Shown piece after piece: positions 1-64,000 of a DNA stretch of 64,000 nucleotides; the first letter of the stretch is position 1, and the number at the start of each line of letters is the position of its first letter. Under the pieces are notes generated by a model. That model made no database searches. It was given only the letters and a program-made list of their open reading frames with translations, and had not been told where the DNA came from. The stretch comes from Corallococcus macrosporus DSM 14697. Lineage in GTDB: Bacteria > Myxococcota > Myxococcia > Myxococcales > Myxococcaceae. The stretch spans positions 8,691,001 to 8,755,000 of the forward strand of contig NZ_CP022203.1 in the NCBI RefSeq assembly GCF_002305895.1. The letters run 5' to 3'. The position numbers were made by a program, and so were the translations under genes.

Positions 1-1225
1 CAATGCCCCGGTAGTTGTAGGACGTCAGCCCGCCCTGACGGACATGGAACGCCTCGTGGATGAGGAACAGCCGCAGGCACTCCTTCCAGTCCTCTTGCGA
101 CTGGAGCCGCTTGAGCAGCGCGCCCAGCCCCAGCAGCAGCTCCCAGTCGAGCTTCCACTTCCCCGCCCCATGGCGGAACAGCGGCGTGCGCTCGTAGGCG
201 GGCTCGTCCTCGATTTCGCTGCGCAGGTAGGCCTGCCCGTCGATGTGCTCGACGAAGGGCTGCTGCTCGGGCTCCTTGAGCCAGGAGACCAGCTCCTTGT
301 GGACCTTCTGGACCTCCCGGAGCACCCGCATGGCGGTGAGCTTGTCGTCCGCGGTGGGGACCCGTGGCGCCACGTCGCGGCGAGCCCGGATGACATGAAC
401 CCTGTCGTAGAGCTGCCGCTCCGCGTTGAAGTGGAGGAGCGTCAGCGGGTGCTGGGTGGTGGGATTGACGGCCGTCCCCAGGGCCGCGGCGAAGCTGCCG
501 GGCGCGTCGATGGCCAGGACCACGGACTCGGCGCCCTCCAGCAGCTCATGCAACTTGTCGAGCACCTCCCGGAACTGCGCCGCCGCGCGCGCCGCCTGCC
601 CCGGATTCTGGACCGCCGTGGGAGACGGCCCCGCCGCGGGCCGGAGGCAGACCGTCGTCAGGATGGACGCCTCCGGCAGCCACGCCGACACCTTGGAGCG
701 GACATTGTCCCGGATGGCGCGCGTCACCTCGACGACCAGCAGGACATGGCCCCTTCCGCCTTGCCGACCGGAGGGCAGCCCCTCCACCTGGAAGAAGTCC
801 TCCGCCGACGGCGCGGTCATCCGGTCATACCCCAGCGACCAGGAGCCATCCTGCGCCTGCTGATAGACGCAGACAGGCCGGCGCGGCAGCCGCGAGGCCA
901 GCTCGAGCATCAGCGCCAGGGGCGCGCACCCGAAGATGTGGACGGGCAGGTGGTCCAGGTGCAGCTCCGCCTCCCGCTTGAGGAGCGCCGCCGCGAACCG
1001 CTCGTGCTCGCTGAAGGCCTCGCTCCAGTCCTGCCCTGGGAGGCTCCGAGCGGCCCGGGCCGGGTCGTGCGGGTGCAGGACGACGGAGGCCACGTCACGG
1101 TCTCCCTCCAGGCCGTACCGAATCAGGGTGTCCCGCGCCGTGGCCTCGATGACGGGCCGGTCCTGCTCGTAGCGCACGATGAGCGCGCGCGTCCTCGGGG
1201 TGATGGGGATGTCCTCGCTCCGCAT
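1..1225 (-). CDS. SAVED-domain protein with C-terminal HExxH metallopeptidase motif, putative CBASS effector (3' end outside window)
   Basis: The frame is open from an ATG at 1225 to the window edge (408 residues visible, no stop). Seen: two CARF-like half-repeats typical of SAVED, one around residues 95-121 (HIFGCAPLALMLELASR, then VCVYQ) and one around 234-268 (VVLAIDAPGSFAAALGTAV, then LLHF). A helical linker follows, and the motif HEAFH lies at 390-394, a zincin-type Zn site with the catalytic Glu inside. Known: SAVED binds cyclic oligonucleotides made by CD-NTases and switches on a fused effector. Inferred: nucleotide binding activates a metalloprotease-like domain. The order (SAVED first, effector second) is the reverse of most SAVED nucleases. 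The gene lies about 100 nt downstream of a CD-NTase on the same strand. An AGGAGAGG ribosome site before the ATG supports this start. The third Zn ligand must lie to the left of the window. Confidence 0.75.
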   Translation of the reverse strand, partial: MRSEDIPITPRTRALIVRYEQDRPVIEATARDTLIRYGLEGDRDVASVVLHPHDPARAARSLPGQDWSEAFSEHERFAAALLKREAELHLDHLPVHIFGCAPLALMLELASRLPRRPVCVYQQAQDGSWSLGYDRMTAPSAEDFFQVEGLPSGRQGGRGHVLLVVEVTRAIRDNVRSKVSAWLPEASILTTVCLRPAAGPSPTAVQNPGQAARAAAQFREVLDKLHELLEGAESVVLAIDAPGSFAAALGTAVNPTTQHPLTLLHFNAERQLYDRVHVIRARRDVAPRVPTADDKLTAMRVLREVQKVHKELVSWLKEPEQQPFVEHIDGQAYLRSEIEDEPAYERTPLFRHGAGKWKLDWELLLGLGALLKRLQSQEDWKECLRLFLIHEAFHVRQGGLTSYNYRGI

Positions 1226-1326
1226 GTCCTCTCCTGGAAGGGGCTTCACCAGAGAGGACGCGAAAAAGGCAGAGGAGCCATCGCAGCCCCTGCGCTTTTT
1301 TCAGGCGAAGGCTACAAACCGCTCGG

Positions 1327-2262
1327 TCAGTAGCCCTGATAGAGGTCCGGGAAGAGCTTCTTCATGCGAGCATGCGCTCTCGCGGGATGGGTGTCCTGCT
1401 CCTCCCTGGCCAGACGAACTTCCCTCGCAGCGCCATCCAGGAGCTGGCTGGCCGCGGACCTCTGACTTGGGCTCAGGTACACATCGACGTCGTCGCCGAG
1501 TTCCGCCGGGTCTGTACAGCGGTTCATGACGCCGCGGGCGAGGTGAGCGAACAACGTCTCCAGCGACTCTAGATGCCCCGATTCCCGTGACAAGCGGGGA
1601 AGCTGGACGCTGTAGCTCATGACCTCCAGATGAAAGGACTTCAGAGGACTGTGCTGCTTCCGATTCCAGTGCTTCACGAGCTTGATGAGGGAGTGGAGCC
1701 TCCCTTCGCACCGTTTGTTGGCGGTGGCACAGGCCTCCTGGTGTCTGCGGGGGTCTGTTCGAACCCACTTCTCCTCGGACTGGTCCTTCTTCCGCTCGGG
1801 AATCAGATATCCCGGCCCATTCGAGCAAGCGTAAGCCGGAATGACATCGAACTGGATGGGTGTCTCCTCGAACTCCACGCGCACGGAATGCAGCTGGATG
1901 GCGGGCATGTTTCGCCTGGGAATTTCCTTATGGATTCCATCCCGGAGTTCCCGGAGCGCATCTGAAGGGAGCAGCGGCCGCGCGGGAGCCGCCGTCATCA
2001 GAACGTCCCCAAGCACGATGAAGAAGTCGATGTCGTTCAGGGGCCGGATGGACGTACCGCGTCCGTAGGACCCCGAAAGGAAATCCGTCTTGGGACCGAA
2101 TACAGCCCGCAGGCGCTGCTGGACCTCTTGCATGCGCGCAGTCACCCGTCGGTGCTGTTCAGGTGGCAACTCCAAAGATTCGATGGCCTCTTGAAGGGCG
2201 TGCCCCACGCTTCGCATAACGCGCCTCGCTGGAAATTCGTTGTCCAAGAACAAGGACGCCAA
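1327..2262 (-). CDS. CD-NTase (cGAS/DncV-like nucleotidyltransferase) of a CBASS system
   Basis: Synthesises a cyclic di- or trinucleotide alarm signal from NTPs when phage infection is sensed. Seen: the nucleotidyltransferase signature GSYGRGT at residues 64-70, the metal-binding pair D77 and D79 (NDIDFF), and a third carboxylate D139 (IQFDVIPAY). This is the SMODS arrangement, followed by a helical C-terminal half; 311 residues is usual for the family. The extreme start is uncertain: the longest reading starts at a TTG at 2262, but an in-frame ATG 14 codons in (2220) has an AGG-type site and would still keep the whole catalytic core. It lies 81 nt after the small kinase and about 100 nt before the SAVED gene, all on one strand. 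The clade and the product nucleotide cannot be told by eye. Confidence 0.85.
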   Translation of the reverse strand: MASLFLDNEFPARRVMRSVGHALQEAIESLELPPEQHRRVTARMQEVQQRLRAVFGPKTDFLSGSYGRGTSIRPLNDIDFFIVLGDVLMTAAPARPLLPSDALRELRDGIHKEIPRRNMPAIQLHSVRVEFEETPIQFDVIPAYACSNGPGYLIPERKKDQSEEKWVRTDPRRHQEACATANKRCEGRLHSLIKLVKHWNRKQHSPLKSFHLEVMSYSVQLPRLSRESGHLESLETLFAHLARGVMNRCTDPAELGDDVDVYLSPSQRSAASQLLDGAAREVRLAREEQDTHPARAHARMKKLFPDLYQGY

Positions 2263-2343
2263 ACGTGACGCGATGGCATCGCGGCGTGTTCACCCATTTC
2301 AGTCACCGGCCTCACCTACACACGGCGACATCCCTTGGAACAC

Positions 2344-3201
2344 TCAACGGAAGACCAGGCCAGCCACACACTCACGCACCTCCATGAGTGGCGGTCGAGT
2401 TCCCGCCGCTTTCGCCATCATCCGCCCCAGCAGACCTCGGAGCGATGCTGGGACCTCGTCCCCCAACAGGTGCAGTGGTGGGGGCATCCGCAAGTGACGG
2501 ATCATCAACTCCTTCTGGGTTCCGCCCCCGAACGGCAACTGTCCCGCGAGTAACTGGAACCCGAGAACGCCCAGCGAATAGACATCGACTCGGGCATCCA
2601 CGCGCTTGGCATCAAGCCACTGCTCCGGGGCCATGAAGTCCCATGAGCCCAGGACGGCGGTCCCCGCGGTCGATACAGGCAGCGCCGCAGGCGCCTCCGG
2701 TCCGGTGGCCACTCGCTTGGCGAGCCCCAGGTCCGCCAGCTTCACGGTGACGTCCTCCGCGTCCAGACGCGCCACCAGGATGTTCGCGGGCTTCACGTCA
2801 CGATGAATGAGTCCATGGACGTGCAACGCGTCCAGTGCCGCCGCAACCTGACCTAGCACCTCCGCGCAAGTCCGAACGGGGAGGCACCCTCCCGCGCGCG
2901 CAAGCGCTTGCTCCAGGTCCGTTGGAAGCCATTCAAGGACGATGAATGGCGGCCCATCCGGGAGCAGCCCCAGATCGAGCGCACGAACCAGTCCGGGATG
3001 GCGGAGGTCCCTCAACGACTGTCCCTCATTGAGGAAACGCGCCACCAACTCCTCGTGGAGACAAGACGACGCGCTGAGCACCTTGACCGCCACCTGAGTG
3101 CCATCCACGGCATGCAGGCCGGAGTAGACATCACTGAACGCGCCGACGGCCACCCTTCGTACGATGACGTGCGCGCCAACCTGGGTCCCCCTGACCAGCA
3201 T
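2344..3201 (-). CDS. Small Ser/Thr protein kinase, cytosolic
   Basis: A bare Hanks-type kinase domain of 285 residues without a membrane segment or sensor domain. Seen: VAVK with catalytic lysine K40, HRDVKPAN at 133-140, the magnesium loop as DLG (157-159) instead of DFG, and APE at 191-193. The glycine loop is weak (AVGAFSDVYSG, first Gly replaced by Ala, third by Ser), so nucleotide binding may be altered, but the catalytic Lys, Asp and metal Asp are all present. Its ATG overlaps the stop of the sigma gene (TGATG), which points to translational coupling, so the two probably work together, for example by phosphorylation of the sigma factor. It is followed by the CD-NTase after 81 nt. Confidence 0.88.
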   Translation of the reverse strand: MLVRGTQVGAHVIVRRVAVGAFSDVYSGLHAVDGTQVAVKVLSASSCLHEELVARFLNEGQSLRDLRHPGLVRALDLGLLPDGPPFIVLEWLPTDLEQALARAGGCLPVRTCAEVLGQVAAALDALHVHGLIHRDVKPANILVARLDAEDVTVKLADLGLAKRVATGPEAPAALPVSTAGTAVLGSWDFMAPEQWLDAKRVDARVDVYSLGVLGFQLLAGQLPFGGGTQKELMIRHLRMPPPLHLLGDEVPASLRGLLGRMMAKAAGTRPPLMEVRECVAGLVFR

Positions 3202-4025
3202 CAGTCCTCCGTGCCGCCCGTCCCAAAGGGCTCCGGGGGTCGCAACGCCTGCAGGCGTCCTGCCCAGAGCAACAGCCTCTCCAGCTCGGGCGAACAGTCC
3301 GAGTAGCCAGCGGCGAACGAGACCGGGTCCACATCCGTTTCCGCGGCGAGCCGTCGCAGGTAGGCAAGGAAGGCGTTGTCCAACCGGCTCTGCTTCGCAG
3401 CGTCTTCGTCGCCGTCTCCCGCGACGCGCTCGCCGAGGAAATACTGCTTGAGCGCGCCAACACCGCGTTGCATCAGCGACGCCACCGCGTCCTCCGATTT
3501 GTCCATCTGAAGCGCGATGTCCTTGAGCGAATGACCATCCAGGTAATAGGCCTTCACCACATCGGACTGCCCTCCTGACAATTCGGTATGGATGCTCCGT
3601 ATCAACTGCAGGGCCTCCTGCTGCTGAGATACGACTTGACTCGGACTGCGCTGGCGCGTCGGCGCATTCCGCGCCTCATCCGAATCGAACGGCACCGCGT
3701 CTGACTCGTCGCGTTTCTGGCGCGTCGCGTGCCGGACCGTCTGTACCACCTGGGAGGCGACGACCCGCTTGAGCCACCCACGCAACTCCCCTTCCGATTG
3801 CCCCTTGAAGGTGGAAAATTGCTGGAGCACTCGCATGGAAGCCAACTGAGAAAGGTCCGAGGGCCGTGTCCCTCCCGGACCATAAGGTTTCCCATACCGC
3901 TTCGCATGCGCCTGGATGACATCATGGAAACGCGTCAGCAACTCCTCCAGCGCGGCCGAGTCCCCCTCCTTTGCCAGGCGAATCAACGCCTCGACAGACA
4001 GCTCCAACAACGGCGGCTTTTTCAT
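3201..4025 (-). CDS. ECF-like RNA polymerase sigma factor with C-terminal extension
   Basis: A 274-residue sigma-70 family protein. Seen: a region-2-like segment at about residues 14-105 (AALEELLTRF... LSQLASMRVLQQF... GELRGWLKRVV) and a region-4 helix-turn-helix at about 150-195 (VVKAYYLDGHSLKDIALQM... AVASLMQRG). About 70 further residues (YLRRLAAETD, YSDCSPELERLL) form an extension absent from minimal ECF factors. Known: ECF groups encoded beside Ser/Thr kinases are thought to be controlled by phosphorylation instead of an anti-sigma factor. No anti-sigma gene is adjacent here; kinases lie on both sides, 12 nt upstream and overlapping downstream. Inference: it may direct transcription of this same operon. 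Confidence 0.85.
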   Translation of the reverse strand: MKKPPLLELSVEALIRLAKEGDSAALEELLTRFHDVIQAHAKRYGKPYGPGGTRPSDLSQLASMRVLQQFSTFKGQSEGELRGWLKRVVASQVVQTVRHATRQKRDESDAVPFDSDEARNAPTRQRSPSQVVSQQQEALQLIRSIHTELSGGQSDVVKAYYLDGHSLKDIALQMDKSEDAVASLMQRGVGALKQYFLGERVAGDGDEDAAKQSRLDNAFLAYLRRLAAETDVDPVSFAAGYSDCSPELERLLLWAGRLQALRPPEPFGTGGTED

Positions 4026-4037
4026 GGAACTGTGAGC

Positions 4038-7000
4038 CTACCTTTCCTCGTCGGGGCAACCCAGCGGACGGAAGCGGAGATCTTCCGGGTCATAGAGGTG
4101 GAAGGCACGCGCCAACGCGCAGCGCTGTGCCCGCCAAGAAGCTGTCTGGTCCGTGACACCTCGCGCGCGGGCAAGCGTCTCGCTCCCGAGCAAGGCGTCC
4201 ACGAGCACCAGCGCATATCGCTTGTTCGGAACCTCCGCTTCCCGGAGAGACTGCCCCAACAAACGAGCCTCGGTGTAGGCGACGTTCCCTTGAGTGTATT
4301 GCCGTCTCGCGGTCCGCTCCGCGCCCACTCCAATGAGAACCCGCCCCAACACCCAACGATAGTATTGGTCAGCGGGCTGGGACTCGACGCACACTCGCGC
4401 CATCCGAAGTGCAGCGTGGAGCATGCGTTCCGCGGCATCCGGGTCCCCTTGCGCGAGCGAGACTTCCGCCCGGTGCGCCAGCGTCAGTGCCAACAGCGCG
4501 GACGAGTAGGAACTCCCCCTCGCGATGAAGGCATGAAGGACAATGGCCCTGTCGAAGAGCTGCGCGGCGCGCGGCAGGTGCCCCACCGCGAGTTCCAATT
4601 CCCCCAACTCGGAAAGGCTCACCGCGAAGCTTCGCACCCCGTCAGTCAGGTCTTGCGGATTCGAGGACCATGAGGGCTCCAGCAACGCGATGGACTCCTC
4701 GAAGTGAACTCGGGCCCGCTCCCAATTCCCGCGCGCCATCTCCACCTTGCCCAGCTTGGAGTGGATGAGTCCGAGGTCAAACTGGAAGGACCTGCCCACG
4801 GGCTCCAGGAGCTCTCCCCGGCGGACGTTGTCCAACGACTTCAACAGCCCCCGCTCCGCACTCGCCAGCACCTCGTCATGATACGCCACATCCGCCACCC
4901 GATGGGACAGGCTGACGTCCATGAGCAGCATCTCGATGCCCTCATACTCAGCCGGTGACATCGCGTTGAAAATCCCGCCAAACGCCCCCAACAAGGTTCT
5001 GCGTGGTTCGAGCGTGTTGGCCAGTCTGCTGAATCGCCAGTCCGCGCTGCCGACGACGGCATCCATGGCCCCAATGAGGTCCAGTTGAGTCGCAATGGAG
5101 CGCTTCTGCTCCTGCTTGGCGCGGAGCAGTGCCTGCTCTGCTCGCATTCGCTCGGCCTCCGCTCGAAGCCGCTCCTGCTCCGCTCGGGCTGCGTAGAAGA
5201 GGATGAGCAGCATGGCCAGGAGGGCCGCTGCCATGCCCCCCCACCTGAGCCGCGAGCGACGCTGCTCGAGCCGCGCGGCGGTGCCGAGGAAACGAACGGC
5301 ACGCGGGCTCGCCCGCCGGACCATGTCCTCAGGACCATTGAGGGACGCCCCCCCGCCACGGTAGTGGGCCAGCAAGGTCCCCGTGGGCAGGCCATCCCTG
5401 GGAAACCGCGCCTGCTCCCAGGCGCTCGCCGCGACCTCCAGGTCCGCGTGGCGCTCCAGCAGAGCGCGCTCCTGCTCAAGCCAGGCAATGAGCGAGGGCA
5501 CCCGGTGGAGCAGCGTCTCGTGCACGAGGTCCACCCGTTGCGCGGCTGGGGTATCTCCACCCGACAGCACGACGAGCCTCATGCCTTGCTCCACATCAGT
5601 GAAGCCTCGCGCGCGCATTCCCGTCAGCCGGAGCAACACCTCCTCCGCCAATGCATCGCCCCCCGCCGCCGCAAGGACCTCCTCTCGCGAACGCGGCCGC
5701 CGGGTATCTGGAACGCCGCGCCCCACCTGCACCAGGTCCAGGAGCAGCCACTTGGCGCGCTCGCGTCCCTCGGGCCCCAGTCCCGTCAGGAGGGCTTCCG
5801 CCTGTTGAGCCAACGCCCCCCCCACGCCCCCGAGCTGTTCGTAGTGCCCCTGGGTCAACGGCGCGCCGTCATTGAGGGCCCACAGCCCCCGGAGCGCCTG
5901 CCCCAGAAGCGGCAGCCGGCCCCCCTCATCCCTCGCGTCCAGGACCATGCGCGAGGCCAGCCCAGGCTCAAGCCGCAGACCTACATTCCTGGCGACCCCT
6001 TTCACGACGCGCTCCAGCGCGGCTTCCTCCATGGGTAACAGGGGAAAGCGAGCCGCGGCGTGGAGGTGCCGGGACAACGACGGAAGCTGCTCCATGCGGT
6101 GGAGAAAATCGCTGCGTACGCTCGTGAACAACCGCAGTGGAGAATCGCCCCCGGCAAGCGCGGTGGAAACGAGCGCATCAAGCACGCCCCGTTCGGAGGT
6201 GCTCAAGGGGAACACCTCCTCCAGTGGCTCGATGACCAGGAGTACCAGCGTGTCCACTGGGTTGTGGGCCGCCAGGAAGTCGCGCAATGCCCCCGGCCCC
6301 GTGCGCAGCAAGGCCTCCAGCGCCTCGGCGCGCTCGCTGCCCCCAGTGGGGTTGGCCTTGTCCAGCGCATGGGCCAACGCGCGAATCGGGACATCGGATG
6401 GCCTCAGATGGATGACGCGCCAACTCGGCCTTCCAGTCGCACCGGCGTTGCGGAGCATGGGGAGAAGCCCGGCCTGGAGCAGCGACGACTTCCCCACGCC
6501 ACTGAGCCCTTCCAATTGAATCCAACGAAGCCGCCCCGCGCGCGCCCTCTCCAGCAGTGACCACAGCGCATGGGTCTCCTCCTCCCTGCCAAAGAACAGC
6601 GCGGCCTGCTCCTCGGCGAAGGGGGCCAGCCCCGGAAGCGGGCAGCGCGCCTCCACGCCTTCCCAGGATTTGCCCAGCAATTCTGCGCAACGCGCCATTG
6701 TGGGCCGCGCCTGCGCATCCTTCGCGAGCAGGGAAGCGATGAAGGCCGATAGCGCGGTGGAGACCTGTGGTGCGAATCGCCGCACCGGAGGAGGCTCCTT
6801 CGACTGGTGGTCGATGAGAACCTCGCCAGGGTCCTCCGAAACGAAGGGCGGGCGCCCCGCGAGCAACTCGAATAGCACGACGCCCAATGCATACACATCC
6901 GCGGCCCCGTCCACTGAGGCCGCGCTCAAGAACTGCTCGGGCGCCATGTACAGATACGTCCCCATGAACGAGGACTCATGAGTGTGTACCTGCGTGGTAG

Positions 7001-7523
7001 CTGACGCGCCGCCCGAGAACTCCGAAACCTTCGCGACGCCAAAGTCCAGCAACTTCACCCGATATCCCGGTGCAATCGTCTCATCCGGGCAAAGGAAGAT
7101 ATTCTCCGGTTTCAAGTCCCGATGGACGATTCCCTGAGCGTGAACATCCGCTGCGGCCTGGGCAAGCTGCGCCCCAATGGCCAGAACCGAGGGCACATCG
7201 ACGCCCTCATCTGACCGCTGCATCCATTGCCGGAGCGTCAGGCCGCGCAGCAACTCCATGGCCAGGAACACGTCCGCGCCCTGCCGCCCGCAATGGAAAC
7301 CACGGACCACGCCAGGGTGGTCCAGCCGGACCAATGCCTGTCCCTCCTGGAGAAACCGCGCGACAAGCTGCGGATCCTTCGCGGAGGTGGGAGACAGCCG
7401 CTTGAGCGCGACCTGCTGTCCCGATTGCTCATGCACAGCGGCATACACGTGCGCCATGCCACCGCTACCAATGAGGTGAAGCAGGCGATACGGGCCAAAT
7501 CGCTCAGGGAGAGGGTGTTCCAT
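4038..7523 (-). CDS. Ser/Thr kinase fused to nSTAND-type NTPase, transmembrane helix and TPR-like repeats
   Basis: A 1161-residue multidomain signalling protein. Seen in order: kinase domain about 10-285 (GSGGMAHVY loop, K41, HRDLKPEN 134-141, DFG 160-162, APE 194-196); a P-loop NTPase about 300-690 with the FFGREEE entry motif (310-316), Walker A GLSGVGKSS (339-347) and a degenerate Walker B LVIEPLEEVF (429-438); the LVHETLLHRVPSLIAWLE segment (666-683), typical of the end of nSTAND1 modules; one membrane helix about 763-778; a charged coiled coil (780-808); and helical TPR-like repeats to the end. Known: STAND NTPases act as switch platforms, and several are antiphage sensors. The gene opens the leftward operon; 12 nt separate it from the sigma gene. 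The acidic Walker B is intact in the EE pair only. Confidence 0.88.
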   Translation of the reverse strand: MEHPLPERFGPYRLLHLIGSGGMAHVYAAVHEQSGQQVALKRLSPTSAKDPQLVARFLQEGQALVRLDHPGVVRGFHCGRQGADVFLAMELLRGLTLRQWMQRSDEGVDVPSVLAIGAQLAQAAADVHAQGIVHRDLKPENIFLCPDETIAPGYRVKLLDFGVAKVSEFSGGASATTQVHTHESSFMGTYLYMAPEQFLSAASVDGAADVYALGVVLFELLAGRPPFVSEDPGEVLIDHQSKEPPPVRRFAPQVSTALSAFIASLLAKDAQARPTMARCAELLGKSWEGVEARCPLPGLAPFAEEQAALFFGREEETHALWSLLERARAGRLRWIQLEGLSGVGKSSLLQAGLLPMLRNAGATGRPSWRVIHLRPSDVPIRALAHALDKANPTGGSERAEALEALLRTGPGALRDFLAAHNPVDTLVLLVIEPLEEVFPLSTSERGVLDALVSTALAGGDSPLRLFTSVRSDFLHRMEQLPSLSRHLHAAARFPLLPMEEAALERVVKGVARNVGLRLEPGLASRMVLDARDEGGRLPLLGQALRGLWALNDGAPLTQGHYEQLGGVGGALAQQAEALLTGLGPEGRERAKWLLLDLVQVGRGVPDTRRPRSREEVLAAAGGDALAEEVLLRLTGMRARGFTDVEQGMRLVVLSGGDTPAAQRVDLVHETLLHRVPSLIAWLEQERALLERHADLEVAASAWEQARFPRDGLPTGTLLAHYRGGGASLNGPEDMVRRASPRAVRFLGTAARLEQRRSRLRWGGMAAALLAMLLILFYAARAEQERLRAEAERMRAEQALLRAKQEQKRSIATQLDLIGAMDAVVGSADWRFSRLANTLEPRRTLLGAFGGIFNAMSPAEYEGIEMLLMDVSLSHRVADVAYHDEVLASAERGLLKSLDNVRRGELLEPVGRSFQFDLGLIHSKLGKVEMARGNWERARVHFEESIALLEPSWSSNPQDLTDGVRSFAVSLSELGELELAVGHLPRAAQLFDRAIVLHAFIARGSSYSSALLALTLAHRAEVSLAQGDPDAAERMLHAALRMARVCVESQPADQYYRWVLGRVLIGVGAERTARRQYTQGNVAYTEARLLGQSLREAEVPNKRYALVLVDALLGSETLARARGVTDQTASWRAQRCALARAFHLYDPEDLRFRPLGCPDEER

Positions 7524-7535
7524 CGGAGTCGCGAC

Positions 7536-7558
7536 GTTTCCCCACTTCCGAGGGAAAC
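7536..7558. promoter_or_regulatory. Inverted repeat upstream of the kinase-NTPase gene
   Basis: GTTTCCC and GGGAAAC form perfect 7-bp arms around 9 nt, 13 bp before the ATG of the kinase-STAND gene. It is either an operator or an mRNA 5' hairpin next to the ribosome site. It lies within the only sizeable non-coding stretch (7524-7692) ahead of the leftward operon, so any operon promoter should be nearby. Confidence 0.4.
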
Positions 7559-7666
7559 CCGCTCCAGAGTCTACGTCGACGGCGTGTGTTCGAGTGAGGG
7601 GTGAACCGACCTGCCGCGTCAGCAGTCCGTCCTGACTCAGAGCCGACCTGCCTCTGACGTGTCAGC

Positions 7667-7680
7667 CCCTACCCGTAGGG
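7667..7680. promoter_or_regulatory. Short dyad before the Rpn-like gene
   Basis: CCCTAC-CC-GTAGGG is a perfect 6-bp dyad 12 bp upstream of the ATG at 7693. With a 2-nt centre it suits a DNA operator better than an RNA hairpin. The site sits in the divergent intergenic region shared with the kinase-CBASS operon. Confidence 0.35.
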
Positions 7681-7692
7681 TTCCCACACTCC

Positions 7693-8556
7693 ATGACCTC
7701 CGTCTTCGACCTCATCCTGCGCAGGCTGGTGCAAGGGCACCCCGACCAACTGCTCGCGCTCCTCTTCGGGGCGCAGACGCCGTCCTTCATCCGGGTGGCG
7801 GACTCCAGCCTTCCGCAATCCGAGCGGCGCGCGGACGCGGTCCTGGTGGTGGAAGCCCATGGCGTGCGCTTCGCCGTGGACGTCGAACTCCAGGCGCAGG
7901 CGGACCCCCACTTCGCGGAGCGACTGCTGGACTACACCGTCCGCATCCACCGCCGGGAGAAGTTGCCCGTACTGCCTGTCGCCATCTACCTCGTGCCAGA
8001 GGCCGAGGGCACACCACCACCCTACGGCTTCGAGTGCGCCGGGATGCGCGTCCTCACCTTCGACTTCCAGGTGATACGCCTCTGGGAGGTGGACTACCGC
8101 CAGCCCGCCTTGCAGGCAGCCACGGCCCTGCTTCCCCTCTCTGTCCTGGAATCGAACGCAGGCCCCGAGCGAATCGCCTGGGCGGAGTCCCGCATCCAGC
8201 AGGCCCCGAGCCTTTCGTCGGAGGAACGCCTAGACTTACTGGTGGTACTCGGCACGCTGGCGTCCCGCCGGTTCGGGCAGGACAGGCTCAGTCGGCACTT
8301 GAGGCACATCATGATTGATTCACCGTTCTGGGATGAGCTGCGCGCACAGGAGAGGGCACGGACTGAGGTCCACGAACGCGTCGAGACGCTGTTGATCTTC
8401 GCCAACGCACGAGGCATTCCCCAGCCGCCCGATGCCGAGGCGCGCCTCTCCCAACTCGACGCCTCGGCCCTGAAAGCCCTCGTCACCAAGGCGCTCACCA
8501 CCCCGGACACCGCGGCCACCGAGCTGCGCGCCCTCCTCACGGCGCCGAAGCACTGA
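7693..8556 (+). CDS. Rpn-family / PDDEXK transposase-like nuclease
   Basis: A 287-residue protein resembling the Rpn recombination-promoting nuclease / PD-(D/E)XK transposase-derived family. Seen: the N-terminal core with R46-A-D48 and the strand VDVELQ (62-67), giving the D...D/E-x-Q variant of the PD-(D/E)XK active site, and a helical C-terminal half ending in repeated small helices (LSQLDASALKALVTKALT). Such proteins are commonly multicopy and mobile-derived, and some act as DNA endonucleases. It diverges from the kinase/CBASS operon and converges with the ABC permease gene, whose stop lies 9 nt away. The neighbourhood fits a defence or accessory island edge, but no transposon ends were seen. 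Confidence 0.72.
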   Translation: MTSVFDLILRRLVQGHPDQLLALLFGAQTPSFIRVADSSLPQSERRADAVLVVEAHGVRFAVDVELQAQADPHFAERLLDYTVRIHRREKLPVLPVAIYLVPEAEGTPPPYGFECAGMRVLTFDFQVIRLWEVDYRQPALQAATALLPLSVLESNAGPERIAWAESRIQQAPSLSSEERLDLLVVLGTLASRRFGQDRLSRHLRHIMIDSPFWDELRAQERARTEVHERVETLLIFANARGIPQPPDAEARLSQLDASALKALVTKALTTPDTAATELRALLTAPKH

Positions 8557-8565
8557 CCGCGCCCC

Positions 8566-9378
8566 CTACTCCTTCACCGCCCCCGCCGTCAGCCCGGACA
8601 CAATCCGCCGCTGGAACAGCACGGTCAGCGCCACCAGGGGCAGCGTGGCCACCACGGAGGCCGCGGCAATCTCGCCCCACGGCTCGCGGTACTCGCTGGC
8701 GAACAGGCTGATGGCCACCGGCACGGTGCGCTTCTCCGGCGTGGAGAGGAACGTCAGCGCGTACAGGAACTCGTTCCACGCGAAGATGAAGACCAGAATC
8801 GCCGTCGTCGCCAGCCCGGGCGCGGCCAGGGGCAGCAGCACCTGACGGAAGGCCTGGAACGGCGTGCAGCCATCCACGCGCGCGGCGCGGTAGAGCTCGT
8901 CGGGCAGCGCCCGGAAGAACGACGTCAGCACCCACAGCGTCAACGGCAGGGCGAACGTCGCATACGGCAAGGCCAATCCCACCAGGCTGTCTCGCAGGCC
9001 CACCGCGCGCAGAATCAGGTACAGCGGGCTCACCGTGGCAATCGGCGGGAACATGCTCACCGCCAGCGCCGCGCTCAGCAGCAGGCCCTTGCCTCGGAAC
9101 TCCAGCTTCGCCAGGGCGAACGCAGCGGCGGCCCCCACCGTGAGACAGAAGCCCGTGGTCAGCGCCGCCACCACCAGCGAGTTCAACACCACGCGCAGGA
9201 AGGGCCGGCCCCAGAGCACGCTCGCGTAGTTCTCCAGCGTCAGGCGCGAGGGCCACGGCCGGGTCAGCTCGCCATCCGGCCACAGGCTCGTCAACACCTG
9301 CCAGCAGAAGGGCCCCAGGAAGAAGGTCAGGAACGCGACCACCGCCAGCGCGGTCCCCAGCCCAGGCCGCTGCCTCAT
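8566..9378 (-). CDS. Carbohydrate ABC transporter permease, MalG type
   Basis: The inner-membrane permease that pairs with the next gene (MalF type). Seen: a first hydrophobic helix directly after the start, about six membrane segments in all, and the cytoplasmic EAA loop (YRAARVDGCTPFQAFRQVLLP) that docks the ATPase. Its 270 residues match the MalG/UgpE group. Its start overlaps the end of the upstream MalF-type gene by 4 nt, so the two are translationally coupled. The substrate is probably a sugar or sugar-like solute; the sequence does not say which. Confidence 0.93.
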   Translation of the reverse strand: MRQRPGLGTALAVVAFLTFFLGPFCWQVLTSLWPDGELTRPWPSRLTLENYASVLWGRPFLRVVLNSLVVAALTTGFCLTVGAAAAFALAKLEFRGKGLLLSAALAVSMFPPIATVSPLYLILRAVGLRDSLVGLALPYATFALPLTLWVLTSFFRALPDELYRAARVDGCTPFQAFRQVLLPLAAPGLATTAILVFIFAWNEFLYALTFLSTPEKRTVPVAISLFASEYREPWGEIAAASVVATLPLVALTVLFQRRIVSGLTAGAVKE

Positions 9379-10253
9379 CGCGCCGCCTCCTCACGGCCGA
9401 GCAGCCGCAGCCACACCGCCGCCAGCACCACCACGCACAGGAAGGTCGCCACCGACAACGTGCTCCCGTACCCGAAGTCCCCCGAGCGCATCAGCGTCTT
9501 GTACGCGTAGATGCTCAGCGTCTCCGTCGTGTTCGCCGGCCCGCCCTCCGTCAGCACGTAGATGGCGTCGAACACCCGGAACGCATCCAGCGAACGGAAC
9601 AGCAACGCCAGCAGCAGCGCCGGCTTGAGCAGCGGGAGCGTTATCGACACGAACACGCGCCACGGTGACGCCCCGTCCACCCGCGCCGCCTTGTACAGGT
9701 CCTCGGGGATGCCCTGCAGGCCCGCGAGCACCAGCAGCGCCACGAAGGGCGTCGTCTTCCACACGTCCACCAGGATGGCCGCGTGCAGCGCGTACCCCGG
9801 GGCCCCCAGCCAGTTGATGTCCTGCCCGGGCAGCAGCCGGTTGATGACGCCGTACTCCGGGTTGAACATCCACGCCCACAGCCGCGCGCTCACCACGGTG
9901 GGAATGGCCCACGGCACCAACACCGACGCCCGCAGCAGCCCCCTGCCAGGGAACGCCTTCTGGAGCAGCAACGCCAGCGGCACCGCGAGCAGCAGCTCCA
10001 CCGTCACCGCCACCGCCGTGAAGTACGCTGTGTTCCCCAGCGCCGCCCAGAAGCGCGAGTCCCCCAGCAGGTACGCGTAGTTCGCAAGCCCCGTGAAGCG
10101 CCGCTCGCCGAAGACGAGGATGAAGCGGTGCAGGCTCAGCCACACCGCCGCCAGGATGGGGTACAGCGCCACGCCCCCCAGCACCAGCACCGCCGGCGCC
10201 ACCAGCAGGTACGCCTGCCGCCGCTCCCGCTCCAGCGAGCCCCGGGGACTCAT
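9375..10253 (-). CDS. Carbohydrate ABC transporter permease, MalF type
   Basis: Partner permease of the MalG-type protein downstream. Seen: an N-terminal membrane helix (AYLLVAPAVLVLGGVALYP), about six segments and the EAA loop LYKAARVDGASPWRVFVSI. I place the start at the ATG at 10253 (MSPRGSLERERR), because the upstream in-frame extension to 10394 is low-complexity Gly/Arg sequence unlike the family. The protein is then 292 residues. A 190-nt interval separates it from the binding-protein gene on the same strand. Confidence 0.92.
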   Translation of the reverse strand: MSPRGSLERERRQAYLLVAPAVLVLGGVALYPILAAVWLSLHRFILVFGERRFTGLANYAYLLGDSRFWAALGNTAYFTAVAVTVELLLAVPLALLLQKAFPGRGLLRASVLVPWAIPTVVSARLWAWMFNPEYGVINRLLPGQDINWLGAPGYALHAAILVDVWKTTPFVALLVLAGLQGIPEDLYKAARVDGASPWRVFVSITLPLLKPALLLALLFRSLDAFRVFDAIYVLTEGGPANTTETLSIYAYKTLMRSGDFGYGSTLSVATFLCVVVLAAVWLRLLGREEAAR

Positions 10254-10443
10254 GGCCGCGCCTCCCACGGAGAAACCGCCCTCACCAGCAACAGGCACAC
10301 CTGCCGCCGCTCCCGCGAGCCCCGCGGACGTAGGACCGCGCCGCCCACCGAGGGACCGCCCGCGTCCGCGAGCCGCACGCATCCAGGGCGCCACCGTGAA
10401 CCGCCCATCCCCCCCGCCCTTCCTTGGAAACGGTGGCTCAAGC

Positions 10444-11724
10444 TCACGGCCCCTCCCCCGTCAGGTGGTCCACCTGCCGCTGCGCGCGCTTCAGCGCGAC
10501 CTCCGGCGTGCGCAGGCCCGCCACAGCGGCGGAGAACTCGCTCTGGAGCACGTCCGAAATCAGGTTGTAGTACGGCGTCACCGGCCGGGGCCTCGCGCGC
10601 TCCACCAGGGGCAGCAGCCCGGCGATGAACGGCGCCTCTTCCCGCAGGCGCGCGTCCTGGTACACGGCGGGCCGCGGCGGGTTGCGCGCGTAGTGCAGCG
10701 CCAGCACCCGGTTGGCCTCCGGTGACGTGAGGTGCGCAATCAGCCGCGCCGCCAGCCTCCGCCGCTCCGGCGACACGTGCGCGTTCACCGCGAGCTGCCA
10801 CCCGCCCAGCGCCCCCGAGCCCGGCTCGCCGCTCACCGTCGGCAGCGGGGCGATGCCCACGTTGCCGCGGATGGGCGAGCCCGGCTTCTGCGCCTCGCTC
10901 CACGCATACGGCCAGTTGCGCATGAACACCGCGCGCCCCTCCTGGAACACCCGCCGCGACTCCTCCTCGGCGAAGCCCGTCACCGTCGCCGGGGACACGC
11001 CGCGCTCAATCAGGCCCCGCAGGTACGCGAGCGCCTCGCGCGCGGGCGCGTCATCCAGCAGCACCCGCCCATCCTCCGACAGCGCCCGGCCGCCGTGCCC
11101 CCACAGCGCCTCGTACACGTTGCAGGACAGGCCCTCGTACTGCCGGCCCTGCCACACGTAGCCCTGGAGCCCGGGCGTCTTCGCCATCGCCTCGCGCGCG
11201 AAGCGCTCCAGCTCCGCGTAGGTGCGCGGCGCGCGCGGCACCAGGTCCGTGCGGTAGTAGAGCACCCCCACGTCCAGGTACCAGGGCACCGCGTACGTGC
11301 GGCCCTCCACCACCACGGCCTCCACCGGGCCGGGGAAGAAGTCCTCGCGCAGCCGCTCGGGCGGGAACTCCCTGGACAGGTCCGCAATCCACCCCGCCCG
11401 CGCGAACTCCGGCACCCAGACGACGTCCGCCACCAGCACGTCGAAGTCCCGGGCCCCGCCCTCCAGCGAGGTGAGGAAGAACTGGTGCGCCAGGTCGGAG
11501 GCGTTGGGCAGCGCCTCGGTGACGAGCTCCACCCCGGGATTTTCACGCTCGAAGCGTGCCAGCAGCTCGCGGAACGGCTCCGGCGGGCCCCACAGCGGCT
11601 GATACTTGAAGACCAGCCGCGTGCGCCCCTGGGCCTGCTCCGCCGCGTCCTGCCGCCGGCAGCCCCAGACGCCCAGCCCCAGGACGAGGCCCAGCGCGAG
11701 CACGATGGAGGAAACGCGTCTCAT
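10444..11724 (-). CDS. Extracellular solute (sugar)-binding lipoprotein of the ABC importer
   Basis: Periplasmic or membrane-anchored binding protein of the family 1 (MalE-like) type, delivering substrate to the two permeases downstream. Seen: start at 11724 (MRRVSSIVLALG) giving a classic lipoprotein signal ending at WGC, then the mature domain with the family sequence around 55-70 (LLARFERENPGVELV) and the IADLSREF... WYLDVGVLYYRTDLV blocks. A longer in-frame start at 11748 would spoil the signal peptide. First gene of a three-gene unit without an ATPase; in this family a shared MsmK/MalK-like ATPase can be encoded elsewhere. Confidence 0.92.
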   Translation of the reverse strand: MRRVSSIVLALGLVLGLGVWGCRRQDAAEQAQGRTRLVFKYQPLWGPPEPFRELLARFERENPGVELVTEALPNASDLAHQFFLTSLEGGARDFDVLVADVVWVPEFARAGWIADLSREFPPERLREDFFPGPVEAVVVEGRTYAVPWYLDVGVLYYRTDLVPRAPRTYAELERFAREAMAKTPGLQGYVWQGRQYEGLSCNVYEALWGHGGRALSEDGRVLLDDAPAREALAYLRGLIERGVSPATVTGFAEEESRRVFQEGRAVFMRNWPYAWSEAQKPGSPIRGNVGIAPLPTVSGEPGSGALGGWQLAVNAHVSPERRRLAARLIAHLTSPEANRVLALHYARNPPRPAVYQDARLREEAPFIAGLLPLVERARPRPVTPYYNLISDVLQSEFSAAVAGLRTPEVALKRAQRQVDHLTGEGP

Positions 11725-11966
11725 GCGCGGGCATGACTCCAGCCACACCCACCCCCGTCAAGCCCGGGAATCCAGGTCGGTCCGCACGTCAACATCCCGG
11801 AAGTCTGGTGCTCCTGGGTGAAAACACACTTTTCAGACATCCAGGCACGTCCGGCAAAGACAATCACGCCCGGTGAGTCATCATGAACCAAGGGAGAGCC
11901 ACGATTCGCTTGGACGCTGTCTCAGCGGTATTCTCATCCAGGCAGGAACAACTGGAGGGGGAAGCG

Positions 11967-12386
11967 ATGAAACAGCAGTCGCGGGATTGGCAGTGCGGTG
12001 CGCACCGGGCCCACTTCGAGGAGCCGGACACCCTGGTCGCCGAGTTCAGTGGCCCCATCAGCCTGGAAGAGGTGAAGGAGACGGTGGCGCTCTACCAGCA
12101 GACCGCCGCCGACCATGGCCAGTACTACCTCATCGCGGACATCGGCCGCTCGCAGCTCGAGGCGGCCGGGCGCCGGTACATGTCGGAGAAGGCCAGCTCC
12201 GACTGGTACCACGCCATCATCTACGTCGGCGCCGACATCGTCATGCAGACCTTCGTCAAGGCCATCGCCCTGGCGCTGCTCTTCACCGGCAAGTCCACCT
12301 TCGAAACGGTGTTCGTGAAGACGCAGGACGAGGCGCGCGCCTGGGTGGCCCAGCACCGGCTCCGCCTCAAGAGCAAAGCAGGCTAG
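11967..12386 (+). CDS. STAS/SpoIIAA-like small protein, copy 1
   Basis: A soluble 139-residue protein with an alternating beta-alpha pattern like STAS/SpoIIAA-type domains (VAEFSGPISLEEVKETVALY, then YYLIADIGRSQLE). I chose the ATG at 11967 because GGAGGGGGAAGC precedes it; the longer in-frame start at 11883 lacks this. The paralogue that follows within 100 bp shares the blocks YYLIADIG, YVGADIV, QTF and the FTGKS-FET run. The molecular role is unknown; such domains often bind ligands or partner proteins. No phosphorylatable Ser in the SpoIIAA position could be confirmed by eye. Confidence 0.7.
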   Translation: MKQQSRDWQCGAHRAHFEEPDTLVAEFSGPISLEEVKETVALYQQTAADHGQYYLIADIGRSQLEAAGRRYMSEKASSDWYHAIIYVGADIVMQTFVKAIALALLFTGKSTFETVFVKTQDEARAWVAQHRLRLKSKAG

Positions 12387-12480
12387 TGGGTCAGGAATTC
12401 CCCGCCCAAATTGACAGGCATGTATCTCGCGCTATTCCCTGGTGGGCGTTATGCTCACCGGGGATTCTGGAGGGAGTGAC

Positions 12481-12894
12481 ATGCAGCAACTGGATTGGAA
12501 ATTCGGCCCCCACTCGGTCCGCTATGAAGCACCCGACATCGTGCTGGCGACCTTCGTCGGTCCCATCGACCTGGACGAAATCAAGCGCGCGGTGGACGTG
12601 TACGGGGAGATTGCCCAGAAGTACGGGCCCTACTACCTGATCGCCGACATCGGGCAGTCCCAGCTCGGCGCGGAGCCGCGGCGCTACCTGTCGGAGAACG
12701 CCAAGGCGGACTGGTTCAAGGGCAGCGTCTACGTGGGCGCGGACGTGGTGCAGCAGACCTTCGGCAAGGTCATCGCGCTGGGCATGCTCTTCACCGGCAA
12801 GTCGCGCTTCGAGACGACCTTCGTGAAGGACCACGAGGAAGCGCGCGCCTGGGTCGCGCAGCATCGCCAGAAGCACAAGAAGAAGCTGGGCTGA
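12481..12894 (+). CDS. STAS/SpoIIAA-like small protein, copy 2 (tandem paralogue)
   Basis: A 137-residue paralogue of the preceding gene. The ATG at 12481 follows GGAGGGAGTGAC; the in-frame extension to 12442 is rejected. Shared blocks are YYLIADIG, YVGADVV, QQTFGKVIALG, LFTGKS-FETTFVK and EARAWVAQHR. Divergence is concentrated in the first 40 residues and in the Lys-rich tail (KHKKKLG), which suggests an old duplication. Its neighbours give no pathway. A strong hairpin follows, so the pair is probably one transcription unit ending here. Confidence 0.72.
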   Translation: MQQLDWKFGPHSVRYEAPDIVLATFVGPIDLDEIKRAVDVYGEIAQKYGPYYLIADIGQSQLGAEPRRYLSENAKADWFKGSVYVGADVVQQTFGKVIALGMLFTGKSRFETTFVKDHEEARAWVAQHRQKHKKKLG

Positions 12895-12916
12895 GCACCC
12901 GCCCCATCCCCCCTGC

Positions 12917-12959
12917 CCTGGAGCGCCACCCGCCACGCCACCGGCGGGCACGCTCCAGG
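12917..12959 (+). terminator. Nested hairpin after the STAS pair
   Basis: Outer arms CCTGGAGCG / CGCTCCAGG (9 bp) enclose inner arms CCCGCC / GGCGGG with an 8-nt loop. It starts 22 nt after the stop of the second STAS gene. No U-tract follows, which is common in very GC-rich genomes. Confidence 0.6.
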
Positions 12960-13019
12960 CGCGTCCGAGCGTCCTCCCCAGGGTACGCCCCGAGTGAAAT
13001 CCCGCACACTCTCCGGCAC

Positions 13020-13125
13020 TACACGCACATTTACTGGAATCAGCCGTCAAGACTGAAGACCAGTGAAAATGAAAAAGTGTGCCCTTACTGGCAATAAAGC
13101 CAGAATTCGTTGTATAGGCGGATTT
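13020..13125 (+). promoter_or_regulatory. A/T-rich upstream region of the P450 gene with dyad
   Basis: The 380-nt interval between the STAS pair and the P450 holds an unusually A/T-rich stretch here. It includes the dyad CTGGC-AATAAA-GCCAG (13088-13103) and a TTGTATAG element just after it. The drop in GC against about 70% around it marks a likely promoter/operator for the P450 gene. A 35-codon reading frame from 13070 has no supporting feature. Confidence 0.4.
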
Positions 13126-13275
13126 GGGGAGTCCCACCCTGCCCGGTCTTTCCTCGCTGGCTCCCCGCACCCCTGAGCACCCGCCGCCTGTAGGGGCCTG
13201 GCCCCTTCATTGCCATTCCACCCGTTGCAGACGAACCGCGTGCCGGGGGGCCGCGCTCGTCTGGCGAGCCACGCC

Positions 13276-14565
13276 ATGCCTGTGTCCGCACAAAAGCAGG
13301 AAGAGACCGGAGTCCCCGCCCACGCGCAGGCGGGCCGCTGCCCTCACCTGGGCGCCCAGTACAACCCCTTCGCCGGCCCCCACGTGGAGGACCCACACGG
13401 CTTCTTCGAGAAGCTGCGCAAGGACGAGCCCGTCACGTTCAGCCCCATGCTGAACATGTGGCTGGTCAGCCGCTTCGAGGACATCTCCCAGGTGCTGAAG
13501 AGCCCGGCGCAGTACTCCAACCGGGACATGCTCGTCAGCGGCACGCACCTGACGGACGAGGCCAAGGCCGTGCTCGACCAGGGCTTCCCCACCGCGCACG
13601 TGCTGCTGGGCATGGACCCGCCGGAGCACACCCGGCTGCGCCGCCTGATGAACCGGGGCTTCACCGCGCAGCGCATCAACGGCATGGCGCCCTTCATCCG
13701 GGAGATGGCCTCCACCCTGGTGGACCGCTTCGCGAAGGAGGGGCAGGCGGACCTGGTGACGCAGTTGGCCTGGCCGCTGCCCGTCCACGTCATCCTCGGC
13801 GTCATGGGCGTGCCGCAGGAGGACGTCTGGAGAATCAAGCGCTGGAGCTCGGACTGGCAGCAGCTCGTCTTCGAGTACGTGGAGCCGGAGCGCCAGGTGG
13901 AGATGGCGAAGGGCGTCATCGAGTTCCAGCAGTACTGCATCCGCCTCATCGAGGACCGGAAGAAGAACCCCCGGGAGGACCTCACGAGCTACCTGGTGGC
14001 CGTGGAGAACGACGGCGAGGCGCTGAGCATGCACGAGCTGGTGATGGCCGTGGGCGCGTCCATGCTGTCGGCCGGCCACGAGTCCACCACCGCGCTGATG
14101 GCCAACGCCTGGAAGGTGGCCCTCCAGCACGGCCTGTGGCAGCGCCTGCGCGACCACCGGGAGCTGGTGCCGAAGTTCCTCGAGGAGTCCAGCCGCTACG
14201 ACTCCGTCTCCCACGCCATGATTCGCACCGCGAAGGAGGACGTGGAGCTGAGCGGGGTGAAGATTCCCGCGGGCGCGCGCCTGCTGCTCCTCTTCGCCGC
14301 CGGCAGCCGGGACGAGTCCCTCTGCCCCCACGCCAACACGCTGGACCTGGACCGGGAGAAGGTGCCCCAGCACCTCACCTACGGCCGAGGCACCCACTTC
14401 TGCCTGGGCGCCCCCCTGGCCCGGCTCCAGTTCGAAATCACCACGAACGTCCTCCTGGACCGGCTGCCAGACCCGAAGCTCGTCCCCGGCCAGGACTTCG
14501 GCACCTGGCAGAGCCTGGTGCTGCGGCAGATGAAGCACCTGAAGGTGGAGTGGACCCCTACCTGA
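13276..14565 (+). CDS. Cytochrome P450
   Basis: A soluble bacterial P450 of 429 residues that inserts one oxygen atom from O2 into an organic substrate, using electrons from a ferredoxin partner. Seen: the oxygen-binding I-helix AGHESTT, the K-helix ExxR as EESSRY, and the haem-thiolate loop YGRGTHFCLG with the ligand Cys near residue 376. I start at the ATG at 13276 (MPVSAQKQ); the longer frame depends on a TTG at 13210. The position usually held by Phe at the start of the haem loop is Tyr here. No ferredoxin or reductase gene is adjacent. The next gene, a membrane fatty-acid desaturase on the same strand, hints at a lipid or fatty-acid substrate. Confidence 0.95.
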   Translation: MPVSAQKQEETGVPAHAQAGRCPHLGAQYNPFAGPHVEDPHGFFEKLRKDEPVTFSPMLNMWLVSRFEDISQVLKSPAQYSNRDMLVSGTHLTDEAKAVLDQGFPTAHVLLGMDPPEHTRLRRLMNRGFTAQRINGMAPFIREMASTLVDRFAKEGQADLVTQLAWPLPVHVILGVMGVPQEDVWRIKRWSSDWQQLVFEYVEPERQVEMAKGVIEFQQYCIRLIEDRKKNPREDLTSYLVAVENDGEALSMHELVMAVGASMLSAGHESTTALMANAWKVALQHGLWQRLRDHRELVPKFLEESSRYDSVSHAMIRTAKEDVELSGVKIPAGARLLLLFAAGSRDESLCPHANTLDLDREKVPQHLTYGRGTHFCLGAPLARLQFEITTNVLLDRLPDPKLVPGQDFGTWQSLVLRQMKHLKVEWTPT

Positions 14566-14766
14566 GCCCACCCCACCCCGGGATGAACCAGGGCCTGGCG
14601 ACCGACACCGGTCTCCAGGCCCTCGTCATGTCCGGAGCCCGCGATTTCGGGCTCGAAGCGGACGATTTCCTACAAAGAAGGGTAGAAACCCACCCCACCT
14701 TGAGTGAATGGGCGGGACAAAAGCGACCCCCATGGGGTACAGGAGGACCCGAATCACCACGCTCAC

Positions 14767-14788
14767 TCTGGAACGCGTGCATTCCAGA
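14767..14788. promoter_or_regulatory. Dyad in the P450-desaturase interval
   Basis: TCTGGAA-N8-TTCCAGA is a perfect 7-bp inverted repeat in the 310-nt gap between the P450 and the desaturase. It lies about 90 bp before the desaturase start, next to an A/T-rich patch (GAATTTTCTTGCC). It is the best operator candidate for separate control of the desaturase; nothing else was seen in this gap. Confidence 0.4.
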
Positions 14789-14875
14789 AAGAATTTTCTT
14801 GCCTCACCACCCATTTCCGCGAGAAAGAGTCCAGGAACACCCTGCTTCCGAGTAAAGCAGAAGGAGCCCCCCGAC

Positions 14876-15928
14876 ATGTACGCTCAAGTGGTGGATGAGG
14901 CCGACATTCAGTACGCGCACCGAGTGGACCGCAAGGCGCTGGCGGCCATCACCCGGGAGATGTCCAAGGTGAACAATGGTCGGGCGCTGTGGGCGCTCGC
15001 CTGCCAGTGGCTGGTCATCGTCGCGGCATTTGCCTTCGTCGTCCTCGTGGACCGCTGGTGGGCCTGGCCGCTGGCGGCGGTGCTCATCGCCACGCGGCAG
15101 CACGCCATGCTCGCGCTGATGCACGAGGCGGCGCACTACCACTTCCTGTCCAACCGCAAGGTGTCGGACGTGGTCAGCGACCTGCTCTGCGCCTTCCCGC
15201 TGAACATGACGACGGCGGGCTACCGGCACGAGCACATGCTGCACCACCGGTATGTGAATACGGACAAGGACCCGTACCTCGCCGGGCAGCTGGTGGACGC
15301 CTCCTGGCACTTCCCCCGCACGCCGATGCGCGCCACGGCCGTGTTCCTGGCGGACGCGCTGGGCCTGTACGCCCCCAACCACCTGAAGGTGGTGCTGCCC
15401 TGGACGTACTGGGGCCGCCTGGTGGGCCGCGCCCAGCCGCGCATCACCCCGATGGAGCACCTGCGCTACTGGCTGTACGTGGCCACGCTCGTCACGGTGC
15501 TGGTGACGACGGGCGCGTGGCTGCACTGGCTGCTGCTGTGGGTGATGCCGACGACGACGGTGATGATGGCCTTCTTCCGGATGCGCGCCCTGGGTGAGCA
15601 CCCCATCGAGGAGAGCACCTCCGGTGACGAGACGCGCGAGACGCGCGACGTGCTGGGCACCGCGCTGGAGAACTTCTTCATCGCGCCGCTCAACGTGAAC
15701 CTCCACCTCACCCACCACGCCTTCCCCTCCGTGCCCTTCTACAACCTGCCCGCCATGCACGAGCAGCTCGACAAGGCCGGCCTGCTGGAGGACGGGGTGA
15801 ACCAGTTCGACACGTACCTGGGCAAGGAGAACAGCCTCATCCAGTACCTCACGCGTGAGCCGGAGGCCTCCGCCGCCGCGGCGGCCGCGTCCCAGCAGCC
15901 GCGCCTGGTCCAGCCGCTCCACTCGTGA
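14876..15928 (+). CDS. Membrane fatty-acid desaturase
   Basis: An integral-membrane di-iron desaturase/hydroxylase of 350 residues acting on lipid acyl chains. Seen: the three histidine boxes HEAAH (83-87), HEHMLHH (118-124) and a distal HLTHH. Hydrophobic segments flank the first box and a long pair lies around residues 195-235. The ATG at 14876 follows AAGGAGCC, while the longer frame from 14708 runs through non-coding-like sequence. It follows the P450 gene on the same strand after 310 nt, so the two could act on one lipid, but the dyad in between allows separate promoters. The third box has the spacing typical of this superfamily. Confidence 0.95.
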   Translation: MYAQVVDEADIQYAHRVDRKALAAITREMSKVNNGRALWALACQWLVIVAAFAFVVLVDRWWAWPLAAVLIATRQHAMLALMHEAAHYHFLSNRKVSDVVSDLLCAFPLNMTTAGYRHEHMLHHRYVNTDKDPYLAGQLVDASWHFPRTPMRATAVFLADALGLYAPNHLKVVLPWTYWGRLVGRAQPRITPMEHLRYWLYVATLVTVLVTTGAWLHWLLLWVMPTTTVMMAFFRMRALGEHPIEESTSGDETRETRDVLGTALENFFIAPLNVNLHLTHHAFPSVPFYNLPAMHEQLDKAGLLEDGVNQFDTYLGKENSLIQYLTREPEASAAAAAASQQPRLVQPLHS

Positions 15929-16021
15929 GGAGCGCCGCGAGCCTGTGCGCCTCGCGCGGTGCCATCCAGGTGTAGCCGGGGGGCTCCACCCAGGATGGCC
16001 AGCGAGGCGTCAGGCCCGCGG

Positions 16022-16996
16022 TCAGAAGCGCCGCAGGGAGGACCAGGGGAAGGGCTTCCAGAAGGGCGTCACCACGTCCTCGCCCTCCAGCGGAAACCAC
16101 GGCCCCAGCGCACCTTCCGCCGCCAGCACGTGGAAGTCCTGCGCGGGCATGAAGCCCTGCCCCAAGAGCGCCACCTTCTTCCCCGCCGCGCTGGCCGCCA
16201 CGTCCAGCACCAGCACCACGTGGCCCGGGCTGCCGCCCAGCACGAAGAAGTCCCCGGGCCGCACGTCCTCGCGCGAGGGCCGCCCCTTGAGCGACGCCAG
16301 CGAGTGCGTGCCCGCGTAGGTGAAGACCAGGTCCAGCCACGCGCGGAAGCTGGCGCGCGAGGCATCCGGCGCCGCGCCGCGCACCCACGCCACCTTCGAG
16401 CCCGACACCCGCGCCCGGTCTCCCTCCGCGTACCGCGACCAGGTGGCCAGGTGCCCGCTGGTGAAGCGGTAGGCGAGCCGCTCCCGCTGCTTGCCAGCCC
16501 AGAGCCACTCCGCGTGGAGGCGGATGACGGAGTCCGCGCACTGCTGGAGGTTGGCCGTCCCCACGTCCAGCTCCACCACCGCCGCCAGCCGGCTGTCGCC
16601 CGCCGCCAGAATCGTCGCGCCCTGGTGGCTGAGCACCGGCGTGCCCTCCGGCCGCAGCGGAAGTCCGCGCAGCCAGGCGCCGAAGGAATCCTTCGTCACC
16701 CCGACGCGCGTGTAACCCTCGGGGGGTGGCAGCGCGGACGCGAGCCAGCGCACCCGGGCCTGGGGTGACAACCAGGAGTACCGGGCCCGCTCCTCCTTCG
16801 TGGGCGCCCGGGGCTGGCCCTCCTCGCTGGCCCGTCCCGGTACCGGCAGCAGCAGCAACGCCAACCCGAGGAGCGTCCAGCACACCCTCCACGCTTCGGG
16901 ACGGCCAGCAGCGGACCAGGACGGGCGGGACGGGCGGGACGGGCGGGACGGGCGGGACGGGCGGGACGGGCGGAGCAGGCAATCGAACGTGGACAC
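16022..16996 (-). CDS. DUF4846 secreted protein with repeat-encoded N terminus
   Basis: A DUF4846-type protein of 324 residues. Seen: a hydrophobic export signal around residues 38-55 (WTLLGLALLLLPVPGRA), the GYTRV and AVVELDVGTANLQQCADSVIRLHAEWLW blocks, and the downstream RPGDFFVLGG / GHVVLVLDVA strands that are family hallmarks. The signal is preceded by about 20 residues of Pro-Ser-Arg repeats coded by a 9-bp tandem repeat (see 16921-16974). No ATG lies between the repeat and the signal; a GTG at the W-R-V position would drop the repeat, so the true start is open. Function is unknown. Convergent with the desaturase. Confidence 0.75.
   Translation of the reverse strand: MSTFDCLLRPSRPSRPSRPSRPSRPSWSAAGRPEAWRVCWTLLGLALLLLPVPGRASEEGQPRAPTKEERARYSWLSPQARVRWLASALPPPEGYTRVGVTKDSFGAWLRGLPLRPEGTPVLSHQGATILAAGDSRLAAVVELDVGTANLQQCADSVIRLHAEWLWAGKQRERLAYRFTSGHLATWSRYAEGDRARVSGSKVAWVRGAAPDASRASFRAWLDLVFTYAGTHSLASLKGRPSREDVRPGDFFVLGGSPGHVVLVLDVAASAAGKKVALLGQGFMPAQDFHVLAAEGALGPWFPLEGEDVVTPFWKPFPWSSLRRF
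16921..16974. repeat. 9-bp tandem repeat, six units
   Basis: Five perfect copies of ACGGGCGGG and a sixth with one final change lie head to tail. The unit length is a multiple of three, so on the minus strand it adds Ser-Arg-Pro triplets to the DUF4846 N terminus without breaking the frame. It is a likely site of copy-number change by slippage. Confidence 0.9.
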
Positions 16997-17179
16997 GCGG
17001 TGACAATCTCCCGGGAGCGAGGGGCGGCACGGCGGGTGGCGCCCCCGGTTGGAGGTTTGTCACGGCCCCGGGGTTCCCTCACGCCTCGACGCCCCCGGGG
17101 CCCAGGGGACGGGTCCACCGCTGAACGCTCGCGGTTCACCGGGCGTGCGCGTCTGGGAGCGAGCACTACCTTCAAACAT

Positions 17180-17779
17180 ATGCGCCGTCAGGCGAGCCTC
17201 GCGCTGCTCAACACCTTGTCGCTCACCCGGCTGCCCCTGGCGGTTGCGTTCATCGCCATGCCCGACGCGTGGGTCCGCGCGGGGCTGGTGATGCTGGCCG
17301 CCTTCACCGACTTCCTGGATGGCTGGATTGCCCGGCACAAGGGGCTGAGCACCCGGCTGGGCGCGCTCATCGACCCGGTGGCGGACCGCGCCTTCATGGT
17401 GACGGCCATCATCGTCTGCTACCTCGACGGGCTCATCAGCGGCGTGGCGGTGCTGCTGCTGGTGATACGGGACCTTGGCACCACCGTGGGCTTCTTCGTC
17501 GCCCGGCTGGCGCCGCGGCTGCGGCATGTCGAGCTGAAGGCCCGGAGGCTCGGCAAGGCCGTCACCTCGCTGCAACTGCTGACGCTGCTGTGCGTGCTGC
17601 TGTTTCCGCCCGCGGTGGCGCCCCTGGTGGCGCTCATCGGCGTGCTGTCGCTCGCGTCCGTGGTGGACTACTCCCGGGCGGTGCTGAAGGCCCGGGAGCG
17701 GGGCGCCGGGGCGCGGCGGATGAAGCCGGAGTCCGGCGCGGCGCCTCCGACCTCCTCGCTGCCCTCCGTGCGCAAGTAG
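17180..17779 (+). CDS. CDP-alcohol phosphatidyltransferase
   Basis: An integral-membrane enzyme of phospholipid head-group synthesis that joins a CDP-linked lipid to an alcohol. Seen: the family signature D-G-x2-A-R-x8-G-x3-D-x3-D in the run FLDGWIARHKGLSTRLGALI and the following DPVADR, plus about five or six hydrophobic segments in 199 residues. The ATG at 17180 is chosen; the longer frame from 17000 runs through low-complexity sequence. Whether the alcohol is glycerol-3-phosphate (PgsA-like) or another cannot be told from the sequence. The Lys/Arg/Pro-rich tail after the last helix is unusual for the family core. Confidence 0.9.
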   Translation: MRRQASLALLNTLSLTRLPLAVAFIAMPDAWVRAGLVMLAAFTDFLDGWIARHKGLSTRLGALIDPVADRAFMVTAIIVCYLDGLISGVAVLLLVIRDLGTTVGFFVARLAPRLRHVELKARRLGKAVTSLQLLTLLCVLLFPPAVAPLVALIGVLSLASVVDYSRAVLKARERGAGARRMKPESGAAPPTSSLPSVRK

Positions 17780-17795
17780 CCCGGAGGCCCGCGCC

Positions 17796-18017
17796 TCACG
17801 GCTGCGCCGCCGAGTCCGCGGCCTGGGCTTCGGGCAGGCCCAGCACCCGGGCCCGCTCGGTGGCGATGGCGGAGCGCTCCCCTTCCGTCATCTCCATCCA
17901 GACTTCATCCATGTCGTCGAGCAGGCCGTCCTCCTCTTGTGAGTCGCCTTCGGGATGCCGGGCTCGGGCGAGCCGCAGCTTGTTCAGGAGTGCGCGGTAA
18001 CGGTCGTAAGCGGACAT
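17796..18017 (-). CDS. Small acidic hypothetical protein
   Basis: A 73-residue protein starting at MSAYDRYRALLNKLRLAR (GAGGGGGAGG precedes the ATG at 18017). It has a basic N-terminal helix followed by a strongly acidic helix (SQEEDGLLDDMDEVWMEM) and an Ala-rich tail; no signal or membrane segment. The frame extends upstream to 18089 but lacks a better start. The charge split suggests a partner-binding or regulatory helix pair. Same strand as the next gene upstream, 68 nt away, probably one operon. Not a family I recognise. Confidence 0.6.
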   Translation of the reverse strand: MSAYDRYRALLNKLRLARARHPEGDSQEEDGLLDDMDEVWMEMTEGERSAIATERARVLGLPEAQAADSAAQP

Positions 18018-18085
18018 GATGGGAACCTCCCCCTCGGGACGAGCATCGGGCGTGCGACTGACGAAGCCTGACTGGGCCGGACACC

Positions 18086-18742
18086 TCACTTTCCGGCTGG
18101 GGAGGGCGGGAGCACGGAAATCTCCGTCGTCCGTTCCTCACCCACCATGTCCACCACCGCGCGGACCTGGTCGCCAGGCTGGAGCTTGCGCAGGGCGATG
18201 TTGCGGCCGTCCTGGCGCACCCGCGTCTGGGAGTCCACGCGCAGCGTCAGCGGCGGGCCCTCTCCCACGGCGATGGCCACCTCCGTGTCGCCCACCGAGC
18301 GCACCACGCCCGTGTAGACGGCGTCCACCACGGCCGTCCCGGGAGGCGACGGCACGTTCGAGCCCGCGGGCGGCACGTCACTGCCGAGCCCCGCCGCGCC
18401 AGTGCCCCCCGTCCCCTCCTGCGCGCCCGGGTCCTCCTGGGCGGCCGTCTCCCGCTGAGGACTCACCACCCGGGCGCCTGGAGGAATGCCCGCGCCGCCC
18501 GTGCCCGCCAACTGTCCACGGAGCTGCGTCACGTCCTGCCGGAGCTGCAGCAGCTCGGCGCGGAGCTGGTCCACTTCCCGCTGGAGCGCCGCGGCGTCCG
18601 CTGAAGACAGGGCCTGTCCCGCTGGCGCCTGCTCCGGCCGCGCGGGCCCCTGCTGCGTGTCCTGCGCCGTGGCTTCGCCGCCACAGAGCAGTATCGACGC
18701 CCCCGCGAGGCCCAACACCCACAAGCTTGCTTTGCGCAGCAT
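18086..18742 (-). CDS. Secreted coiled-coil protein with C-terminal beta domain
   Basis: 218 residues. Seen: a signal peptide (LWVLGLAGASILLCGG... ATAQ), a short coiled coil (QREVDQLRAELLQLRQDVTQ), a Gly/Pro-rich linker, and a C-terminal beta-rich part (GVVRSVGDTEVAIAVGEG, LRVDSQTRVRQDGRNI, LQPGDQVRAVVDMVG) that resembles short OB/SH3-like exported domains. The ATG at 18742 follows GGAGG with a longish spacer; the larger frame to 19135 is rejected as non-coding in style. The protein is probably periplasmic. Function is unknown; it heads the small acidic gene and diverges from the DsbA-like gene. Confidence 0.7.
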   Translation of the reverse strand: MLRKASLWVLGLAGASILLCGGEATAQDTQQGPARPEQAPAGQALSSADAAALQREVDQLRAELLQLRQDVTQLRGQLAGTGGAGIPPGARVVSPQRETAAQEDPGAQEGTGGTGAAGLGSDVPPAGSNVPSPPGTAVVDAVYTGVVRSVGDTEVAIAVGEGPPLTLRVDSQTRVRQDGRNIALRKLQPGDQVRAVVDMVGEERTTEISVLPPSPAGK

Positions 18743-19030
18743 GAGGCCCTGACCTCCTTTCCGCATCAAAGGTGGGGATTGCCGGGTGACGGACAACCAC
18801 CGGCCCGGCCGGGGTGCGCTGGGAGAACCACCGGCCGGGCGGGCAACGGGCTGCTCCCCTGGGAGCCCCCGCTTCATCGCGCGCCGGCGTCTCGGAAAGT
18901 CATCCGAAATACGCGCTGAAACTCCGGGCCGCCTCGCCTCACTCCTGGGCGCCGGGCCGGAATGAGCCTGGTCCGGTGGTGTCACGCGAAGAACGCGGCG
19001 CCACGGGTGTGTCCTTTTCAGGAGAACACC

Positions 19031-20350
19031 ATGTCCAAGTCGTCTGTCTGGGTGAGTCTGGGTGTCGGGCTGGCGTTGGGTTTCGCGGGAGGGCGCGTGG
19101 CGCGGCCCACGGAGCTGGCCACGGGCACGGCCCACGCGGCCAACGTCGCGGCGAAGGCGCCAGCGCCAGGCGCGCGGCCTCGTCCGCCGATTTCGCCCAC
19201 CGTCTACAAGGTCCCCGTGAACGGCTCCCCCACGGCGGGGCCGGAGGACGCGCTCGTCACGCTAGTGGAGTTCTCCGACTATGAATGCCCGTTCTGCGCG
19301 CGCGGCAACGGCACGGTGAAGCTGCTCCAGGAGCGCTATGGCCGCAACCTGCGCGTGGTGATGAAGCACCACCCGCTGGCCAACCACCCGCGCGCCCGGC
19401 CCGCCGCGCTGGCGGCGCTGGCCGCCGGTGAGCAGGGCAGGTTCTGGGAGATGCATGAGGCGCTCTTCGCCAACCCGCGCGCGCTGAGTGAAGCCGACCT
19501 GGAGCGCTACGCCATGAGCGTGGGCCTCGACGTCTCGCGCTGGAACCAGGACCGCGCGGACCCGAAGCTGGCGGAGCGCATCCGTCAGGACGAGGCCCTG
19601 GCGATGCAGTTGGGCGCCACGGGCACGCCGGCCTTCTACGTGAATGGCCGCCTCATCAGCGGCGCGCAGCCCCTGGAGGTCTTCACCGGCGTGGTGGATG
19701 AGGAGCTGAGCAAGGCGGAGGCCCTGGTGCGCACGGGCGTGCGGCCGTCGGAGGTGTACGCGCGCACCATCGCCGCCGGAAGGGAAAGCCCGCCCACGCA
19801 GCAGGCGATGCCCGCGGAGCCGGCCCTCCAGCAGGTGGACGTGGGCACCGCGCCGACCCGCGGCCCCGCCGACGCCCCGGTGACGGTCGTGGCCTTCTCC
19901 GACTTCGAGTGCCCGTTCTGCGCCCGCGTGGTGCCGACGATGAAGGCGCTGGAGGCGGCCTACCCTGGCAAGCTGCGCGTGGCCTTCAAGCACCAGCCCC
20001 TGGCGCGGCACCCGAACGCGAAGCTGGCGGCGGAGGCGGCCATGGAGGCGCACGCGCAGGGCCGGTTCTGGGAGTTCCACGACGTGCTCTTCGCCAACCA
20101 GCGCGACCTGGACCGGGCGTCGCTGGAGGGCTACGCGCGACAGGTGGGCCTGGACGTGGGCCGCTTCAACGCGGCGCTGGACTCGCGCAAGCATGACGCG
20201 CACGTGTCCGCGGACGTCGCGCAGGCCATGCGCGTGGGCGCGACAGGCACGCCCACGTTCTTCATCAACGGCCGTCCGGTGACGGGCGCCCGGCCGGTGG
20301 AGCACTTCCGCGCCATCATCGACGACGAGCTGCGGAAGGCGGCGCGGTAG
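19031..20350 (+). CDS. Tandem two-domain DsbA-like thiol oxidoreductase
   Basis: 439 residues containing two thioredoxin-fold DsbA-like domains in one chain, probably exported. Seen: an N-terminal hydrophobic segment (SLGVGLALGFAGG), then CPFC at 86-89 and again at 294-297, each followed by the helical insertion and the cis-proline strand GATGTPAFYVNGR or GATGTPTFFINGR. The two halves share long blocks (FSDYECPFCA / FSDFECPFCA; QGRFWEMHEALFAN / QGRFWEFHDVLFAN), so the protein arose by internal duplication. The start follows AGGAGAACACC. Such proteins form or shuffle disulfides in the envelope; a fused pair could perform relay or substrate docking. Confidence 0.93.
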   Translation: MSKSSVWVSLGVGLALGFAGGRVARPTELATGTAHAANVAAKAPAPGARPRPPISPTVYKVPVNGSPTAGPEDALVTLVEFSDYECPFCARGNGTVKLLQERYGRNLRVVMKHHPLANHPRARPAALAALAAGEQGRFWEMHEALFANPRALSEADLERYAMSVGLDVSRWNQDRADPKLAERIRQDEALAMQLGATGTPAFYVNGRLISGAQPLEVFTGVVDEELSKAEALVRTGVRPSEVYARTIAAGRESPPTQQAMPAEPALQQVDVGTAPTRGPADAPVTVVAFSDFECPFCARVVPTMKALEAAYPGKLRVAFKHQPLARHPNAKLAAEAAMEAHAQGRFWEFHDVLFANQRDLDRASLEGYARQVGLDVGRFNAALDSRKHDAHVSADVAQAMRVGATGTPTFFINGRPVTGARPVEHFRAIIDDELRKAAR

Positions 20351-20351
20351 C

Positions 20352-21929
20352 TCACGGCGCCGGGGGCGCGGTCTCCGAGACCGTGGCCTCCGGCTCCGGC
20401 GGCGGCCTCAACACGCCCACGTTCGTCACCTCGCGGGCGTTGACGTTGAACTCCACGTATCCATTGGACGTGTGCAGCACATGCTTCCCCGGCTTCAAGC
20501 CCGGCACGAAGATGCTGCCGTCCAGACGGGTGAAGTGCGACGCGCCCACCCACTCGTTGTTGACGGTGACCTCCTGCCGGTGGCCGAAGAGCTGCTCGCC
20601 CCTGAAGACCATCGTCCCGGCGACGGCGCCCGTCTCCTCCAGGTGGAGGTCGACGGAGACACGCGCGTCCTTCCCACCCCGGACGACAGCGCTGCCCGCG
20701 CGGCCATCCGCCGTCCACGCATAGATGCGCCCCGCCCCCACCCGAGGCTTCACCACGAATCCGGCGCCATCGAAGCGGACCTGCGCGTGGTCCGTCGGTG
20801 AGTTGCCACACCCTCGGCCCTTGGGTCCGGGCTTCTCCGCTCCAATCCAGACCCCGTCCGCCGGCGTGCCATCCGCGAGGAAGACGCGGCCGGAGACCTC
20901 GAACTCCCCAGGATCCAAGAAGGCCCATGGGAACACCCTCCCCTCTTCCTTCAACTCGGCGAAGGGAAACGCGATGACCGCCGGCACCTCGGGCGCCAGC
21001 GTCACGGCCTTGCTCCCGTACACAACCCGCCCGTTGCGCCGGCCCCGCATGGAGACGGAATGACGCCCCGACTCGGTGATGCCCGTGTAGGTGCCGTCCG
21101 GCTGGAGCGTGAGCGGGGTATTCGCGTGGACGTACTCCACCGCCTCCTCCGCCCCACGCTTGTGGCGCAGCACCGGCTTGACGGTGATGGGAACGAACGC
21201 GGCCAACTGGAAATCGAACCGCCGCACCTCGCCAGCGCTCAGCGCCGAGTCCAGGGAGCGGTCGAACGCCTCGCCCTGAGGCGTGAAGGGCGTGATGCTG
21301 ACGTAGGAGCCCGGCGTCACGCCATCCAGCGTGTAGCGCCCCTGCGCATCCGTCGTGGACCCACTGGGCGTCATCTCCAGCAGCATGGGGTCCCCGGGCG
21401 CGACCAGCCGGACGCCCTCGGCGGGCGACCCGTCATGCCGGAGGACCTGTCCCTCCACGACAGCGCCCGGCGGCAGCTTCAGCTCCACGAAGAGCGTTCC
21501 TCCTGCCACCACGCCCACATCCCGCTCACAGGCTTCAGCGTGCCCGGCTCCGCGCGCGCAGACGGTCATCACGCCCGCTCCGGGCTCCAGGAAGGACGCC
21601 ACGCCCGACGCGTCCGTCAGCGCCGATTCGTCAGGCACCCGCCCCCCTGTCCCCGTCTCGAAGAGACCTCGGATGAGCGAGACACGGGCGCCCGCCAGCG
21701 GCGCACCGGTGTCCTTGGACACGGCCCGAACGCGAATCCACTCCGCCGGGCCATCCATCGTCGGCGGCGGCAACGGGAGCGGCGGCAGCGAGGGGAGCCG
21801 CGCGAACTCCGGGAAGGGCACCTCCACGAGCACCGGCCGCGCCATCCGCTCCGCGCGCCACATGCCCAGGCCCCCGAGCACCGTCGCCATGGCGCTCAGG
21901 CCAACGCCCCAACGAAACCCGTGCATCAT
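20352..21929 (-). CDS. Large envelope protein with carboxypeptidase-regulatory-like (CarboxypepD) repeats
   Basis: 525 residues from the first ATG of the doublet at 21929. Seen: an uncleaved-looking signal/anchor (WGVGLSAMATVLGGLGMW), a Pro-rich linker (LPSLPPLPLPPP), then repeated beta-sandwich units with the carboxypeptidase-regulatory-like pattern (VVEGQVLRHDGSPAEGVRLV; SGRVFLADGTPADGVWIG; TDAQGRYTLDGVTPGSYVSI). These units are typical of exported adhesion or scaffold proteins; no enzyme motif was found. Convergent with the DsbA-like gene, whose stop is 1 nt away. The GC-rich neighbourhood and size look native. Function inferred only as structural. Confidence 0.8.
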   Translation of the reverse strand: MMHGFRWGVGLSAMATVLGGLGMWRAERMARPVLVEVPFPEFARLPSLPPLPLPPPTMDGPAEWIRVRAVSKDTGAPLAGARVSLIRGLFETGTGGRVPDESALTDASGVASFLEPGAGVMTVCARGAGHAEACERDVGVVAGGTLFVELKLPPGAVVEGQVLRHDGSPAEGVRLVAPGDPMLLEMTPSGSTTDAQGRYTLDGVTPGSYVSITPFTPQGEAFDRSLDSALSAGEVRRFDFQLAAFVPITVKPVLRHKRGAEEAVEYVHANTPLTLQPDGTYTGITESGRHSVSMRGRRNGRVVYGSKAVTLAPEVPAVIAFPFAELKEEGRVFPWAFLDPGEFEVSGRVFLADGTPADGVWIGAEKPGPKGRGCGNSPTDHAQVRFDGAGFVVKPRVGAGRIYAWTADGRAGSAVVRGGKDARVSVDLHLEETGAVAGTMVFRGEQLFGHRQEVTVNNEWVGASHFTRLDGSIFVPGLKPGKHVLHTSNGYVEFNVNAREVTNVGVLRPPPEPEATVSETAPPAP

Positions 21930-22041
21930 GGAACGGCCCCCCAGCTCCAGAGATGGAACCGGGAGGCTATCACTCCGGGTCCGGATGGCGAACCGCGCCC
22001 CCGTCACGGGAGACGCGGAGCAGCCTCACCCGGGAGCGCGC

Positions 22042-22389
22042 TCAGGAGCCGTAACCCGCGCTCTGGACGTCGATGAGGCGGCCGTTCTCGAACGTCACCA
22101 CCTGCATCAGGCGGCGCGGCCCGAAGTTGTAGGTCCAGTCCTCGTACTCGCGGGTGACGGAGCGCCGCTCCGTGTTGACGCCCCCACGGTGCCTGTCCGG
22201 CGTCACCGAGCCCTGCGAGTCCGTCACCGTGCGGAAGTTCTTCGCCGTCGGCTCGCCACACTTCGCGATGACCTCCGTCTGGAGCGCCCCATCCGACACC
22301 AGCGCCCGGCCACAACGGAGCGAGGCCGCCTCCACCGCCACGGGGGCGCCCGCCATCGCCAGAGCCACTGCCAGTCCAAGAGCACGCAT
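22042..22389 (-). CDS. DUF2845 secreted protein
   Basis: A 115-residue exported protein of the DUF2845 type. Seen: a signal peptide (LGLAVALAMAGAPVAVEAA), the mature start LRCGRALVSDG, a second Cys in AKCGEPTA, and the beta blocks YEDWTYNFG and VVTFENGRLIDV. The two cysteines may form a disulfide. I use the ATG at 22389 (MRALGL, preceded by GAGAGGAGACAACC); an upstream ATG at 22407 is also in frame. No function is known for the family. It is on the same strand as the regulatory-like-repeat gene, 112 nt upstream of it. Confidence 0.85.
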   Translation of the reverse strand: MRALGLAVALAMAGAPVAVEAASLRCGRALVSDGALQTEVIAKCGEPTAKNFRTVTDSQGSVTPDRHRGGVNTERRSVTREYEDWTYNFGPRRLMQVVTFENGRLIDVQSAGYGS

Positions 22390-22447
22390 GGGTTGTCTCC
22401 TCTCCATTCAGGTCGATGCGCAGGGGCAGCCGCGGGGACGGAGCACG

Positions 22448-23539
22448 CTACGCGTAGGGGTTGTAGAACCTGGCGAACGTCGCCTTGGCGAAGTCGCCGA
22501 AAGTCATTCCCGGCTGGAACGCGCCCACCTTCTGCTCGGCGGGGTCCACGCCCTCGGGCGGGCGCAGGTGCCTGTCATTGTCCGGCTGCATGAACACCGC
22601 GAAGGTGGCGCGGGAGATGTTGCGGCTGGCCGGGTACGCCAGCGCCTGCACCGCGTGCGGCGTGGAGCGCAGCAGGCCGCCTGTGACAATCTGGGAGCTC
22701 TCGCCAATCTGGAACGCCAGGCTGTCCTTCGGGATGACGACCTTGCGCTCCTCGCCGGTCCGCGTGCGCACGTACAGGCCCGCCTCCGGGTCCGGCACCG
22801 GGATGTCCTTGCGCGCCGGCTCCTTCGCGCCGGGCTCGGCCTCGAAGTACATGGCCGGACAGAGCGCCGTGAGCGAACCATGGTCGCTGTGCCACCCGCA
22901 CCACGAGTCGCGCGTGCGCGGCGTCGCGTCCTCGTTGATGGCGAAGTAGTAGAGCAGCCGCGCCTTGCACGCGCGCGACTCGCGAATCGTCTTCGCCAAC
23001 GCCGCGTCCGGGGACAGGCGGCTGCCCAGCTTGGAGCGCACGTACGTGTCGCACTGCTCGGCGACCAGCACGCCCACGTCCACCATGCGCTGGCCCAGCG
23101 CCATGAAGGCGGGCCGCAGCTCCGGGAAGTCCGCCTCCGGCCACACGTTGGGGTGGTAGTTCTCCGGGTGCTTCTCGATGAGCGCCGCGTCGGTGTGCGG
23201 CACGTCATACTGGGGGTTGTTGTAGTAGGAGCCCTTGAACTCGTCGAACTGGCCGGGGCGCAGCAGCTCCTTGCCGTGGCTCCAGCCGAACGAATAGCTG
23301 CTGCGCTCGTGGACGTAGCGGTCCTTCACCTCGGTGGGCAGCGCGGCGAAGCGGAAGCCCAGGGGCAGCAGGTTGTCGCGCAGCTCGGCCAGCCCGGGGA
23401 TGCCCTGGACGACGAGCAGGCCAATGCCGTCATGCCCGTAGGCGCGCTCGATGGCGGCGCTCAGGTCCGCGCCCGCCGCGAGCTGCGCATAATCGAGAAG
23501 AACCACTCCGTCCTTGGTGACCGTCACGTCGCTGCTCAT
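22448..23539 (-). CDS. 2-oxoglutarate/Fe(II)-dependent (isopenicillin N synthase-like) oxygenase
   Basis: 363 residues of the isopenicillin-N-synthase superfamily. Seen: the iron-binding HSDHG (H-x-D) motif, the distal His in RSTPHAV, and the RATF element that holds 2-oxoglutarate. A DIOX-N-like N-terminal half (GIGLLVVQGIPGLAELRDNL) comes first. Cofactors would be Fe(II), O2 and usually 2-oxoglutarate. The start at 23539 is chosen since the longer frame to 23635 enters sequence of poor coding style. Substrate unknown; no biosynthetic cluster surrounds it. Members of this group in bacteria often act on amino acids or secondary metabolites. Confidence 0.88.
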   Translation of the reverse strand: MSSDVTVTKDGVVLLDYAQLAAGADLSAAIERAYGHDGIGLLVVQGIPGLAELRDNLLPLGFRFAALPTEVKDRYVHERSSYSFGWSHGKELLRPGQFDEFKGSYYNNPQYDVPHTDAALIEKHPENYHPNVWPEADFPELRPAFMALGQRMVDVGVLVAEQCDTYVRSKLGSRLSPDAALAKTIRESRACKARLLYYFAINEDATPRTRDSWCGWHSDHGSLTALCPAMYFEAEPGAKEPARKDIPVPDPEAGLYVRTRTGEERKVVIPKDSLAFQIGESSQIVTGGLLRSTPHAVQALAYPASRNISRATFAVFMQPDNDRHLRPPEGVDPAEQKVGAFQPGMTFGDFAKATFARFYNPYA

Positions 23540-23773
23540 CCCAGGTGCCTCGTGTCCGCTCCCCACGGCGCCACACCGGCATCCACGCCGGGCAGGGTGT
23601 GCACAGGCCACCCGTGACAAGGGAGACGGGGCCATACTGCCCGGTTTGGGCGCATGCGTGCCACCTGCGTCTCCCGGTGGCGGGCGGAAAGCCCCTGCTC
23701 CCCTCCTTGCTCCCGCGCCGTTGCCCCGGAGGACCGTCGCGCGCGGCGGCAGCCAGGACTCACGGCCCCCGCG

Positions 23774-23949
23774 ATGGGAAGCCCGCTGTATACCGGAGAG
23801 GTCCGTACCGTCGGAGAGAGCATGGCGTGCAGCACCACCGACGCGGGCGCCTTCGAGATATTCATGGGCGCCCCCGTCCGCTCGACCTCACCCTGGACAA
23901 CGCGACGCCGGTGCGCCTCGCGCCGAAGGCCGCTACTTCCGCGGCGTGA
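23774..23949 (+). pseudogene. Possible frameshifted gene remnant in the oxygenase-mltA gap
   Basis: The 390-nt gap 23540-23932 has a coding-like run GSPLYTGEVRTVGESMA... DAGAFEIFMGA in one plus frame that passes near 23885 into PLDLTLDNATPVRLAPKA and a stop in the next frame. Joined, they read like the beta-rich end of an exported or cell-shape protein. The break would make it a remnant. Evidence is by eye only; nothing else was seen in this gap. Confidence 0.2.
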
Positions 23950-25168
23950 CGGGTACTGGCGCAATCAGGGGCGCGGCGCGGCCAGGCCGGGGCACGAGGA
24001 AGAGCAACCGGCCCTTCTGCTTCATCATCCCCGCCGCCAGCTCCGCCTGCGGCCCCGCGCCCCAGAAGACGTCCACCCGCCCCGCGCCCCGGATGGCCCC
24101 GCCCGTGTCCTGGTTGAGCACGAAGCGCGCCAGCGGCTTCCACTGCACGGAGCCGTCCGCCATGCGCACGGGGCGCTCGGTGTGGATGAAGGCCAGCCCG
24201 CCCTTGGGGAACAGCCGCGCGTCCGTCGCGATGGAGCGCCCCGCCGTCACCGGCCGCCCGAGCGACCCCACCGACGCGGTGTCCAGGAAGCGGAAGAACA
24301 CATAGGACTCGTTGTGCTCGAGCACCCGCGTGCGCTGCCGCGGGTTCGCCGCCAGCCAGGCGCGCAGCGCCTGCATCGACATCTGCTCCTTGGGGATGGC
24401 GCCCTCCTGGATGAGCAGCGAGCCGATGCTGCGATACGGCCGCCCGTTCGACGCGGCGTAGCCGACGCGGCGCCTGCTCCCGTCCGGAAGCAGCAACGAG
24501 CCGCTGCCCTGCACCTCCAGGAAGAAGAGCGCCACCGGGTCCCTGGCCCACGCCAGCTCCAGCTTCCGCCCGTTGAGCCGCCCCGCGCGGATGTCGCCGC
24601 GCGACCAGTACGGCACCACCTTGCGCCCCTCCAGCCGGCCCACGACGCGCTCTGACTTGAAGCGCTCCGCGAAGGACTCCAGCGGGACTTCAATCAAGTC
24701 GGACGGAGGCCCGAGGATGGGCACGTTGTACACGTCCGTCCGCGTCAGGCTCGCCTCGATGGTGGGCTCGTAGTAGCCGGTGAAGAGCACCTGGCCGTCC
24801 TCGCCTCCGGCGGCCTCCATCGGCTCGAAGTCCTCCAGGACCAGGGCCCACAGCGCCTCCGGGGTGAGGTCATCGCGCAGCCGCGCGTGCAGGCGCTCCA
24901 GGGCGGTCCGCAGCTCGGCGATGGTGACCTGCCGCGCCCCGTAGATGAAGCGCTGGTCGGACGGGCGGCGGCGCAGCCACACGAGGCTCTCCGCGACGGC
25001 GGTCCGCAGGGACGCGACGTCGCCGTCGTCCCGGGGCGCCATCTCGCGGGACAGGCCGACGAGCGCGTCCTCGGGCCGGGTGACGGGGGCGCGGGTGGGG
25101 CTGGGACAGGCCGAGGCGAGGAGCCCCAGCGCCGACAGCAGGAGGATTCGGAGGTGCCGCAGGTCCAT
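23933..25168 (-). CDS. mltA: Membrane-bound lytic murein transglycosylase A
   Basis: A 411-residue outer-membrane lipoprotein that cleaves the peptidoglycan MurNAc-GlcNAc bond, releasing 1,6-anhydro products. Seen: a lipoprotein signal (LLLSALGLLASAC), the MltA domain with GYYEPTIEAS and the AALFFLEVQGSG-like block (ALFFLEVQGSGSL), and the C-terminal 3D domain with LNQDTGGAIRGAGRVDVFWG, which carries catalytic aspartates. Full length for the family plus a short basic tail (LIAPVPVTPRK). Starts at an ATG with weak leader sequence. It precedes no clear operon partner. Confidence 0.94.
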   Translation of the reverse strand: MDLRHLRILLLSALGLLASACPSPTRAPVTRPEDALVGLSREMAPRDDGDVASLRTAVAESLVWLRRRPSDQRFIYGARQVTIAELRTALERLHARLRDDLTPEALWALVLEDFEPMEAAGGEDGQVLFTGYYEPTIEASLTRTDVYNVPILGPPSDLIEVPLESFAERFKSERVVGRLEGRKVVPYWSRGDIRAGRLNGRKLELAWARDPVALFFLEVQGSGSLLLPDGSRRRVGYAASNGRPYRSIGSLLIQEGAIPKEQMSMQALRAWLAANPRQRTRVLEHNESYVFFRFLDTASVGSLGRPVTAGRSIATDARLFPKGGLAFIHTERPVRMADGSVQWKPLARFVLNQDTGGAIRGAGRVDVFWGAGPQAELAAGMMKQKGRLLFLVPRPGRAAPLIAPVPVTPRK

Positions 25169-25320
25169 GTGGCCCCTCTACCTATCGCACCTGCCCCGGA
25201 GGGCGAATGAAGACCGGCGCGAGCCAGGAGGAGCAGGCGGCCAGGCACCTGCGACCCGGTGCGCGGGCGCCCGCTCCCTCTCTGGCGGGTCCAGGGCGCT
25301 GTGGCGCTGAGGCAGCGGCC

Positions 25321-28300
25321 CTACGCCGAGGGCACGTTGGCGGACGACACCTGCTCGCGAGGCGGGAAGACCGCCTGCGCGGCGCCGGAGACCAGCGGGG
25401 ATGCGTCCTGCTGAAGCCGGACCAGCCGCGCCAGCCGCTCCGGCGTCCAGCCCCGCCCCGGGGCCGCGTCGCGCACCAGGCACCACACCGCCACGCGCCG
25501 CGCCTCCGCGCTCCCGCTCACGGTGAGCCGGGCCTCCACGGCCTCCAAATCTCCCACGGGCAACGCGCCCACCACGGACTGGCACGCCTCGAGCGCGTCC
25601 GCGTGCAGATGGCCCGCCTCGCCCATGTGGGCCAGCCGCTCGGCCAGCTCCAACGGCGCCAGCGCCGCCGCGGCGCACCGCACACGCAGCGGCGACACGC
25701 GGCTGTCTCGGGAGAGGACCTGCTCGGCCGCGCGCGCCGCCAGCATGTAGCTGGCCCGGGACTTCACGTCGAGCGCCAGGAGCTGCTCCAGCGCCACCGT
25801 CAGCGCGCGCCGGTCCGGAACCACCGCGTCCAACATCCCCTCCATCCGCTCCAGGTCCTGCTCGTTGGAGCGGTAGAGCAGCGCCTGCATGGCGGCGCGC
25901 ACCTCGTCATCATAGGGCGACGCCAGCCGCGCCCCACAGGCGGAGAGGAAGGTCCGCTCGACATCCCGCACGGCGAGCCACGCCGCGCGCTGGAGCAGGT
26001 CGATGCGCGCCTCCGGCTCGGGCCGTGCCAGCACCCGCCCGAGCAGCGCGGACAGCTTGCGGTCGGAGGCCTCGGTGAGCCGGTCCGCGGGGACGTCGCC
26101 CAGGCGCGCGGCCATCACCCAGTCGGTGTCGTCCACCGCGCGGGCGTAGACCGCCCAGGTGGGCTCGCGCTCCAGGTGGTCCCAGAGCGCGCGCAGCATG
26201 GCGATGCGCACGTCCCGGTGCAGGCGCATTCCATCCAGCGCCAGGAGCCGCTCGTAGGCGGCCTCCACGCGCAGCTCCCCCAGCAGGCGCACCACCTCCT
26301 TGGCGACGGTGACCTTGGTGAGCGGGACGCCGGCCAGCAGCGACAGCACGCGCCCGGGAGGCATGCCGCTGAAGGCGCGCCGCAACCCGTAGATGGCCAC
26401 ACGCGCGCGGGCATCCTCCAGGCAGTTCAGCAGCGTCGGCACACCCTGTCCCTGGTCGCACCGCGCCATGACCTGGATGGCCTTGTCCCGCACCACGGGC
26501 CGCGCGTCATCCGCCAGCGCGCACAGCCCGTCCATCGGGGCCCAGGTCAGCGCCGCGAGCGTCGCGACGCCCCAGAGCAGCGTCGGCGTGTCGCGGTCCG
26601 GGTCCGCGACCAGCCGCCCCACCGCGCTCGAGTACAGGGCGCACTGCTCCGACGTCCACCGGTAGAACCCCCGGGTGTCGAACGCCAGCAACCAGCCCGT
26701 CTTTCCCGTCGCGAAGTGGCCCTGGACCACGGGCGCGCTCAGATAGGGCGTCAGCAGCTCCTGCCGGTGGCGGTGAAGGTACGTGTGAACGACGGGGAAA
26801 CAGATGACGCTGGCATCGGCCTTCAGCAACCGGGGCAGCAGCGCGTCAAAGGCCCGCCACGCCCGCGACCGGAGCACCGTCAAGGCGGAGTGTGACTCCT
26901 TCCCCAAGCGAAGCGCCACACGCTCCAGGCCGGAGATCAGCTCGGGGTGCAGCGGCCGCGCCGCCTCCTCCGAGTTGGCCAGCGCGATGATTTCGGAGAG
27001 CCAGCCCCGGTCATGGAAGCGCCGGACCATGGCGCCCACGGTGGACTCGAAGCCCGCGCGGTCATGCTGGGACTGCCACTGGGCCATCCCCAGCGCCAGC
27101 CCGGACCACGGCGTCTCATCGCGAAGGGACACGGCGAGCTCGGGCAGCCCCGGCACCAGGCGCACCCGGGCGCCCAGGCTGTTCATCAGCGCCAGCAGCG
27201 GGCCCCCACGCTCGCGCTGCGCCCAGCCCCGCGCGATGCCCAGGAGCTGGGGCGCGGCGGCGCGCACCTCGTCATCGGTGAGGAACTCCCCCAGGCGGGT
27301 ATTGAAGAGCTGGCCGCGCTCCTTGAGCAGGGTGGAAAGCCACGTCGCGCCCCACTCGGGCGCCCTGGCGAAGGTGCGCAGCAGCAGCGCCTCCGCGAGC
27401 TCCGCGCTCCGGTAGGACAGGTCCGCCGCATCCAACGCGTCACGCAATATCCGGCCCACGGACTCGGTGTGCTCGCGGCGCCACACCCGGCGGGGCCACA
27501 GCACGAGCGCGCCCAGCATCGCCGCGCGCACCGGGTCCTGCTCGTTCTTGCGGGCCAGGACCAGCGGCAGGGCGCGGTCCACCAGGGACGGCTCGTCCGG
27601 GCGCAAGCCGGGAATGGCCAACAGCGAAGCCAGCGCCTCGCCACGCACGTTGCCCTCCGGGTGGCCCAGATAGGACTTGAGGGCCGCGTCCGCCTCGTCC
27701 CAGGACAGCAGCCGCGCGTACTCCATGCGCTGCAAGGGCCGGGTGCCCAGGGCGACGACCTCCTGGAGATGCCGGCGCGCCTCGCGCTCCCGCAGGTCGA
27801 AGGGCAGCGCGGTCAACGTGGCCAGGGGGATGACGCCCTCCGCGTTCCTCGCGGCCACGCTCCAGCGTGCGTAGACGCGCTCCCGCTCCTGGGTGTCGGC
27901 GACGAAGCGCAGCAACGGCGCGCCCCAGTCCGGCGCGACATCCACCGCGGCACACCACGCTTCGACCACGGCGCGGCGCGACGACTCGGAGAGCCGGGTC
28001 AGCAAGGTCCGGGCATCCCCCAGGGTGATGGGCGCGCGGCGGACCAGCCACAGGAGGGCGCGCTCGCTCAACCGCGACGCGGCGCGGGCGAACTGCTTCT
28101 CGAAGACAGGGGCGTGCGGGTGCCGCTGGAGCAGCGCCACGGCGGCCTCGGGCCGATGCAGCACCAGGTCGTGCCAGGCATTGGCATCCGGGTGGATGCG
28201 CCGGGAGAGCAGCAGCTCGAACAACGCCAGGGCCGCGTCGGGCGCCTGGTCGGCGATGCGCGGCAGGTACACCCGCAGGGACATGCGGGTCACGGGGTCG

Positions 28301-28887
28301 GGCTCGCCCGTCACGGCCTGCAATTGCGCGGCGAGCACCTCCGCGAGGATGCCGGGGGCGTCGTGCGCCAACCGGTTCCAGAAGCGCAGACTGGGCCGCG
28401 CCAGCGCACGGGGGAGGTGGCGGCGAATTCCCTCGGGGGTCGCCAGGGGAACGGCGTCGGCGAAGTCGGGCACGTCCGCGCTGGTGGCCAGCCCGTCCAG
28501 ATACGCGTCGATGACGCCCCTGCGCTCGGCCCGCACCAGCCCCCGGAGGAGCCCCTCCTGTCGGCGTACGGCACGCGCCACCTTCAGCGCCTCCAGCGCC
28601 TGCGCGTCGTCACACGCCAGGGGCACCAGCAGGTAGGCCAGGGAACGGACACAGTTGGACGCGTCGGTGGTGGCGGAGAGCACCCGCCCTCCATCGCGCC
28701 AGCCGTACTGGGCGAAGAGCGCGAGCTGCCGCTCCTGGGCATCGCCCCGGGACAGCGCCCCCAGGACCTCGCGGACCTCGGGACTCGTTGGCGCCAGACG
28801 GCCCAGCTCGACCATCCTGCGAATGCGAGCATCGTAGTGGGTCGCGGACAGTTCGGCGCGCAGCTCGGAGAGACGGGGCTCGTGCAT
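25321..28887 (-). CDS. Large HEAT-like repeat protein
   Basis: 1188 residues from the ATG at 28887 (MHEPRLSELRAELS); a longer frame to 29214 is rejected because its upstream part is Arg/Pro-rich and unlike the rest. The whole chain is helical, with repeated HEAT-like units (for example ALRALWDHLEREPTWAVYAR, and several L-x-x-L-L runs with Arg-rich turns). No enzyme motif, signal peptide or membrane segment was found, so it is probably a cytosolic scaffold or adaptor. Long lone HEAT proteins are common in myxobacteria. The gene stands alone, 150 nt from mltA. Confidence 0.85.
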   Translation of the reverse strand: MHEPRLSELRAELSATHYDARIRRMVELGRLAPTSPEVREVLGALSRGDAQERQLALFAQYGWRDGGRVLSATTDASNCVRSLAYLLVPLACDDAQALEALKVARAVRRQEGLLRGLVRAERRGVIDAYLDGLATSADVPDFADAVPLATPEGIRRHLPRALARPSLRFWNRLAHDAPGILAEVLAAQLQAVTGEPDPVTRMSLRVYLPRIADQAPDAALALFELLLSRRIHPDANAWHDLVLHRPEAAVALLQRHPHAPVFEKQFARAASRLSERALLWLVRRAPITLGDARTLLTRLSESSRRAVVEAWCAAVDVAPDWGAPLLRFVADTQERERVYARWSVAARNAEGVIPLATLTALPFDLREREARRHLQEVVALGTRPLQRMEYARLLSWDEADAALKSYLGHPEGNVRGEALASLLAIPGLRPDEPSLVDRALPLVLARKNEQDPVRAAMLGALVLWPRRVWRREHTESVGRILRDALDAADLSYRSAELAEALLLRTFARAPEWGATWLSTLLKERGQLFNTRLGEFLTDDEVRAAAPQLLGIARGWAQRERGGPLLALMNSLGARVRLVPGLPELAVSLRDETPWSGLALGMAQWQSQHDRAGFESTVGAMVRRFHDRGWLSEIIALANSEEAARPLHPELISGLERVALRLGKESHSALTVLRSRAWRAFDALLPRLLKADASVICFPVVHTYLHRHRQELLTPYLSAPVVQGHFATGKTGWLLAFDTRGFYRWTSEQCALYSSAVGRLVADPDRDTPTLLWGVATLAALTWAPMDGLCALADDARPVVRDKAIQVMARCDQGQGVPTLLNCLEDARARVAIYGLRRAFSGMPPGRVLSLLAGVPLTKVTVAKEVVRLLGELRVEAAYERLLALDGMRLHRDVRIAMLRALWDHLEREPTWAVYARAVDDTDWVMAARLGDVPADRLTEASDRKLSALLGRVLARPEPEARIDLLQRAAWLAVRDVERTFLSACGARLASPYDDEVRAAMQALLYRSNEQDLERMEGMLDAVVPDRRALTVALEQLLALDVKSRASYMLAARAAEQVLSRDSRVSPLRVRCAAAALAPLELAERLAHMGEAGHLHADALEACQSVVGALPVGDLEAVEARLTVSGSAEARRVAVWCLVRDAAPGRGWTPERLARLVRLQQDASPLVSGAAQAVFPPREQVSSANVPSA

Positions 28888-29055
28888 GGCCGCGGGAGAC
28901 TTGCCGACGTGACCGGGACTGACAACTCCACCCCGGGGCGACGAGGCATCCCCCCAGAAAGATTGCTCGACACGCCTCACCTGAGCGTCTTGGCAGCCCG
29001 GGACGACCCGGATGGGCGACTCGGCGCGTATGACACGACGTCCCAGGATGCGGGC

Positions 29056-29271
29056 ATGCTCGCGGCGCGCATGGAGCGCGGCCACGGACGGGATGCGTGG
29101 GAGCAAGCAGATGAATGGGTCATCCGCACGGCGGAGCAGGAAGCGCCCTGGATGGGCCCGGAGCTGCTCGCCCATGTCCAGGCCTTCTCCCCGGGCGCGC
29201 GCGTCTGGGTGCACACGTCGCTAGAGAGAAATAGCCCTTTCCTGCCTCGTGGGTCGGGTCCTCCCCGGTGA
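29056..29271 (+). CDS. Possible small gene or gene remnant
   Basis: The 555-nt gap 28888-29442 contains a plus-strand run with protein-like character (DEWVIRTAEQEAPWMGPELL, then VQAFSPGARVWVHTSLERN). It is open further upstream to about 28980 (ARDDPDGRLGAYDTTSQDA), but the first ATG is at 29056 and no ribosome site is convincing. It may be the end of a degraded gene. The gap also holds the hairpin at 29276-29331. Confidence 0.3.
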   Translation: MLAARMERGHGRDAWEQADEWVIRTAEQEAPWMGPELLAHVQAFSPGARVWVHTSLERNSPFLPRGSGPPR

Positions 29272-29275
29272 GGAA

Positions 29276-29331
29276 CTGTTTGGAAATGTCGGGAGATTTC
29301 GCGGCGCAAAACCCCCGACATTCCCGAACAG
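29276..29331. repeat. 18-bp inverted repeat with 20-nt loop
   Basis: Left arm CTGTTTGGAAATGTCGGG (29276-29293) and right arm CCCGACATTCCCGAACAG (29314-29331) match at 16 of 18 positions. Both mismatches would form a G-U pair if transcribed rightward. There is no T-run. It could be a terminator, an RNA structure or the ends of a tiny mobile element; the short remnant just before it fits the terminator reading. Confidence 0.65.
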
Positions 29332-29442
29332 CGAGCTCCGGGACCGGCTCCGCCCCCCGGCGCGAGGGCTCCGTCGGGGCGACACCACGGAGGGGTCGCC
29401 CACTGCGACGGCTCCTTCGCTCAGCGCAGCTGAGCCGCGCTA

Positions 29443-30264
29443 TCAGATGAAGTAGTCGGGGAGCAGCTCCGCCCCGGGCACCATCTGGTACTTGTCGAAG
29501 TCCGTCACGCCCACGCCGCGCAGGACCTCCTCGTCGATGCAGAAGTTGCCGGTGAACTCGCGGCTGGGCTTGGTGAGGATGGCGTAGGCCGCGTCCGCCA
29601 TGATCTCCGGCGTCCGGCAGCCGCGGATGGTCTCATCTCCGCCCAGCAGGTTCTGCACCGCCGCGGTGGCGATGACGGTGCGCGGCCAGATGGCGTTCAC
29701 CGCGATGCCGTCCGAGCGCAGCTCCTCCGCCATGCCCAGCACGCACATGCTCATGCCGAACTTCGCCATGGTGTACGCGACGTGGGGCGCGAACCAGCGC
29801 GCCTCCATGTTGAGCGGCGGCGAGTTGTTGAGGATGTGCGGGTTGCTGGCCTTCTTCAGGTACGGGATGCACGCCTGCGAACACGCATACGTGCCGCGCG
29901 TGTTGATGCCGTGCATCAGGTCGAAGCGCTTCATCGGCGTCTCGAGCGTGCCCGTGAGGCTGATGGCGCTGGCGTTGTTCACCAGGATGTCGATGCCGCC
30001 GAAGGTCTCCACCGCCTTGGCCACGGCGGCGGCGATCTGCTGCTCGTCCCGGATGTCCACGACACAGGGCAGCGCCTTGCCACCCGCCTTCTCGATTTCC
30101 TCGGCCGCCGTGTAGATGGTGCCGGGGAGCTTCGGGTGCGGCTCCGTCGTCTTGGCGGCGACGATGATGTTGGCGCCATCCCGGGCAGCGCGGAGGGCAA
30201 TGGCCTTGCCGATGCCACGGCTGGCACCGGAGATGAACAGCGTCTTTCCCTTGAGATTGGACAT
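29443..30264 (-). CDS. SDR-family oxidoreductase (HSDL2-like)
   Basis: A 273-residue NAD(P)-dependent short-chain dehydrogenase. Seen: the nucleotide loop GASRGIGKAIA at the N terminus, DI-rich strand, NNAS, and a catalytic YTMAK (Tyr-x3-Lys) after a serine/asparagine-containing strand (HILNNSPPLN). Sequence style (NNSPPLNMEARWF, YTMAKFGMSMCVLGMAEE) resembles the HSDL2 subgroup linked to lipid metabolism. Start at 30264 after AGGAAATCACCCC. It lies 14 nt downstream of the acyl-CoA dehydrogenase gene, so the pair is one operon and may oxidise acyl-CoA intermediates. Confidence 0.92.
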   Translation of the reverse strand: MSNLKGKTLFISGASRGIGKAIALRAARDGANIIVAAKTTEPHPKLPGTIYTAAEEIEKAGGKALPCVVDIRDEQQIAAAVAKAVETFGGIDILVNNASAISLTGTLETPMKRFDLMHGINTRGTYACSQACIPYLKKASNPHILNNSPPLNMEARWFAPHVAYTMAKFGMSMCVLGMAEELRSDGIAVNAIWPRTVIATAAVQNLLGGDETIRGCRTPEIMADAAYAILTKPSREFTGNFCIDEEVLRGVGVTDFDKYQMVPGAELLPDYFI

Positions 30265-30278
30265 GGGGTGATTTCCTA

Positions 30279-31955
30279 TCACGACACCTCCTCGGAGAAG
30301 GCGCGCTCGATGAGCATCTGCATCGGCGCGTGGGCCGGCAGCGTGCCGAACGTCTGGCCATGCGCGCCGCCCAGGCGGGACTCGCAGAAGGCGTCCGACA
30401 CGGCGGTGTTGCCCGCGCGAATCAGCAGCGACGCCTGGAGCGCCAGCGCCAGCCCCTCCACGATGGTGCGTGAGCGAGCCTCCATCGAGTCCGTGTTGGC
30501 CAGCGCCTTGCCCAGCCGCGCGGTGGCCTCGTCGTACGCGGGGTGCCCGCCCTGCGCGGCCAGCAACTCCGCGAACAGGGCCTCCCGGCTGGCCGGCTCA
30601 CGCGACGCCGCGCGCAGCACGTCCAGGCACTGGATGTTGCCGCTGCCCTCCCAGATGGAGTTGAGCGGCGCCTGCCGGTACAGGCGCGGCAGGTTCGTCT
30701 CCTCCACGTAGCCCGCGCCGCCCAGGCACTCCTGCGCCTCGTTGACGAAGGGCGGCGTGCGCTTGCACACCCAGTACTTCCCCACCGCCGTGGCGATGCG
30801 GCAGAACGCGGCCTCCTTCTCGTCCCGGGGCGTCGCGTCCACCGCGCGGGACACGCGCCCGGTGAGCGCCACGTGCGCCTCCAGCTCCAGCGCCAGGTCC
30901 GCGAGCACGTTGCGCATCAGCGGCTGGTCGCTGAGCCGCTTGCCAAACGCCACGCGGTGGCGCGTGTGGTGGATGGCCTGCACCAGCGCCTGCCGCATCT
31001 GCCCGCTGGAGCCAATCATGCAGTCCTGCCGCGTCAGCGCGACCATCTCCAGGATGGTGGGGACGCCGCGGCCCTCCGGGCCCACCATCACCGCGTAGGC
31101 GCCGTGCAGCTCCACCTCCGAGCTGGCGTTGCTCCAGTCGCCCAGCTTGTCCTTCAGCCGCTGGACGCGGATGGCGTTGAGCTCACCGTCCGGCGTGAAG
31201 CGCGGCATCAGGAAGCACGACAGGCCGCCCTCCGCGTGCGCCAGCACCAGCCAGGCGTCGCTCATGGGCGCGGAGAAGAACCACTTGTGGCCCACCAGCG
31301 CGTAGGGCTGCCCGGGCCCGCGGCCTTCACCCAGGCGGTGCGCCTTGGTGGTGTTGGTGCGCACGTCGGAGCCGCCCTGCTTCTCCGTCATGCCCATGCC
31401 CAGGGTGGCCCCCGTCTTCAGCGCGGCGGGGATGAAGCGGCTGTCATAGGCCGCCGAGCTCACGCGCGGCAGCCACTCCAGCGCCACCTCCGGCTGGTGC
31501 CGCAGCGCGGGCACGGAGGCGTACGTCATCGTCAGGGGACAGCTCGTGCCCTGGTCCGCCTGGTTGTGCAGGTAGAAGAGGCCCATGCGCGCCACGTGGG
31601 CGCCGGGCGTGCCCTCGTTGCGCCAGGCGAAGCCGGACACGCCGTGGGCCATGCCCAGCTCCATCAGCCGGTGGTACGCGGGGTGGAACTCCACCTCGTC
31701 GCGGCGGTTGCCATAGCGGTCGAAGGGCCGGAACCTGGGCTTGTTCTCGTTGGCCAGGAACGCGAGCTGCTGCATCTCCCCGCCCACCAGCACGCCGTAC
31801 TTCGCCAGCGCGTCCTCCGCCCAGCCGCCACCCTCGCGGGCCACCACCTCGCGCAGCACGGTGTCCGTCTTCCACGCGTCGTACACGAGCGGCGGAGGCT
31901 GGTTCGTGACCTCGTGCGTGAGGAAACCGGCGGCGATGGCGTTGCGTTCAGTCAT
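30279..31955 (-). CDS. AidB-like acyl-CoA dehydrogenase
   Basis: A 558-residue FAD enzyme of the acyl-CoA dehydrogenase superfamily, of the longer AidB-like type. Seen: the MGMTEKQGGSDVR substrate/flavin motif, the HKWFFSAPMSDAWLVLA strand, RVAFGKRLSDQP, and the late LGGAGYVEETNLPRLYRQAP and SIWEGSGN segments that mark the catalytic end. Start at 31955 behind AGGAGGACCTTCACC, an excellent ribosome site. AidB members are best known for alkylation stress but many are true dehydrogenases of branched acyl-CoA. First gene of a pair with the SDR; a LysR gene lies 93 nt upstream on the same strand. Confidence 0.93.
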   Translation of the reverse strand: MTERNAIAAGFLTHEVTNQPPPLVYDAWKTDTVLREVVAREGGGWAEDALAKYGVLVGGEMQQLAFLANENKPRFRPFDRYGNRRDEVEFHPAYHRLMELGMAHGVSGFAWRNEGTPGAHVARMGLFYLHNQADQGTSCPLTMTYASVPALRHQPEVALEWLPRVSSAAYDSRFIPAALKTGATLGMGMTEKQGGSDVRTNTTKAHRLGEGRGPGQPYALVGHKWFFSAPMSDAWLVLAHAEGGLSCFLMPRFTPDGELNAIRVQRLKDKLGDWSNASSEVELHGAYAVMVGPEGRGVPTILEMVALTRQDCMIGSSGQMRQALVQAIHHTRHRVAFGKRLSDQPLMRNVLADLALELEAHVALTGRVSRAVDATPRDEKEAAFCRIATAVGKYWVCKRTPPFVNEAQECLGGAGYVEETNLPRLYRQAPLNSIWEGSGNIQCLDVLRAASREPASREALFAELLAAQGGHPAYDEATARLGKALANTDSMEARSRTIVEGLALALQASLLIRAGNTAVSDAFCESRLGGAHGQTFGTLPAHAPMQMLIERAFSEEVS

Positions 31956-32048
31956 GGTGAAGGTCCTCCTGGGGACAGTGCCCGGTGCCATGGAATTACC
32001 GTGAACCGCCGCGGCAGGCCACCGAGACGCGGGGGCGGGCGCGCCGGG

Positions 32049-32933
32049 TCAACGCTTCTTCGCCTGCTCCAGCTCCTCGACCAGCAGCTCCGCGACCTTC
32101 CGCACCCGCGGGATGTCGAGCGCGGACTTCGCGCACACCAGGTGGTATTCGGTGGTCGAGAAGGGCCCCAGGTCCACGTCGAGCGGCACGAGGCTCCGCT
32201 CACGCATGAAGCGGTGCCGCACGTCGCAGAGCACCATCGCCCCCACGCCCGCCTCGGCCGCCGCCAGCATCACCAGGTAGTTGTCGGCGGAGAACACGGG
32301 CGTGAAGCCGGGGATGACGGACGCCAACTGGGGGTTGGGCGGCACCGCGTCGTACGGCGGCGCCCAGGCCACCCAGGGCAGCTCCTTCAGCGTGGGCCGC
32401 TTCGGCAGCCGGGCCTTGAGGGACTTCGCGGCGAAGACGGCGTTGGGGACCGTCAGCGAATAGAGGAGCGTCAGGTCGGCGTTCATCGGGCCCCGGGCTC
32501 GCAGCGCCAGGTCCGCCTCGCCGCGCCCCAAATCCAGGTACTGAATCCCGGACAGCACCTCCAGCCGCAGGCCCTCGTGCTTCTTCATCACCGCCCCGGC
32601 GAAGGGCGCGAGGAAACCGAAGCTCATGTAGGGCGACGCCGTCACCCGCACCAGCCCCCGCGGCGACGAGTCCGACGACTCGGCCGCGCGGTGCAGCTCG
32701 CCGGCCCACTCCGCCATCTTCTTCGCGGGCTGCACCAGCCGCTCGCCCGCGGCCGTCAACACCGCGCCATCCACCCCGCGGCGGAACAGCGCCATGCCCA
32801 CCGCGTACTCCAGCGCCGCCAGCCTCCGGCTCACCGTGGGCTGGCCCATCCGGAGCCGCCGCGCCGCGCCGCTGAAGCTGCCCGCCTCGGCGATGGCCAG
32901 GAACAGCCGCGCGTCATCCCAGGAGATATTCAT
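32049..32933 (-). CDS. LysR-family transcriptional regulator
   Basis: 294 residues. Seen: an N-terminal winged helix-turn-helix (ARLFLAIAEAGSFSGAARRL, QPTVSRRLAALE) and the type-2 periplasmic-binding-like effector domain (LVRVTASPYMSFGFLAPF onward). Family rule: it controls the divergent gene and is autoregulated. The divergent neighbour is the metallo-beta-lactamase-fold lipoprotein, with a perfect dyad between. The acyl-CoA dehydrogenase operon downstream on the same strand is a second possible target. Ligand not predictable. Confidence 0.95.
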   Translation of the reverse strand: MNISWDDARLFLAIAEAGSFSGAARRLRMGQPTVSRRLAALEYAVGMALFRRGVDGAVLTAAGERLVQPAKKMAEWAGELHRAAESSDSSPRGLVRVTASPYMSFGFLAPFAGAVMKKHEGLRLEVLSGIQYLDLGRGEADLALRARGPMNADLTLLYSLTVPNAVFAAKSLKARLPKRPTLKELPWVAWAPPYDAVPPNPQLASVIPGFTPVFSADNYLVMLAAAEAGVGAMVLCDVRHRFMRERSLVPLDVDLGPFSTTEYHLVCAKSALDIPRVRKVAELLVEELEQAKKR

Positions 32934-32937
32934 GAAT

Positions 32938-32951
32938 GCATGACCTCATGC
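32938..32951. promoter_or_regulatory. Candidate LysR operator
   Basis: GCATGA-CC-TCATGC is a perfect 6-bp dyad beginning 5 bp from the LysR start codon, in the 89-bp divergent gap with the metallo-beta-lactamase-fold gene. ATTCATGAAT overlaps the LysR start and TGAAT recurs just after, so the site may extend. A/T-rich sequence follows, as expected near a promoter. Confidence 0.5.
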
Positions 32952-33022
32952 CTGAATCGTCATTTTCCATCAATTTCGGCATCGCTACCTTCCGCGCGTC
33001 TCGACGTGAAGGAGCCCCACCC

Positions 33023-33976
33023 ATGCGGACCCGTTCCATTGTCCTCTCCATCGCCGCCGCGCTCGGCGGCGCCCTCGCCGTCACCGGCTTCGTGGGCTGC
33101 GCCGCCACCTCACACGGCGTCCAGCCCTCCGCGCTCGGCAAGGCGCGGCCCTCCTCGGAGCTGCTGCCGCTGCTGGCGCAGCCCGGCCCGGTGGAGCTGG
33201 AGACCGTGGTCTCCTCCGACTGGGCGGTGGAGCGCGGCGGCCTCATCAACCTGGACCACCCCACCGCGAAGGCCGCCGGGCTGGTGGACGGCGCGGAGCC
33301 CGCGCAGGTCTTCTTCCACGCCCTCCGCCACCCGGACAGGGGCCTCTTCATCGTCGACACGGGCGTGGAGACGGCGATGCGGGACGCGCCGGAGAAGGCC
33401 GCCATGCAGGGGCTCATCGTCAGCGCCATGAACATGGGGAGCATGAAGGTGCACGCGCCGCTGGGCGAGTGGCTGGCGAAGCAGCAACAGCCGCTGGCGG
33501 GCGTGTTCCTCACCCACCTGCACCCGGACCACGTCACCGGCATGGCGGACGTGCCCGCGGGCACGCCCGTCTACTCCGGGCCGGGCGAGGCCTCCGAGCG
33601 CGCCTTCATGAACCTCGTCGTCCAGGCCAACGTCGACCGCGCCCTGGCCGGCAAGCCGCCGCTGTCGGAGTGGACCTACGCACGCGAGGACGGCGGCCTG
33701 TTCGACGGCGCGGTGGACATCTTCGGGGACGGCTCCGTGTGGGCGCTCTGGCTGCCCGGCCACACCCCCGGCACCACCGCGTACCTGGTGCGCACCCCGA
33801 AGGGCCCGGTGCTGCTCGCGGGGGACATCAGCCACACCCGCTGGGGCTGGGAGCACGACGTGGAGCCCGGCTCGTACAACAACGACGCGGACGGGGCCAC
33901 GGTGAGCTTCCAGAAGCTGCGCGCGTTCGCCAAGGCGCACCCCAAGGTCGAGGTGCGCCTGGGCCATCAGCACTGA
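33023..33976 (+). CDS. Metallo-beta-lactamase-fold hydrolase, lipoprotein
   Basis: 317 residues. Seen: a lipoprotein signal ending GFVGC, then the metal site motif THLHPDH (H-x-H-x-D-H), later PGHTPGT, and a terminal LGHQH that supplies the last His ligand. The fold hydrolyses ester or lactone substrates such as acyl-homoserine lactones as well as others; substrate class is not resolved. Start at 33023 after GAAGGAGCCCC; the longer frame from 32936 is rejected. Divergent from the LysR gene, which likely controls it. Confidence 0.9.
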   Translation: MRTRSIVLSIAAALGGALAVTGFVGCAATSHGVQPSALGKARPSSELLPLLAQPGPVELETVVSSDWAVERGGLINLDHPTAKAAGLVDGAEPAQVFFHALRHPDRGLFIVDTGVETAMRDAPEKAAMQGLIVSAMNMGSMKVHAPLGEWLAKQQQPLAGVFLTHLHPDHVTGMADVPAGTPVYSGPGEASERAFMNLVVQANVDRALAGKPPLSEWTYAREDGGLFDGAVDIFGDGSVWALWLPGHTPGTTAYLVRTPKGPVLLAGDISHTRWGWEHDVEPGSYNNDADGATVSFQKLRAFAKAHPKVEVRLGHQH

Positions 33977-33986
33977 CGCGGGGGCG

Positions 33987-34973
33987 TCAGTTCCGGGTGT
34001 GCTGCCGGAAGAAGTCCCACATGAGGGCGGTGCCATCCGGCCCGGACGGGTCGGCGAAGGGATAGCGAGAATCCCCGCCGGGCCAGGCGTGGTCCATGCC
34101 CTGGACTTCGATGTGCCGCGCCACCAGCGCGCCGCCGTAGACGTAGTCCTCCACGGTGTACGCGCGCCCGCCAGGCACGCTGGCCCGCGTCACCTGCGTG
34201 GCCGCCGGACGGATGCTGTCGTTGGCCACGCCGTCATCGCCGTAGTCGCTGGTCTGCAGGAACTGCCGCGTCGCCTGCCGGCCATTGACGAGGTCGACGA
34301 CGCTGTCCTTCGTCCCGTGCACCACGAGCACCGGCATCGTGTGGCGCGGACGGCCCGAGCACACCCACGCGTCCCGGCCCCGGTCATCCGGGTGGTAGAT
34401 GCTGCCGAAGAGCATGGCGAAGCCCGTGCCCGAAATCGTGGTGGCCGCCTTGTACATGGCGCCCGCGCCAATCATCCCCGCGGCGAACACGTCCGAGTAG
34501 CAGGCCAGCAGCGTGCCCGCGAGCACCGCGCCGGAGCTGACGCCGCCCACGTAGACCCGGCGCGCGTCCACGGCGTAGTGCCGCCTCACCTGCTCCACCA
34601 TGCGCACGACGAGCGCGGGCTCGCCGTGGTCGCGCGTCTGGTTGAGCACCAGCATGAAGTTCCAGCACTGCGTGGGGTTCGCGAACGTGGCTTGGTTCGG
34701 GTACAGCACCAGGAACTGCTCGGCGTCCGCCTTCTCGTTGAGGCGCGTGAGGCCAGCGAACTGGCTGGGGTTCTGGAAGCAGCCGTGCAGCGCCACCACC
34801 AGGGGCAGCGGCGTGCCCGGCGCGTAGCCGGTGGGCACCCAGAGCTGGAAGCCGCGCGTCCCTTCGACGCCATGGACCCAGGTCCCCGCGCGGGCGGGGG
34901 CCGCGGCGGTGAGCGACAGGACGGCGAGCAGCAACAACCACGTGCGTGCGCACGCGACAGCGTTCCGCTTCAT
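33987..34973 (-). CDS. PHB-depolymerase-family esterase, secreted
   Basis: 328 residues of the extracellular type-1 poly(hydroxyalkanoate) depolymerase/esterase fold. Seen: a signal peptide (LLLLAVLSLTAAAPARA), the oxyanion motif ALHGC, a nucleophile elbow GGVSSGA, an acid region VVHGTKDSVV, and the late catalytic His in DHAWPGG. Family members include feruloyl esterases, so polyester, acetyl-xylan or feruloyl esters are all possible substrates. Convergent with the metallo-beta-lactamase-fold gene. Likely secreted, in keeping with a scavenging lifestyle. Confidence 0.92.
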   Translation of the reverse strand: MKRNAVACARTWLLLLAVLSLTAAAPARAGTWVHGVEGTRGFQLWVPTGYAPGTPLPLVVALHGCFQNPSQFAGLTRLNEKADAEQFLVLYPNQATFANPTQCWNFMLVLNQTRDHGEPALVVRMVEQVRRHYAVDARRVYVGGVSSGAVLAGTLLACYSDVFAAGMIGAGAMYKAATTISGTGFAMLFGSIYHPDDRGRDAWVCSGRPRHTMPVLVVHGTKDSVVDLVNGRQATRQFLQTSDYGDDGVANDSIRPAATQVTRASVPGGRAYTVEDYVYGGALVARHIEVQGMDHAWPGGDSRYPFADPSGPDGTALMWDFFRQHTRN

Positions 34974-35005
34974 TGGTTGACTCCTTCGGGGTGGGGGAAC
35001 CGCGC

Positions 35006-35821
35006 TCAGCCCGGCTGCCGCGCATCCGCCGCGGCGGACTCGACTCCGGCCAGGAAGGCCTCCACGGCCTCGGCGACCTTCTCGGGCTGGTCATGCGGTG
35101 ACGCATGGCCGGAGTCACTCAACACCTGGAGCCGCGCGTCCGGCAGCAGGTCCACGTAGGCCTGCTTCGTGGACACGGGCGTGTAGTCCCTGTCGGACGC
35201 GAGCACCAGCACCGGGCAGGTGATACGGCCCAGGTGCCGCGTGACGCTCCACCCCACCAGCCCCTTCGTCGCCCGCAGGTACGCGTCCGGGTCGTTGGCG
35301 CCGAAAATCTCCCGTGCGCGCTGGCGCAGCGCCTCCTGCTCCGGCTTGGGGAACAGCCTGGGCGCCAGGACCTTCGCCAGCGCCGCGGGCCCCAGCAGCT
35401 TCAGCAGCGCCAGGCGCAGCCCGAGCTCGAGCTTGCGGCGCGGCGTGTGCGCCACCAGCTCCGGCCCGCTGTTCACGATGACCAGGCTTCGCACCAGCTC
35501 CGGCCGGTCCACCGCGAGCTGGAACCCCATCATCCCCCCCATGGACAGGCCCACCACGTGGACGCCCTGGAGCCCCAGCGCGTCACACAGCCCCGAGATG
35601 TCCCGGGCGAAGCGCGGCACGCCATACGCGCCCGGCGGCTTCCCGCTGCGGCCATGGCCCCGCGCATCCGGGAGGATGACGCGATGACGGGCCGCCAGTC
35701 TGGGTGCCACGGACTCCCAGTCCAAGCCCGAGGAGCCGAGCCCATGAAGAAGCAGCACCGGGGTGCCCTCACCCGACTCCTCGAAGTAGAGGGAGAGCTC
35801 CTCGAGCTGGAGCAACGGCAT
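35006..35821 (-). CDS. Alpha/beta hydrolase
   Basis: 271 residues of the alpha/beta-hydrolase fold. Seen: the oxyanion LLLHGLGSSG, the nucleophile elbow GLSMGG (catalytic Ser), a charged acid region (VLASDRDYTPV) and the late His in SDSGHASPHDQPE. The shape matches 3-oxoadipate enol-lactonase / hydrolytic dehalogenase-like members without proving either. No signal peptide; cytosolic. It diverges from the TetR gene, with a perfect palindrome in between, so TetR probably represses it. Confidence 0.92.
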   Translation of the reverse strand: MPLLQLEELSLYFEESGEGTPVLLLHGLGSSGLDWESVAPRLAARHRVILPDARGHGRSGKPPGAYGVPRFARDISGLCDALGLQGVHVVGLSMGGMMGFQLAVDRPELVRSLVIVNSGPELVAHTPRRKLELGLRLALLKLLGPAALAKVLAPRLFPKPEQEALRQRAREIFGANDPDAYLRATKGLVGWSVTRHLGRITCPVLVLASDRDYTPVSTKQAYVDLLPDARLQVLSDSGHASPHDQPEKVAEAVEAFLAGVESAAADARQPG

Positions 35822-35878
35822 GTCCGGACCCCAGATTCAGGTAGGAAGCGTGTCGAACTGCAGGCCCGACGCTACATG

Positions 35879-35892
35879 AACGAACGTTCGTT
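35879..35892. promoter_or_regulatory. TetR operator
   Basis: AACGAACGTTCGTT is a perfect 14-bp palindrome, typical of TetR-type half sites, in the 86-bp gap between the hydrolase and TetR genes. It sits 16 bp before the TetR start, so it would serve both promoters. Confidence 0.75.
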
Positions 35893-35907
35893 TATCAAGA
35901 GCCCCCC

Positions 35908-36555
35908 ATGAGTACGCCCCCCAGCTCCCGCCTGCTCGCCACGGACGCCCGCCTCCCCCCCACGGCGGCGCCTCCGGAGGGCACCCGCCGCCGCATCCTG
36001 GAGACCGCCCTGCAGCTCTTCGCGAGCCGCGGCTATCACGACACGTCCATTCGAGACCTGGCCACGGCCCTGGAGCTGCGGCCCAGCGCGCTGTATGCCC
36101 ACTTCGCGGCCAAGGACCACGTCCTCGCGGAGCTGGTGCGCATTGGCCACGAGGCCCACTTCGAGGCGCTGGAGACCGCGTTCCAGGCCGCGAAGCCCAC
36201 GCCAGCGGACCAGGTCCGCGCGCTGGTCCACGCCCACACGCGCGTCCACGCCGAGCATCCGCAGCTCGCGCTGGTGGTGAACGAGGAGTTCTACGCGCTG
36301 AGCCCGGCGCTGGCGGCGCCCGCGCAGGCGCTGCGGGACAGGGCCAACGCCATGTTGATTGACGCCATCCGGCGCGGCATGGCCCAGGGGCAGTTCAACC
36401 CGCTCCACCCTGAAATCACCGCCGCGGCGATTGTCGGCATGGGCTCGCGCATCCCCCACTGGTTCGAGCCCGCGGGCCCCATCGCGGTGGAGACCCTGGC
36501 GGCCACCCACGCCGAGCTGGCGCTGCGGATGCTGGGAAGTGTCGCCACCGCGTGA
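35908..36555 (+). CDS. TetR-family transcriptional regulator
   Basis: 215 residues. Seen: the TetR helix-turn-helix block (GTRRRILETALQLFASRGYH, TSIRDLATALELRPSALYAH) followed by an all-helical ligand domain. Family rule: it binds a palindrome near its own gene and is released by a small ligand. The palindrome at 35879-35892 and the divergent hydrolase fit this exactly, so it is likely the hydrolase's repressor. A short Ser/Pro-rich tail precedes the HTH. Confidence 0.95.
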   Translation: MSTPPSSRLLATDARLPPTAAPPEGTRRRILETALQLFASRGYHDTSIRDLATALELRPSALYAHFAAKDHVLAELVRIGHEAHFEALETAFQAAKPTPADQVRALVHAHTRVHAEHPQLALVVNEEFYALSPALAAPAQALRDRANAMLIDAIRRGMAQGQFNPLHPEITAAAIVGMGSRIPHWFEPAGPIAVETLAATHAELALRMLGSVATA

Positions 36556-36567
36556 GATGGAACGGGG

Positions 36568-36738
36568 CTAATGGCGTATCTGCCTGCGGCCGGACGCCAC
36601 CTGGAACGCGTACACGCCCAGCGCGGCGATGCCGACGAGGAAGACGACCCACAGCAGGCCGCCCACGACGACGCGTGTCACGGTGAGCACGACCCAGAGC
36701 GCGAGCAGCGCCAGGCCCACGTAGAGCAACCCCTTCAT
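36568..36738 (-). CDS. Small two-helix membrane protein
   Basis: 56 residues, too short for most gene finders but with a good start (GGGAGG 6 nt before the ATG at 36738). Seen: two hydrophobic helices (LLYVGLALLALWVVLTVTRV and VGGLLWVVFLVGIAALGVY) and a basic tail (SGRRQIRH). Probably an inner-membrane subunit or stabiliser of unknown partner. It is convergent with the TetR gene and about 170 nt from the barrel gene; the whole interval is otherwise empty. Confidence 0.65.
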   Translation of the reverse strand: MKGLLYVGLALLALWVVLTVTRVVVGGLLWVVFLVGIAALGVYAFQVASGRRQIRH

Positions 36739-36912
36739 CCTTGGCCTCCCTGCCACGAGGAAAGTCCCTTCATGGTAGGGATGCGCCGCCCATGCGACAG
36801 GGCCCGGCTGCCCGGTTGGCCGCTGTCCTTTGAATTTCCCAGACAGGCCCGCGTCAGGAGGCGCATCCACCGAAACGGCGGATGCCCTTCTCTCCGTCTG
36901 GACACACTCCCC

Positions 36913-37680
36913 ATGAAGACTCAGTTGCTCTGGAAGTTCACGGCGCTCTCCCTCACCCTGTCCGCTCCCGCCTTCGCCGCGGACTGGCGCAATGACGGCA
37001 ACTTCCGGCGCAAGGAGGTCAAGAGCGCCGACGAGCTGGAGCAGGCGCGAGAGGACCGGGGCTTCGCGCTGGGCCTGCGCGCGGGCTACGCCCTCCCCAT
37101 GGGCAATGCCGTCGGCTCCGAGGATGGCGAAGGCGCCAAGATGAGTGACGCGTACCAGGGCGCCATCCCCTTGCAGGCGGACCTCGGTTACTTCTTCAAC
37201 TCGAACGTCTACGTCGGCGCCTACTTCCAGTACGCGCCCGTGTTCCTGCCAGAGAGCGCGCTGTGCGAAGACGGGATGGACTGCTCGGCGAGCCAGATGC
37301 GCTTTGGCATCAACGCGTCCTACCACTTCCGCGCGGGTGAGAAGTTCATGCCCTGGCTGGGGCTGGGCATCGGCTACGAGACGATCAACATCAGGCTCTC
37401 CATGAAGGAGGGCGAGGTGGAGAGCACCATCGGCGCCGGCGCGCGCGGCATCGAGTTCGCCTCCGTCCAGGGCGGCGCCGACTACCGCATCAACGACACC
37501 TTCTCCATCGGGCCCTACGTCTCACTGTCGGCCGGCGTCTACCAGACGGCCACCACCAGCATCGAGACGAAGAACGTCCCCATCCTCGGCGACATCTCCG
37601 AGTCGGAGTCGGAGAGCATCGACGACAAGGCGGTCCACGCCTGGCTGTCCGGCGGCCTGCGGATGCAGGTCCGCTTCTGA
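36913..37680 (+). CDS. Outer-membrane beta-barrel protein
   Basis: 255 residues with a signal peptide (FTALSLTLSAPAFAA) and alternating amphipathic strands (LGLRAGYALP, LGYFFNSNVYVGAYFQYAP, WLGLGIGYETINI, VSLSAGVYQ, SGGLRMQVRF) ending in a terminal Phe, as expected for BamA-inserted barrels. Two Cys (36-kb coordinate region C-E-D-G-M-D-C) could form a loop disulfide. Function unknown: porin or small barrel of the OmpA/OmpW style. Start at 36913 chosen because of the signal. Confidence 0.78.
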   Translation: MKTQLLWKFTALSLTLSAPAFAADWRNDGNFRRKEVKSADELEQAREDRGFALGLRAGYALPMGNAVGSEDGEGAKMSDAYQGAIPLQADLGYFFNSNVYVGAYFQYAPVFLPESALCEDGMDCSASQMRFGINASYHFRAGEKFMPWLGLGIGYETINIRLSMKEGEVESTIGAGARGIEFASVQGGADYRINDTFSIGPYVSLSAGVYQTATTSIETKNVPILGDISESESESIDDKAVHAWLSGGLRMQVRF

Positions 37681-37696
37681 GTCACCGTCGCCCACC

Positions 37697-39313
37697 TCAG
37701 TCCAGCAGGTGCGGGTTGCGCAGGATGAGCAGCCCCGCCTGCACGGTGGCCGCGTAGTCGTTGAGGTGCCCGGCGTCGATGAGCGCGGTGGCATCCCGGC
37801 TGCCGCCCGCGGCGAGCGCGGCCTCCACCTTCTTGCTGCCCTGGTTGTACGCGGCGAGCGCCAGCCGCCAGTCCCCAAACCGCGCGTGCAGGTCCGACAG
37901 CAGCGCGGCGGCGGCCTGCGACTCGCGCGTCACGTCCAACCGCTCATCGCGCGCCTCGCTGACCTCCAGGCCGTAGCGCCGCGCCGTCTCCGGGATGAAC
38001 ATCCACACGCCCGCGCCACGCATGCCCGGCGCCAGCGAGGGCCGGCCATCCGTCTCCGGCATGTTCGTCGCGGCGGACTCGACGACGGCCACGGCCAGCA
38101 GTCCCTCGGGCAGCCCCTTCGCGCGCAGCGGCGCGGCGAGCGCCTCCCGCTGCGTCTTCAGGTTGGCCAGCGCGCGCTTCATGAACGCGCGGCCCTTCTC
38201 CGTGCCCGTGAGCGCGTTGAGCCGCGCCAACACGTGCGCGTCCACCACCACCGGCAGATCCCCCTTCGGCTGGCTGGACGTCGCGAGCGCCTGCGCCTCC
38301 GCGAGCGTCACCGCGCGGCCGCTCGCCACGCCTTGCGACACCGCCGCGAGCGGCACCAGGAAGAGACACAACGCGGCCAGGAGCGCGGAAACGCCCTGGG
38401 CGCGGGCGGGACGAGGCTGGAAGAGCATCTGGATTCTCCGGGTGGTGGGGTGGGACATGCCAGTGGCACCGGCGGGGAGGGAGGCTTCAGACCGCACCGA
38501 CAAGGCCGCCTGGAGCAGGCACCGCGCATAGGCGTGCGCCTGGACCCGGCCGCTGGCCACCAGCGCCTCGTCACACGCCAGCTCCTGGAGCGAGGCCATC
38601 CACCGGGACAGGCCATGCGCCCCCGGGTGCCAGAAGAAGGCACCGGTGAGGACGAGCCGCGCGAAGGCCCGCTGCGTGTCGCGCTGACGGTGGTGCTGAA
38701 GCTCGTGGAGCACCGTCAGCCGGAGGGACTCCGCGTCCTCCAGCAGCGCGGGCGGCACCACCACCCACGCGGACGGCTCACGGCGCAGGCGGGGAAACCA
38801 CGCCGAGAAGGCAGGCATGCCCGCCTCGCCCAGCACCACGGCGACACGCCCCACGCCGCGCACCCGGGGCAGCGACTCCAGCTCGCGCAGCAAGCGCGCA
38901 TGCCGCGCCAGCGCCCGAACCATCACCGCGATGCCGCCCACCAGCAGCGTCAGCGCCGCCGCGGGCAGCACGGGGGGAAACTCAGGCGCGGACGTCTGGG
39001 CCCGCGCGGGCTTCACCGCCGGACGCGGCTCCCACAGCGGCTCGGGCAGCCGTCCCGCGTGGCGCGCCACGGAGCGCTCGAAGGTGAAGCGGGGCCCGGT
39101 GGGCACCAGCGCGTGCACGGCCAGGGCCAGCAGCGGCAACACCAGCGACAGCAGCAGCGCGCCGCGCGCCACCTTCAAGGACTGCCGCGCCGACAACGAA
39201 CGCCCCAGCCGGGCCAACAGCGCCAGCGCCAGCCAGGCCAACGCCGGCGCCACGGCGAGCAGCAGCGCCTGCGTCAGATAGAGTGACGCGAGCTCACGCA
39301 GCGCGGCGCTCAC
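37697..39313 (-). CDS. M56 (BlaR1-like) peptidase fused to a lytic transglycosylase domain
   Basis: 538 residues. Seen: three N-terminal membrane helices; an M56 metalloprotease with the zinc motif HELQHH (203-208), E244 of QELACDEA and a fourth helix about 308-325; then a periplasmic SLT-type domain (about 395-538) with catalytic Glu E412 (AVVESAATN), GAGVWMFIPETARRYGL and the ALAAYNQGSKKV turn. Known: BlaR1 uses M56 to cleave BlaI after a penicillin-binding sensor is acylated; here that sensor is replaced by a glycan-cleaving domain. Its GTG start overlaps the stop of the BlaI-type gene by 4 nt. Inference: it senses peptidoglycan state through the SLT domain and triggers cleavage of the repressor. 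Confidence 0.93.
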   Translation of the reverse strand: MSAALRELASLYLTQALLLAVAPALAWLALALLARLGRSLSARQSLKVARGALLLSLVLPLLALAVHALVPTGPRFTFERSVARHAGRLPEPLWEPRPAVKPARAQTSAPEFPPVLPAAALTLLVGGIAVMVRALARHARLLRELESLPRVRGVGRVAVVLGEAGMPAFSAWFPRLRREPSAWVVVPPALLEDAESLRLTVLHELQHHRQRDTQRAFARLVLTGAFFWHPGAHGLSRWMASLQELACDEALVASGRVQAHAYARCLLQAALSVRSEASLPAGATGMSHPTTRRIQMLFQPRPARAQGVSALLAALCLFLVPLAAVSQGVASGRAVTLAEAQALATSSQPKGDLPVVVDAHVLARLNALTGTEKGRAFMKRALANLKTQREALAAPLRAKGLPEGLLAVAVVESAATNMPETDGRPSLAPGMRGAGVWMFIPETARRYGLEVSEARDERLDVTRESQAAAALLSDLHARFGDWRLALAAYNQGSKKVEAALAAGGSRDATALIDAGHLNDYAATVQAGLLILRNPHLLD

Positions 39314-39711
39314 GGCTTGCGGCCCTTCGCGTCGAGCAGCTCGCGGAGCTGGTCCACGTCCGAGGCGGACAGCGGCACCGCCTCCACCAGCCGCGCCACC
39401 AGCGCGGAGGGCGTGCCGTCGAACACCGTCTCCACCAGGTGGCGCACGCTCTGCGCCTCGTAGGCGTCACGCGGCAGCACCGCCGAATACAGGTGGCCCC
39501 GCCCCTGCTTGCGGCTCTGCACCACGCCCTTCTGCTCCAGGATGCGCAGCACCGTGGAGACGGACGTGTACGCCAGCGCGCGCTCCGGCGGCAGCGCGGC
39601 CAGCACGTCCGCCACGCTCACCTCGCCCAGGCGCCAGACGAGGTGCATCAACTCCAGCTCCACCGGCGTCAACGGCCGGGGGGCCACTTCAGGCTCAGGC
39701 TTGCGAGTCAC
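39310..39711 (-). CDS. BlaI/MecI-type repressor
   Basis: 133 residues of the penicillinase repressor family. Seen: the winged-helix core (ELELMHLVWRLGEVSVADVL; AYTSVSTVLRILEQKGVV) and a C-terminal dimer helix. A GTG start at 39711 behind GGAGGAGCTC is better than the TTG at 39732. Two palindromic operators lie 25-62 bp upstream, so it represses its own operon, as BlaI does. Its protease partner is encoded just downstream with overlapping codons. The expected cleavage site was not identified. Confidence 0.94.
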   Translation of the reverse strand: MTRKPEPEVAPRPLTPVELELMHLVWRLGEVSVADVLAALPPERALAYTSVSTVLRILEQKGVVQSRKQGRGHLYSAVLPRDAYEAQSVRHLVETVFDGTPSALVARLVEAVPLSASDVDQLRELLDAKGRKP

Positions 39712-39735
39712 GAGCTCCTCCGTGACGCGCAAGCT

Positions 39736-39749
39736 ACTAAGGACTTAGT
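39736..39749. promoter_or_regulatory. BlaI operator 1
   Basis: ACTAAG-GA-CTTAGT is a perfect 6-bp dyad, about 25 bp upstream of the GTG start of the repressor gene. Together with the second site it is the expected autoregulation element. Confidence 0.75.
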
Positions 39750-39757
39750 TCCAAAGC

Positions 39758-39773
39758 AACTAGCCCCTTAGTT
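39758..39773. promoter_or_regulatory. BlaI operator 2
   Basis: AACTA-N6-TAGTT is a near copy of operator 1. The centres are about 23 bp apart, close to two turns of DNA, so two dimers would bind on one face. Confidence 0.65.
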
Positions 39774-39796
39774 CATCACTGACGGAGCGCCCGTCC

Positions 39797-41377
39797 CTAC
39801 ACCCCGAGCGCCTCGCGCAGCTCCGGCAGCCGCCGCGCCTGCACCGCGCCGTAGACGAAGCGGTCCGGGCGCAGCACCACCACGTCCGCGGTGTGCCTGG
39901 AGAACCAGTCCGCCAGCTTGCCGGTGACGTCCACCACCTCGGGCGCGTCCTCGGAGGCCTCGGCCGCCGCCTCCGACGGCGGGCGGAACGTCATCATCCG
40001 GCCGCCCAGGGACTCGGCCAGCTCCCGCGCCGCCTCCCGCTCCGCGGACGGCGCGTTCCACCGGCACAGCACCGTGAACTCGTTGCCCAGGGTGTCGTCC
40101 AGCAGCACCTCGTCACCGGACGGCAGCTTCACGCGCGGCTGGATGAAGTACTCCCCCTTGTCCCCGAAGTAGTAGCCGCTCGCGTGCGCCGGGGCCTCCT
40201 TGAACTCGAAGCCCTCGATGAACTTCCGCACCCGGGGGATGCGCTGGAGGGTGCGCATCAGCGCGTCACGCGCGGAGGCCACCATGGGGTTGCGCGCCAG
40301 GAACAGGTGCCCCACCCGGACACACAGCTTCTGCACCGCCTCCACGTGCGGCCGGCGCTCCTGCTCGTAGGTGTCCAGCAGCGAGTCCGGGGACTGCCCG
40401 TGCACCACGCGCTTCAGCTTCCACGCCAGGTTGGACGCATCCCGCATCCCCGACACCAGGCCCTGCCCCATGAAGGGCGGCATGGTGTGCGCGGCGTCGC
40501 CCAGCAGGAAGACGTTGCCCTGGCGCCAACGCGCCGCGTTGAGGCAGTGGAAGGTGTACACGGAGGCCCGCTCGATGCGCACCCGCTTCGGGTCCACGTA
40601 CGGCGCGATGAGCTCCGCGATGGTCTCCGACTTCTCCAGGTGCTCGCGCGTTTCTCCGGGCATCATCATGAACTCCCAGCGAATCTGATTCACGGCGCCG
40701 GTGGCCACGAAGGCCGGGCGCTTCGGGTCGCACACGAAGCGGCAGATCTCCGGCACCTCCCCCTCCGTCACCGTGCCGGACACCGCCAGCCAGGGCTCGC
40801 CGTAGGCCCGCCCCGACATCGGGATGCCCAGCGCCTTGCGCACGGTGCTGCGCGCCCCGTCACACGCCAGCAGGTACTTCGCGCGGATGGAGCGCTGCTC
40901 GCCGGTGAACGAGTCCCGGTAGCGCACCGTCACCCCGCCGGAGTCCTGCACCACCGCCTCCACGCTCACGCCCTTGCGCAGCTCCACGTGCTCGAAGCGG
41001 TTCAGCCCGTCACGCAGCGCGCCCTCCAGCAGCGGCTGGTGGAAGAACCACAGCGGCGTGTGCCCGAAGCCGAAGTCCGTCTCGCCGGTGTGGATCGCCG
41101 CGAAGCGCTTGCCGCTGCCGCCCACGTACTCCGCGAAACGGCTCTCCCGCATGTTGCTTTGCAGCAAATCCAACAATCCGGTGGACTGGTAGATGCGCAG
41201 CCCCTCGTCGTCACAGGAGAAGGCGCGGGGCTCCCCGTGCGGCGTCACGTCCCGCTCCAGCAGCAGGGTGCGCACGCCCATGAGACCCAGCAGGTTGCCC
41301 GTCAACGCTCCCACCGGCCCACACCCGCTGATGATGACGTCCACCTGCGCGTCGGACTGCTGGCTGTCACAACCCAT
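39797..41377 (-). CDS. FAD-dependent aromatic monooxygenase (MhpA/PheA-like)
   Basis: 526 residues. Seen: the dinucleotide-binding GCGPVGALTGNLLGLMG, the flavin ring motif GDAAHTMPPFMGQG, and an acidic D-G region (LACDGARSTVRKALG) conserved in NAD(P)H hydroxylases such as 3-(3-hydroxyphenyl)propionate hydroxylase. It likely adds a hydroxyl to an aromatic or polyketide substrate. Start at 41377 after GGGAGGCATCC. It diverges from a SARP-type activator with a fitting operator between the two, so it is probably the activator's target. It could be part of a small secondary-metabolism pathway, but no synthase genes lie nearby. Confidence 0.93.
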   Translation of the reverse strand: MGCDSQQSDAQVDVIISGCGPVGALTGNLLGLMGVRTLLLERDVTPHGEPRAFSCDDEGLRIYQSTGLLDLLQSNMRESRFAEYVGGSGKRFAAIHTGETDFGFGHTPLWFFHQPLLEGALRDGLNRFEHVELRKGVSVEAVVQDSGGVTVRYRDSFTGEQRSIRAKYLLACDGARSTVRKALGIPMSGRAYGEPWLAVSGTVTEGEVPEICRFVCDPKRPAFVATGAVNQIRWEFMMMPGETREHLEKSETIAELIAPYVDPKRVRIERASVYTFHCLNAARWRQGNVFLLGDAAHTMPPFMGQGLVSGMRDASNLAWKLKRVVHGQSPDSLLDTYEQERRPHVEAVQKLCVRVGHLFLARNPMVASARDALMRTLQRIPRVRKFIEGFEFKEAPAHASGYYFGDKGEYFIQPRVKLPSGDEVLLDDTLGNEFTVLCRWNAPSAEREAARELAESLGGRMMTFRPPSEAAAEASEDAPEVVDVTGKLADWFSRHTADVVVLRPDRFVYGAVQARRLPELREALGV

Positions 41378-41407
41378 GGATGCCTCCCGGGGCAATGTCT
41401 GGCATTT

Positions 41408-41413
41408 TTAATA
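41408..41413 (-). promoter_or_regulatory. -10-like element of the monooxygenase gene
   Basis: TATTAA on the minus strand, ahead of the monooxygenase start. It lies 8 bp from the nearer of the two SARP repeats, the spacing reported for SARP-activated promoters. Confidence 0.45.
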
Positions 41414-41421
41414 ACGAAATA

Positions 41422-41440
41422 GGTGTGACCACGGTGTGAC
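41422..41440 (-). promoter_or_regulatory. SARP-type operator (direct repeats, 11-bp period)
   Basis: GTCACACC occurs twice on the minus strand, with repeat starts 11 bp apart (plus-strand positions 41422-41429 and 41433-41440). SARP family activators bind two such repeats next to a -10. The divergent gene encodes a SARP-like protein. Confidence 0.65.
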
Positions 41441-41605
41441 GGGTCCGGAAGTCTGGAACAGCATCCGTTCAGAGCGGCGAGCTGCCGTATGACGGAAAAA
41501 GCACACGCAAAAATTGTCAGTACTGGGGCAATCCCTACCCGTGACGGAGGTTTTCGGCGGACGTGTTACCTTGGGGCCCCGCCCATGCGAGGAATCCCGG
41601 AGGAC

Positions 41606-43678
41606 ATGGCAGCCGACGCCCCCGCAGATACTCAACGCATTCGCCTGGAACTCTTGGGTGAAGCCCGGCTCCGGGTCGGCGAGTCGCGCATTCCGCTGGA
41701 GCGGAGGACCGCCGCCGTCCTCGCATGGCTGGCATTGGAAGGCCCCCACCCGAAGTACCGCCTGGCCGGACTCCTGTGGGCGGAGTCTGGAGAGACGACC
41801 GCGCGCAACAACATGCGACAGCTCCTGCGCCGGCTGCGCCTGGCCTGCGGCGCGGAGCTGGTGCAGGGCACCGATGTCCTCTCGCTGTGCGAGGGCGTCG
41901 GCTCCGACGCCGCGGACCTCCAGGCCCACGTGCTCGCGGGGCGGCACGCGGACGCGCTCGCGCTGGAAGGCGTGCTCCTCGGCGCCCTGGAATACGAAGA
42001 TTGCACTGAATTCCAAACATGGCTGGAGGGCGCGCGGGAGCGATTGGACAAACTTCGCCGCCGGGCCGCCGTGGCGGAGTCGGAGTCGCGGGAGCGGCGG
42101 GGGGACCTGACGGGTGCGCTGGCGCTCGCCGAGCAGCTCCTCACCATGGACCCGTATTCGGAGGAGGCGTGGCGCCGGCTGATGCGGCTGCACTACGTGG
42201 CCGGCGACCGCATGGCCGCGCTCAACGCCTTCGAGCGCTGCCGCCGCCTGCTGCGCGAGGAGCTGGACACCACGCCGCTGCCGCAGACGGTGGCGCTGGC
42301 GCGCGAAATCGAGCGGGGCCCTCCGGCGCCCAAGCCGGTGCCGCCGCCCACCAGCCGGCTGCCGCTCTCCGTGCTCCGGCCGCCGGTGCTGGTGGGCCGC
42401 GAGCGCGAGTGGGCGCGGATGGAGGCCGCGTGGGAGGCGGGGCAGACCATCTTCATCGCCGGCGAGCCGGGCGTGGGCAAGACGCGCCTGGCCCATGACT
42501 TCGCGGCGTCGCGGGGCAGCTACCTGGTGTTGGAGGCGCGGCCCGGCGAACAGAGCGTGCCGTACTCCTCGCACGTGCGCCTGGTGCGGCAGATGCTGGC
42601 CCGGGTGCCGGACCCGGACCTGCCGCGCTGGGTGCGCCGGGAGCTGGCGCGGCTCCTGCCGGACCAGGCCGGACAGGAAGGCCTGCCCCCGCCCATGGTG
42701 GACGAGGCCGACCGCAGCCGCTTCCTGGAGGCGCAGTGCCAGCTCGTCTACCAGCTCGCGGCCAGCATGGACGCCATGGTGGCCGACGACCTCCAGTTCA
42801 TGGACAGCGCCACGGCGGAGTTCGCGGTGCTGATGCTGTCGCGCCGCCACGCCCCCGAGCCCGGCGGCCGCTTCCCGCGCTTCATCGACACCTACCGGGC
42901 GGAGGAGCTGTCACCGCAGGCCACCGCCTTCGTCCATCAGCTCGTGAACGCGGGGCTGGCCATCCTCATCGAGCTGCGGCCCCTGGGCTCCGAGGCGGTG
43001 GGCGCGCTGCTCCAGAGCCTGGAGCTGCCCGGCGCGGAGAAGCTGGCGCAGGCCGTGACGCGGCACACCGGCGGCAACCCGCTCTTCATCACCGAGACGC
43101 TGAAGTACCTGCTGGAGACGGGCGGCCTGGAGCGCGGCTGGCCCGAACACGTCCCCGCCTCCGGCCGGGGCCAGCAGCTCATCCAGCAGCGGCTGGAGCG
43201 GCTGTCCCCGTCCGCGCTCCTCGTCGCCCGGCTGGCGTCGCTGGCGAAGACGGACTTCACGCTGGAGCTGGCCAGCGAGGTCCTGGAGATGAACCCGCTG
43301 GCGCTCGTCACGCACGTGGCGGAGCTGGAGGGCGCGCAGATTCTCAGGGGCGAGCGCTTCACCAACGACTTGCTCTTCGAGGTGGTGCGCCAGGGGGTCC
43401 CCGGCGCGCTGGGCACGCTGCTCCACCGCCGGCTCGCCGTGGCGCTGGAGCAGCGCGGCGCCGCGCCCGTCGTCGTGGCCCAGCACTGGATGGACGGCCA
43501 CGAGCCGCGCCGCGCGGTGCCCTTCCTCGTCACCGCCGCCAACGCGGAGGCCGCCGCCCTGCGCCACCTGGAGGCCGCCCTGCTCTTCCACCGCGCCGCC
43601 GCGCTGCTGGACGAGACGGGCCACGCGGACGAAGCGGCGCTCGTGCGCGGCCGCGTCCGCAACATCCCCACCGCGTAG
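41606..43678 (+). CDS. SARP-type regulator: DNA-binding, BTAD and AAA-like domains
   Basis: 690 residues. Seen: an N-terminal OmpR-like winged helix (LELLGEARLRVGESRIPL... KYRLAGLLWAESGETTARNN), a TPR-like BTAD domain (YEDCTEFQTWLEGARERLD to RCRRLLREELDTTPLP), then a P-loop ATPase with GEPGVGKTRL and the acidic VADDLQFMD strand, ending in helical repeats. Large SARP members use ATP as a switch. Start at the ATG at 41606; an in-frame ATG at 41585 is the alternative. It probably activates the divergent monooxygenase gene through 41422-41440; a ligand or signal is unknown. Confidence 0.9.
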   Translation: MAADAPADTQRIRLELLGEARLRVGESRIPLERRTAAVLAWLALEGPHPKYRLAGLLWAESGETTARNNMRQLLRRLRLACGAELVQGTDVLSLCEGVGSDAADLQAHVLAGRHADALALEGVLLGALEYEDCTEFQTWLEGARERLDKLRRRAAVAESESRERRGDLTGALALAEQLLTMDPYSEEAWRRLMRLHYVAGDRMAALNAFERCRRLLREELDTTPLPQTVALAREIERGPPAPKPVPPPTSRLPLSVLRPPVLVGREREWARMEAAWEAGQTIFIAGEPGVGKTRLAHDFAASRGSYLVLEARPGEQSVPYSSHVRLVRQMLARVPDPDLPRWVRRELARLLPDQAGQEGLPPPMVDEADRSRFLEAQCQLVYQLAASMDAMVADDLQFMDSATAEFAVLMLSRRHAPEPGGRFPRFIDTYRAEELSPQATAFVHQLVNAGLAILIELRPLGSEAVGALLQSLELPGAEKLAQAVTRHTGGNPLFITETLKYLLETGGLERGWPEHVPASGRGQQLIQQRLERLSPSALLVARLASLAKTDFTLELASEVLEMNPLALVTHVAELEGAQILRGERFTNDLLFEVVRQGVPGALGTLLHRRLAVALEQRGAAPVVVAQHWMDGHEPRRAVPFLVTAANAEAAALRHLEAALLFHRAAALLDETGHADEAALVRGRVRNIPTA

Positions 43679-43695
43679 CCCGGGGCGCGGCGGCT

Positions 43696-44601
43696 TCAGC
43701 GAGGCGGCGCCGTCACCTCGCGCGCCACGTCCACGAAGGCGCGGAGCGCGGGCGACACCTGCGCGCGGCTGGGGAAGAAGAGGAAGAAGCCCTCCACGCG
43801 CGCCGCGTAGGGCTCCAGCACCAGGCGCAGGCTGCCCCGCGCCAGCTCCGCCTCCACGGAGGGCTCGAAGACATAGGCGAGCCCCAGGCCGGCCTCGGCC
43901 AGCTCCACGTGGGCCTTCCAGTGCGCGCTGACGAAGGGCCCGCGCACCGGCACGCGCCAGCTCCGCTGCCCGCGCTCCAGCTCCCACTGGTAGAGGGCGC
44001 CCGTCGTCTCGGAGCGGATGCAGAGGCAGTCGTGCGTCAGCAAATCCCTGGGCCGCTCGGGCGTGCCCCGCCGCTCGAGGTACGCGGGCGCGCCCACCAC
44101 GACGAAGCGGAAGCCCTGTGACAGGCGCACCTGCACCATGTCGCGCTCCAGCGCCTCCGACATGCGGATGCCCGCGTCCAGCCCCTCCGCCACCACGTCC
44201 ACCAGCCGGTCCTCCACGCGCAGGTCCACCTCCACGCGCGGGTGGCGCTGGAGGAAGCGCGCCAGGATGGGCGTCACCACGGAGGAGACGGCGACGGTGG
44301 GCACGGTGAGGCGCACCGAGCCCGTCACCTCGCCCGGCTGGGCGGTGGCCGTCTTCATCGCCTCGAGCGCCTGCTCCACCGGCGGCCCGGCGGACTCCAG
44401 CAGGCGGCGCCCGGCGTCCGTGAGGGCCACGCTCCGCGTGGTGCGGGTGAGCAGCACCACGCCCAGCCGCTTCTCCAACTGGCGGACGGACTGGCTCAGG
44501 GCGGACGCGGACACGCCCAGCTCCGTGGCCGCCGCGGCGAAGCTGCGCTTGCGGCCCACCACCAGGAAGGCATTCAGGGCATTGAGCGGCGTGAAGGCCA
44601 T
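43696..44601 (-). CDS. LysR-family transcriptional regulator
   Basis: 301 residues with the LysR HTH (FLVVGRKRSFAAAATELGVS, SALSQSVRQLEKRLG) and effector domain (SVRLTVPTVAVSSVVTPIL onward). It is of the CrgA type often found beside oxidoreductases. It diverges from an alcohol dehydrogenase gene across a 117-bp gap with a GCTT-N4-AAGC dyad (44608-44619), so the dehydrogenase is the likely target. Convergent with the SARP gene, whose stop is 17 nt away. Confidence 0.95.
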   Translation of the reverse strand: MAFTPLNALNAFLVVGRKRSFAAAATELGVSASALSQSVRQLEKRLGVVLLTRTTRSVALTDAGRRLLESAGPPVEQALEAMKTATAQPGEVTGSVRLTVPTVAVSSVVTPILARFLQRHPRVEVDLRVEDRLVDVVAEGLDAGIRMSEALERDMVQVRLSQGFRFVVVGAPAYLERRGTPERPRDLLTHDCLCIRSETTGALYQWELERGQRSWRVPVRGPFVSAHWKAHVELAEAGLGLAYVFEPSVEAELARGSLRLVLEPYAARVEGFFLFFPSRAQVSPALRAFVDVAREVTAPPR

Positions 44602-44718
44602 TGTGAAGCTTTCCTAAGCAGCGCGTCCCGATTTCGCCCGTTACGCGCGAGGGCGCGCGGACGCATATTCCGTTCCGCTGAGCAGAGACAACACCCAAGC
44701 GCCAGGAGAGCACCCCTC

Positions 44719-45768
44719 ATGATTCCCGTTCGCGGCTATGCCGCCCAGGACGCGAAGTCCCCCCTCGCCCCGTTCCAGTTCGAGCGCCGCGAGCCCGGCC
44801 CCAGCGACGTGCAGCTTGAAATCCTCTACTGCGGCGTCTGCCACTCCGACCTGCACCAGGCGCGCGACGAGTGGGGCGGCTCGCTGTTCCCCATGGTGCC
44901 CGGCCACGAAATCATCGGCCGCGTGGTCCGCGTGGGGGACCAGGTGAAGAAGCTCAAGGTCGGCGACCTGGCCGGCGTCGGCTGCATGGTCGACTCCTGC
45001 CGCACCTGCCCGAGCTGCAAGGAAGGCCTGGAGCAGTACTGCGACAAGGGCAACATCCAGACGTACAACAGCAAGGAGAAGGACGGGCGGACGGTGACCC
45101 AGGGCGGCTACAGCGAGGCCATCGTCGTGGACGAGGCCTTCACGCTGAAGATTCCGGAGAACCTGGACCCCGCCGCCGCCGCGCCGCTGCTGTGCGCCGG
45201 CATCACCACGTACTCGCCGCTGCGGCACTGGAACGTGCAGCCGGGCCAGCGCGTGGGCGTGGTGGGCCTGGGCGGCCTGGGCCACATGGGCGTGAAGCTG
45301 GCCAAGGCCATGGGCGCCCACGTCACCGTCTTCAGCCACACCGACCGCAAGAAGCAGGACGCCGCGCGCCTGGGCGCGGACGCCGTCGTCGTCTCCTCCA
45401 ACAAGGACGAGATGGCGGCGCAGGCCGGGAAGTTCGACTTCATCCTCGACACCGTCTCCGCCCAGCACGACCTCAACGCCTACCTGCGCCTGCTGCGCCG
45501 GGACGGGCACCTCGTCCTCGTCGGCGCCCCGGAGAAGCCGCTCGACGTCCGTCCGTTTTCCCTCATCCCCATGCGGCGGAGCTTCTCGGGCTCCATGATT
45601 GGGGGTATCCAGGAAACGCAGGAAATGCTAGACTTCTGCGGCAAGCACAACATCGTCTCCGACATCGAGCTGATTTCCATCCAGCAGGTGAACGACGCCT
45701 ACGAGCGGCTGCTGAAGGGAGACGTGAAGTACCGGTTCGTCATCGACCTCGCGAGTCTGCGGAAGTAG
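44719..45768 (+). CDS. Zinc-dependent alcohol dehydrogenase (CAD/YahK-like)
   Basis: 349 residues of the medium-chain dehydrogenase family. Seen: the catalytic zinc motif GHEIIGRVV with ligands C (YCGVCHSD) and H/C further on, four cysteines of the structural zinc (CRTCPSCKEGLEQYC), and the nucleotide loop GLGGLGHMGV. It oxidises alcohols or reduces aldehydes with NAD(P)(H); the sequence is closest to the cinnamyl-alcohol-dehydrogenase-like group. Start at the ATG at 44719 behind AGGAGAG. The divergent LysR likely controls it. A hairpin follows the stop. Confidence 0.95.
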   Translation: MIPVRGYAAQDAKSPLAPFQFERREPGPSDVQLEILYCGVCHSDLHQARDEWGGSLFPMVPGHEIIGRVVRVGDQVKKLKVGDLAGVGCMVDSCRTCPSCKEGLEQYCDKGNIQTYNSKEKDGRTVTQGGYSEAIVVDEAFTLKIPENLDPAAAAPLLCAGITTYSPLRHWNVQPGQRVGVVGLGGLGHMGVKLAKAMGAHVTVFSHTDRKKQDAARLGADAVVVSSNKDEMAAQAGKFDFILDTVSAQHDLNAYLRLLRRDGHLVLVGAPEKPLDVRPFSLIPMRRSFSGSMIGGIQETQEMLDFCGKHNIVSDIELISIQQVNDAYERLLKGDVKYRFVIDLASLRK

Positions 45769-45774
45769 CCGCCC

Positions 45775-45790
45775 GGGAGCCTCGGCTCCC
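45775..45790 (+). terminator. Short hairpin after the alcohol dehydrogenase gene
   Basis: GGGAGC-CTCG-GCTCCC, 7 nt after the stop, could end the transcript. No T-run follows. Confidence 0.5.
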
Positions 45791-45862
45791 ACCTCGCGGG
45801 ACACTGGCCGATAGGTAACGACGGCCCCTGCTGGAAGTCGCGCCCCGCCCACCCGCGCTGGA

Positions 45863-45900
45863 GGGCAGGACAGTGCACGCCTGTGCACACTGTCCTGCCC
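45863..45900. promoter_or_regulatory. Perfect 13-bp inverted repeat
   Basis: GGGCAGGACAGTG and CACTGTCCTGCCC (45863-45875 and 45888-45900) are perfect arms around 12 nt that themselves contain a GTGCA pair. The repeat lies 45 bp before the ATG of the small hypothetical gene. It may be a regulator site, the terminator for the dehydrogenase, or both. Confidence 0.6.
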
Positions 45901-45945
45901 CACCGGTCAGGTGCCTGCTCGCCGTCGGGTGCGAATTCTCAAAGC

Positions 45946-46239
45946 ATGACTACGACGACTGCACAGGCCGGCTTCGCGAAGGTGACGTCCCCCTACCCCG
46001 AGGAGCAAGAGCTGCTGGCCCCAGCGCTCGCCGCTCCCACGCCCTATCAGGCGGCGCAGCTCCGCCAGAAGGCGAGCCGTTGGCTCAGTCGCGCACAGAA
46101 GGAGCTGCACGACGCCATCTTCGCGCGGGACGGCTCGGAGGCGTCCCTGGACCGCTTCGCCAGCGCCCGCGCGGAGCTCGACTCGGCGGAGACCTGGGCG
46201 CTGCGCGTCGCGGAGGCCTTCTCCCGGCGCCGGGATTGA
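45946..46239 (+). CDS. Small hypothetical protein
   Basis: 97 residues from the ATG at 45946 (MTTTTAQAGFAKV). Predicted all-helical, with Arg/Lys- and Glu-rich helices (QAAQLRQKASRWLSRAQKEL; ASARAELDSAETWALRV). No signal, no membrane segment, no recognised motif. The ribosome site is poor, but codon use matches the neighbours and the reading runs straight to the stop. An in-frame upstream start at 45883 overlaps the inverted repeat and is unlikely. Function unknown. Confidence 0.55.
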   Translation: MTTTTAQAGFAKVTSPYPEEQELLAPALAAPTPYQAAQLRQKASRWLSRAQKELHDAIFARDGSEASLDRFASARAELDSAETWALRVAEAFSRRRD

Positions 46240-46253
46240 TGGCGAGCCGAGGC

Positions 46254-46278
46254 CCCGGCGCCAGCACCTGGCGCCGGG
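46254..46278. terminator. Bidirectional hairpin between convergent genes
   Basis: CCCGGCGCCAG-CAC-CTGGCGCCGGG has perfect 11-bp arms and a 3-nt loop, in the 54-bp gap between the small gene and the acyltransferase gene. Confidence 0.7.
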
Positions 46279-46293
46279 CCACGCCAGCGGACG

Positions 46294-47538
46294 TCACGCC
46301 ACCCGGGCGGAACCTTCGGGCCGCTCGGCCTGGGCGCTCTCCGGCAGCGACACCGGCGCGGGCGCGGGAGGCCGGCCGTAGGGGAAGTAGTCCTTCAGCT
46401 TGAGCATGTGCTTCTCGAAGAGGTTCCAGCTCACCAGCGCCAGCCCCAGCGAGAGCCCCGCGGCCACGACGTAGAACAGCAACTGCATGGGCAGGTCCGA
46501 GCCCGCCACCGTCTTCAGCGGCGTCTTCAGCACCGTGCGCCGCAGGATGGCGTCCAGCGGCGAGTGGATGAGGTAGATGGCGTAGCTGTACTTGCCGAAG
46601 GTGAGCAGCAGCCGCGTCGTGAGGAAGCGGTGCAGGACGTGGCCCTTGGAGACGGCCACCGCCTTGTACACGCACACGGCGTAGAGGACGGCGATGGCGG
46701 TGTAGCCCCCGGTGCGCTTCACCAGCTCGAAGGTGGGGCCCACCGGCAGCACCACCAGGGCCAGCACCACCGGCACCGAGGCCCAGGCCGCCCAGCGCAT
46801 CCACGGGAAGGCCTTCAGGCCCAGCCCCTCCGGGTGGCGCAGCGCCATGGCCAGCAGGCCGCCCATGGCCAGCGAGTCCACGCGGCAGCACGTCACCACG
46901 TAGGTGCTCTCGATGCTGGCCCCGTACAGCGTGAGCCCCACGCGCGCCAGGATGGCCACCGCGATGGTGGCGACGCACAGCCGGATGGCGCCCCGGTACG
47001 ACACCGCGGCGATGAGGAAGGGCCAGACGATGTAGAACTGCTCCTCGATGGCCAGCGACCACACCACGCCCAGGATGGGGTGCGTCGTGTCCACCCAGAG
47101 CTGGTAGAAGTTGGAGAGGTACAGCAGGTACCAGACGGCGCCGTCGGTGGTGATGCGCTCGTCCAGCCCCAGCCGGCCCGCCAGCGACGGCAGCACCAGG
47201 AACGACACCGCCAGCGCCAGGTAGTAGAGCGGGAAGATGCGCAGGAAGCGGCGCATGTAGAAGTTGCGGAAGAAGTACGGCTGTCCCTTCGCCTCCCAGA
47301 GGATGCCGGTGATGAGGAAGCCGGAGAGGACGAAGAACAGGTCCACGCCCGTCCAGCCGGCGCCGGCCAGCCACCACGTCACGCGCCCCGCCACGCTCTG
47401 GTCGCTCAGGTGCGTCGTGTGGAAGAACACCACCAGCAGGACGGCGAGACCTCGCACGCCATCCAGCACGGGCAGGTGGCCCTGCAGGCGCGGAGCGTGC
47501 GCCGCGGGCACATCCCCACGGCCAGAGTTCAAGGACAT
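46294..47538 (-). CDS. Acyltransferase-3 family membrane protein (OafA-like)
   Basis: 414 residues with about ten membrane helices. Seen: the family signature at the N terminus (LPVLDGVRGLAVLLVVFFH; GWTGVDLFFVLSGFLITGIL), FYMRRFLRIFPLYYLAL and WSLAIEEQFYIVWPFLIA, with the catalytic-type H of FFHTTH. Family members O-acylate surface glycans or antibiotics. I place the start at 47538 (MSLNSGRGD) though 47568 is possible. Target glycan unknown; no glycan cluster is adjacent. Confidence 0.94.
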   Translation of the reverse strand: MSLNSGRGDVPAAHAPRLQGHLPVLDGVRGLAVLLVVFFHTTHLSDQSVAGRVTWWLAGAGWTGVDLFFVLSGFLITGILWEAKGQPYFFRNFYMRRFLRIFPLYYLALAVSFLVLPSLAGRLGLDERITTDGAVWYLLYLSNFYQLWVDTTHPILGVVWSLAIEEQFYIVWPFLIAAVSYRGAIRLCVATIAVAILARVGLTLYGASIESTYVVTCCRVDSLAMGGLLAMALRHPEGLGLKAFPWMRWAAWASVPVVLALVVLPVGPTFELVKRTGGYTAIAVLYAVCVYKAVAVSKGHVLHRFLTTRLLLTFGKYSYAIYLIHSPLDAILRRTVLKTPLKTVAGSDLPMQLLFYVVAAGLSLGLALVSWNLFEKHMLKLKDYFPYGRPPAPAPVSLPESAQAERPEGSARVA

Positions 47539-47697
47539 GAAAAGTCTCTTACCAACAACGACTGTCATTCAACAAGACCACCACCCGGCGTGCGTGGGAT
47601 TGCGGTGCGGGGTGTCCGTCCCGCCACCAGGCAGCCGGGCGCGGGAAAAACGCACGCGCGCGTGAAACTCCCGCGCCGCTCGTGACACCTTGGTGCC

Positions 47698-48312
47698 GTG
47701 GCCCTCCTTTCCGCGGTGAAGATGGTGCTGGCAGGTGCGCCCCCGTCCGACACGGACCGGGAGCGGACGCTGCTGCGCCGCGCGCGCACGGGCGACCCCG
47801 TGGCCTTCCGCTGGCTGTTCGAACGGCACGCCGCCGGAGTGTGGCGCTTCCTCAAGGACCTGCTGCGCGACGAGGCCGCGGCGGATGAGGCCACGCAGGA
47901 GACCTTCGTCCGCGCCCATGCGCGGCTGGGCGCGCTCCGCGACGAGGACCGGCTGGGCGCGTGGCTCCTGGGCATCGCCCGGCACGTCTACCTGGAGTCG
48001 CTGCGACACCGGGGGGTCCACGTGGACATGGACGACGAGGTCCATGGCAGCCAGGTGGAGGCGGTGCTGCCCACGCCCACGCCGGAGGACCTGCTGCTGG
48101 ACCGGGAGCTGGAGGGGCTGCTGGCGGGCGCGCTGGGGGCGCTGCGCGAGGACCGGCGCGCGGCGCTGCTGCTGCGCATCGACCACGGCCTCCCCTACGA
48201 GGAGATTTCAGCGGTGATGGGCTGGTCGCTCCAGAAGGTGAAGAACGAAATCCACCGCGCGCGGCTCCAACTGCGCGAACAGCTCGCCGCGCACGTCGGA
48301 GGCAGGCCGTGA
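47698..48312 (+). CDS. ECF sigma factor
   Basis: 204 residues from a GTG at 47698 (an ATG nine codons in is the alternative). Seen: region 2 (AFRWLFERHAAGVWRFLKDL; DEATQETFVRAHARL) and region 4 (LRIDHGLPYEEISAVMGWSL). The stop overlaps the anti-sigma start (GTGA). Target regulon unknown; a canonical ECF/zinc anti-sigma pair, in contrast to the kinase-linked one at the left end. Confidence 0.94.
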   Translation: MALLSAVKMVLAGAPPSDTDRERTLLRRARTGDPVAFRWLFERHAAGVWRFLKDLLRDEAAADEATQETFVRAHARLGALRDEDRLGAWLLGIARHVYLESLRHRGVHVDMDDEVHGSQVEAVLPTPTPEDLLLDRELEGLLAGALGALREDRRAALLLRIDHGLPYEEISAVMGWSLQKVKNEIHRARLQLREQLAAHVGGRP

Positions 48313-48803
48313 GCACTTGTCGCGAAGCCGAACTGGACGCGCTGCTGGCCGGCGAGCTCTCCCCCGAGGACACCGCGCGGGTCCGCGCGCACGCCAACGC
48401 CTGCCCCGCCTGTCAGCACGCGCTGAGCTGGCTGCGGGCGGAGCGCGGGTGGATGGCCCAGCGCGCGCGGCGCCTGCCCGCCCGGCCCGCGTTGGACTTC
48501 GCCGCGCTGGAGGCCCGGCTGCGCAAGCCCGCGGCGGCGCGGCCCGAGCCGTCGAAGGTGAGCTGGCGGCACTGGGGGAAGATGCTGACCGCCGCGATGG
48601 CGTCCGTGGCCTTCGTGGGCCTCACCACCCTCCAGGTGACGCGCGGCCCCAGCCCCGACGAGCGGTGGGCTCACCCCGACACGCTCGCCACCACCTCGCT
48701 GACCGTCGACTGGTGTGACGACCCCTCGCGCGAAGCGGTGGCGGCGCTGGAGGCCCGCGTGGGGGCCTGCCTGGTGGCCTCCCCCCTGCTGCCCCTGCGC
48801 TGA
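48309..48803 (+). CDS. Zinc-binding anti-sigma factor
   Basis: 164 residues starting at a GTG that overlaps the sigma stop. Seen: the zinc-associated H-x3-C-x2-C motif (HANACPACQ), a basic linker, one membrane helix (MLTAAMASVAFVGLTTLQV) and a short periplasmic tail. It should hold the ECF factor inactive and release it on a redox or envelope signal. Overlap with the sigma gene secures matched amounts. Confidence 0.92.
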   Translation: MSTCREAELDALLAGELSPEDTARVRAHANACPACQHALSWLRAERGWMAQRARRLPARPALDFAALEARLRKPAAARPEPSKVSWRHWGKMLTAAMASVAFVGLTTLQVTRGPSPDERWAHPDTLATTSLTVDWCDDPSREAVAALEARVGACLVASPLLPLR

Positions 48804-48821
48804 GACGCACCGCGCGGCGGG

Positions 48822-50636
48822 CTACGGCGCCGGCGGCGTCAGCAGGCCCTCGGCGTACTCCACGGCCTCCGCCGCCTGCACCAGGCCCTCGCCGTAGTTC
48901 GGATCCCACCCGGTGGGCCCCAGGTCCCGGGCCGTCTCGAGCAGGGCGCTGCGCACCATCTCCGCGTCGAGCTGCTCGGGATTCAGGCTCCACACCAGGG
49001 CCGCCACGCCGGTCACGTGCGGCGTGGCCATGGAGGTGCCCGTCTGCAGCGTGTAGTCCAGGCCGTTGACGTCCAACGACACCTCCTGTCCCACCATCCC
49101 GCGCAGGATGTTGGCCGACTCCAGGGACACGGACACGGTGGGCACCCACCGCGAGGACGGGCCGTTGAGCGTGAAGTTGCCCGCGCCCTCCTCGGCGGTG
49201 TGGTTGCCGATGATGACGGCCTTCGCGCCGGCCTGGATGGCGTTGCGCACCTTCTCCTCGAAGAGGATGCCGCCGCCGCGGTCCACGTAGGCGACGAAGC
49301 CATCACAGGTGGCGGCCTCTCCACAGTCGGAGATGCTGCCGCCCAGGCCGCAGTCCACCATCCGCCCCGAATAGGCGCCCACGGCCGAGTACTCCAGGGG
49401 ATTGGACGCGAACTGCTGCCCGCTCGCGGCCACCTCGCCGTACGGCGCTCCTCCGAGGATGGTGGCGCTCAGCACGCCCACGCCGGGGCCCACCAGGTTG
49501 GTGCCCTCGCCGTACTGGGAGAAGCTGGCCCACTCCCCCGCGAACGTCACCGCGCCCACGCCCACCACGGAGTCGTACCGGGCCGGGTAGGCCACCTTGT
49601 TCGCTCCCGAGTTCCCCGTCGCCGCGATGGCCAGCACGCCATTCGCCCTGGCCAGGTCGAAGGCCTCCTTCTCGGCCGTGTTCTCCGACGAGGCGCCCAG
49701 CGACAGCGACACGATGTTCGCCCCCTGCTGCTGGCACCACTCGAGCGCGGCGATGACGTCGTCGGTGTTGCCCGAGCCACGCTCATTCAGCACGCGCGCG
49801 ATGAGCAGCGACGTGGTGGGGGCCACGCCCACCGTGCCGTTGGGGTCATCACCCAGGCGCACGCGGCCGCCCGCGCCCAACTGCGCGGCGATGGTGGCCG
49901 CGGTGTGCGTGCCGTGACCGCCGCCCCACAGCAGCACGTTGCCCGCCACGTCGACCTGCGCGTCCAGCGCCAGCGCGTTGGCGGAGCCGCTGATGAAGTC
50001 CTTGCCGCCGATGAAGGCCGCTTGGAGCTCCGGGTGGCGGTTGTCCCAGCCACTGTCGATGACACACACCTTGATGCCCGTGCCCGAAGGCCGGCCCTCG
50101 TCGAGGACGCCGTCGTTGTTCGCGTCCCAGACCTGGTTGGCCTGCACCATCTTCAGGCCCTCGGTGTACTCGCCCACGGAGCCGACGGTGTTGGGCGCCG
50201 GCCGCGGCTCGGCGCCCAGGAGCGCCTGCGCGGGCAACGGCGGCCGCGACAGGCCCAGGGCATGCACCTTGCGGTTGGGCGACACCGACACCACGTCCGG
50301 ATTCCGGGCGAGCGCCTCGCGCGCCTCGGGTGACAGCCGCGCGGACAGCATGTTCAGCGAGGGGATGCGCCGCCTCACGACGCCCCCGGCGCGCGTCACC
50401 TCGTCGGCGAAGGCGTCCGTGTTGGCCTGGGCGGTGGCGAAGACGCGCTGGCGGAAGGAGATGATGACGTCCTGCGCGCCATCCTCCGCCGGCAGGGCCG
50501 CGGAGCTGTACGCGGCGGACGAGCTCATCGGTGGCAGGGACATCGCCTCGGTGCCGGGGCACGGCTCGGGCTTGTCATCCGAACCACCACATGCCATCAG
50601 CCCACCGACCAGACCCAGCCAGGCGTAACGCTTCAT
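48822..50636 (-). CDS. Subtilisin-family (S8) protease, lipoprotein, with PA insert
   Basis: 604 residues. Seen: a lipoprotein signal (AWLGLVGGLMAC), an inhibitor-like propeptide (IISFRQRVF... VVSVSPNRKVHA), catalytic D194 (CVIDSGWDNRHPE), H241 (GGGHGTHTAATIA) and S535 (GTSMATPHV), and a protease-associated (PA) insert between His and Ser with VIIGNHTAEEGAGNFTL. Start at 50636 behind GAGGAG; the frame to 50732 is rejected. Probably an exported peptidase for prey or debris digestion. It is convergent with the anti-sigma gene. Confidence 0.95.
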   Translation of the reverse strand: MKRYAWLGLVGGLMACGGSDDKPEPCPGTEAMSLPPMSSSAAYSSAALPAEDGAQDVIISFRQRVFATAQANTDAFADEVTRAGGVVRRRIPSLNMLSARLSPEAREALARNPDVVSVSPNRKVHALGLSRPPLPAQALLGAEPRPAPNTVGSVGEYTEGLKMVQANQVWDANNDGVLDEGRPSGTGIKVCVIDSGWDNRHPELQAAFIGGKDFISGSANALALDAQVDVAGNVLLWGGGHGTHTAATIAAQLGAGGRVRLGDDPNGTVGVAPTTSLLIARVLNERGSGNTDDVIAALEWCQQQGANIVSLSLGASSENTAEKEAFDLARANGVLAIAATGNSGANKVAYPARYDSVVGVGAVTFAGEWASFSQYGEGTNLVGPGVGVLSATILGGAPYGEVAASGQQFASNPLEYSAVGAYSGRMVDCGLGGSISDCGEAATCDGFVAYVDRGGGILFEEKVRNAIQAGAKAVIIGNHTAEEGAGNFTLNGPSSRWVPTVSVSLESANILRGMVGQEVSLDVNGLDYTLQTGTSMATPHVTGVAALVWSLNPEQLDAEMVRSALLETARDLGPTGWDPNYGEGLVQAAEAVEYAEGLLTPPAP

Positions 50637-50839
50637 TTCACGCTCCTCGAGTGCCCCGTCCAGCAGGCGTCGCACGGCACGGCGCGGCTGGTGGATTTCC
50701 AGGGACGCGCGTGAACGGAAGGACACCTGCATCCGTTCCCGGAGCGCAAGTTAACCACGTCGGAGCACCAACCGCTCGCGCCCCTGTTCGCGGCAGGACG
50801 CGCGGGGCGGGCAGCCGTCGGATGTGGGCGTGCGGCACC

Positions 50840-50864
50840 GGACGCTCCCATCGAGGGAGCGTCC
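50840..50864 (-). terminator. Hairpin after glpD
   Basis: GGACGCTCCC-ATCGA-GGGAGCGTCC is a perfect 10-bp stem, 6 nt beyond the glpD stop. No T-run. Confidence 0.7.
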
Positions 50865-50870
50865 GCCCCT

Positions 50871-52568
50871 TCACGCCTCGGCCGGGTCCACGCCGAAGAC
50901 GCGGAGCGCGTCGGCGGCGTACACGTCGAGCTGCCGCTGCGTCTCCGCGGCGTCCCAGCCCAGCCGGGGCGCCATGACCTCGGCCGCCACGCGCGCCGCG
51001 GCGTGGCCCTGGTCGCGCGTCTCGAAGGCCACCTTGAGACGGCGGATGAGCAGGTCCGACAGCGTGTGCACCAGCTCGTGGGTGACGCCCCAGGCGGCCT
51101 CGGCGGCCCGGTAGGGCAGGCCCTCGGCCAGCGGCCTGGCCAGCGACGTGTCCTCCTGGGTGAGGGCCCACACGCGGCGCCAGCGGCTGCCGTAGGCGCG
51201 CACCAGGTGGACGGCCGTGGCGTCGTCCCCCACCTCGGCGCGCGCCGCGGCGAACTCGGCGTCCAGCGCGCGGATGTCGCCGCCGGGCAGGGGCAGCGAG
51301 TCCGTGGGCGAGCGGCGACGAGGCTGCCCCAGGCGGCGCTCCACCGCGTCCACCACGTCGCGCGCCATGACGCGGTAGGTGGTGAGCTTGCCCCCGCTGA
51401 TGGCGAGCACCCCGGACGGGCTCACGTCGATGGCGTGCTCCCGGCTGGCGCTGCCCGCGTCGGCCTGCGTGCCGTGATAGCCGCTGGCCACCAGGGGCCG
51501 GATGCCGGCCCACGCGCTCACCACGTCCGCGCGGGTGAGGCGCGCCTCGGGGAAGAAGGCGTTGGCGGACTCCAGCAGGTAGGCCACGTCGCTCTCGCTG
51601 GCGCGGACCTCCGCGGGGTGCGCGCGCGTGGCCGTCTCCGTGGTGCCGATGATGGTGAAGTTGCCGGCGGGCAGCACGAACATGACCCGGCCGTCCTTGG
51701 GGGACAGCAGCGTGAAGGCGTCGCGGTGATTCACGCGCTCGCGCGGCACGGCGAGGTGGACACCCTTGCTGCCGCGCACGGCCGGGCTCGTCCCATCCGG
51801 CGCATCCAGCCGGCGGATTTCATCGCTCCACGGGCCCGTGGCGTTGACGATGACCCGGGCGCGCACGGTGACCTCCTCGCCGGTGAGGTGGTCCACCACC
51901 GTGGCGCCGCGCGCCTGCCCCTGCTCCAGGACCAGGCCCTTCACGGAGGCGTGGTTGAGGACGGTGGCCCCCGCCTCGGAGGCGCCCACGGCGTTGGCCA
52001 GGGTGAGGCGCGCGTCGTCGGTGGCGGCGTCGTAGTAGCGGGCGCCGCCCTTGAGGTGGTCCGTGCGCAGGCCCGGCTCGGCCGCGTGCACCTGCCGCGC
52101 GTTGAGCCGGCGGTAGCCCTTCACGTTCCGGAAGAGGGACAGGGCGTCGTACAGCATGAGGCCCGCGTTGAGCTTCCAGCGCGGCACGCGGGCGCCCGCG
52201 TACACGGGCCAGATGAAGGCGAGCGGGCGCACCAGGTGCGGCGCGAGCCGCAGCAGGCGCTGGCGCTCGATGCTGGACTCGAAGACGAGCCCCAGGTGGC
52301 CATGCTCCAGGTAGCGCAGGCCCCCGTGGATGAGCCGGGACGAGCGGCTGGAGGTGCCGCTGGCGAAGTCCTCACGCTCGACGAGGGCGACCTTCAGGCC
52401 CCGGAGCGCGGCGTCCCGCGCGGAGCCCGCGCCGGTGACGCCGCCACCGATGATGAGGACGTCGAAGGGCTCCGTGGCCAGGGCGCGCAGGCGCTCGGCA
52501 CGGGACGGCGGGGGGGGCGCGACAGCTTCGGAGGCGACACGGCTGAGCGCGGCGGATTCGGAACGCAC
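50871..52568 (-). CDS. glpD: Glycerol-3-phosphate dehydrogenase, FAD-dependent
   Basis: 565 residues from a GTG at 52568; an in-frame TTG at 52613 would add 15 residues. Seen: the FAD loop IIGGGVTGAG at the N terminus, RSSRLIHGGLRYLE, VNATGPWSDEI, RGSKGVHLAVPRERV and GGKLTTYRVMARDVV. It oxidises glycerol-3-phosphate to dihydroxyacetone phosphate and passes electrons to quinone at the membrane. Length is usual. No glpK or glpF gene is beside it. TACACTTAT ahead of the GTG may be its -10. Confidence 0.94.
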   Translation of the reverse strand: MRSESAALSRVASEAVAPPPPSRAERLRALATEPFDVLIIGGGVTGAGSARDAALRGLKVALVEREDFASGTSSRSSRLIHGGLRYLEHGHLGLVFESSIERQRLLRLAPHLVRPLAFIWPVYAGARVPRWKLNAGLMLYDALSLFRNVKGYRRLNARQVHAAEPGLRTDHLKGGARYYDAATDDARLTLANAVGASEAGATVLNHASVKGLVLEQGQARGATVVDHLTGEEVTVRARVIVNATGPWSDEIRRLDAPDGTSPAVRGSKGVHLAVPRERVNHRDAFTLLSPKDGRVMFVLPAGNFTIIGTTETATRAHPAEVRASESDVAYLLESANAFFPEARLTRADVVSAWAGIRPLVASGYHGTQADAGSASREHAIDVSPSGVLAISGGKLTTYRVMARDVVDAVERRLGQPRRRSPTDSLPLPGGDIRALDAEFAAARAEVGDDATAVHLVRAYGSRWRRVWALTQEDTSLARPLAEGLPYRAAEAAWGVTHELVHTLSDLLIRRLKVAFETRDQGHAAARVAAEVMAPRLGWDAAETQRQLDVYAADALRVFGVDPAEA

Positions 52569-52700
52569 GGCATAAGTGTAGCGACGTTGGCCGGCGAGGG
52601 CAGCGGAAACCAATGCGCTGCGTCAAGCGCGATACATGGAGCGCGCCCGCGGGTGTTGGAGAGCCGTCCATCCGTGGGGGACGGCGCCTTGCGCGTCCGG

Positions 52701-53162
52701 ATGAAGACAGATAGGAGGCGGCCGACCCCTCCCCTTGCCCCGGGCTCCACGGCCTTGCTGAACCCCCACGACCGACGCGACCTGGCCAGCCTGGGACTGA
52801 TGGTCCTGGTGTACGGGCTCGCCGCGGCGCCGGTGCTGCACGCCGTGGTGGCGCATGGCGGCGGGGGGCATCACCACCCTCATCACGCCCATTCACACCC
52901 GCACGGGCACGCTCACGCGCACGGTGCGCACACCCACTCCGGCGGCGACGGCGCGGAGGCGCCGGCCCCCGACGATGAGCAGCAGCGCGGGCACGAGCAC
53001 CCAGCGGGCTCCGTGGAGCACCTGCACGCGGTGGCGGTGGCCTGGGCGGTGATGAAGCCGCCGCGCGTGCGTGAGGTGTCGTGGCTGGCGGAAGTCCAGC
53101 GGGGCCTCTCGCGGGCGCCGGGCTCCGCGGTGCGCCCGACGGCGATGCCGCAAGGCCCATAG
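52701..53162 (+). CDS. Histidine-rich membrane-associated protein
   Basis: 153 residues. Seen: a hydrophobic stretch (LASLGLMVLVYGLAAAPVLH) and, just after it, a very His-rich run with the pattern H-x/HH around VVAHGGGGHHHPHH and HAHAHGAHTHSGG, then a charged tail. This is a metal-holding sequence, seen in proteins for zinc, nickel, cobalt or copper. The ATG at 52701 fits. It precedes a TonB receptor gene by 125 nt on the same strand, which gives the likely role: periplasmic metal buffering for uptake. A function without metal cannot be excluded. Confidence 0.75.
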   Translation: MKTDRRRPTPPLAPGSTALLNPHDRRDLASLGLMVLVYGLAAAPVLHAVVAHGGGGHHHPHHAHSHPHGHAHAHGAHTHSGGDGAEAPAPDDEQQRGHEHPAGSVEHLHAVAVAWAVMKPPRVREVSWLAEVQRGLSRAPGSAVRPTAMPQGP

Positions 53163-53287
53163 CCGGCGTCCACCGCACGCAGCCAGCGCGGGGAGCCACG
53201 CGTGCGAGGCACGCATGGGTCCGTGTGCCTTGCTTGCCCATTCCGCCCTGAACCCCGTCCCGGTGAGGCCAATGCCCGAGGCATCGT

Positions 53288-55702
53288 GTGACGCGCGAAG
53301 TGCTGCGCGTGGATGCGACGCCGAAGCGAAGGGCCTGCGCCGCCGTGCGTCCGTACGTGCCCGTGCTCCTCGTTACCGCGCTGTCGTCGTGTGTCCTCGC
53401 CCTGTCGCCCTCGGACCGTCCGCGGGTCGCGGCACGGGAGTGGGCTCTCGTGTCAGCGCTTCCCGAAGACAGCGCGACGCCAAACCCCAGCGTGAGGTCA
53501 GGCGACGCGACGGGCGGAGCTACGACATCCGAGGCCAACAAGCCCGAACGGCGCCATCAGCAACATCCCGTCGGCCCAACTGGTGACGCGGCATACGGAG
53601 CGGACACATCCGAGACCACCGAGCCCGGCTCCGCCCGCAGGCAACACCCCACCGAGCAGACAGACGGCGAAGCAACGGCGACAGTCACCGCCCCGTCCAC
53701 CGTAACCTCCGACAACGAGGCCGAGGCCGCTCCGTCAAAGTCCACGGTGGTACGCGGCGCGCGCCCCGCGCAGAGCGCCTCCGAGGTGACGCTGGGCCGG
53801 GACATCCTGGACGCGGCGCCGCGCCGGAACGCGGTGGACCTCCTGCGCGCCGTCCCCGGCCTCGTGGCCTCGCAGCACAGCGGCGAAGGCAAGGCGCAGC
53901 AGCTCTTCCTCCGAGGCTTCGACGCGCTCCACGGCCAGGACGTCGAGCTCGACGTGGGCGGCCTGCCGGTGAACGAGGTGAGCCACATCCACGCGCTGGG
54001 CTACGCGGACCTCAACTTCGTCATCCCGGAGGTCGTGCAATCGATTGAGGTGACGGAGGGCTCCTACCGCGCGGCCCAGGGCGACTTCGCCGTCGCGGGG
54101 ACGGTGCGCATGGACCTGGGCGTCGCCGAGCCTGGCGTCCAGCTCCTGGGCACGCTGGGCCAGTACGGCCAGCGCCGGCTGGTCGCCACGGTGCGGCCGG
54201 GAGAGGACGCGGGGACCTTCGCCGCGGTGGAGCTGGGAGAAGGCAGGGGCTTTGGCCCCCAGCGAGGCTACGGCCGCGCCTCTCTCCTCGCGCAGGCCAC
54301 CACGACCTTCGGGGACGGGCTGACGGTCCGAGCGCTGGGAGGCAGCTACGTCACGCGCTTCGACTCGCCGGGCGTGGTGCGCGAGGACGACCTGCTCGCG
54401 GGCCGCAGCGACTTCTTCTCCGCCGAGCTGGGCCGGCAGGGTGGCTCGGTGTCACGGCACCAGCTCCTGCTCGGGATGGACCTGCCGCGCACGGGGAACG
54501 GGCGCACGAAGCTGGAGGTCTTCGGCATCCTGTCGGACCTGCGGCTGCGCAACAACTTCACCGGCTTCCGCGTCGACGAGCGCGGTGACGGCTTGGAGCA
54601 GACGAACAACGCCACCACGCTGGGCGCGCGCGCCGAGCATCGGAGGTCCGTGAGTGCCTTCGGCCGCCCGGTGGCGCTGGAGCTCGGATTGGGCGCGCGG
54701 CGGGACAGCGTGGAGCAGACGCAGCGGCGTTACCGCGAGTCCGACGGCACCTTCTTCTCCGACGAGATTGACGCCGCCTTCACCCAGACGGACGTCTGGG
54801 GCTGGGCCGAGGCCCGCATGCCCCTGGGTCGCTGGTCCTTCCGCCTGGGCGGCCGCGCGGACGCGCTGGGCGTGGAGGTCTTCGACGCGCTCGCGTTCAG
54901 GGACCCGCGCTACTACGACGGGCAGGGCTATTCACGCAGCGCCTTCGGCGTCCACCTGGGCGCGAAGGCAGGCGTGGAGTACGCGCTGGGAGACGACGCG
55001 GACGCGTGGCGCCTGTTCGCCAGCTACGGTGATGGCTTCCGCTCGCCCCAGGCGCGCAGCCTCTCGGAAGGCGAGCGCGCCCCCTTCGTCTCCCTCCGAG
55101 GCGCGGAGCTCGGCTCGCGCAAGGACGGCGAGCACTGGGCCCTGCAGCTCAGCCTCTTCGGCTCGCAGGTGGACAACGACTTCTTCTTCGACCACACGGT
55201 GGGCACCACCGTGTACACGGGACAGACGCTGCGCTCGGGCATCTCCGCCGCGCTCCAGGCCCGCCCGCTGCCGGGGCTCGTCGCGTCGGTGAGCGCCACC
55301 TTCGCCCATGCCTACGTGCGGGCCTCGGATGCGCTGCTGCCCTACTTCGCGCCCTTCGTCGCGCGCGCCGACGTGGGCTGGGATGGTCCGCTGCCATGGG
55401 CGTGGCTCGGGGGCGGCACGCTGTCCGTGGGCACGGGGCTCACCTTCATCGGCCCGCGCCCGCTCCCCTTCAGCGAGCGCAGCGCGCCCGTGTTCCTCGC
55501 GGACGCGCACATCGCCATCCGCCGGGGCGAGCTGGGACTGCGGCTGGAGGTCTCGAACCTGCTCGACGCGCGCTGGCGGGACGGCGAGTTCGTCTACGGC
55601 TCGCGCTTCGACCCTGGCGCCGCGGCGAGCCTCGTCCCGGCACGGCATTTCACCGCGGGGTCGCCACGGATGGCCTCGCTCTCCCTGGAGGTCCACCTAT
55701 GA
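53288..55702 (+). CDS. TonB-dependent outer-membrane receptor
   Basis: 804 residues from a GTG at 53288. Seen: an N-terminal signal-like segment (VLLVTALSSCVLALSP), a long low-complexity linker, the plug (RRNAVDLLRAVPGLVASQHS; FLRGFDALHGQDVELDVGG; VIPEVVQSIEVTEGSYRAAQ), a full barrel, and a final amphipathic strand SPRMASLSLEVHL. The preceding His-rich gene and the two following lipoprotein genes (overlapping) suggest metal or metallophore import. The extended linker before the plug is unusual. Confidence 0.92.
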   Translation: MTREVLRVDATPKRRACAAVRPYVPVLLVTALSSCVLALSPSDRPRVAAREWALVSALPEDSATPNPSVRSGDATGGATTSEANKPERRHQQHPVGPTGDAAYGADTSETTEPGSARRQHPTEQTDGEATATVTAPSTVTSDNEAEAAPSKSTVVRGARPAQSASEVTLGRDILDAAPRRNAVDLLRAVPGLVASQHSGEGKAQQLFLRGFDALHGQDVELDVGGLPVNEVSHIHALGYADLNFVIPEVVQSIEVTEGSYRAAQGDFAVAGTVRMDLGVAEPGVQLLGTLGQYGQRRLVATVRPGEDAGTFAAVELGEGRGFGPQRGYGRASLLAQATTTFGDGLTVRALGGSYVTRFDSPGVVREDDLLAGRSDFFSAELGRQGGSVSRHQLLLGMDLPRTGNGRTKLEVFGILSDLRLRNNFTGFRVDERGDGLEQTNNATTLGARAEHRRSVSAFGRPVALELGLGARRDSVEQTQRRYRESDGTFFSDEIDAAFTQTDVWGWAEARMPLGRWSFRLGGRADALGVEVFDALAFRDPRYYDGQGYSRSAFGVHLGAKAGVEYALGDDADAWRLFASYGDGFRSPQARSLSEGERAPFVSLRGAELGSRKDGEHWALQLSLFGSQVDNDFFFDHTVGTTVYTGQTLRSGISAALQARPLPGLVASVSATFAHAYVRASDALLPYFAPFVARADVGWDGPLPWAWLGGGTLSVGTGLTFIGPRPLPFSERSAPVFLADAHIAIRRGELGLRLEVSNLLDARWRDGEFVYGSRFDPGAAASLVPARHFTAGSPRMASLSLEVHL

Positions 55703-56457
55703 ATCGCAGACACATCCTCTCCGGCGCGCTGGCGCTGGCCGCCGCGGCCACGGTCCTGAGCGGCTGTGGCAGCGAAGCGGAGCGGCGCACCTTCCCCGTG
55801 GAGGTGACCTCCACGCCCATGTCCGGCGCCAACGAGCGGGGCTGGACGGTGACGGTGGAGTCCGCGCACCTCTCCGTGGGGCCGGTGCGGTTCTTCGAGG
55901 GCCGCGCCCTGACGGCCCACCGCTTCGACTGGTACACCCTCATCGGCGGCACGGCCCACGCGCACCCGGGCCACTACGCGCCGGGCGACGCGCTGGCCGA
56001 AGTGCTGACGACCCACACCGTGGACCTGCTCACGGGCGCCACGCTGGGCGACGCGAGCGCGGTGACGGGAGAGTACGGCTCCCTGGAGCTCACGCTGACG
56101 GCGCCCACGTCCACCACCGACGCGCAGGGCGTGCTGGGCGGCCATGCGATGCGCGTGCGGGGCACGGCGCGCAACGCGGAGGGCGCCGAGCGGCCCTTCG
56201 AGGCGACGGCCAGCCTGCCCAAGCCCATCCAGGGCGTGCGCTTCGAGAAGTCCCTGGGGATGGAGGCGGGCCGCGTGCGCATCGCCGTCAACCTGGGGAC
56301 GTGGCTGGGCCGCATCGACTTCGCCACCGCGACCGATTCGGACGCGGATGGCGTCTACACCTTCCCCGCCGACAGCCAGGCGCAGAACGCGCTGATGCGC
56401 GGCGTGGAAGACACCACTGCCTACGTCGTGACGTGGGTGGAAGGAGCTGCGCAATGA
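55699..56457 (+). CDS. Lipoprotein of the TonB operon, 1
   Basis: 252 residues. Seen: a lipoprotein signal (GALALAAAATVLSGC) and beta-rich mature protein with conserved-looking blocks (TVESAHLSVGPVRFFEGRAL; WYTLIGGTAHAHPGHYAPGD) holding two HxH-type elements, possible metal ligands. The start codon overlaps the receptor stop (ATGA). No family is recognised with certainty; a periplasmic binding or transfer role in the uptake path is inferred. Confidence 0.75.
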   Translation: MNRRHILSGALALAAAATVLSGCGSEAERRTFPVEVTSTPMSGANERGWTVTVESAHLSVGPVRFFEGRALTAHRFDWYTLIGGTAHAHPGHYAPGDALAEVLTTHTVDLLTGATLGDASAVTGEYGSLELTLTAPTSTTDAQGVLGGHAMRVRGTARNAEGAERPFEATASLPKPIQGVRFEKSLGMEAGRVRIAVNLGTWLGRIDFATATDSDADGVYTFPADSQAQNALMRGVEDTTAYVVTWVEGAAQ

Positions 56458-57293
56458 AGAAGTGGATGCTGGGGCTTTCCTGTCTGGGACTGATGGCGTG
56501 CAGCGACGGCGCGGGCACGGTGACGTTCACCACCTACGGCGAGGACTACATCGAGCAGGAGATTCCCGCCGCCGTGGGTGACGAGGACGGCATCGTGGAC
56601 GGCTGGACGGTGCGCTTCAGCAAGTTCCTCGTGGTGCTCGGCGAGGTGAAGGCCGGCAACCACGATGAGACGGTCATCGAGATGACGCAGGCCCGGGTGT
56701 TCGACGTGCACAAGCCCGGCCCGGTGGTGGTGGAGACGTTCCGCGACGTGCCAGCCCAGGAGTGGGACCACGTCAGCTTCGCCATCGCCCCCAATGCCAA
56801 CGCCGTCGCGGGCAACGCGGACGCCGCGGACGTCACGCGGATGAAGGACGGCGGCTACTCCGTCTACCTGGAGGGCACGGCGACCCAGGGCGCGGAGACC
56901 AAGCGCTTCGCCTGGGGCTTCAACACCAACACCGTCTACGAGCACTGTGAGAGCCCGGGGCTGGGCGCGGGCGTGACGGTGCCCAAGGACGGCGAGGAGA
57001 CGGTGCAGCTCACCATCCACGGCGACCACCTCTTCTTCGACGACCTCCAGTCGCCGGACGCGCAGATGCGCTTCGACGCGCTGGCCGCCGCGGACAGCCT
57101 GGGCATCGCGGGCCCTGACGGGGAGGTGACGCTCGAGGAGCTGGCGGCGGTGGACCTGACGGAGCTGCCGTCGGGCCAGTACGGCACGGGCGGCGTGGGC
57201 AACGTCCGGACGCTGCGCGACTTCATCACGGCGCTGACGCGCAACCTGGGGCACTACCGCGGCGAGGGGGAGTGCGAGCCCCGAGCGCGCTGA
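56454..57293 (+). CDS. Lipoprotein of the TonB operon, 2
   Basis: 279 residues with a lipoprotein signal (LGLSCLGLMAC) and a beta-rich body (VTFTTYGEDYIEQEIPAAVG; VDGWTVRFSKFLVVLGEV; YEHCESPGLGAG; LTIHGDHLFFDDLQS) with several H and D/E residues that could ligate metal. Starts by overlapping the stop of lipoprotein 1 (ATGA). Together with that protein, the receptor and the His-rich protein it makes a four-gene metal-uptake candidate. The exact metal is not readable. Confidence 0.75.
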   Translation: MKKWMLGLSCLGLMACSDGAGTVTFTTYGEDYIEQEIPAAVGDEDGIVDGWTVRFSKFLVVLGEVKAGNHDETVIEMTQARVFDVHKPGPVVVETFRDVPAQEWDHVSFAIAPNANAVAGNADAADVTRMKDGGYSVYLEGTATQGAETKRFAWGFNTNTVYEHCESPGLGAGVTVPKDGEETVQLTIHGDHLFFDDLQSPDAQMRFDALAAADSLGIAGPDGEVTLEELAAVDLTELPSGQYGTGGVGNVRTLRDFITALTRNLGHYRGEGECEPRAR

Positions 57294-57403
57294 CCACGCG
57301 GAGGGATGCTGGCGCGGTGGCACGGCACGAGCGGCCGGCCACCGCGCCAGCATGAGTCCCCAGGCCCGGGGCCGACCCTCCCCAGGCCTGGAGCCTTCAA
57401 AGC

Positions 57404-57631
57404 TCAGCTCTTGTTGTGCGAGGAGCCGGACGAGTTCGCCGCGGAGTTACCGCCCATCGAGTTGTTCCCGCCGCTGTTGCTCCCGCCGTTCGGGTTGTTG
57501 CCCGGGTGCCGAGGGCTGTTCGGGTTCATTTGGTTGGAGCGGTTGTCCTGCGACGCCTTGTGCGCGGGGTTGTTGGGGTTCTTCGTGTTGGCGCGCTGGT
57601 CGTTCTGGTTCTTGCCGCTGTCCTTGCTCAT
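57404..57631 (-). CDS. Asn/Ser-rich disordered small protein
   Basis: 75 residues with almost no hydrophobic amino acids (repeats such as NPNNPAH, NQMNPNSPRHPGNNPNGG, SGGNNSMGGNSAANSSG). It is predicted to be fully disordered and cytosolic. Such hydrophilic proteins commonly protect cells in dormancy or dryness. Codon use is less GC-rich because of Asn, yet the frame is clean and has a start ATG. Family not recognised. Confidence 0.7.
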   Translation of the reverse strand: MSKDSGKNQNDQRANTKNPNNPAHKASQDNRSNQMNPNSPRHPGNNPNGGSNSGGNNSMGGNSAANSSGSSHNKS

Positions 57632-57725
57632 GGACCTACCTCGGGAGTCCCCAAGCGAAAGTGCCGGGGAGGCTCGAAACTAAGAAGCGACCCAGGCGGG
57701 AACACTCGTGCGGAAGTGTTCATCT

Positions 57726-57748
57726 GATGTCGGGAAGCACACGACATC
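57726..57748. promoter_or_regulatory. Inverted repeat near the Asn-rich and 57.8-kb genes
   Basis: GATGTCG-N9-CGACATC is a perfect 7-bp repeat in the 212-nt gap between the Asn-rich gene (divergent) and the 57844 gene. Possible operator for either. Confidence 0.4.
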
Positions 57749-57843
57749 GAACGTCGGCAGGCACGGACCGTTGGCGCCACGGAGTCGCGGGATGCGGCGG
57801 CGTTCGCGGGTGCCTACCTCCAGCCCCAGGAGGTGAAACGGGG

Positions 57844-58269
57844 GTGAGAACGGTAACGTACGAGCGCAGCGGGCGAACCAACACGGGCGCGCAGGCGCTC
57901 CGGTTGGAGGGCATGAAGCACCTGAGGGTGCTGGAGCAGGGCGAGGTCGTCAGCGAGCGCGCCCTGACAGAAGCTGAAATCCAGCGCCTGGGCCCACTCT
58001 TCGAGCAAGCCAGCCGGGACACCGCTCCCGCGGTCCTGGTGCCCCAGGCCGACGGCCCCGAGGGCCTGGCGGTGACGCTCGCCTACGAGGACGAGGAGTC
58101 TCCCCGGGTTCGCGTGGCCGCCGAGCGGCTTCCCGCCCGGGGCGCTGGCCGCCTCTACGACGCCCTGCTCGAGGAGTTGGACCGCTTGTTGACCTCCGAG
58201 CTTCACGCCCGGGCGCCCCGACACGCGCACGCGGTGTTGCCTCACCAACTGCGCGAAGAGGAGCAGTAG
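57844..58269 (+). CDS. Hypothetical protein
   Basis: 141 residues from a GTG at 57844 (VRTVTYERSGRTNTG). Seen: an N-terminal strand region, a helix pair (MKHLRVLEQGEVVSERALTE; EIQRLGPLFEQASRD) and a charged C-terminal helix (LYDALLEELDRLLTSEL). No signal or membrane segment. Longer readings through 57352 are rejected as non-coding. No family recognised; alone on its strand after the dyad. Confidence 0.6.
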   Translation: MRTVTYERSGRTNTGAQALRLEGMKHLRVLEQGEVVSERALTEAEIQRLGPLFEQASRDTAPAVLVPQADGPEGLAVTLAYEDEESPRVRVAAERLPARGAGRLYDALLEELDRLLTSELHARAPRHAHAVLPHQLREEEQ

Positions 58270-58385
58270 GGCCTCGGCGTCAGCCGCCCCGGGATTGGAC
58301 CTGCTGGTGGGCCGCTCATCGGGCGGGCGGAAGCGGAGCGCCGGCCAGAGTTGCTGGCGAGCGCCGGTTCTGTGAAGAGAAGGGC

Positions 58386-58730
58386 ATGAGGCGCGTGCAG
58401 TTGTCCGTGCATCGCACGGTGGGAGAAGCGCGGCTGTTGGCGGGCGCGTTGGAAGCCATGGGCGTGTCAGTGGAGGTGCGCGGGGAAGCCCTCGCCCCAC
58501 TGAGCGGCGAGATTCCGAGCGCGGAGACCTGGATTGAGCTCTGGGTGGAGCCGCGCGAGCTCGAGCACGCGAAGGGGCTCCTGGCGGAGCTCCGGGAGAA
58601 CCAGGAGCAGGCCGAGCGGTCGGTGGAGTGTCCCCGGTGCCGCGAAGAGAACCCCGGCAACTTCGAGCTGTGTTGGAGCTGTGGCCTGGAGCTGCCCTCG
58701 GGGCTACGTCCAAGACTGCGGGCAGTGTAG
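58386..58730 (+). CDS. DUF2007-like protein with zinc ribbon
   Basis: 114 residues. Seen: the DUF2007-type N-terminal half (RTVGEARLLAGALEAMGVSV; WIELWVEPRELEHAKGLLAEL) and a zinc ribbon at the C terminus (CPRCREENPGNFELCWSCG). DUF2007 is a predicted signalling fold. Start at 58386. A TPR protein gene starts about 40 nt after on the same strand, so the two are likely an operon. A short basic tail follows the ribbon. Confidence 0.85.
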   Translation: MRRVQLSVHRTVGEARLLAGALEAMGVSVEVRGEALAPLSGEIPSAETWIELWVEPRELEHAKGLLAELRENQEQAERSVECPRCREENPGNFELCWSCGLELPSGLRPRLRAV

Positions 58731-58771
58731 TAGCAGGACACGCGGAGGGGTGGAGCGCCCCTCGGGGAGAT

Positions 58772-59734
58772 GTGGAAGTGCGGGAAGCAGCGGGAGCGCG
58801 TCGCCACCTGTGGAGCCGAGGAACACGCAGCCTGCTGGCCGTGTGCATCGTGGCGACGCTCATCCACCTCATTCCGCTCCTGCTCCCCCGGAACATGCCC
58901 GAGCAGCAGCTCTCCATCGCTCGAGCCATGCCGAGCGTGTCGCAGCGAGTCCCCTTCCTGCGTCCCCTCAAGGACGATGCGAAGGCCACCCCAGCGGAGC
59001 TACGGGAGGCCGCTGCGCTGCTGCTGGACGGCGCCCCGGATGACGCCCATACGCTGGCCTTGGAGGCCGAGCGCCGCGGTCCCCAGGAGGTGGAGACCCA
59101 GCTCCTGTTGGCGAGGATTTGCGACGTGGAGCGGATGAGCCGGTGCGTGAGCGCCTCCCTGGCGCGAGCGGAGGCGCTGGCACCACGGGATGCACGCCCG
59201 GAGCTCCTTCGAGCCGAGCTCCAGGAGAAGGACGGGAACGTCGAGGGTGCGGCCGAATCGATGGAGCGAGCCCATGGCAAGGCCCCTGGCGACCCGCTCG
59301 TGGGCCTGCGCTATGCGCACCTGCTGAGCGCGGCGGAGCGAGGGGACGAGGCACTGGCGGTGCTTCGGAAGCTCGAGGGGCGGATTCCGCACGCCAGGCT
59401 CCTGGTGGAACAGGGCCGGGTGCACAGCCGGGAGGGGCACGACGCGGAGGCGGTGAAGCTGTTCCGGGAGGCGGTGGCGGAGGATCCCAAGCTGAGCATG
59501 GGCTACTTCGAACTCGGACTCGCGTGGCACCGGTTGGGCAAGATGGACACCGCGGAAGAGGCCTTGCGGCAGGCGGACCGGCTGGACATGGCGGACCCGA
59601 AGGCGCTCGCGGCCCTCTGCGCGATTCAGCTCAAGGAGCGGCGCATCGACGACGCCCGGCTGACGCGGATGGACCTGGAGCGCCGCTTTTCCGGGCAGCC
59701 GGAGTTGATTCGCCAGTCCTGCAGCCTTCCCTGA
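58772..59734 (+). CDS. Membrane-anchored TPR protein
   Basis: 320 residues from a GTG at 58772 behind GGGGAGAT. Seen: one N-terminal membrane helix (LLAVCIVATLIHLIPLLLP) and then several TPR units (RAEALAPRDARPELLRAELQ; AAERGDEALAVLRKLEGRIP; AVAEDPKLSMGYFELGLAWH), so a periplasmic protein-binding scaffold is expected. The frame can be read further up, into the preceding gene, so the start is moderately certain. Confidence 0.82.
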   Translation: MEVREAAGARRHLWSRGTRSLLAVCIVATLIHLIPLLLPRNMPEQQLSIARAMPSVSQRVPFLRPLKDDAKATPAELREAAALLLDGAPDDAHTLALEAERRGPQEVETQLLLARICDVERMSRCVSASLARAEALAPRDARPELLRAELQEKDGNVEGAAESMERAHGKAPGDPLVGLRYAHLLSAAERGDEALAVLRKLEGRIPHARLLVEQGRVHSREGHDAEAVKLFREAVAEDPKLSMGYFELGLAWHRLGKMDTAEEALRQADRLDMADPKALAALCAIQLKERRIDDARLTRMDLERRFSGQPELIRQSCSLP

Positions 59735-59752
59735 CACACTGGGCCAAGCGGC

Positions 59753-60055
59753 CTACCCGCGAGGCTCGATGCCACGTATCTGCCTGAGCATGCGAGCGGA
59801 GGCCTTCACCTCCGTGTCCACGGCGCCGTCGACCCGTTCGGTGCGGACGACGGCCAGGAGATAGGGAATGGCCTCCGCATCGCGCTCCTGATGGAAGAGC
59901 AGCTCCCCCAACGCAAACCGGGCCCGGGTGAGCAGGACGATGTCCTCGGCGGCGACAGCGGCATCAATGGCGTCGCTGAGCGCGGATTCGGCCAGTTCGG
60001 GCTGATTCCGCGCGAGGAGCTCACGGGCGCGCTGGATGTGTTCGTCGACGTTCAT
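59753..60055 (-). CDS. Small TPR-like protein
   Basis: 100 residues starting at MNVDEHIQRARELLARNQPE. Two or three TPR-like helix pairs (LAESALSDAIDAAVAAEDIV; RARFALGELLFHQERDAEAI) with alanine-rich packing. Cytosolic. Convergent with the TPR membrane protein 18 nt away. The extended start at 60124 overlaps slyX and is rejected. Function unknown; adaptors of this size often bind one partner peptide. Confidence 0.75.
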   Translation of the reverse strand: MNVDEHIQRARELLARNQPELAESALSDAIDAAVAAEDIVLLTRARFALGELLFHQERDAEAIPYLLAVVRTERVDGAVDTEVKASARMLRQIRGIEPRG

Positions 60056-60122
60056 GTGAGCGGGCGCAAGGCACAACGAGGTGGGGACGCGGGCCTCCTC
60101 GCCGGGATATGGGTGACGGCCC

Positions 60123-60323
60123 ATGGACGAGAAGCGAATCGCCGAGCTGGAAATCCGCTACATGCACCAGCAGGAGCTGCTGCAGGAGCTCAGTGGCGTG
60201 CTGTACGAACAGCAGAAGGTCATCGACCAGCTCAGGGCGGAGGTGGAGCGGCTCAAGCAGAAGCTGGAAGCCGAGCCCGGCCTGGTGGACGCCCGTCAGG
60301 ACGAGCGCCCACCGCATTACTGA
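60123..60323 (+). CDS. slyX: SlyX-family coiled-coil protein
   Basis: 66 residues with the full SlyX pattern: MDEKRIAELEIRYMHQQELL, QKVIDQLRAEVERLKQKLE, and the PPHY terminus. It is a short coiled coil of unknown role. It diverges from the small TPR gene and is convergent with the barrel gene 3 nt from its stop. Confidence 0.93.
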   Translation: MDEKRIAELEIRYMHQQELLQELSGVLYEQQKVIDQLRAEVERLKQKLEAEPGLVDARQDERPPHY

Positions 60324-60326
60324 GGC

Positions 60327-60770
60327 TCAGAACTTGTAGCCGAGACGCAAGCCGATGGTGGGGTTGGGCTCCAGGTAGCCCACCTCGAGGCCGATGCTCG
60401 CGGCCTTCCCCTGAAGGCCAAAGCCGAACGCGGCGTGCGCGCGGAAGGTATCTCCGCGACCGAAGACGAGCCAGGGACCGGCCATGCCTTCGATGTAGAC
60501 ACCTGACTTGCGGAGGTTCGCGCGCAGGACCAGGTCCACGGGCACACCAATGTCGTTGCCCTCGGTGATGAGCATCGCGCCAAAGCGAGCGCCGACGGTC
60601 AGGGGCCCTGCGAGCGGCGTCTCGACGCCGAGGGTGAAGTTGAAGGCCGCGCTCTCATCAATCCAATAGTCAGCCCCAAGCCCGACACGAACCGCCGCCT
60701 CGGACTTCGTGGGAACGAGGAAGAGGCCGGCCGCGAGCAGCGCGCCAAGGCAAGGACGAAGCAGCTTCAT
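60327..60770 (-). CDS. Small outer-membrane beta-barrel protein
   Basis: 147 residues with a signal peptide (LGALLAAGLFLVPTKSEA) and strands of alternating character (VRVGLGADYWIDESAAFNFT; GPLTVGARFGAML; LRLGYKF, ending in Phe). Likely an OmpW/OprF-like small barrel. Start at 60770; the frame to 60809 has no better start. Confidence 0.75.
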   Translation of the reverse strand: MKLLRPCLGALLAAGLFLVPTKSEAAVRVGLGADYWIDESAAFNFTLGVETPLAGPLTVGARFGAMLITEGNDIGVPVDLVLRANLRKSGVYIEGMAGPWLVFGRGDTFRAHAAFGFGLQGKAASIGLEVGYLEPNPTIGLRLGYKF

Positions 60771-60951
60771 TCGAGAGGCTCCTCTCAACACAGCGGGGGG
60801 AAACCTCACTCAACCAAGCCGAGCGCGGCGAAGCCAGTCACACGGCGAATCAATTCGGCAAAGCCAGCCTCAACGGAAGTCAGTGACTCACAGCGGACGT
60901 GGTGCGTGCAGGCCACGACGCCCCTTCATCACCGCCGCCGCTCGCGGATGA

Positions 60952-61086
60952 GCGCGATGCCTTGGCGAACTCAACGGAACCGTGGACGCGGTGGAGAAAG
61001 GGGCGACGCGGGCCGAGCACGTGCTGGCCACGGTGGCGGCGCTGCTGGCCGTGGGTGCCGTGCGCCGGCTGCGGGCCCGGCGGTGA
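60952..61086 (+). pseudogene. Possible 3' gene remnant in the slyX-rRNA gap
   Basis: Within the 414-nt gap 60771-61184 one plus frame is open from 60952 to a stop at 61084 and reads like a real protein end (LGELNGTVDAVEKGATRAEH, LATVAALLAVGAVRRLRARR: an amphipathic segment and an Ala/Val-rich helix). The only start inside is a GTG at 60982. It is probably a fragment. The rest of the gap holds the rRNA terminator and nothing else I recognise. Confidence 0.25.
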
Positions 61087-61137
61087 AACCACCTGGTGCC
61101 AGCAGCCCCCCGGAGTCTGCACGGGGCCCCAAATACG

Positions 61138-61174
61138 AAAGCCCCCGGTGTCCACGAGGGACACCGGGGGCTTT
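61138..61174 (-). terminator. rRNA operon terminator
   Basis: Perfect 16-bp arms (AAAGCCCCCGGTGTCC / GGACACCGGGGGCTTT) with a 5-nt loop, 11 bp beyond the 5S 3' end on the minus strand. A TTTC run follows on the minus strand. This is the strongest hairpin in the window. Confidence 0.9.
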
Positions 61175-61184
61175 CCAAAAAGAA

Positions 61185-61300
<116 letters not shown>

Positions 61301-61381
61301 AAATCAGCGACAGTGCATACAAAGGGTAAGTTTCAATTCATTGCTGAGCGAATGTCTCGCTGTGCGTTTCAAGTCTTCCAG

Positions 61382-61400
61382 GCGAGTGCGTGAAGCACTC
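61382..61400 (-). other. Hairpin in the 23S-5S spacer
   Basis: CGAGTGC-GTGAA-GCACTCG, a perfect 7-bp stem inside the 160-nt spacer. It is probably an rRNA processing stem. No tRNA gene was seen in this spacer. Confidence 0.5.
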
Positions 61401-61460
61401 GAGCCTCGGCCTTGGCCCCGAGTCCCTTACTCCCCACGAGGGGGCATGCAAGAGAATGGG

Positions 61461-64000
<2,540 letters not shown>

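Follow-up and report, generated by a model that had tools for sequence, protein, structure and literature searches.

An open question is how toxic immune systems stay quiet until they are activated. In CapK+CapS, CapH+CapP and CapW/BrxR (PMC13373217), regulator genes are situated beside the immune operon, as in the locus presented here, and CapK is a kinase. These systems involve DNA-binding repressors and DNA damage, whereas our locus carries a sigma factor, Hanks- and STAND-type kinases and a dedicated promoter-like motif. Phosphorylation of ECF sigma factors is known from the ECF43 pairs EcfP/PknT and EcfK/PknS, in which the sigma gene lies next to that of a Hanks kinase. The phosphorylated Thr of EcfP occupies the third position of the sigma2.2 contact motif, and in EcfK both this position and the linker are phosphorylated (PMC8999054, PMC13147305). 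Our locus shares the neighbourhood of sigma and kinase genes, an altered acidic contact motif in which an invariant Ser takes the position of the phosphosite, further conserved Ser/Thr residues in the linker, and the absence of any recognisable anti-sigma gene. It differs in that the motif reads RPSD and retains one Asp, while STTA and QTTA of ECF43 are entirely uncharged, in that the sigma factor has a C-terminal tail and a second, STAND-type kinase is present, and in that immune genes follow downstream instead of genes for polymyxin resistance or a T6SS.

A SAVED-protease at a type III CRISPR locus is also known from CalpL/CalpT/CalpS, where it is combined with an ECF sigma factor, and from the SAVED-CHAT effectors. 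In contrast, the peptidase in our case is of an HExxH (M48-like) type rather than Lon or CHAT and is accompanied by kinases and a CD-NTase; no CalpT-like anti-sigma gene was found in the cassette. The type III-B operon of M. xanthus is reported to be controlled by an ECF sigma/anti-sigma pair (PMC11237760). Both cases thus connect an ECF sigma factor with a myxobacterial III-B operon, but here the sigma gene and two kinase genes lie within the locus. We presume that the M. xanthus pair is DdvS/DdvA. Finally, the PADLOC models C3a189 and SAVED_peptidaseM48 / Peptidase CBASS effectors strongly match two of our proteins, but they name single proteins and include neither a promoter motif nor a combined locus. 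No paper describing the combination of kinases, sigma factor, CBASS and type III-B was found in the open-access literature searched.

Gene content of the locus

The window, i.e., the whole analysed stretch of 64,000 nucleotides (G000:C1:8691001-8755000), is part of a genome consisting of a single contig of 8,973,512 bases, and the best relatives are Myxococcus and other Myxococcaceae. The initial annotation had reported five genes on one strand between positions 1327 and 7523; all five are indeed present on the minus strand, but the SAVED gene lies outside this interval and runs off the window edge. The first gene codes for K1 (4038..7523, minus strand, 1161 aa), which combines a Ser/Thr kinase domain (Pkinase, E 3e-45), an nSTAND1 NTPase domain (E 2e-82), a TM-like segment recognised as a hydropathy peak (aa ~761-779) and a TPR-like C-terminus with weak TPR matches. 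K1 aligns over aa 17-1124 with PADLOC C3a189 (E 4e-156), a model that carries no label other than "kinase", and is the sole protein of its type in the genome at E<=1e-60; we take the prefix C3a to denote a type III CRISPR accessory. It is followed by the gene of an ECF-like sigma factor of 274 aa (3201..4025, minus strand; Sigma70_r4_2, E 3e-8; sigma70-ECF TIGR02937, E 1e-14) with a sigma2.2 motif RPSD containing Ser56 and a C-terminal tail of ~70 aa, for which no PADLOC match was obtained, and by the gene of K2 (2344..3201, minus strand), a small Ser/Thr kinase of 285 aa (Pkinase, E 9e-39) whose gene overlaps the sigma gene by 1 nt. Next comes a CD-NTase of the SMODS family (1327..2217, minus strand; Pfam SMODS, E 3e-17; PADLOC Cyclase, E 4e-65). 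Its start codon is most likely ATG 2217 rather than TTG 2262, because the homologues begin there and TTG 2262 falls inside a conserved promoter-like motif. While the annotated junctions of 12 and -1 nt were as described, the gap between K2 and CD-NTase is therefore more likely 126 nt than the 81 nt given before.

The window contains only the 5' part of the SAVED-peptidase gene (2..1225, minus strand), comprising the SAVED domain (E 1e-18) and the start of the HExxH peptidase (PADLOC SAVED_peptidaseM48, E 1e-152). The gene starts with ATG 1225, preceded by AGGAG, and extends ~600 bases beyond the window edge. The DNA outside the window completes a frame of 617 codons, or 609 aa when counted from ATG 1225 as the likely start, and the C-terminal half of the protein contains HExxH and a Glu/Asp-rich second motif, both invariant in the homologues. 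The locus had initially been regarded as CBASS only; instead, the gene run continues on the same strand outside the window, with cmr1 (genome positions 8688823-8690298) starting 97 nt downstream of the SAVED-peptidase gene, followed by cmr2 (8687016-8688818), cmr3 (8685812-8687023), cmr4 (to 8685812), cmr5 (to about 8684889), cmr6 (8683413-8684483) and a CRISPR array of 63 repeats with 36-nt repeats (C1:8678532-8683018). Cmr2 was identified with E 1.5e-68; Cmr1, Cmr4 and Cmr6 exceed the NCBIfam cut-offs and Cmr3/5 those of Pfam. Between cmr6 and the array we found neither cas6 nor adaptation genes, which are not obligatory for type III-B and are reported to be often missing in myxobacterial III-B systems. 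Comparing the array with 50,697 phage records yielded no match.

Judged by its gene content, the locus combines a CBASS module with a type III-B CRISPR system. The former is represented by a CD-NTase with an intact catalytic motif and an adjoining effector with a SAVED cyclic-nucleotide sensor domain; because the gene run contains no E1/E2/JAB or HORMA/TRIP13 genes next to K1, sigma, K2 and the cmr genes, it is type I-like. The latter is represented by Cmr1-6 including Cas10/Cmr2 with a GGDD motif and by the CRISPR array. At the window end opposite the SAVED gene (62000-64000), the G+C content is 0.546, compared to about 0.70 elsewhere.

The homologues retain HRDLKPEN, DFG and Walker A of K1 as well as HRDVKPAN and D(L)G of K2. 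The catalytic GSYGRGT...DID and the third Asp of the CD-NTase are intact; its DID and the GGDD of Cas10 (VYAGGDD in our locus and all readable homologues) are present in every readable locus, as is HExxH of the peptidase in those loci where it can be read. Because the catalytic motifs are kept wherever readable, K1, K2, CD-NTase, Cas10 and the peptidase are all probably active. We had also considered a cyclase-dead Cas10 replaced by the CD-NTase, which is ruled out by the intact GGDD. The solved structures nearest to the CD-NTase are 6p8u, 6p82 and 6p8j (E 4e-23 to 1e-21), which are CdnD enzymes akin to producers of cyclic tri-AMP; the product might then match a cA3 made by Cas10. The peptidase domain has an invariant Glu and Asp in addition to HExxH and no Pfam M48 match, its name M48 being derived from PADLOC. 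Among solved structures, only designed proteins resembled it, with weak E-values, and no relatives were found in viral contigs. An AlphaFold2 model of the SAVED-peptidase (pLDDT 57.5, pTM 0.36) was too poor for a fold search.

Sigma factor and promoter-like motif

We compared 27 sigma factors from related loci. At the position of the DAED motif of sigma2.2, which contacts RNA polymerase, 20 of the 27 read RPSD; Ser56, Asp57 and Gln60 are invariant (27/27), Arg54 is present in 26, and the linker between sigma2 and sigma4 contains a nearly invariant (S/T)PSQ stretch. Aligned by eye, Ser56 coincides with the phospho-Thr of EcfP (within STTA) and T51 of EcfK. The protein thus likely carries a phospho-switch, with Ser56 as the predicted phosphosite. 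Because Asp57 of DAED is kept, we do not consider it a member of ECF43, and for the same reason it may bind RNA polymerase even when unphosphorylated. One homologous locus codes for sigma and K2 in a single reading frame of 487 aa (L047:6495-7913), from which the sigma tail is lost.

The intergenic regions share an element composed of an A-tract, CGCGATG, 17 nt and GCGTCC, whose GCGTC resembles the -10 boxes of ECF promoters. Motif 1 (2254..2283, minus strand; CGCGATG-N17-GCGTCC) is located in the gap between K2 and CD-NTase, ahead of the latter, and is the only perfect copy of the core in the 9-Mb genome, with the A-tract a few bases away from its usual position. Motif 2 (1256..1285, minus strand; TGCGATG-N17-GCGTCC), a copy with one mismatch, an A-tract and a T-rich spacer, precedes the SAVED-peptidase and cmr genes. 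It is overlapped by a hairpin in the CD-NTase-SAVED gap, the only clear result of a scan for sigma-70 and terminator consensus sequences, which we read as part of the promoter region; it is also possibly a terminator or attenuator. Allowing up to one mismatch, the genome contains 56 matches vs. 39 in the reversed control, which is of the same order, so a broad sigma regulon was not seen.

A strict form of the motif including the A-tract occurred 15 times in 96 genomes, 12 of these in the cassettes, and never in the reversed control. A relaxed form applied to 27 loci gave 24 sites, every one located in a gap of the cassette and on its strand; because some of the loci had served to derive the pattern, the counts in those loci are not independent, in contrast to the uniqueness in the whole genome. 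Twenty-one of the sites are followed within 220 nt by a matched cassette gene, mostly just ahead of the CD-NTase or SAVED frame, and the other three ahead of the peptidase gene in L052, L125 and L127. The motif thus also precedes the effector gene where this lacks SAVED (L052), and a weaker copy fills the gap where K2 is directly followed by cmr1 (L043). None of the 24 sites precedes K1, contrary to the shared ECF motif expected upstream of position 7523, and positive autoregulation of the switch therefore appears to be absent in the main architecture. No copy was detected in the gap from SAVED to cmr1 either, which suggests a single transcript of these genes. The motif further varies with the local sigma factor: Ser in the helix of region 4.2 is mostly combined with CGCGA(T/C)G and a spacing of 17 nt, and Gly with variants of the type CGCGAGG or CGCGC and a spacing of 16 nt (14:1 vs. 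0:11, with some spacings read by eye and the count ignoring phylogeny). Spacing as well as -35 variation tracks the clade of the sigma factor, and neither is independent of phylogeny. As regulator, likely phosphosite and putative DNA target can be named from the sequence and the motif is almost confined to the locus, the switch is testable with a small reporter.

Conservation and exchange of the modules

To find related loci, we searched 96 genomes of the family for the SAVED-peptidase and inspected the 20-kb surroundings of the matches. Lack of a conserved gene order had been named beforehand as evidence against the initial proposal, and here the proposal held: of the 20 related loci examined (L035-L054), 14 show the order K1-sigma-K2-CD-NTase-SAVED-peptidase, which is therefore not a product of chance. 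It continues into Cmr in our own locus, L035-L040 (L040 only into cmr1), L047 and L048, and lacks Cmr within 20 kb in L041, L044-L046, L049 and L050, although in four genomes of this set a same-strand Cmr2 follows 12-13 kb downstream (G059, G061, G069, G071). The other loci show SAVED-peptidase and Cmr without the front end (L042), K1-sigma-K2-Cmr without CD-NTase (L043), K1-sigma-K2 with the SAVED-peptidase alone (L051) or with a peptidase without SAVED (L052), and K1-sigma-K2-SAVED-peptidase followed by two CD-NTases (L053, L054). A further arrangement, K1-SAVED-peptidase-another NTase-sigma-K2, was found in L123-L127 (K2 not called in L126). A strict dependence of K1-sigma-K2 on the CD-NTase is ruled out by L043, L051 and L052. 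The genome of L042 contains K1-sigma-K2-CD-NTase on another contig (L137), together with a Cap4-like SAVED nuclease and an array of the same repeat.

A profile of the peptidase domain matched 26 of 195 genomes of the phylum, all within the Myxococcaceae family set. The sigma profile matched 25 genomes, all of them among these 26, and none of the 70 family genomes without the peptidase (Fisher's test over the 96 genomes of the family, p 3e-22, a value that ignores shared ancestry and linkage). The sole peptidase genome without the sigma factor, G070, contains only broken pieces of the peptidase. Of the 26 genomes with the peptidase, 17 contain Cmr2, compared to 5 of the 70 others.

The Myxococcus genomes share 93-99% identity in the ABC permease situated upstream of K1, whereas K1 itself is only 47-67% identical, indicating that the cassette was replaced repeatedly at one site. 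Between our locus and L035-L037, the SAVED-peptidases share 90-93% identity, compared to ~31% for sigma and ~45% for the CD-NTase. Pairwise distances correlate with r of 0.85-0.95 among K1, sigma, K2 and CD-NTase, 0.78-0.79 between SAVED-peptidase and Cmr, and 0.47 between CD-NTase and SAVED-peptidase, values that are not independent of phylogeny. From these correlations and identities, we conclude that the CD-NTase moves together with sigma and the two kinases, and the effector with Cmr; the distance from the SAVED-peptidase gene to cmr1 is 1-99 nt in nine loci. Upstream of K1 (window 7693-11748), a small gene and a flank coding for an ABC sugar transporter mark a hotspot of defence exchange in Myxococcus, and L131 carries a SAVED-CHAT CBASS at the chromosomal site matching that of our cassette. 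This locus is one of seven (L130-L136) with a second sigma-linked CBASS (L131:7829-15194 tested with Pfam), in the order SAVED-CHAT, short ECF sigma factor, zf-HC2/TPR/CHAT protein of ~990 aa and C25-like peptidase, mostly with a CD-NTase nearby.

Proposed mechanism and rival explanations

From the genes, their order, the catalytic motifs, the promoter-like motif and the co-variation, all seen directly in the sequences, we infer a mechanism that assigns promoter function, phosphorylation, an inducing signal, the nucleotides and a peptidase target. We propose, with a probability of roughly 0.6, that the locus combines immune systems under inducible control, with a kinase-gated sigma factor inducing the CD-NTase, the SAVED-peptidase and Cmr. 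In the off state, K1, sigma and K2 would be present at basal levels, the sigma factor presumably being inactive because its polymerase contact motif changed from DAED to RPSD. A signal reaching the kinase-STAND-TPR protein K1 would then lead to phosphorylation of sigma by K1 and/or K2, most likely at Ser56 and perhaps also in the (S/T)PSQ linker, restoring negative charge. The phosphorylated sigma factor would act on CGCGATG-N17-GCGTCC ahead of the CD-NTase and ahead of SAVED-peptidase-cmr1-6, possibly with transcription from motif 2 reading on into the array. The induced CD-NTase, together with Cas10 upon a match of crRNA and target RNA, would produce cyclic oligonucleotides activating the SAVED-peptidase. 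The initial suggestion that the sigma factor raises CBASS expression thus remains the best-supported reading, based on the near-unique ECF-like motif ahead of CD-NTase and SAVED, its variants tracking the sigma clade and the likely phospho-switch. A separate promoter and terminator ahead of the CD-NTase had been named as counting against it; a promoter-like site is present there, but of a kind that supports the sigma model. More tentatively, and at less than even odds, the cyclases of innate (CBASS) and adaptive (type III-B CRISPR) immunity would both be switched on by this one sigma factor and both feed the single SAVED-peptidase, uniting infection sensing, RNA-guided detection and proteolysis in one locus.

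The main rival, which we regard as unlikely, is a cascade starting with the protease as in CalpL/CalpT/CalpS: nucleotides from Cas10 or the CD-NTase would activate the SAVED-peptidase, which would cleave K1, K2 or the sigma tail and thereby free or activate the sigma factor, the promoters would provide positive feedback, and the kinase module would act downstream of the nucleotide signal. SAVED-proteases with ECF sigma factors are an established theme of type III CRISPR (PMC11417357), and such a cascade would agree with the co-occurrence of sigma and peptidase domain (25/26 vs. 0/70 genomes) and with their staying together without CD-NTase (L043, L051, L052), in reordered cassettes (L123-L127) or with a non-SAVED sensor (L052). 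However, SAVED-peptidases of ~90% identity pair with sigma factors of only ~31%, which argues against tight co-evolution of the two; a CalpT-like anti-sigma factor is missing, peptidase effectors of the same family outside the Myxococcaceae belong to CBASS without kinases or sigma (L062-L064), and the motif regulon in our genome seems confined to the locus. Feedback could even make the kinase-gated and the protease-first order both true.

It appears still less probable that another sigma factor or activator reads the motif, with K1-sigma-K2 controlling something else or merely sharing the island. The function of the motif is predicted from sequence, defence genes often cluster, and a different ECF sigma/anti-sigma pair is reported for type III-B expression in M. 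xanthus (PMC11237760), but the motif variants follow the local sigma clade, the motif stands ahead of whichever effector gene comes next, and K1, sigma, K2 and CD-NTase remain correlated despite cassette exchange between near-identical flanks. We consider it very improbable that a plain CBASS with a peptidase effector came to lie by chance beside an ordinary III-B system at a defence hotspot, with the front-end genes as passengers. The SAVED-CHAT CBASS at the same flank in L131 and the separate CBASS and Cmr genes of other genomes would fit this view, but not the close and correlated coupling of SAVED-peptidase and cmr1, the enrichment of Cmr2 in peptidase genomes or the apparent single transcript.

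Because CBASS and CRISPR are joined behind one effector here, one could directly ask whether both nucleotide-signalling systems use a common messenger. In several loci (L044:10740-12212, L129, L137), the gene after the SAVED-peptidase or CD-NTase codes for a Cap4-like SAVED/PD-DExK nuclease, an arrangement seen often, and two SAVED effectors may therefore share one messenger. Kinases and sigma are absent from the distant CBASS loci L062 and L063, which comprise a CD-NTase, an E2-like protein (assigned by eye), a SAVED-peptidase and a second NTase. The peptidase without SAVED that follows K1-sigma-K2 in L052 (L052:8839-12865) ends with an ISNTITGDN-type motif resembling the N-terminus of the next protein, and the two possibly form an amyloid-type signalling pair.
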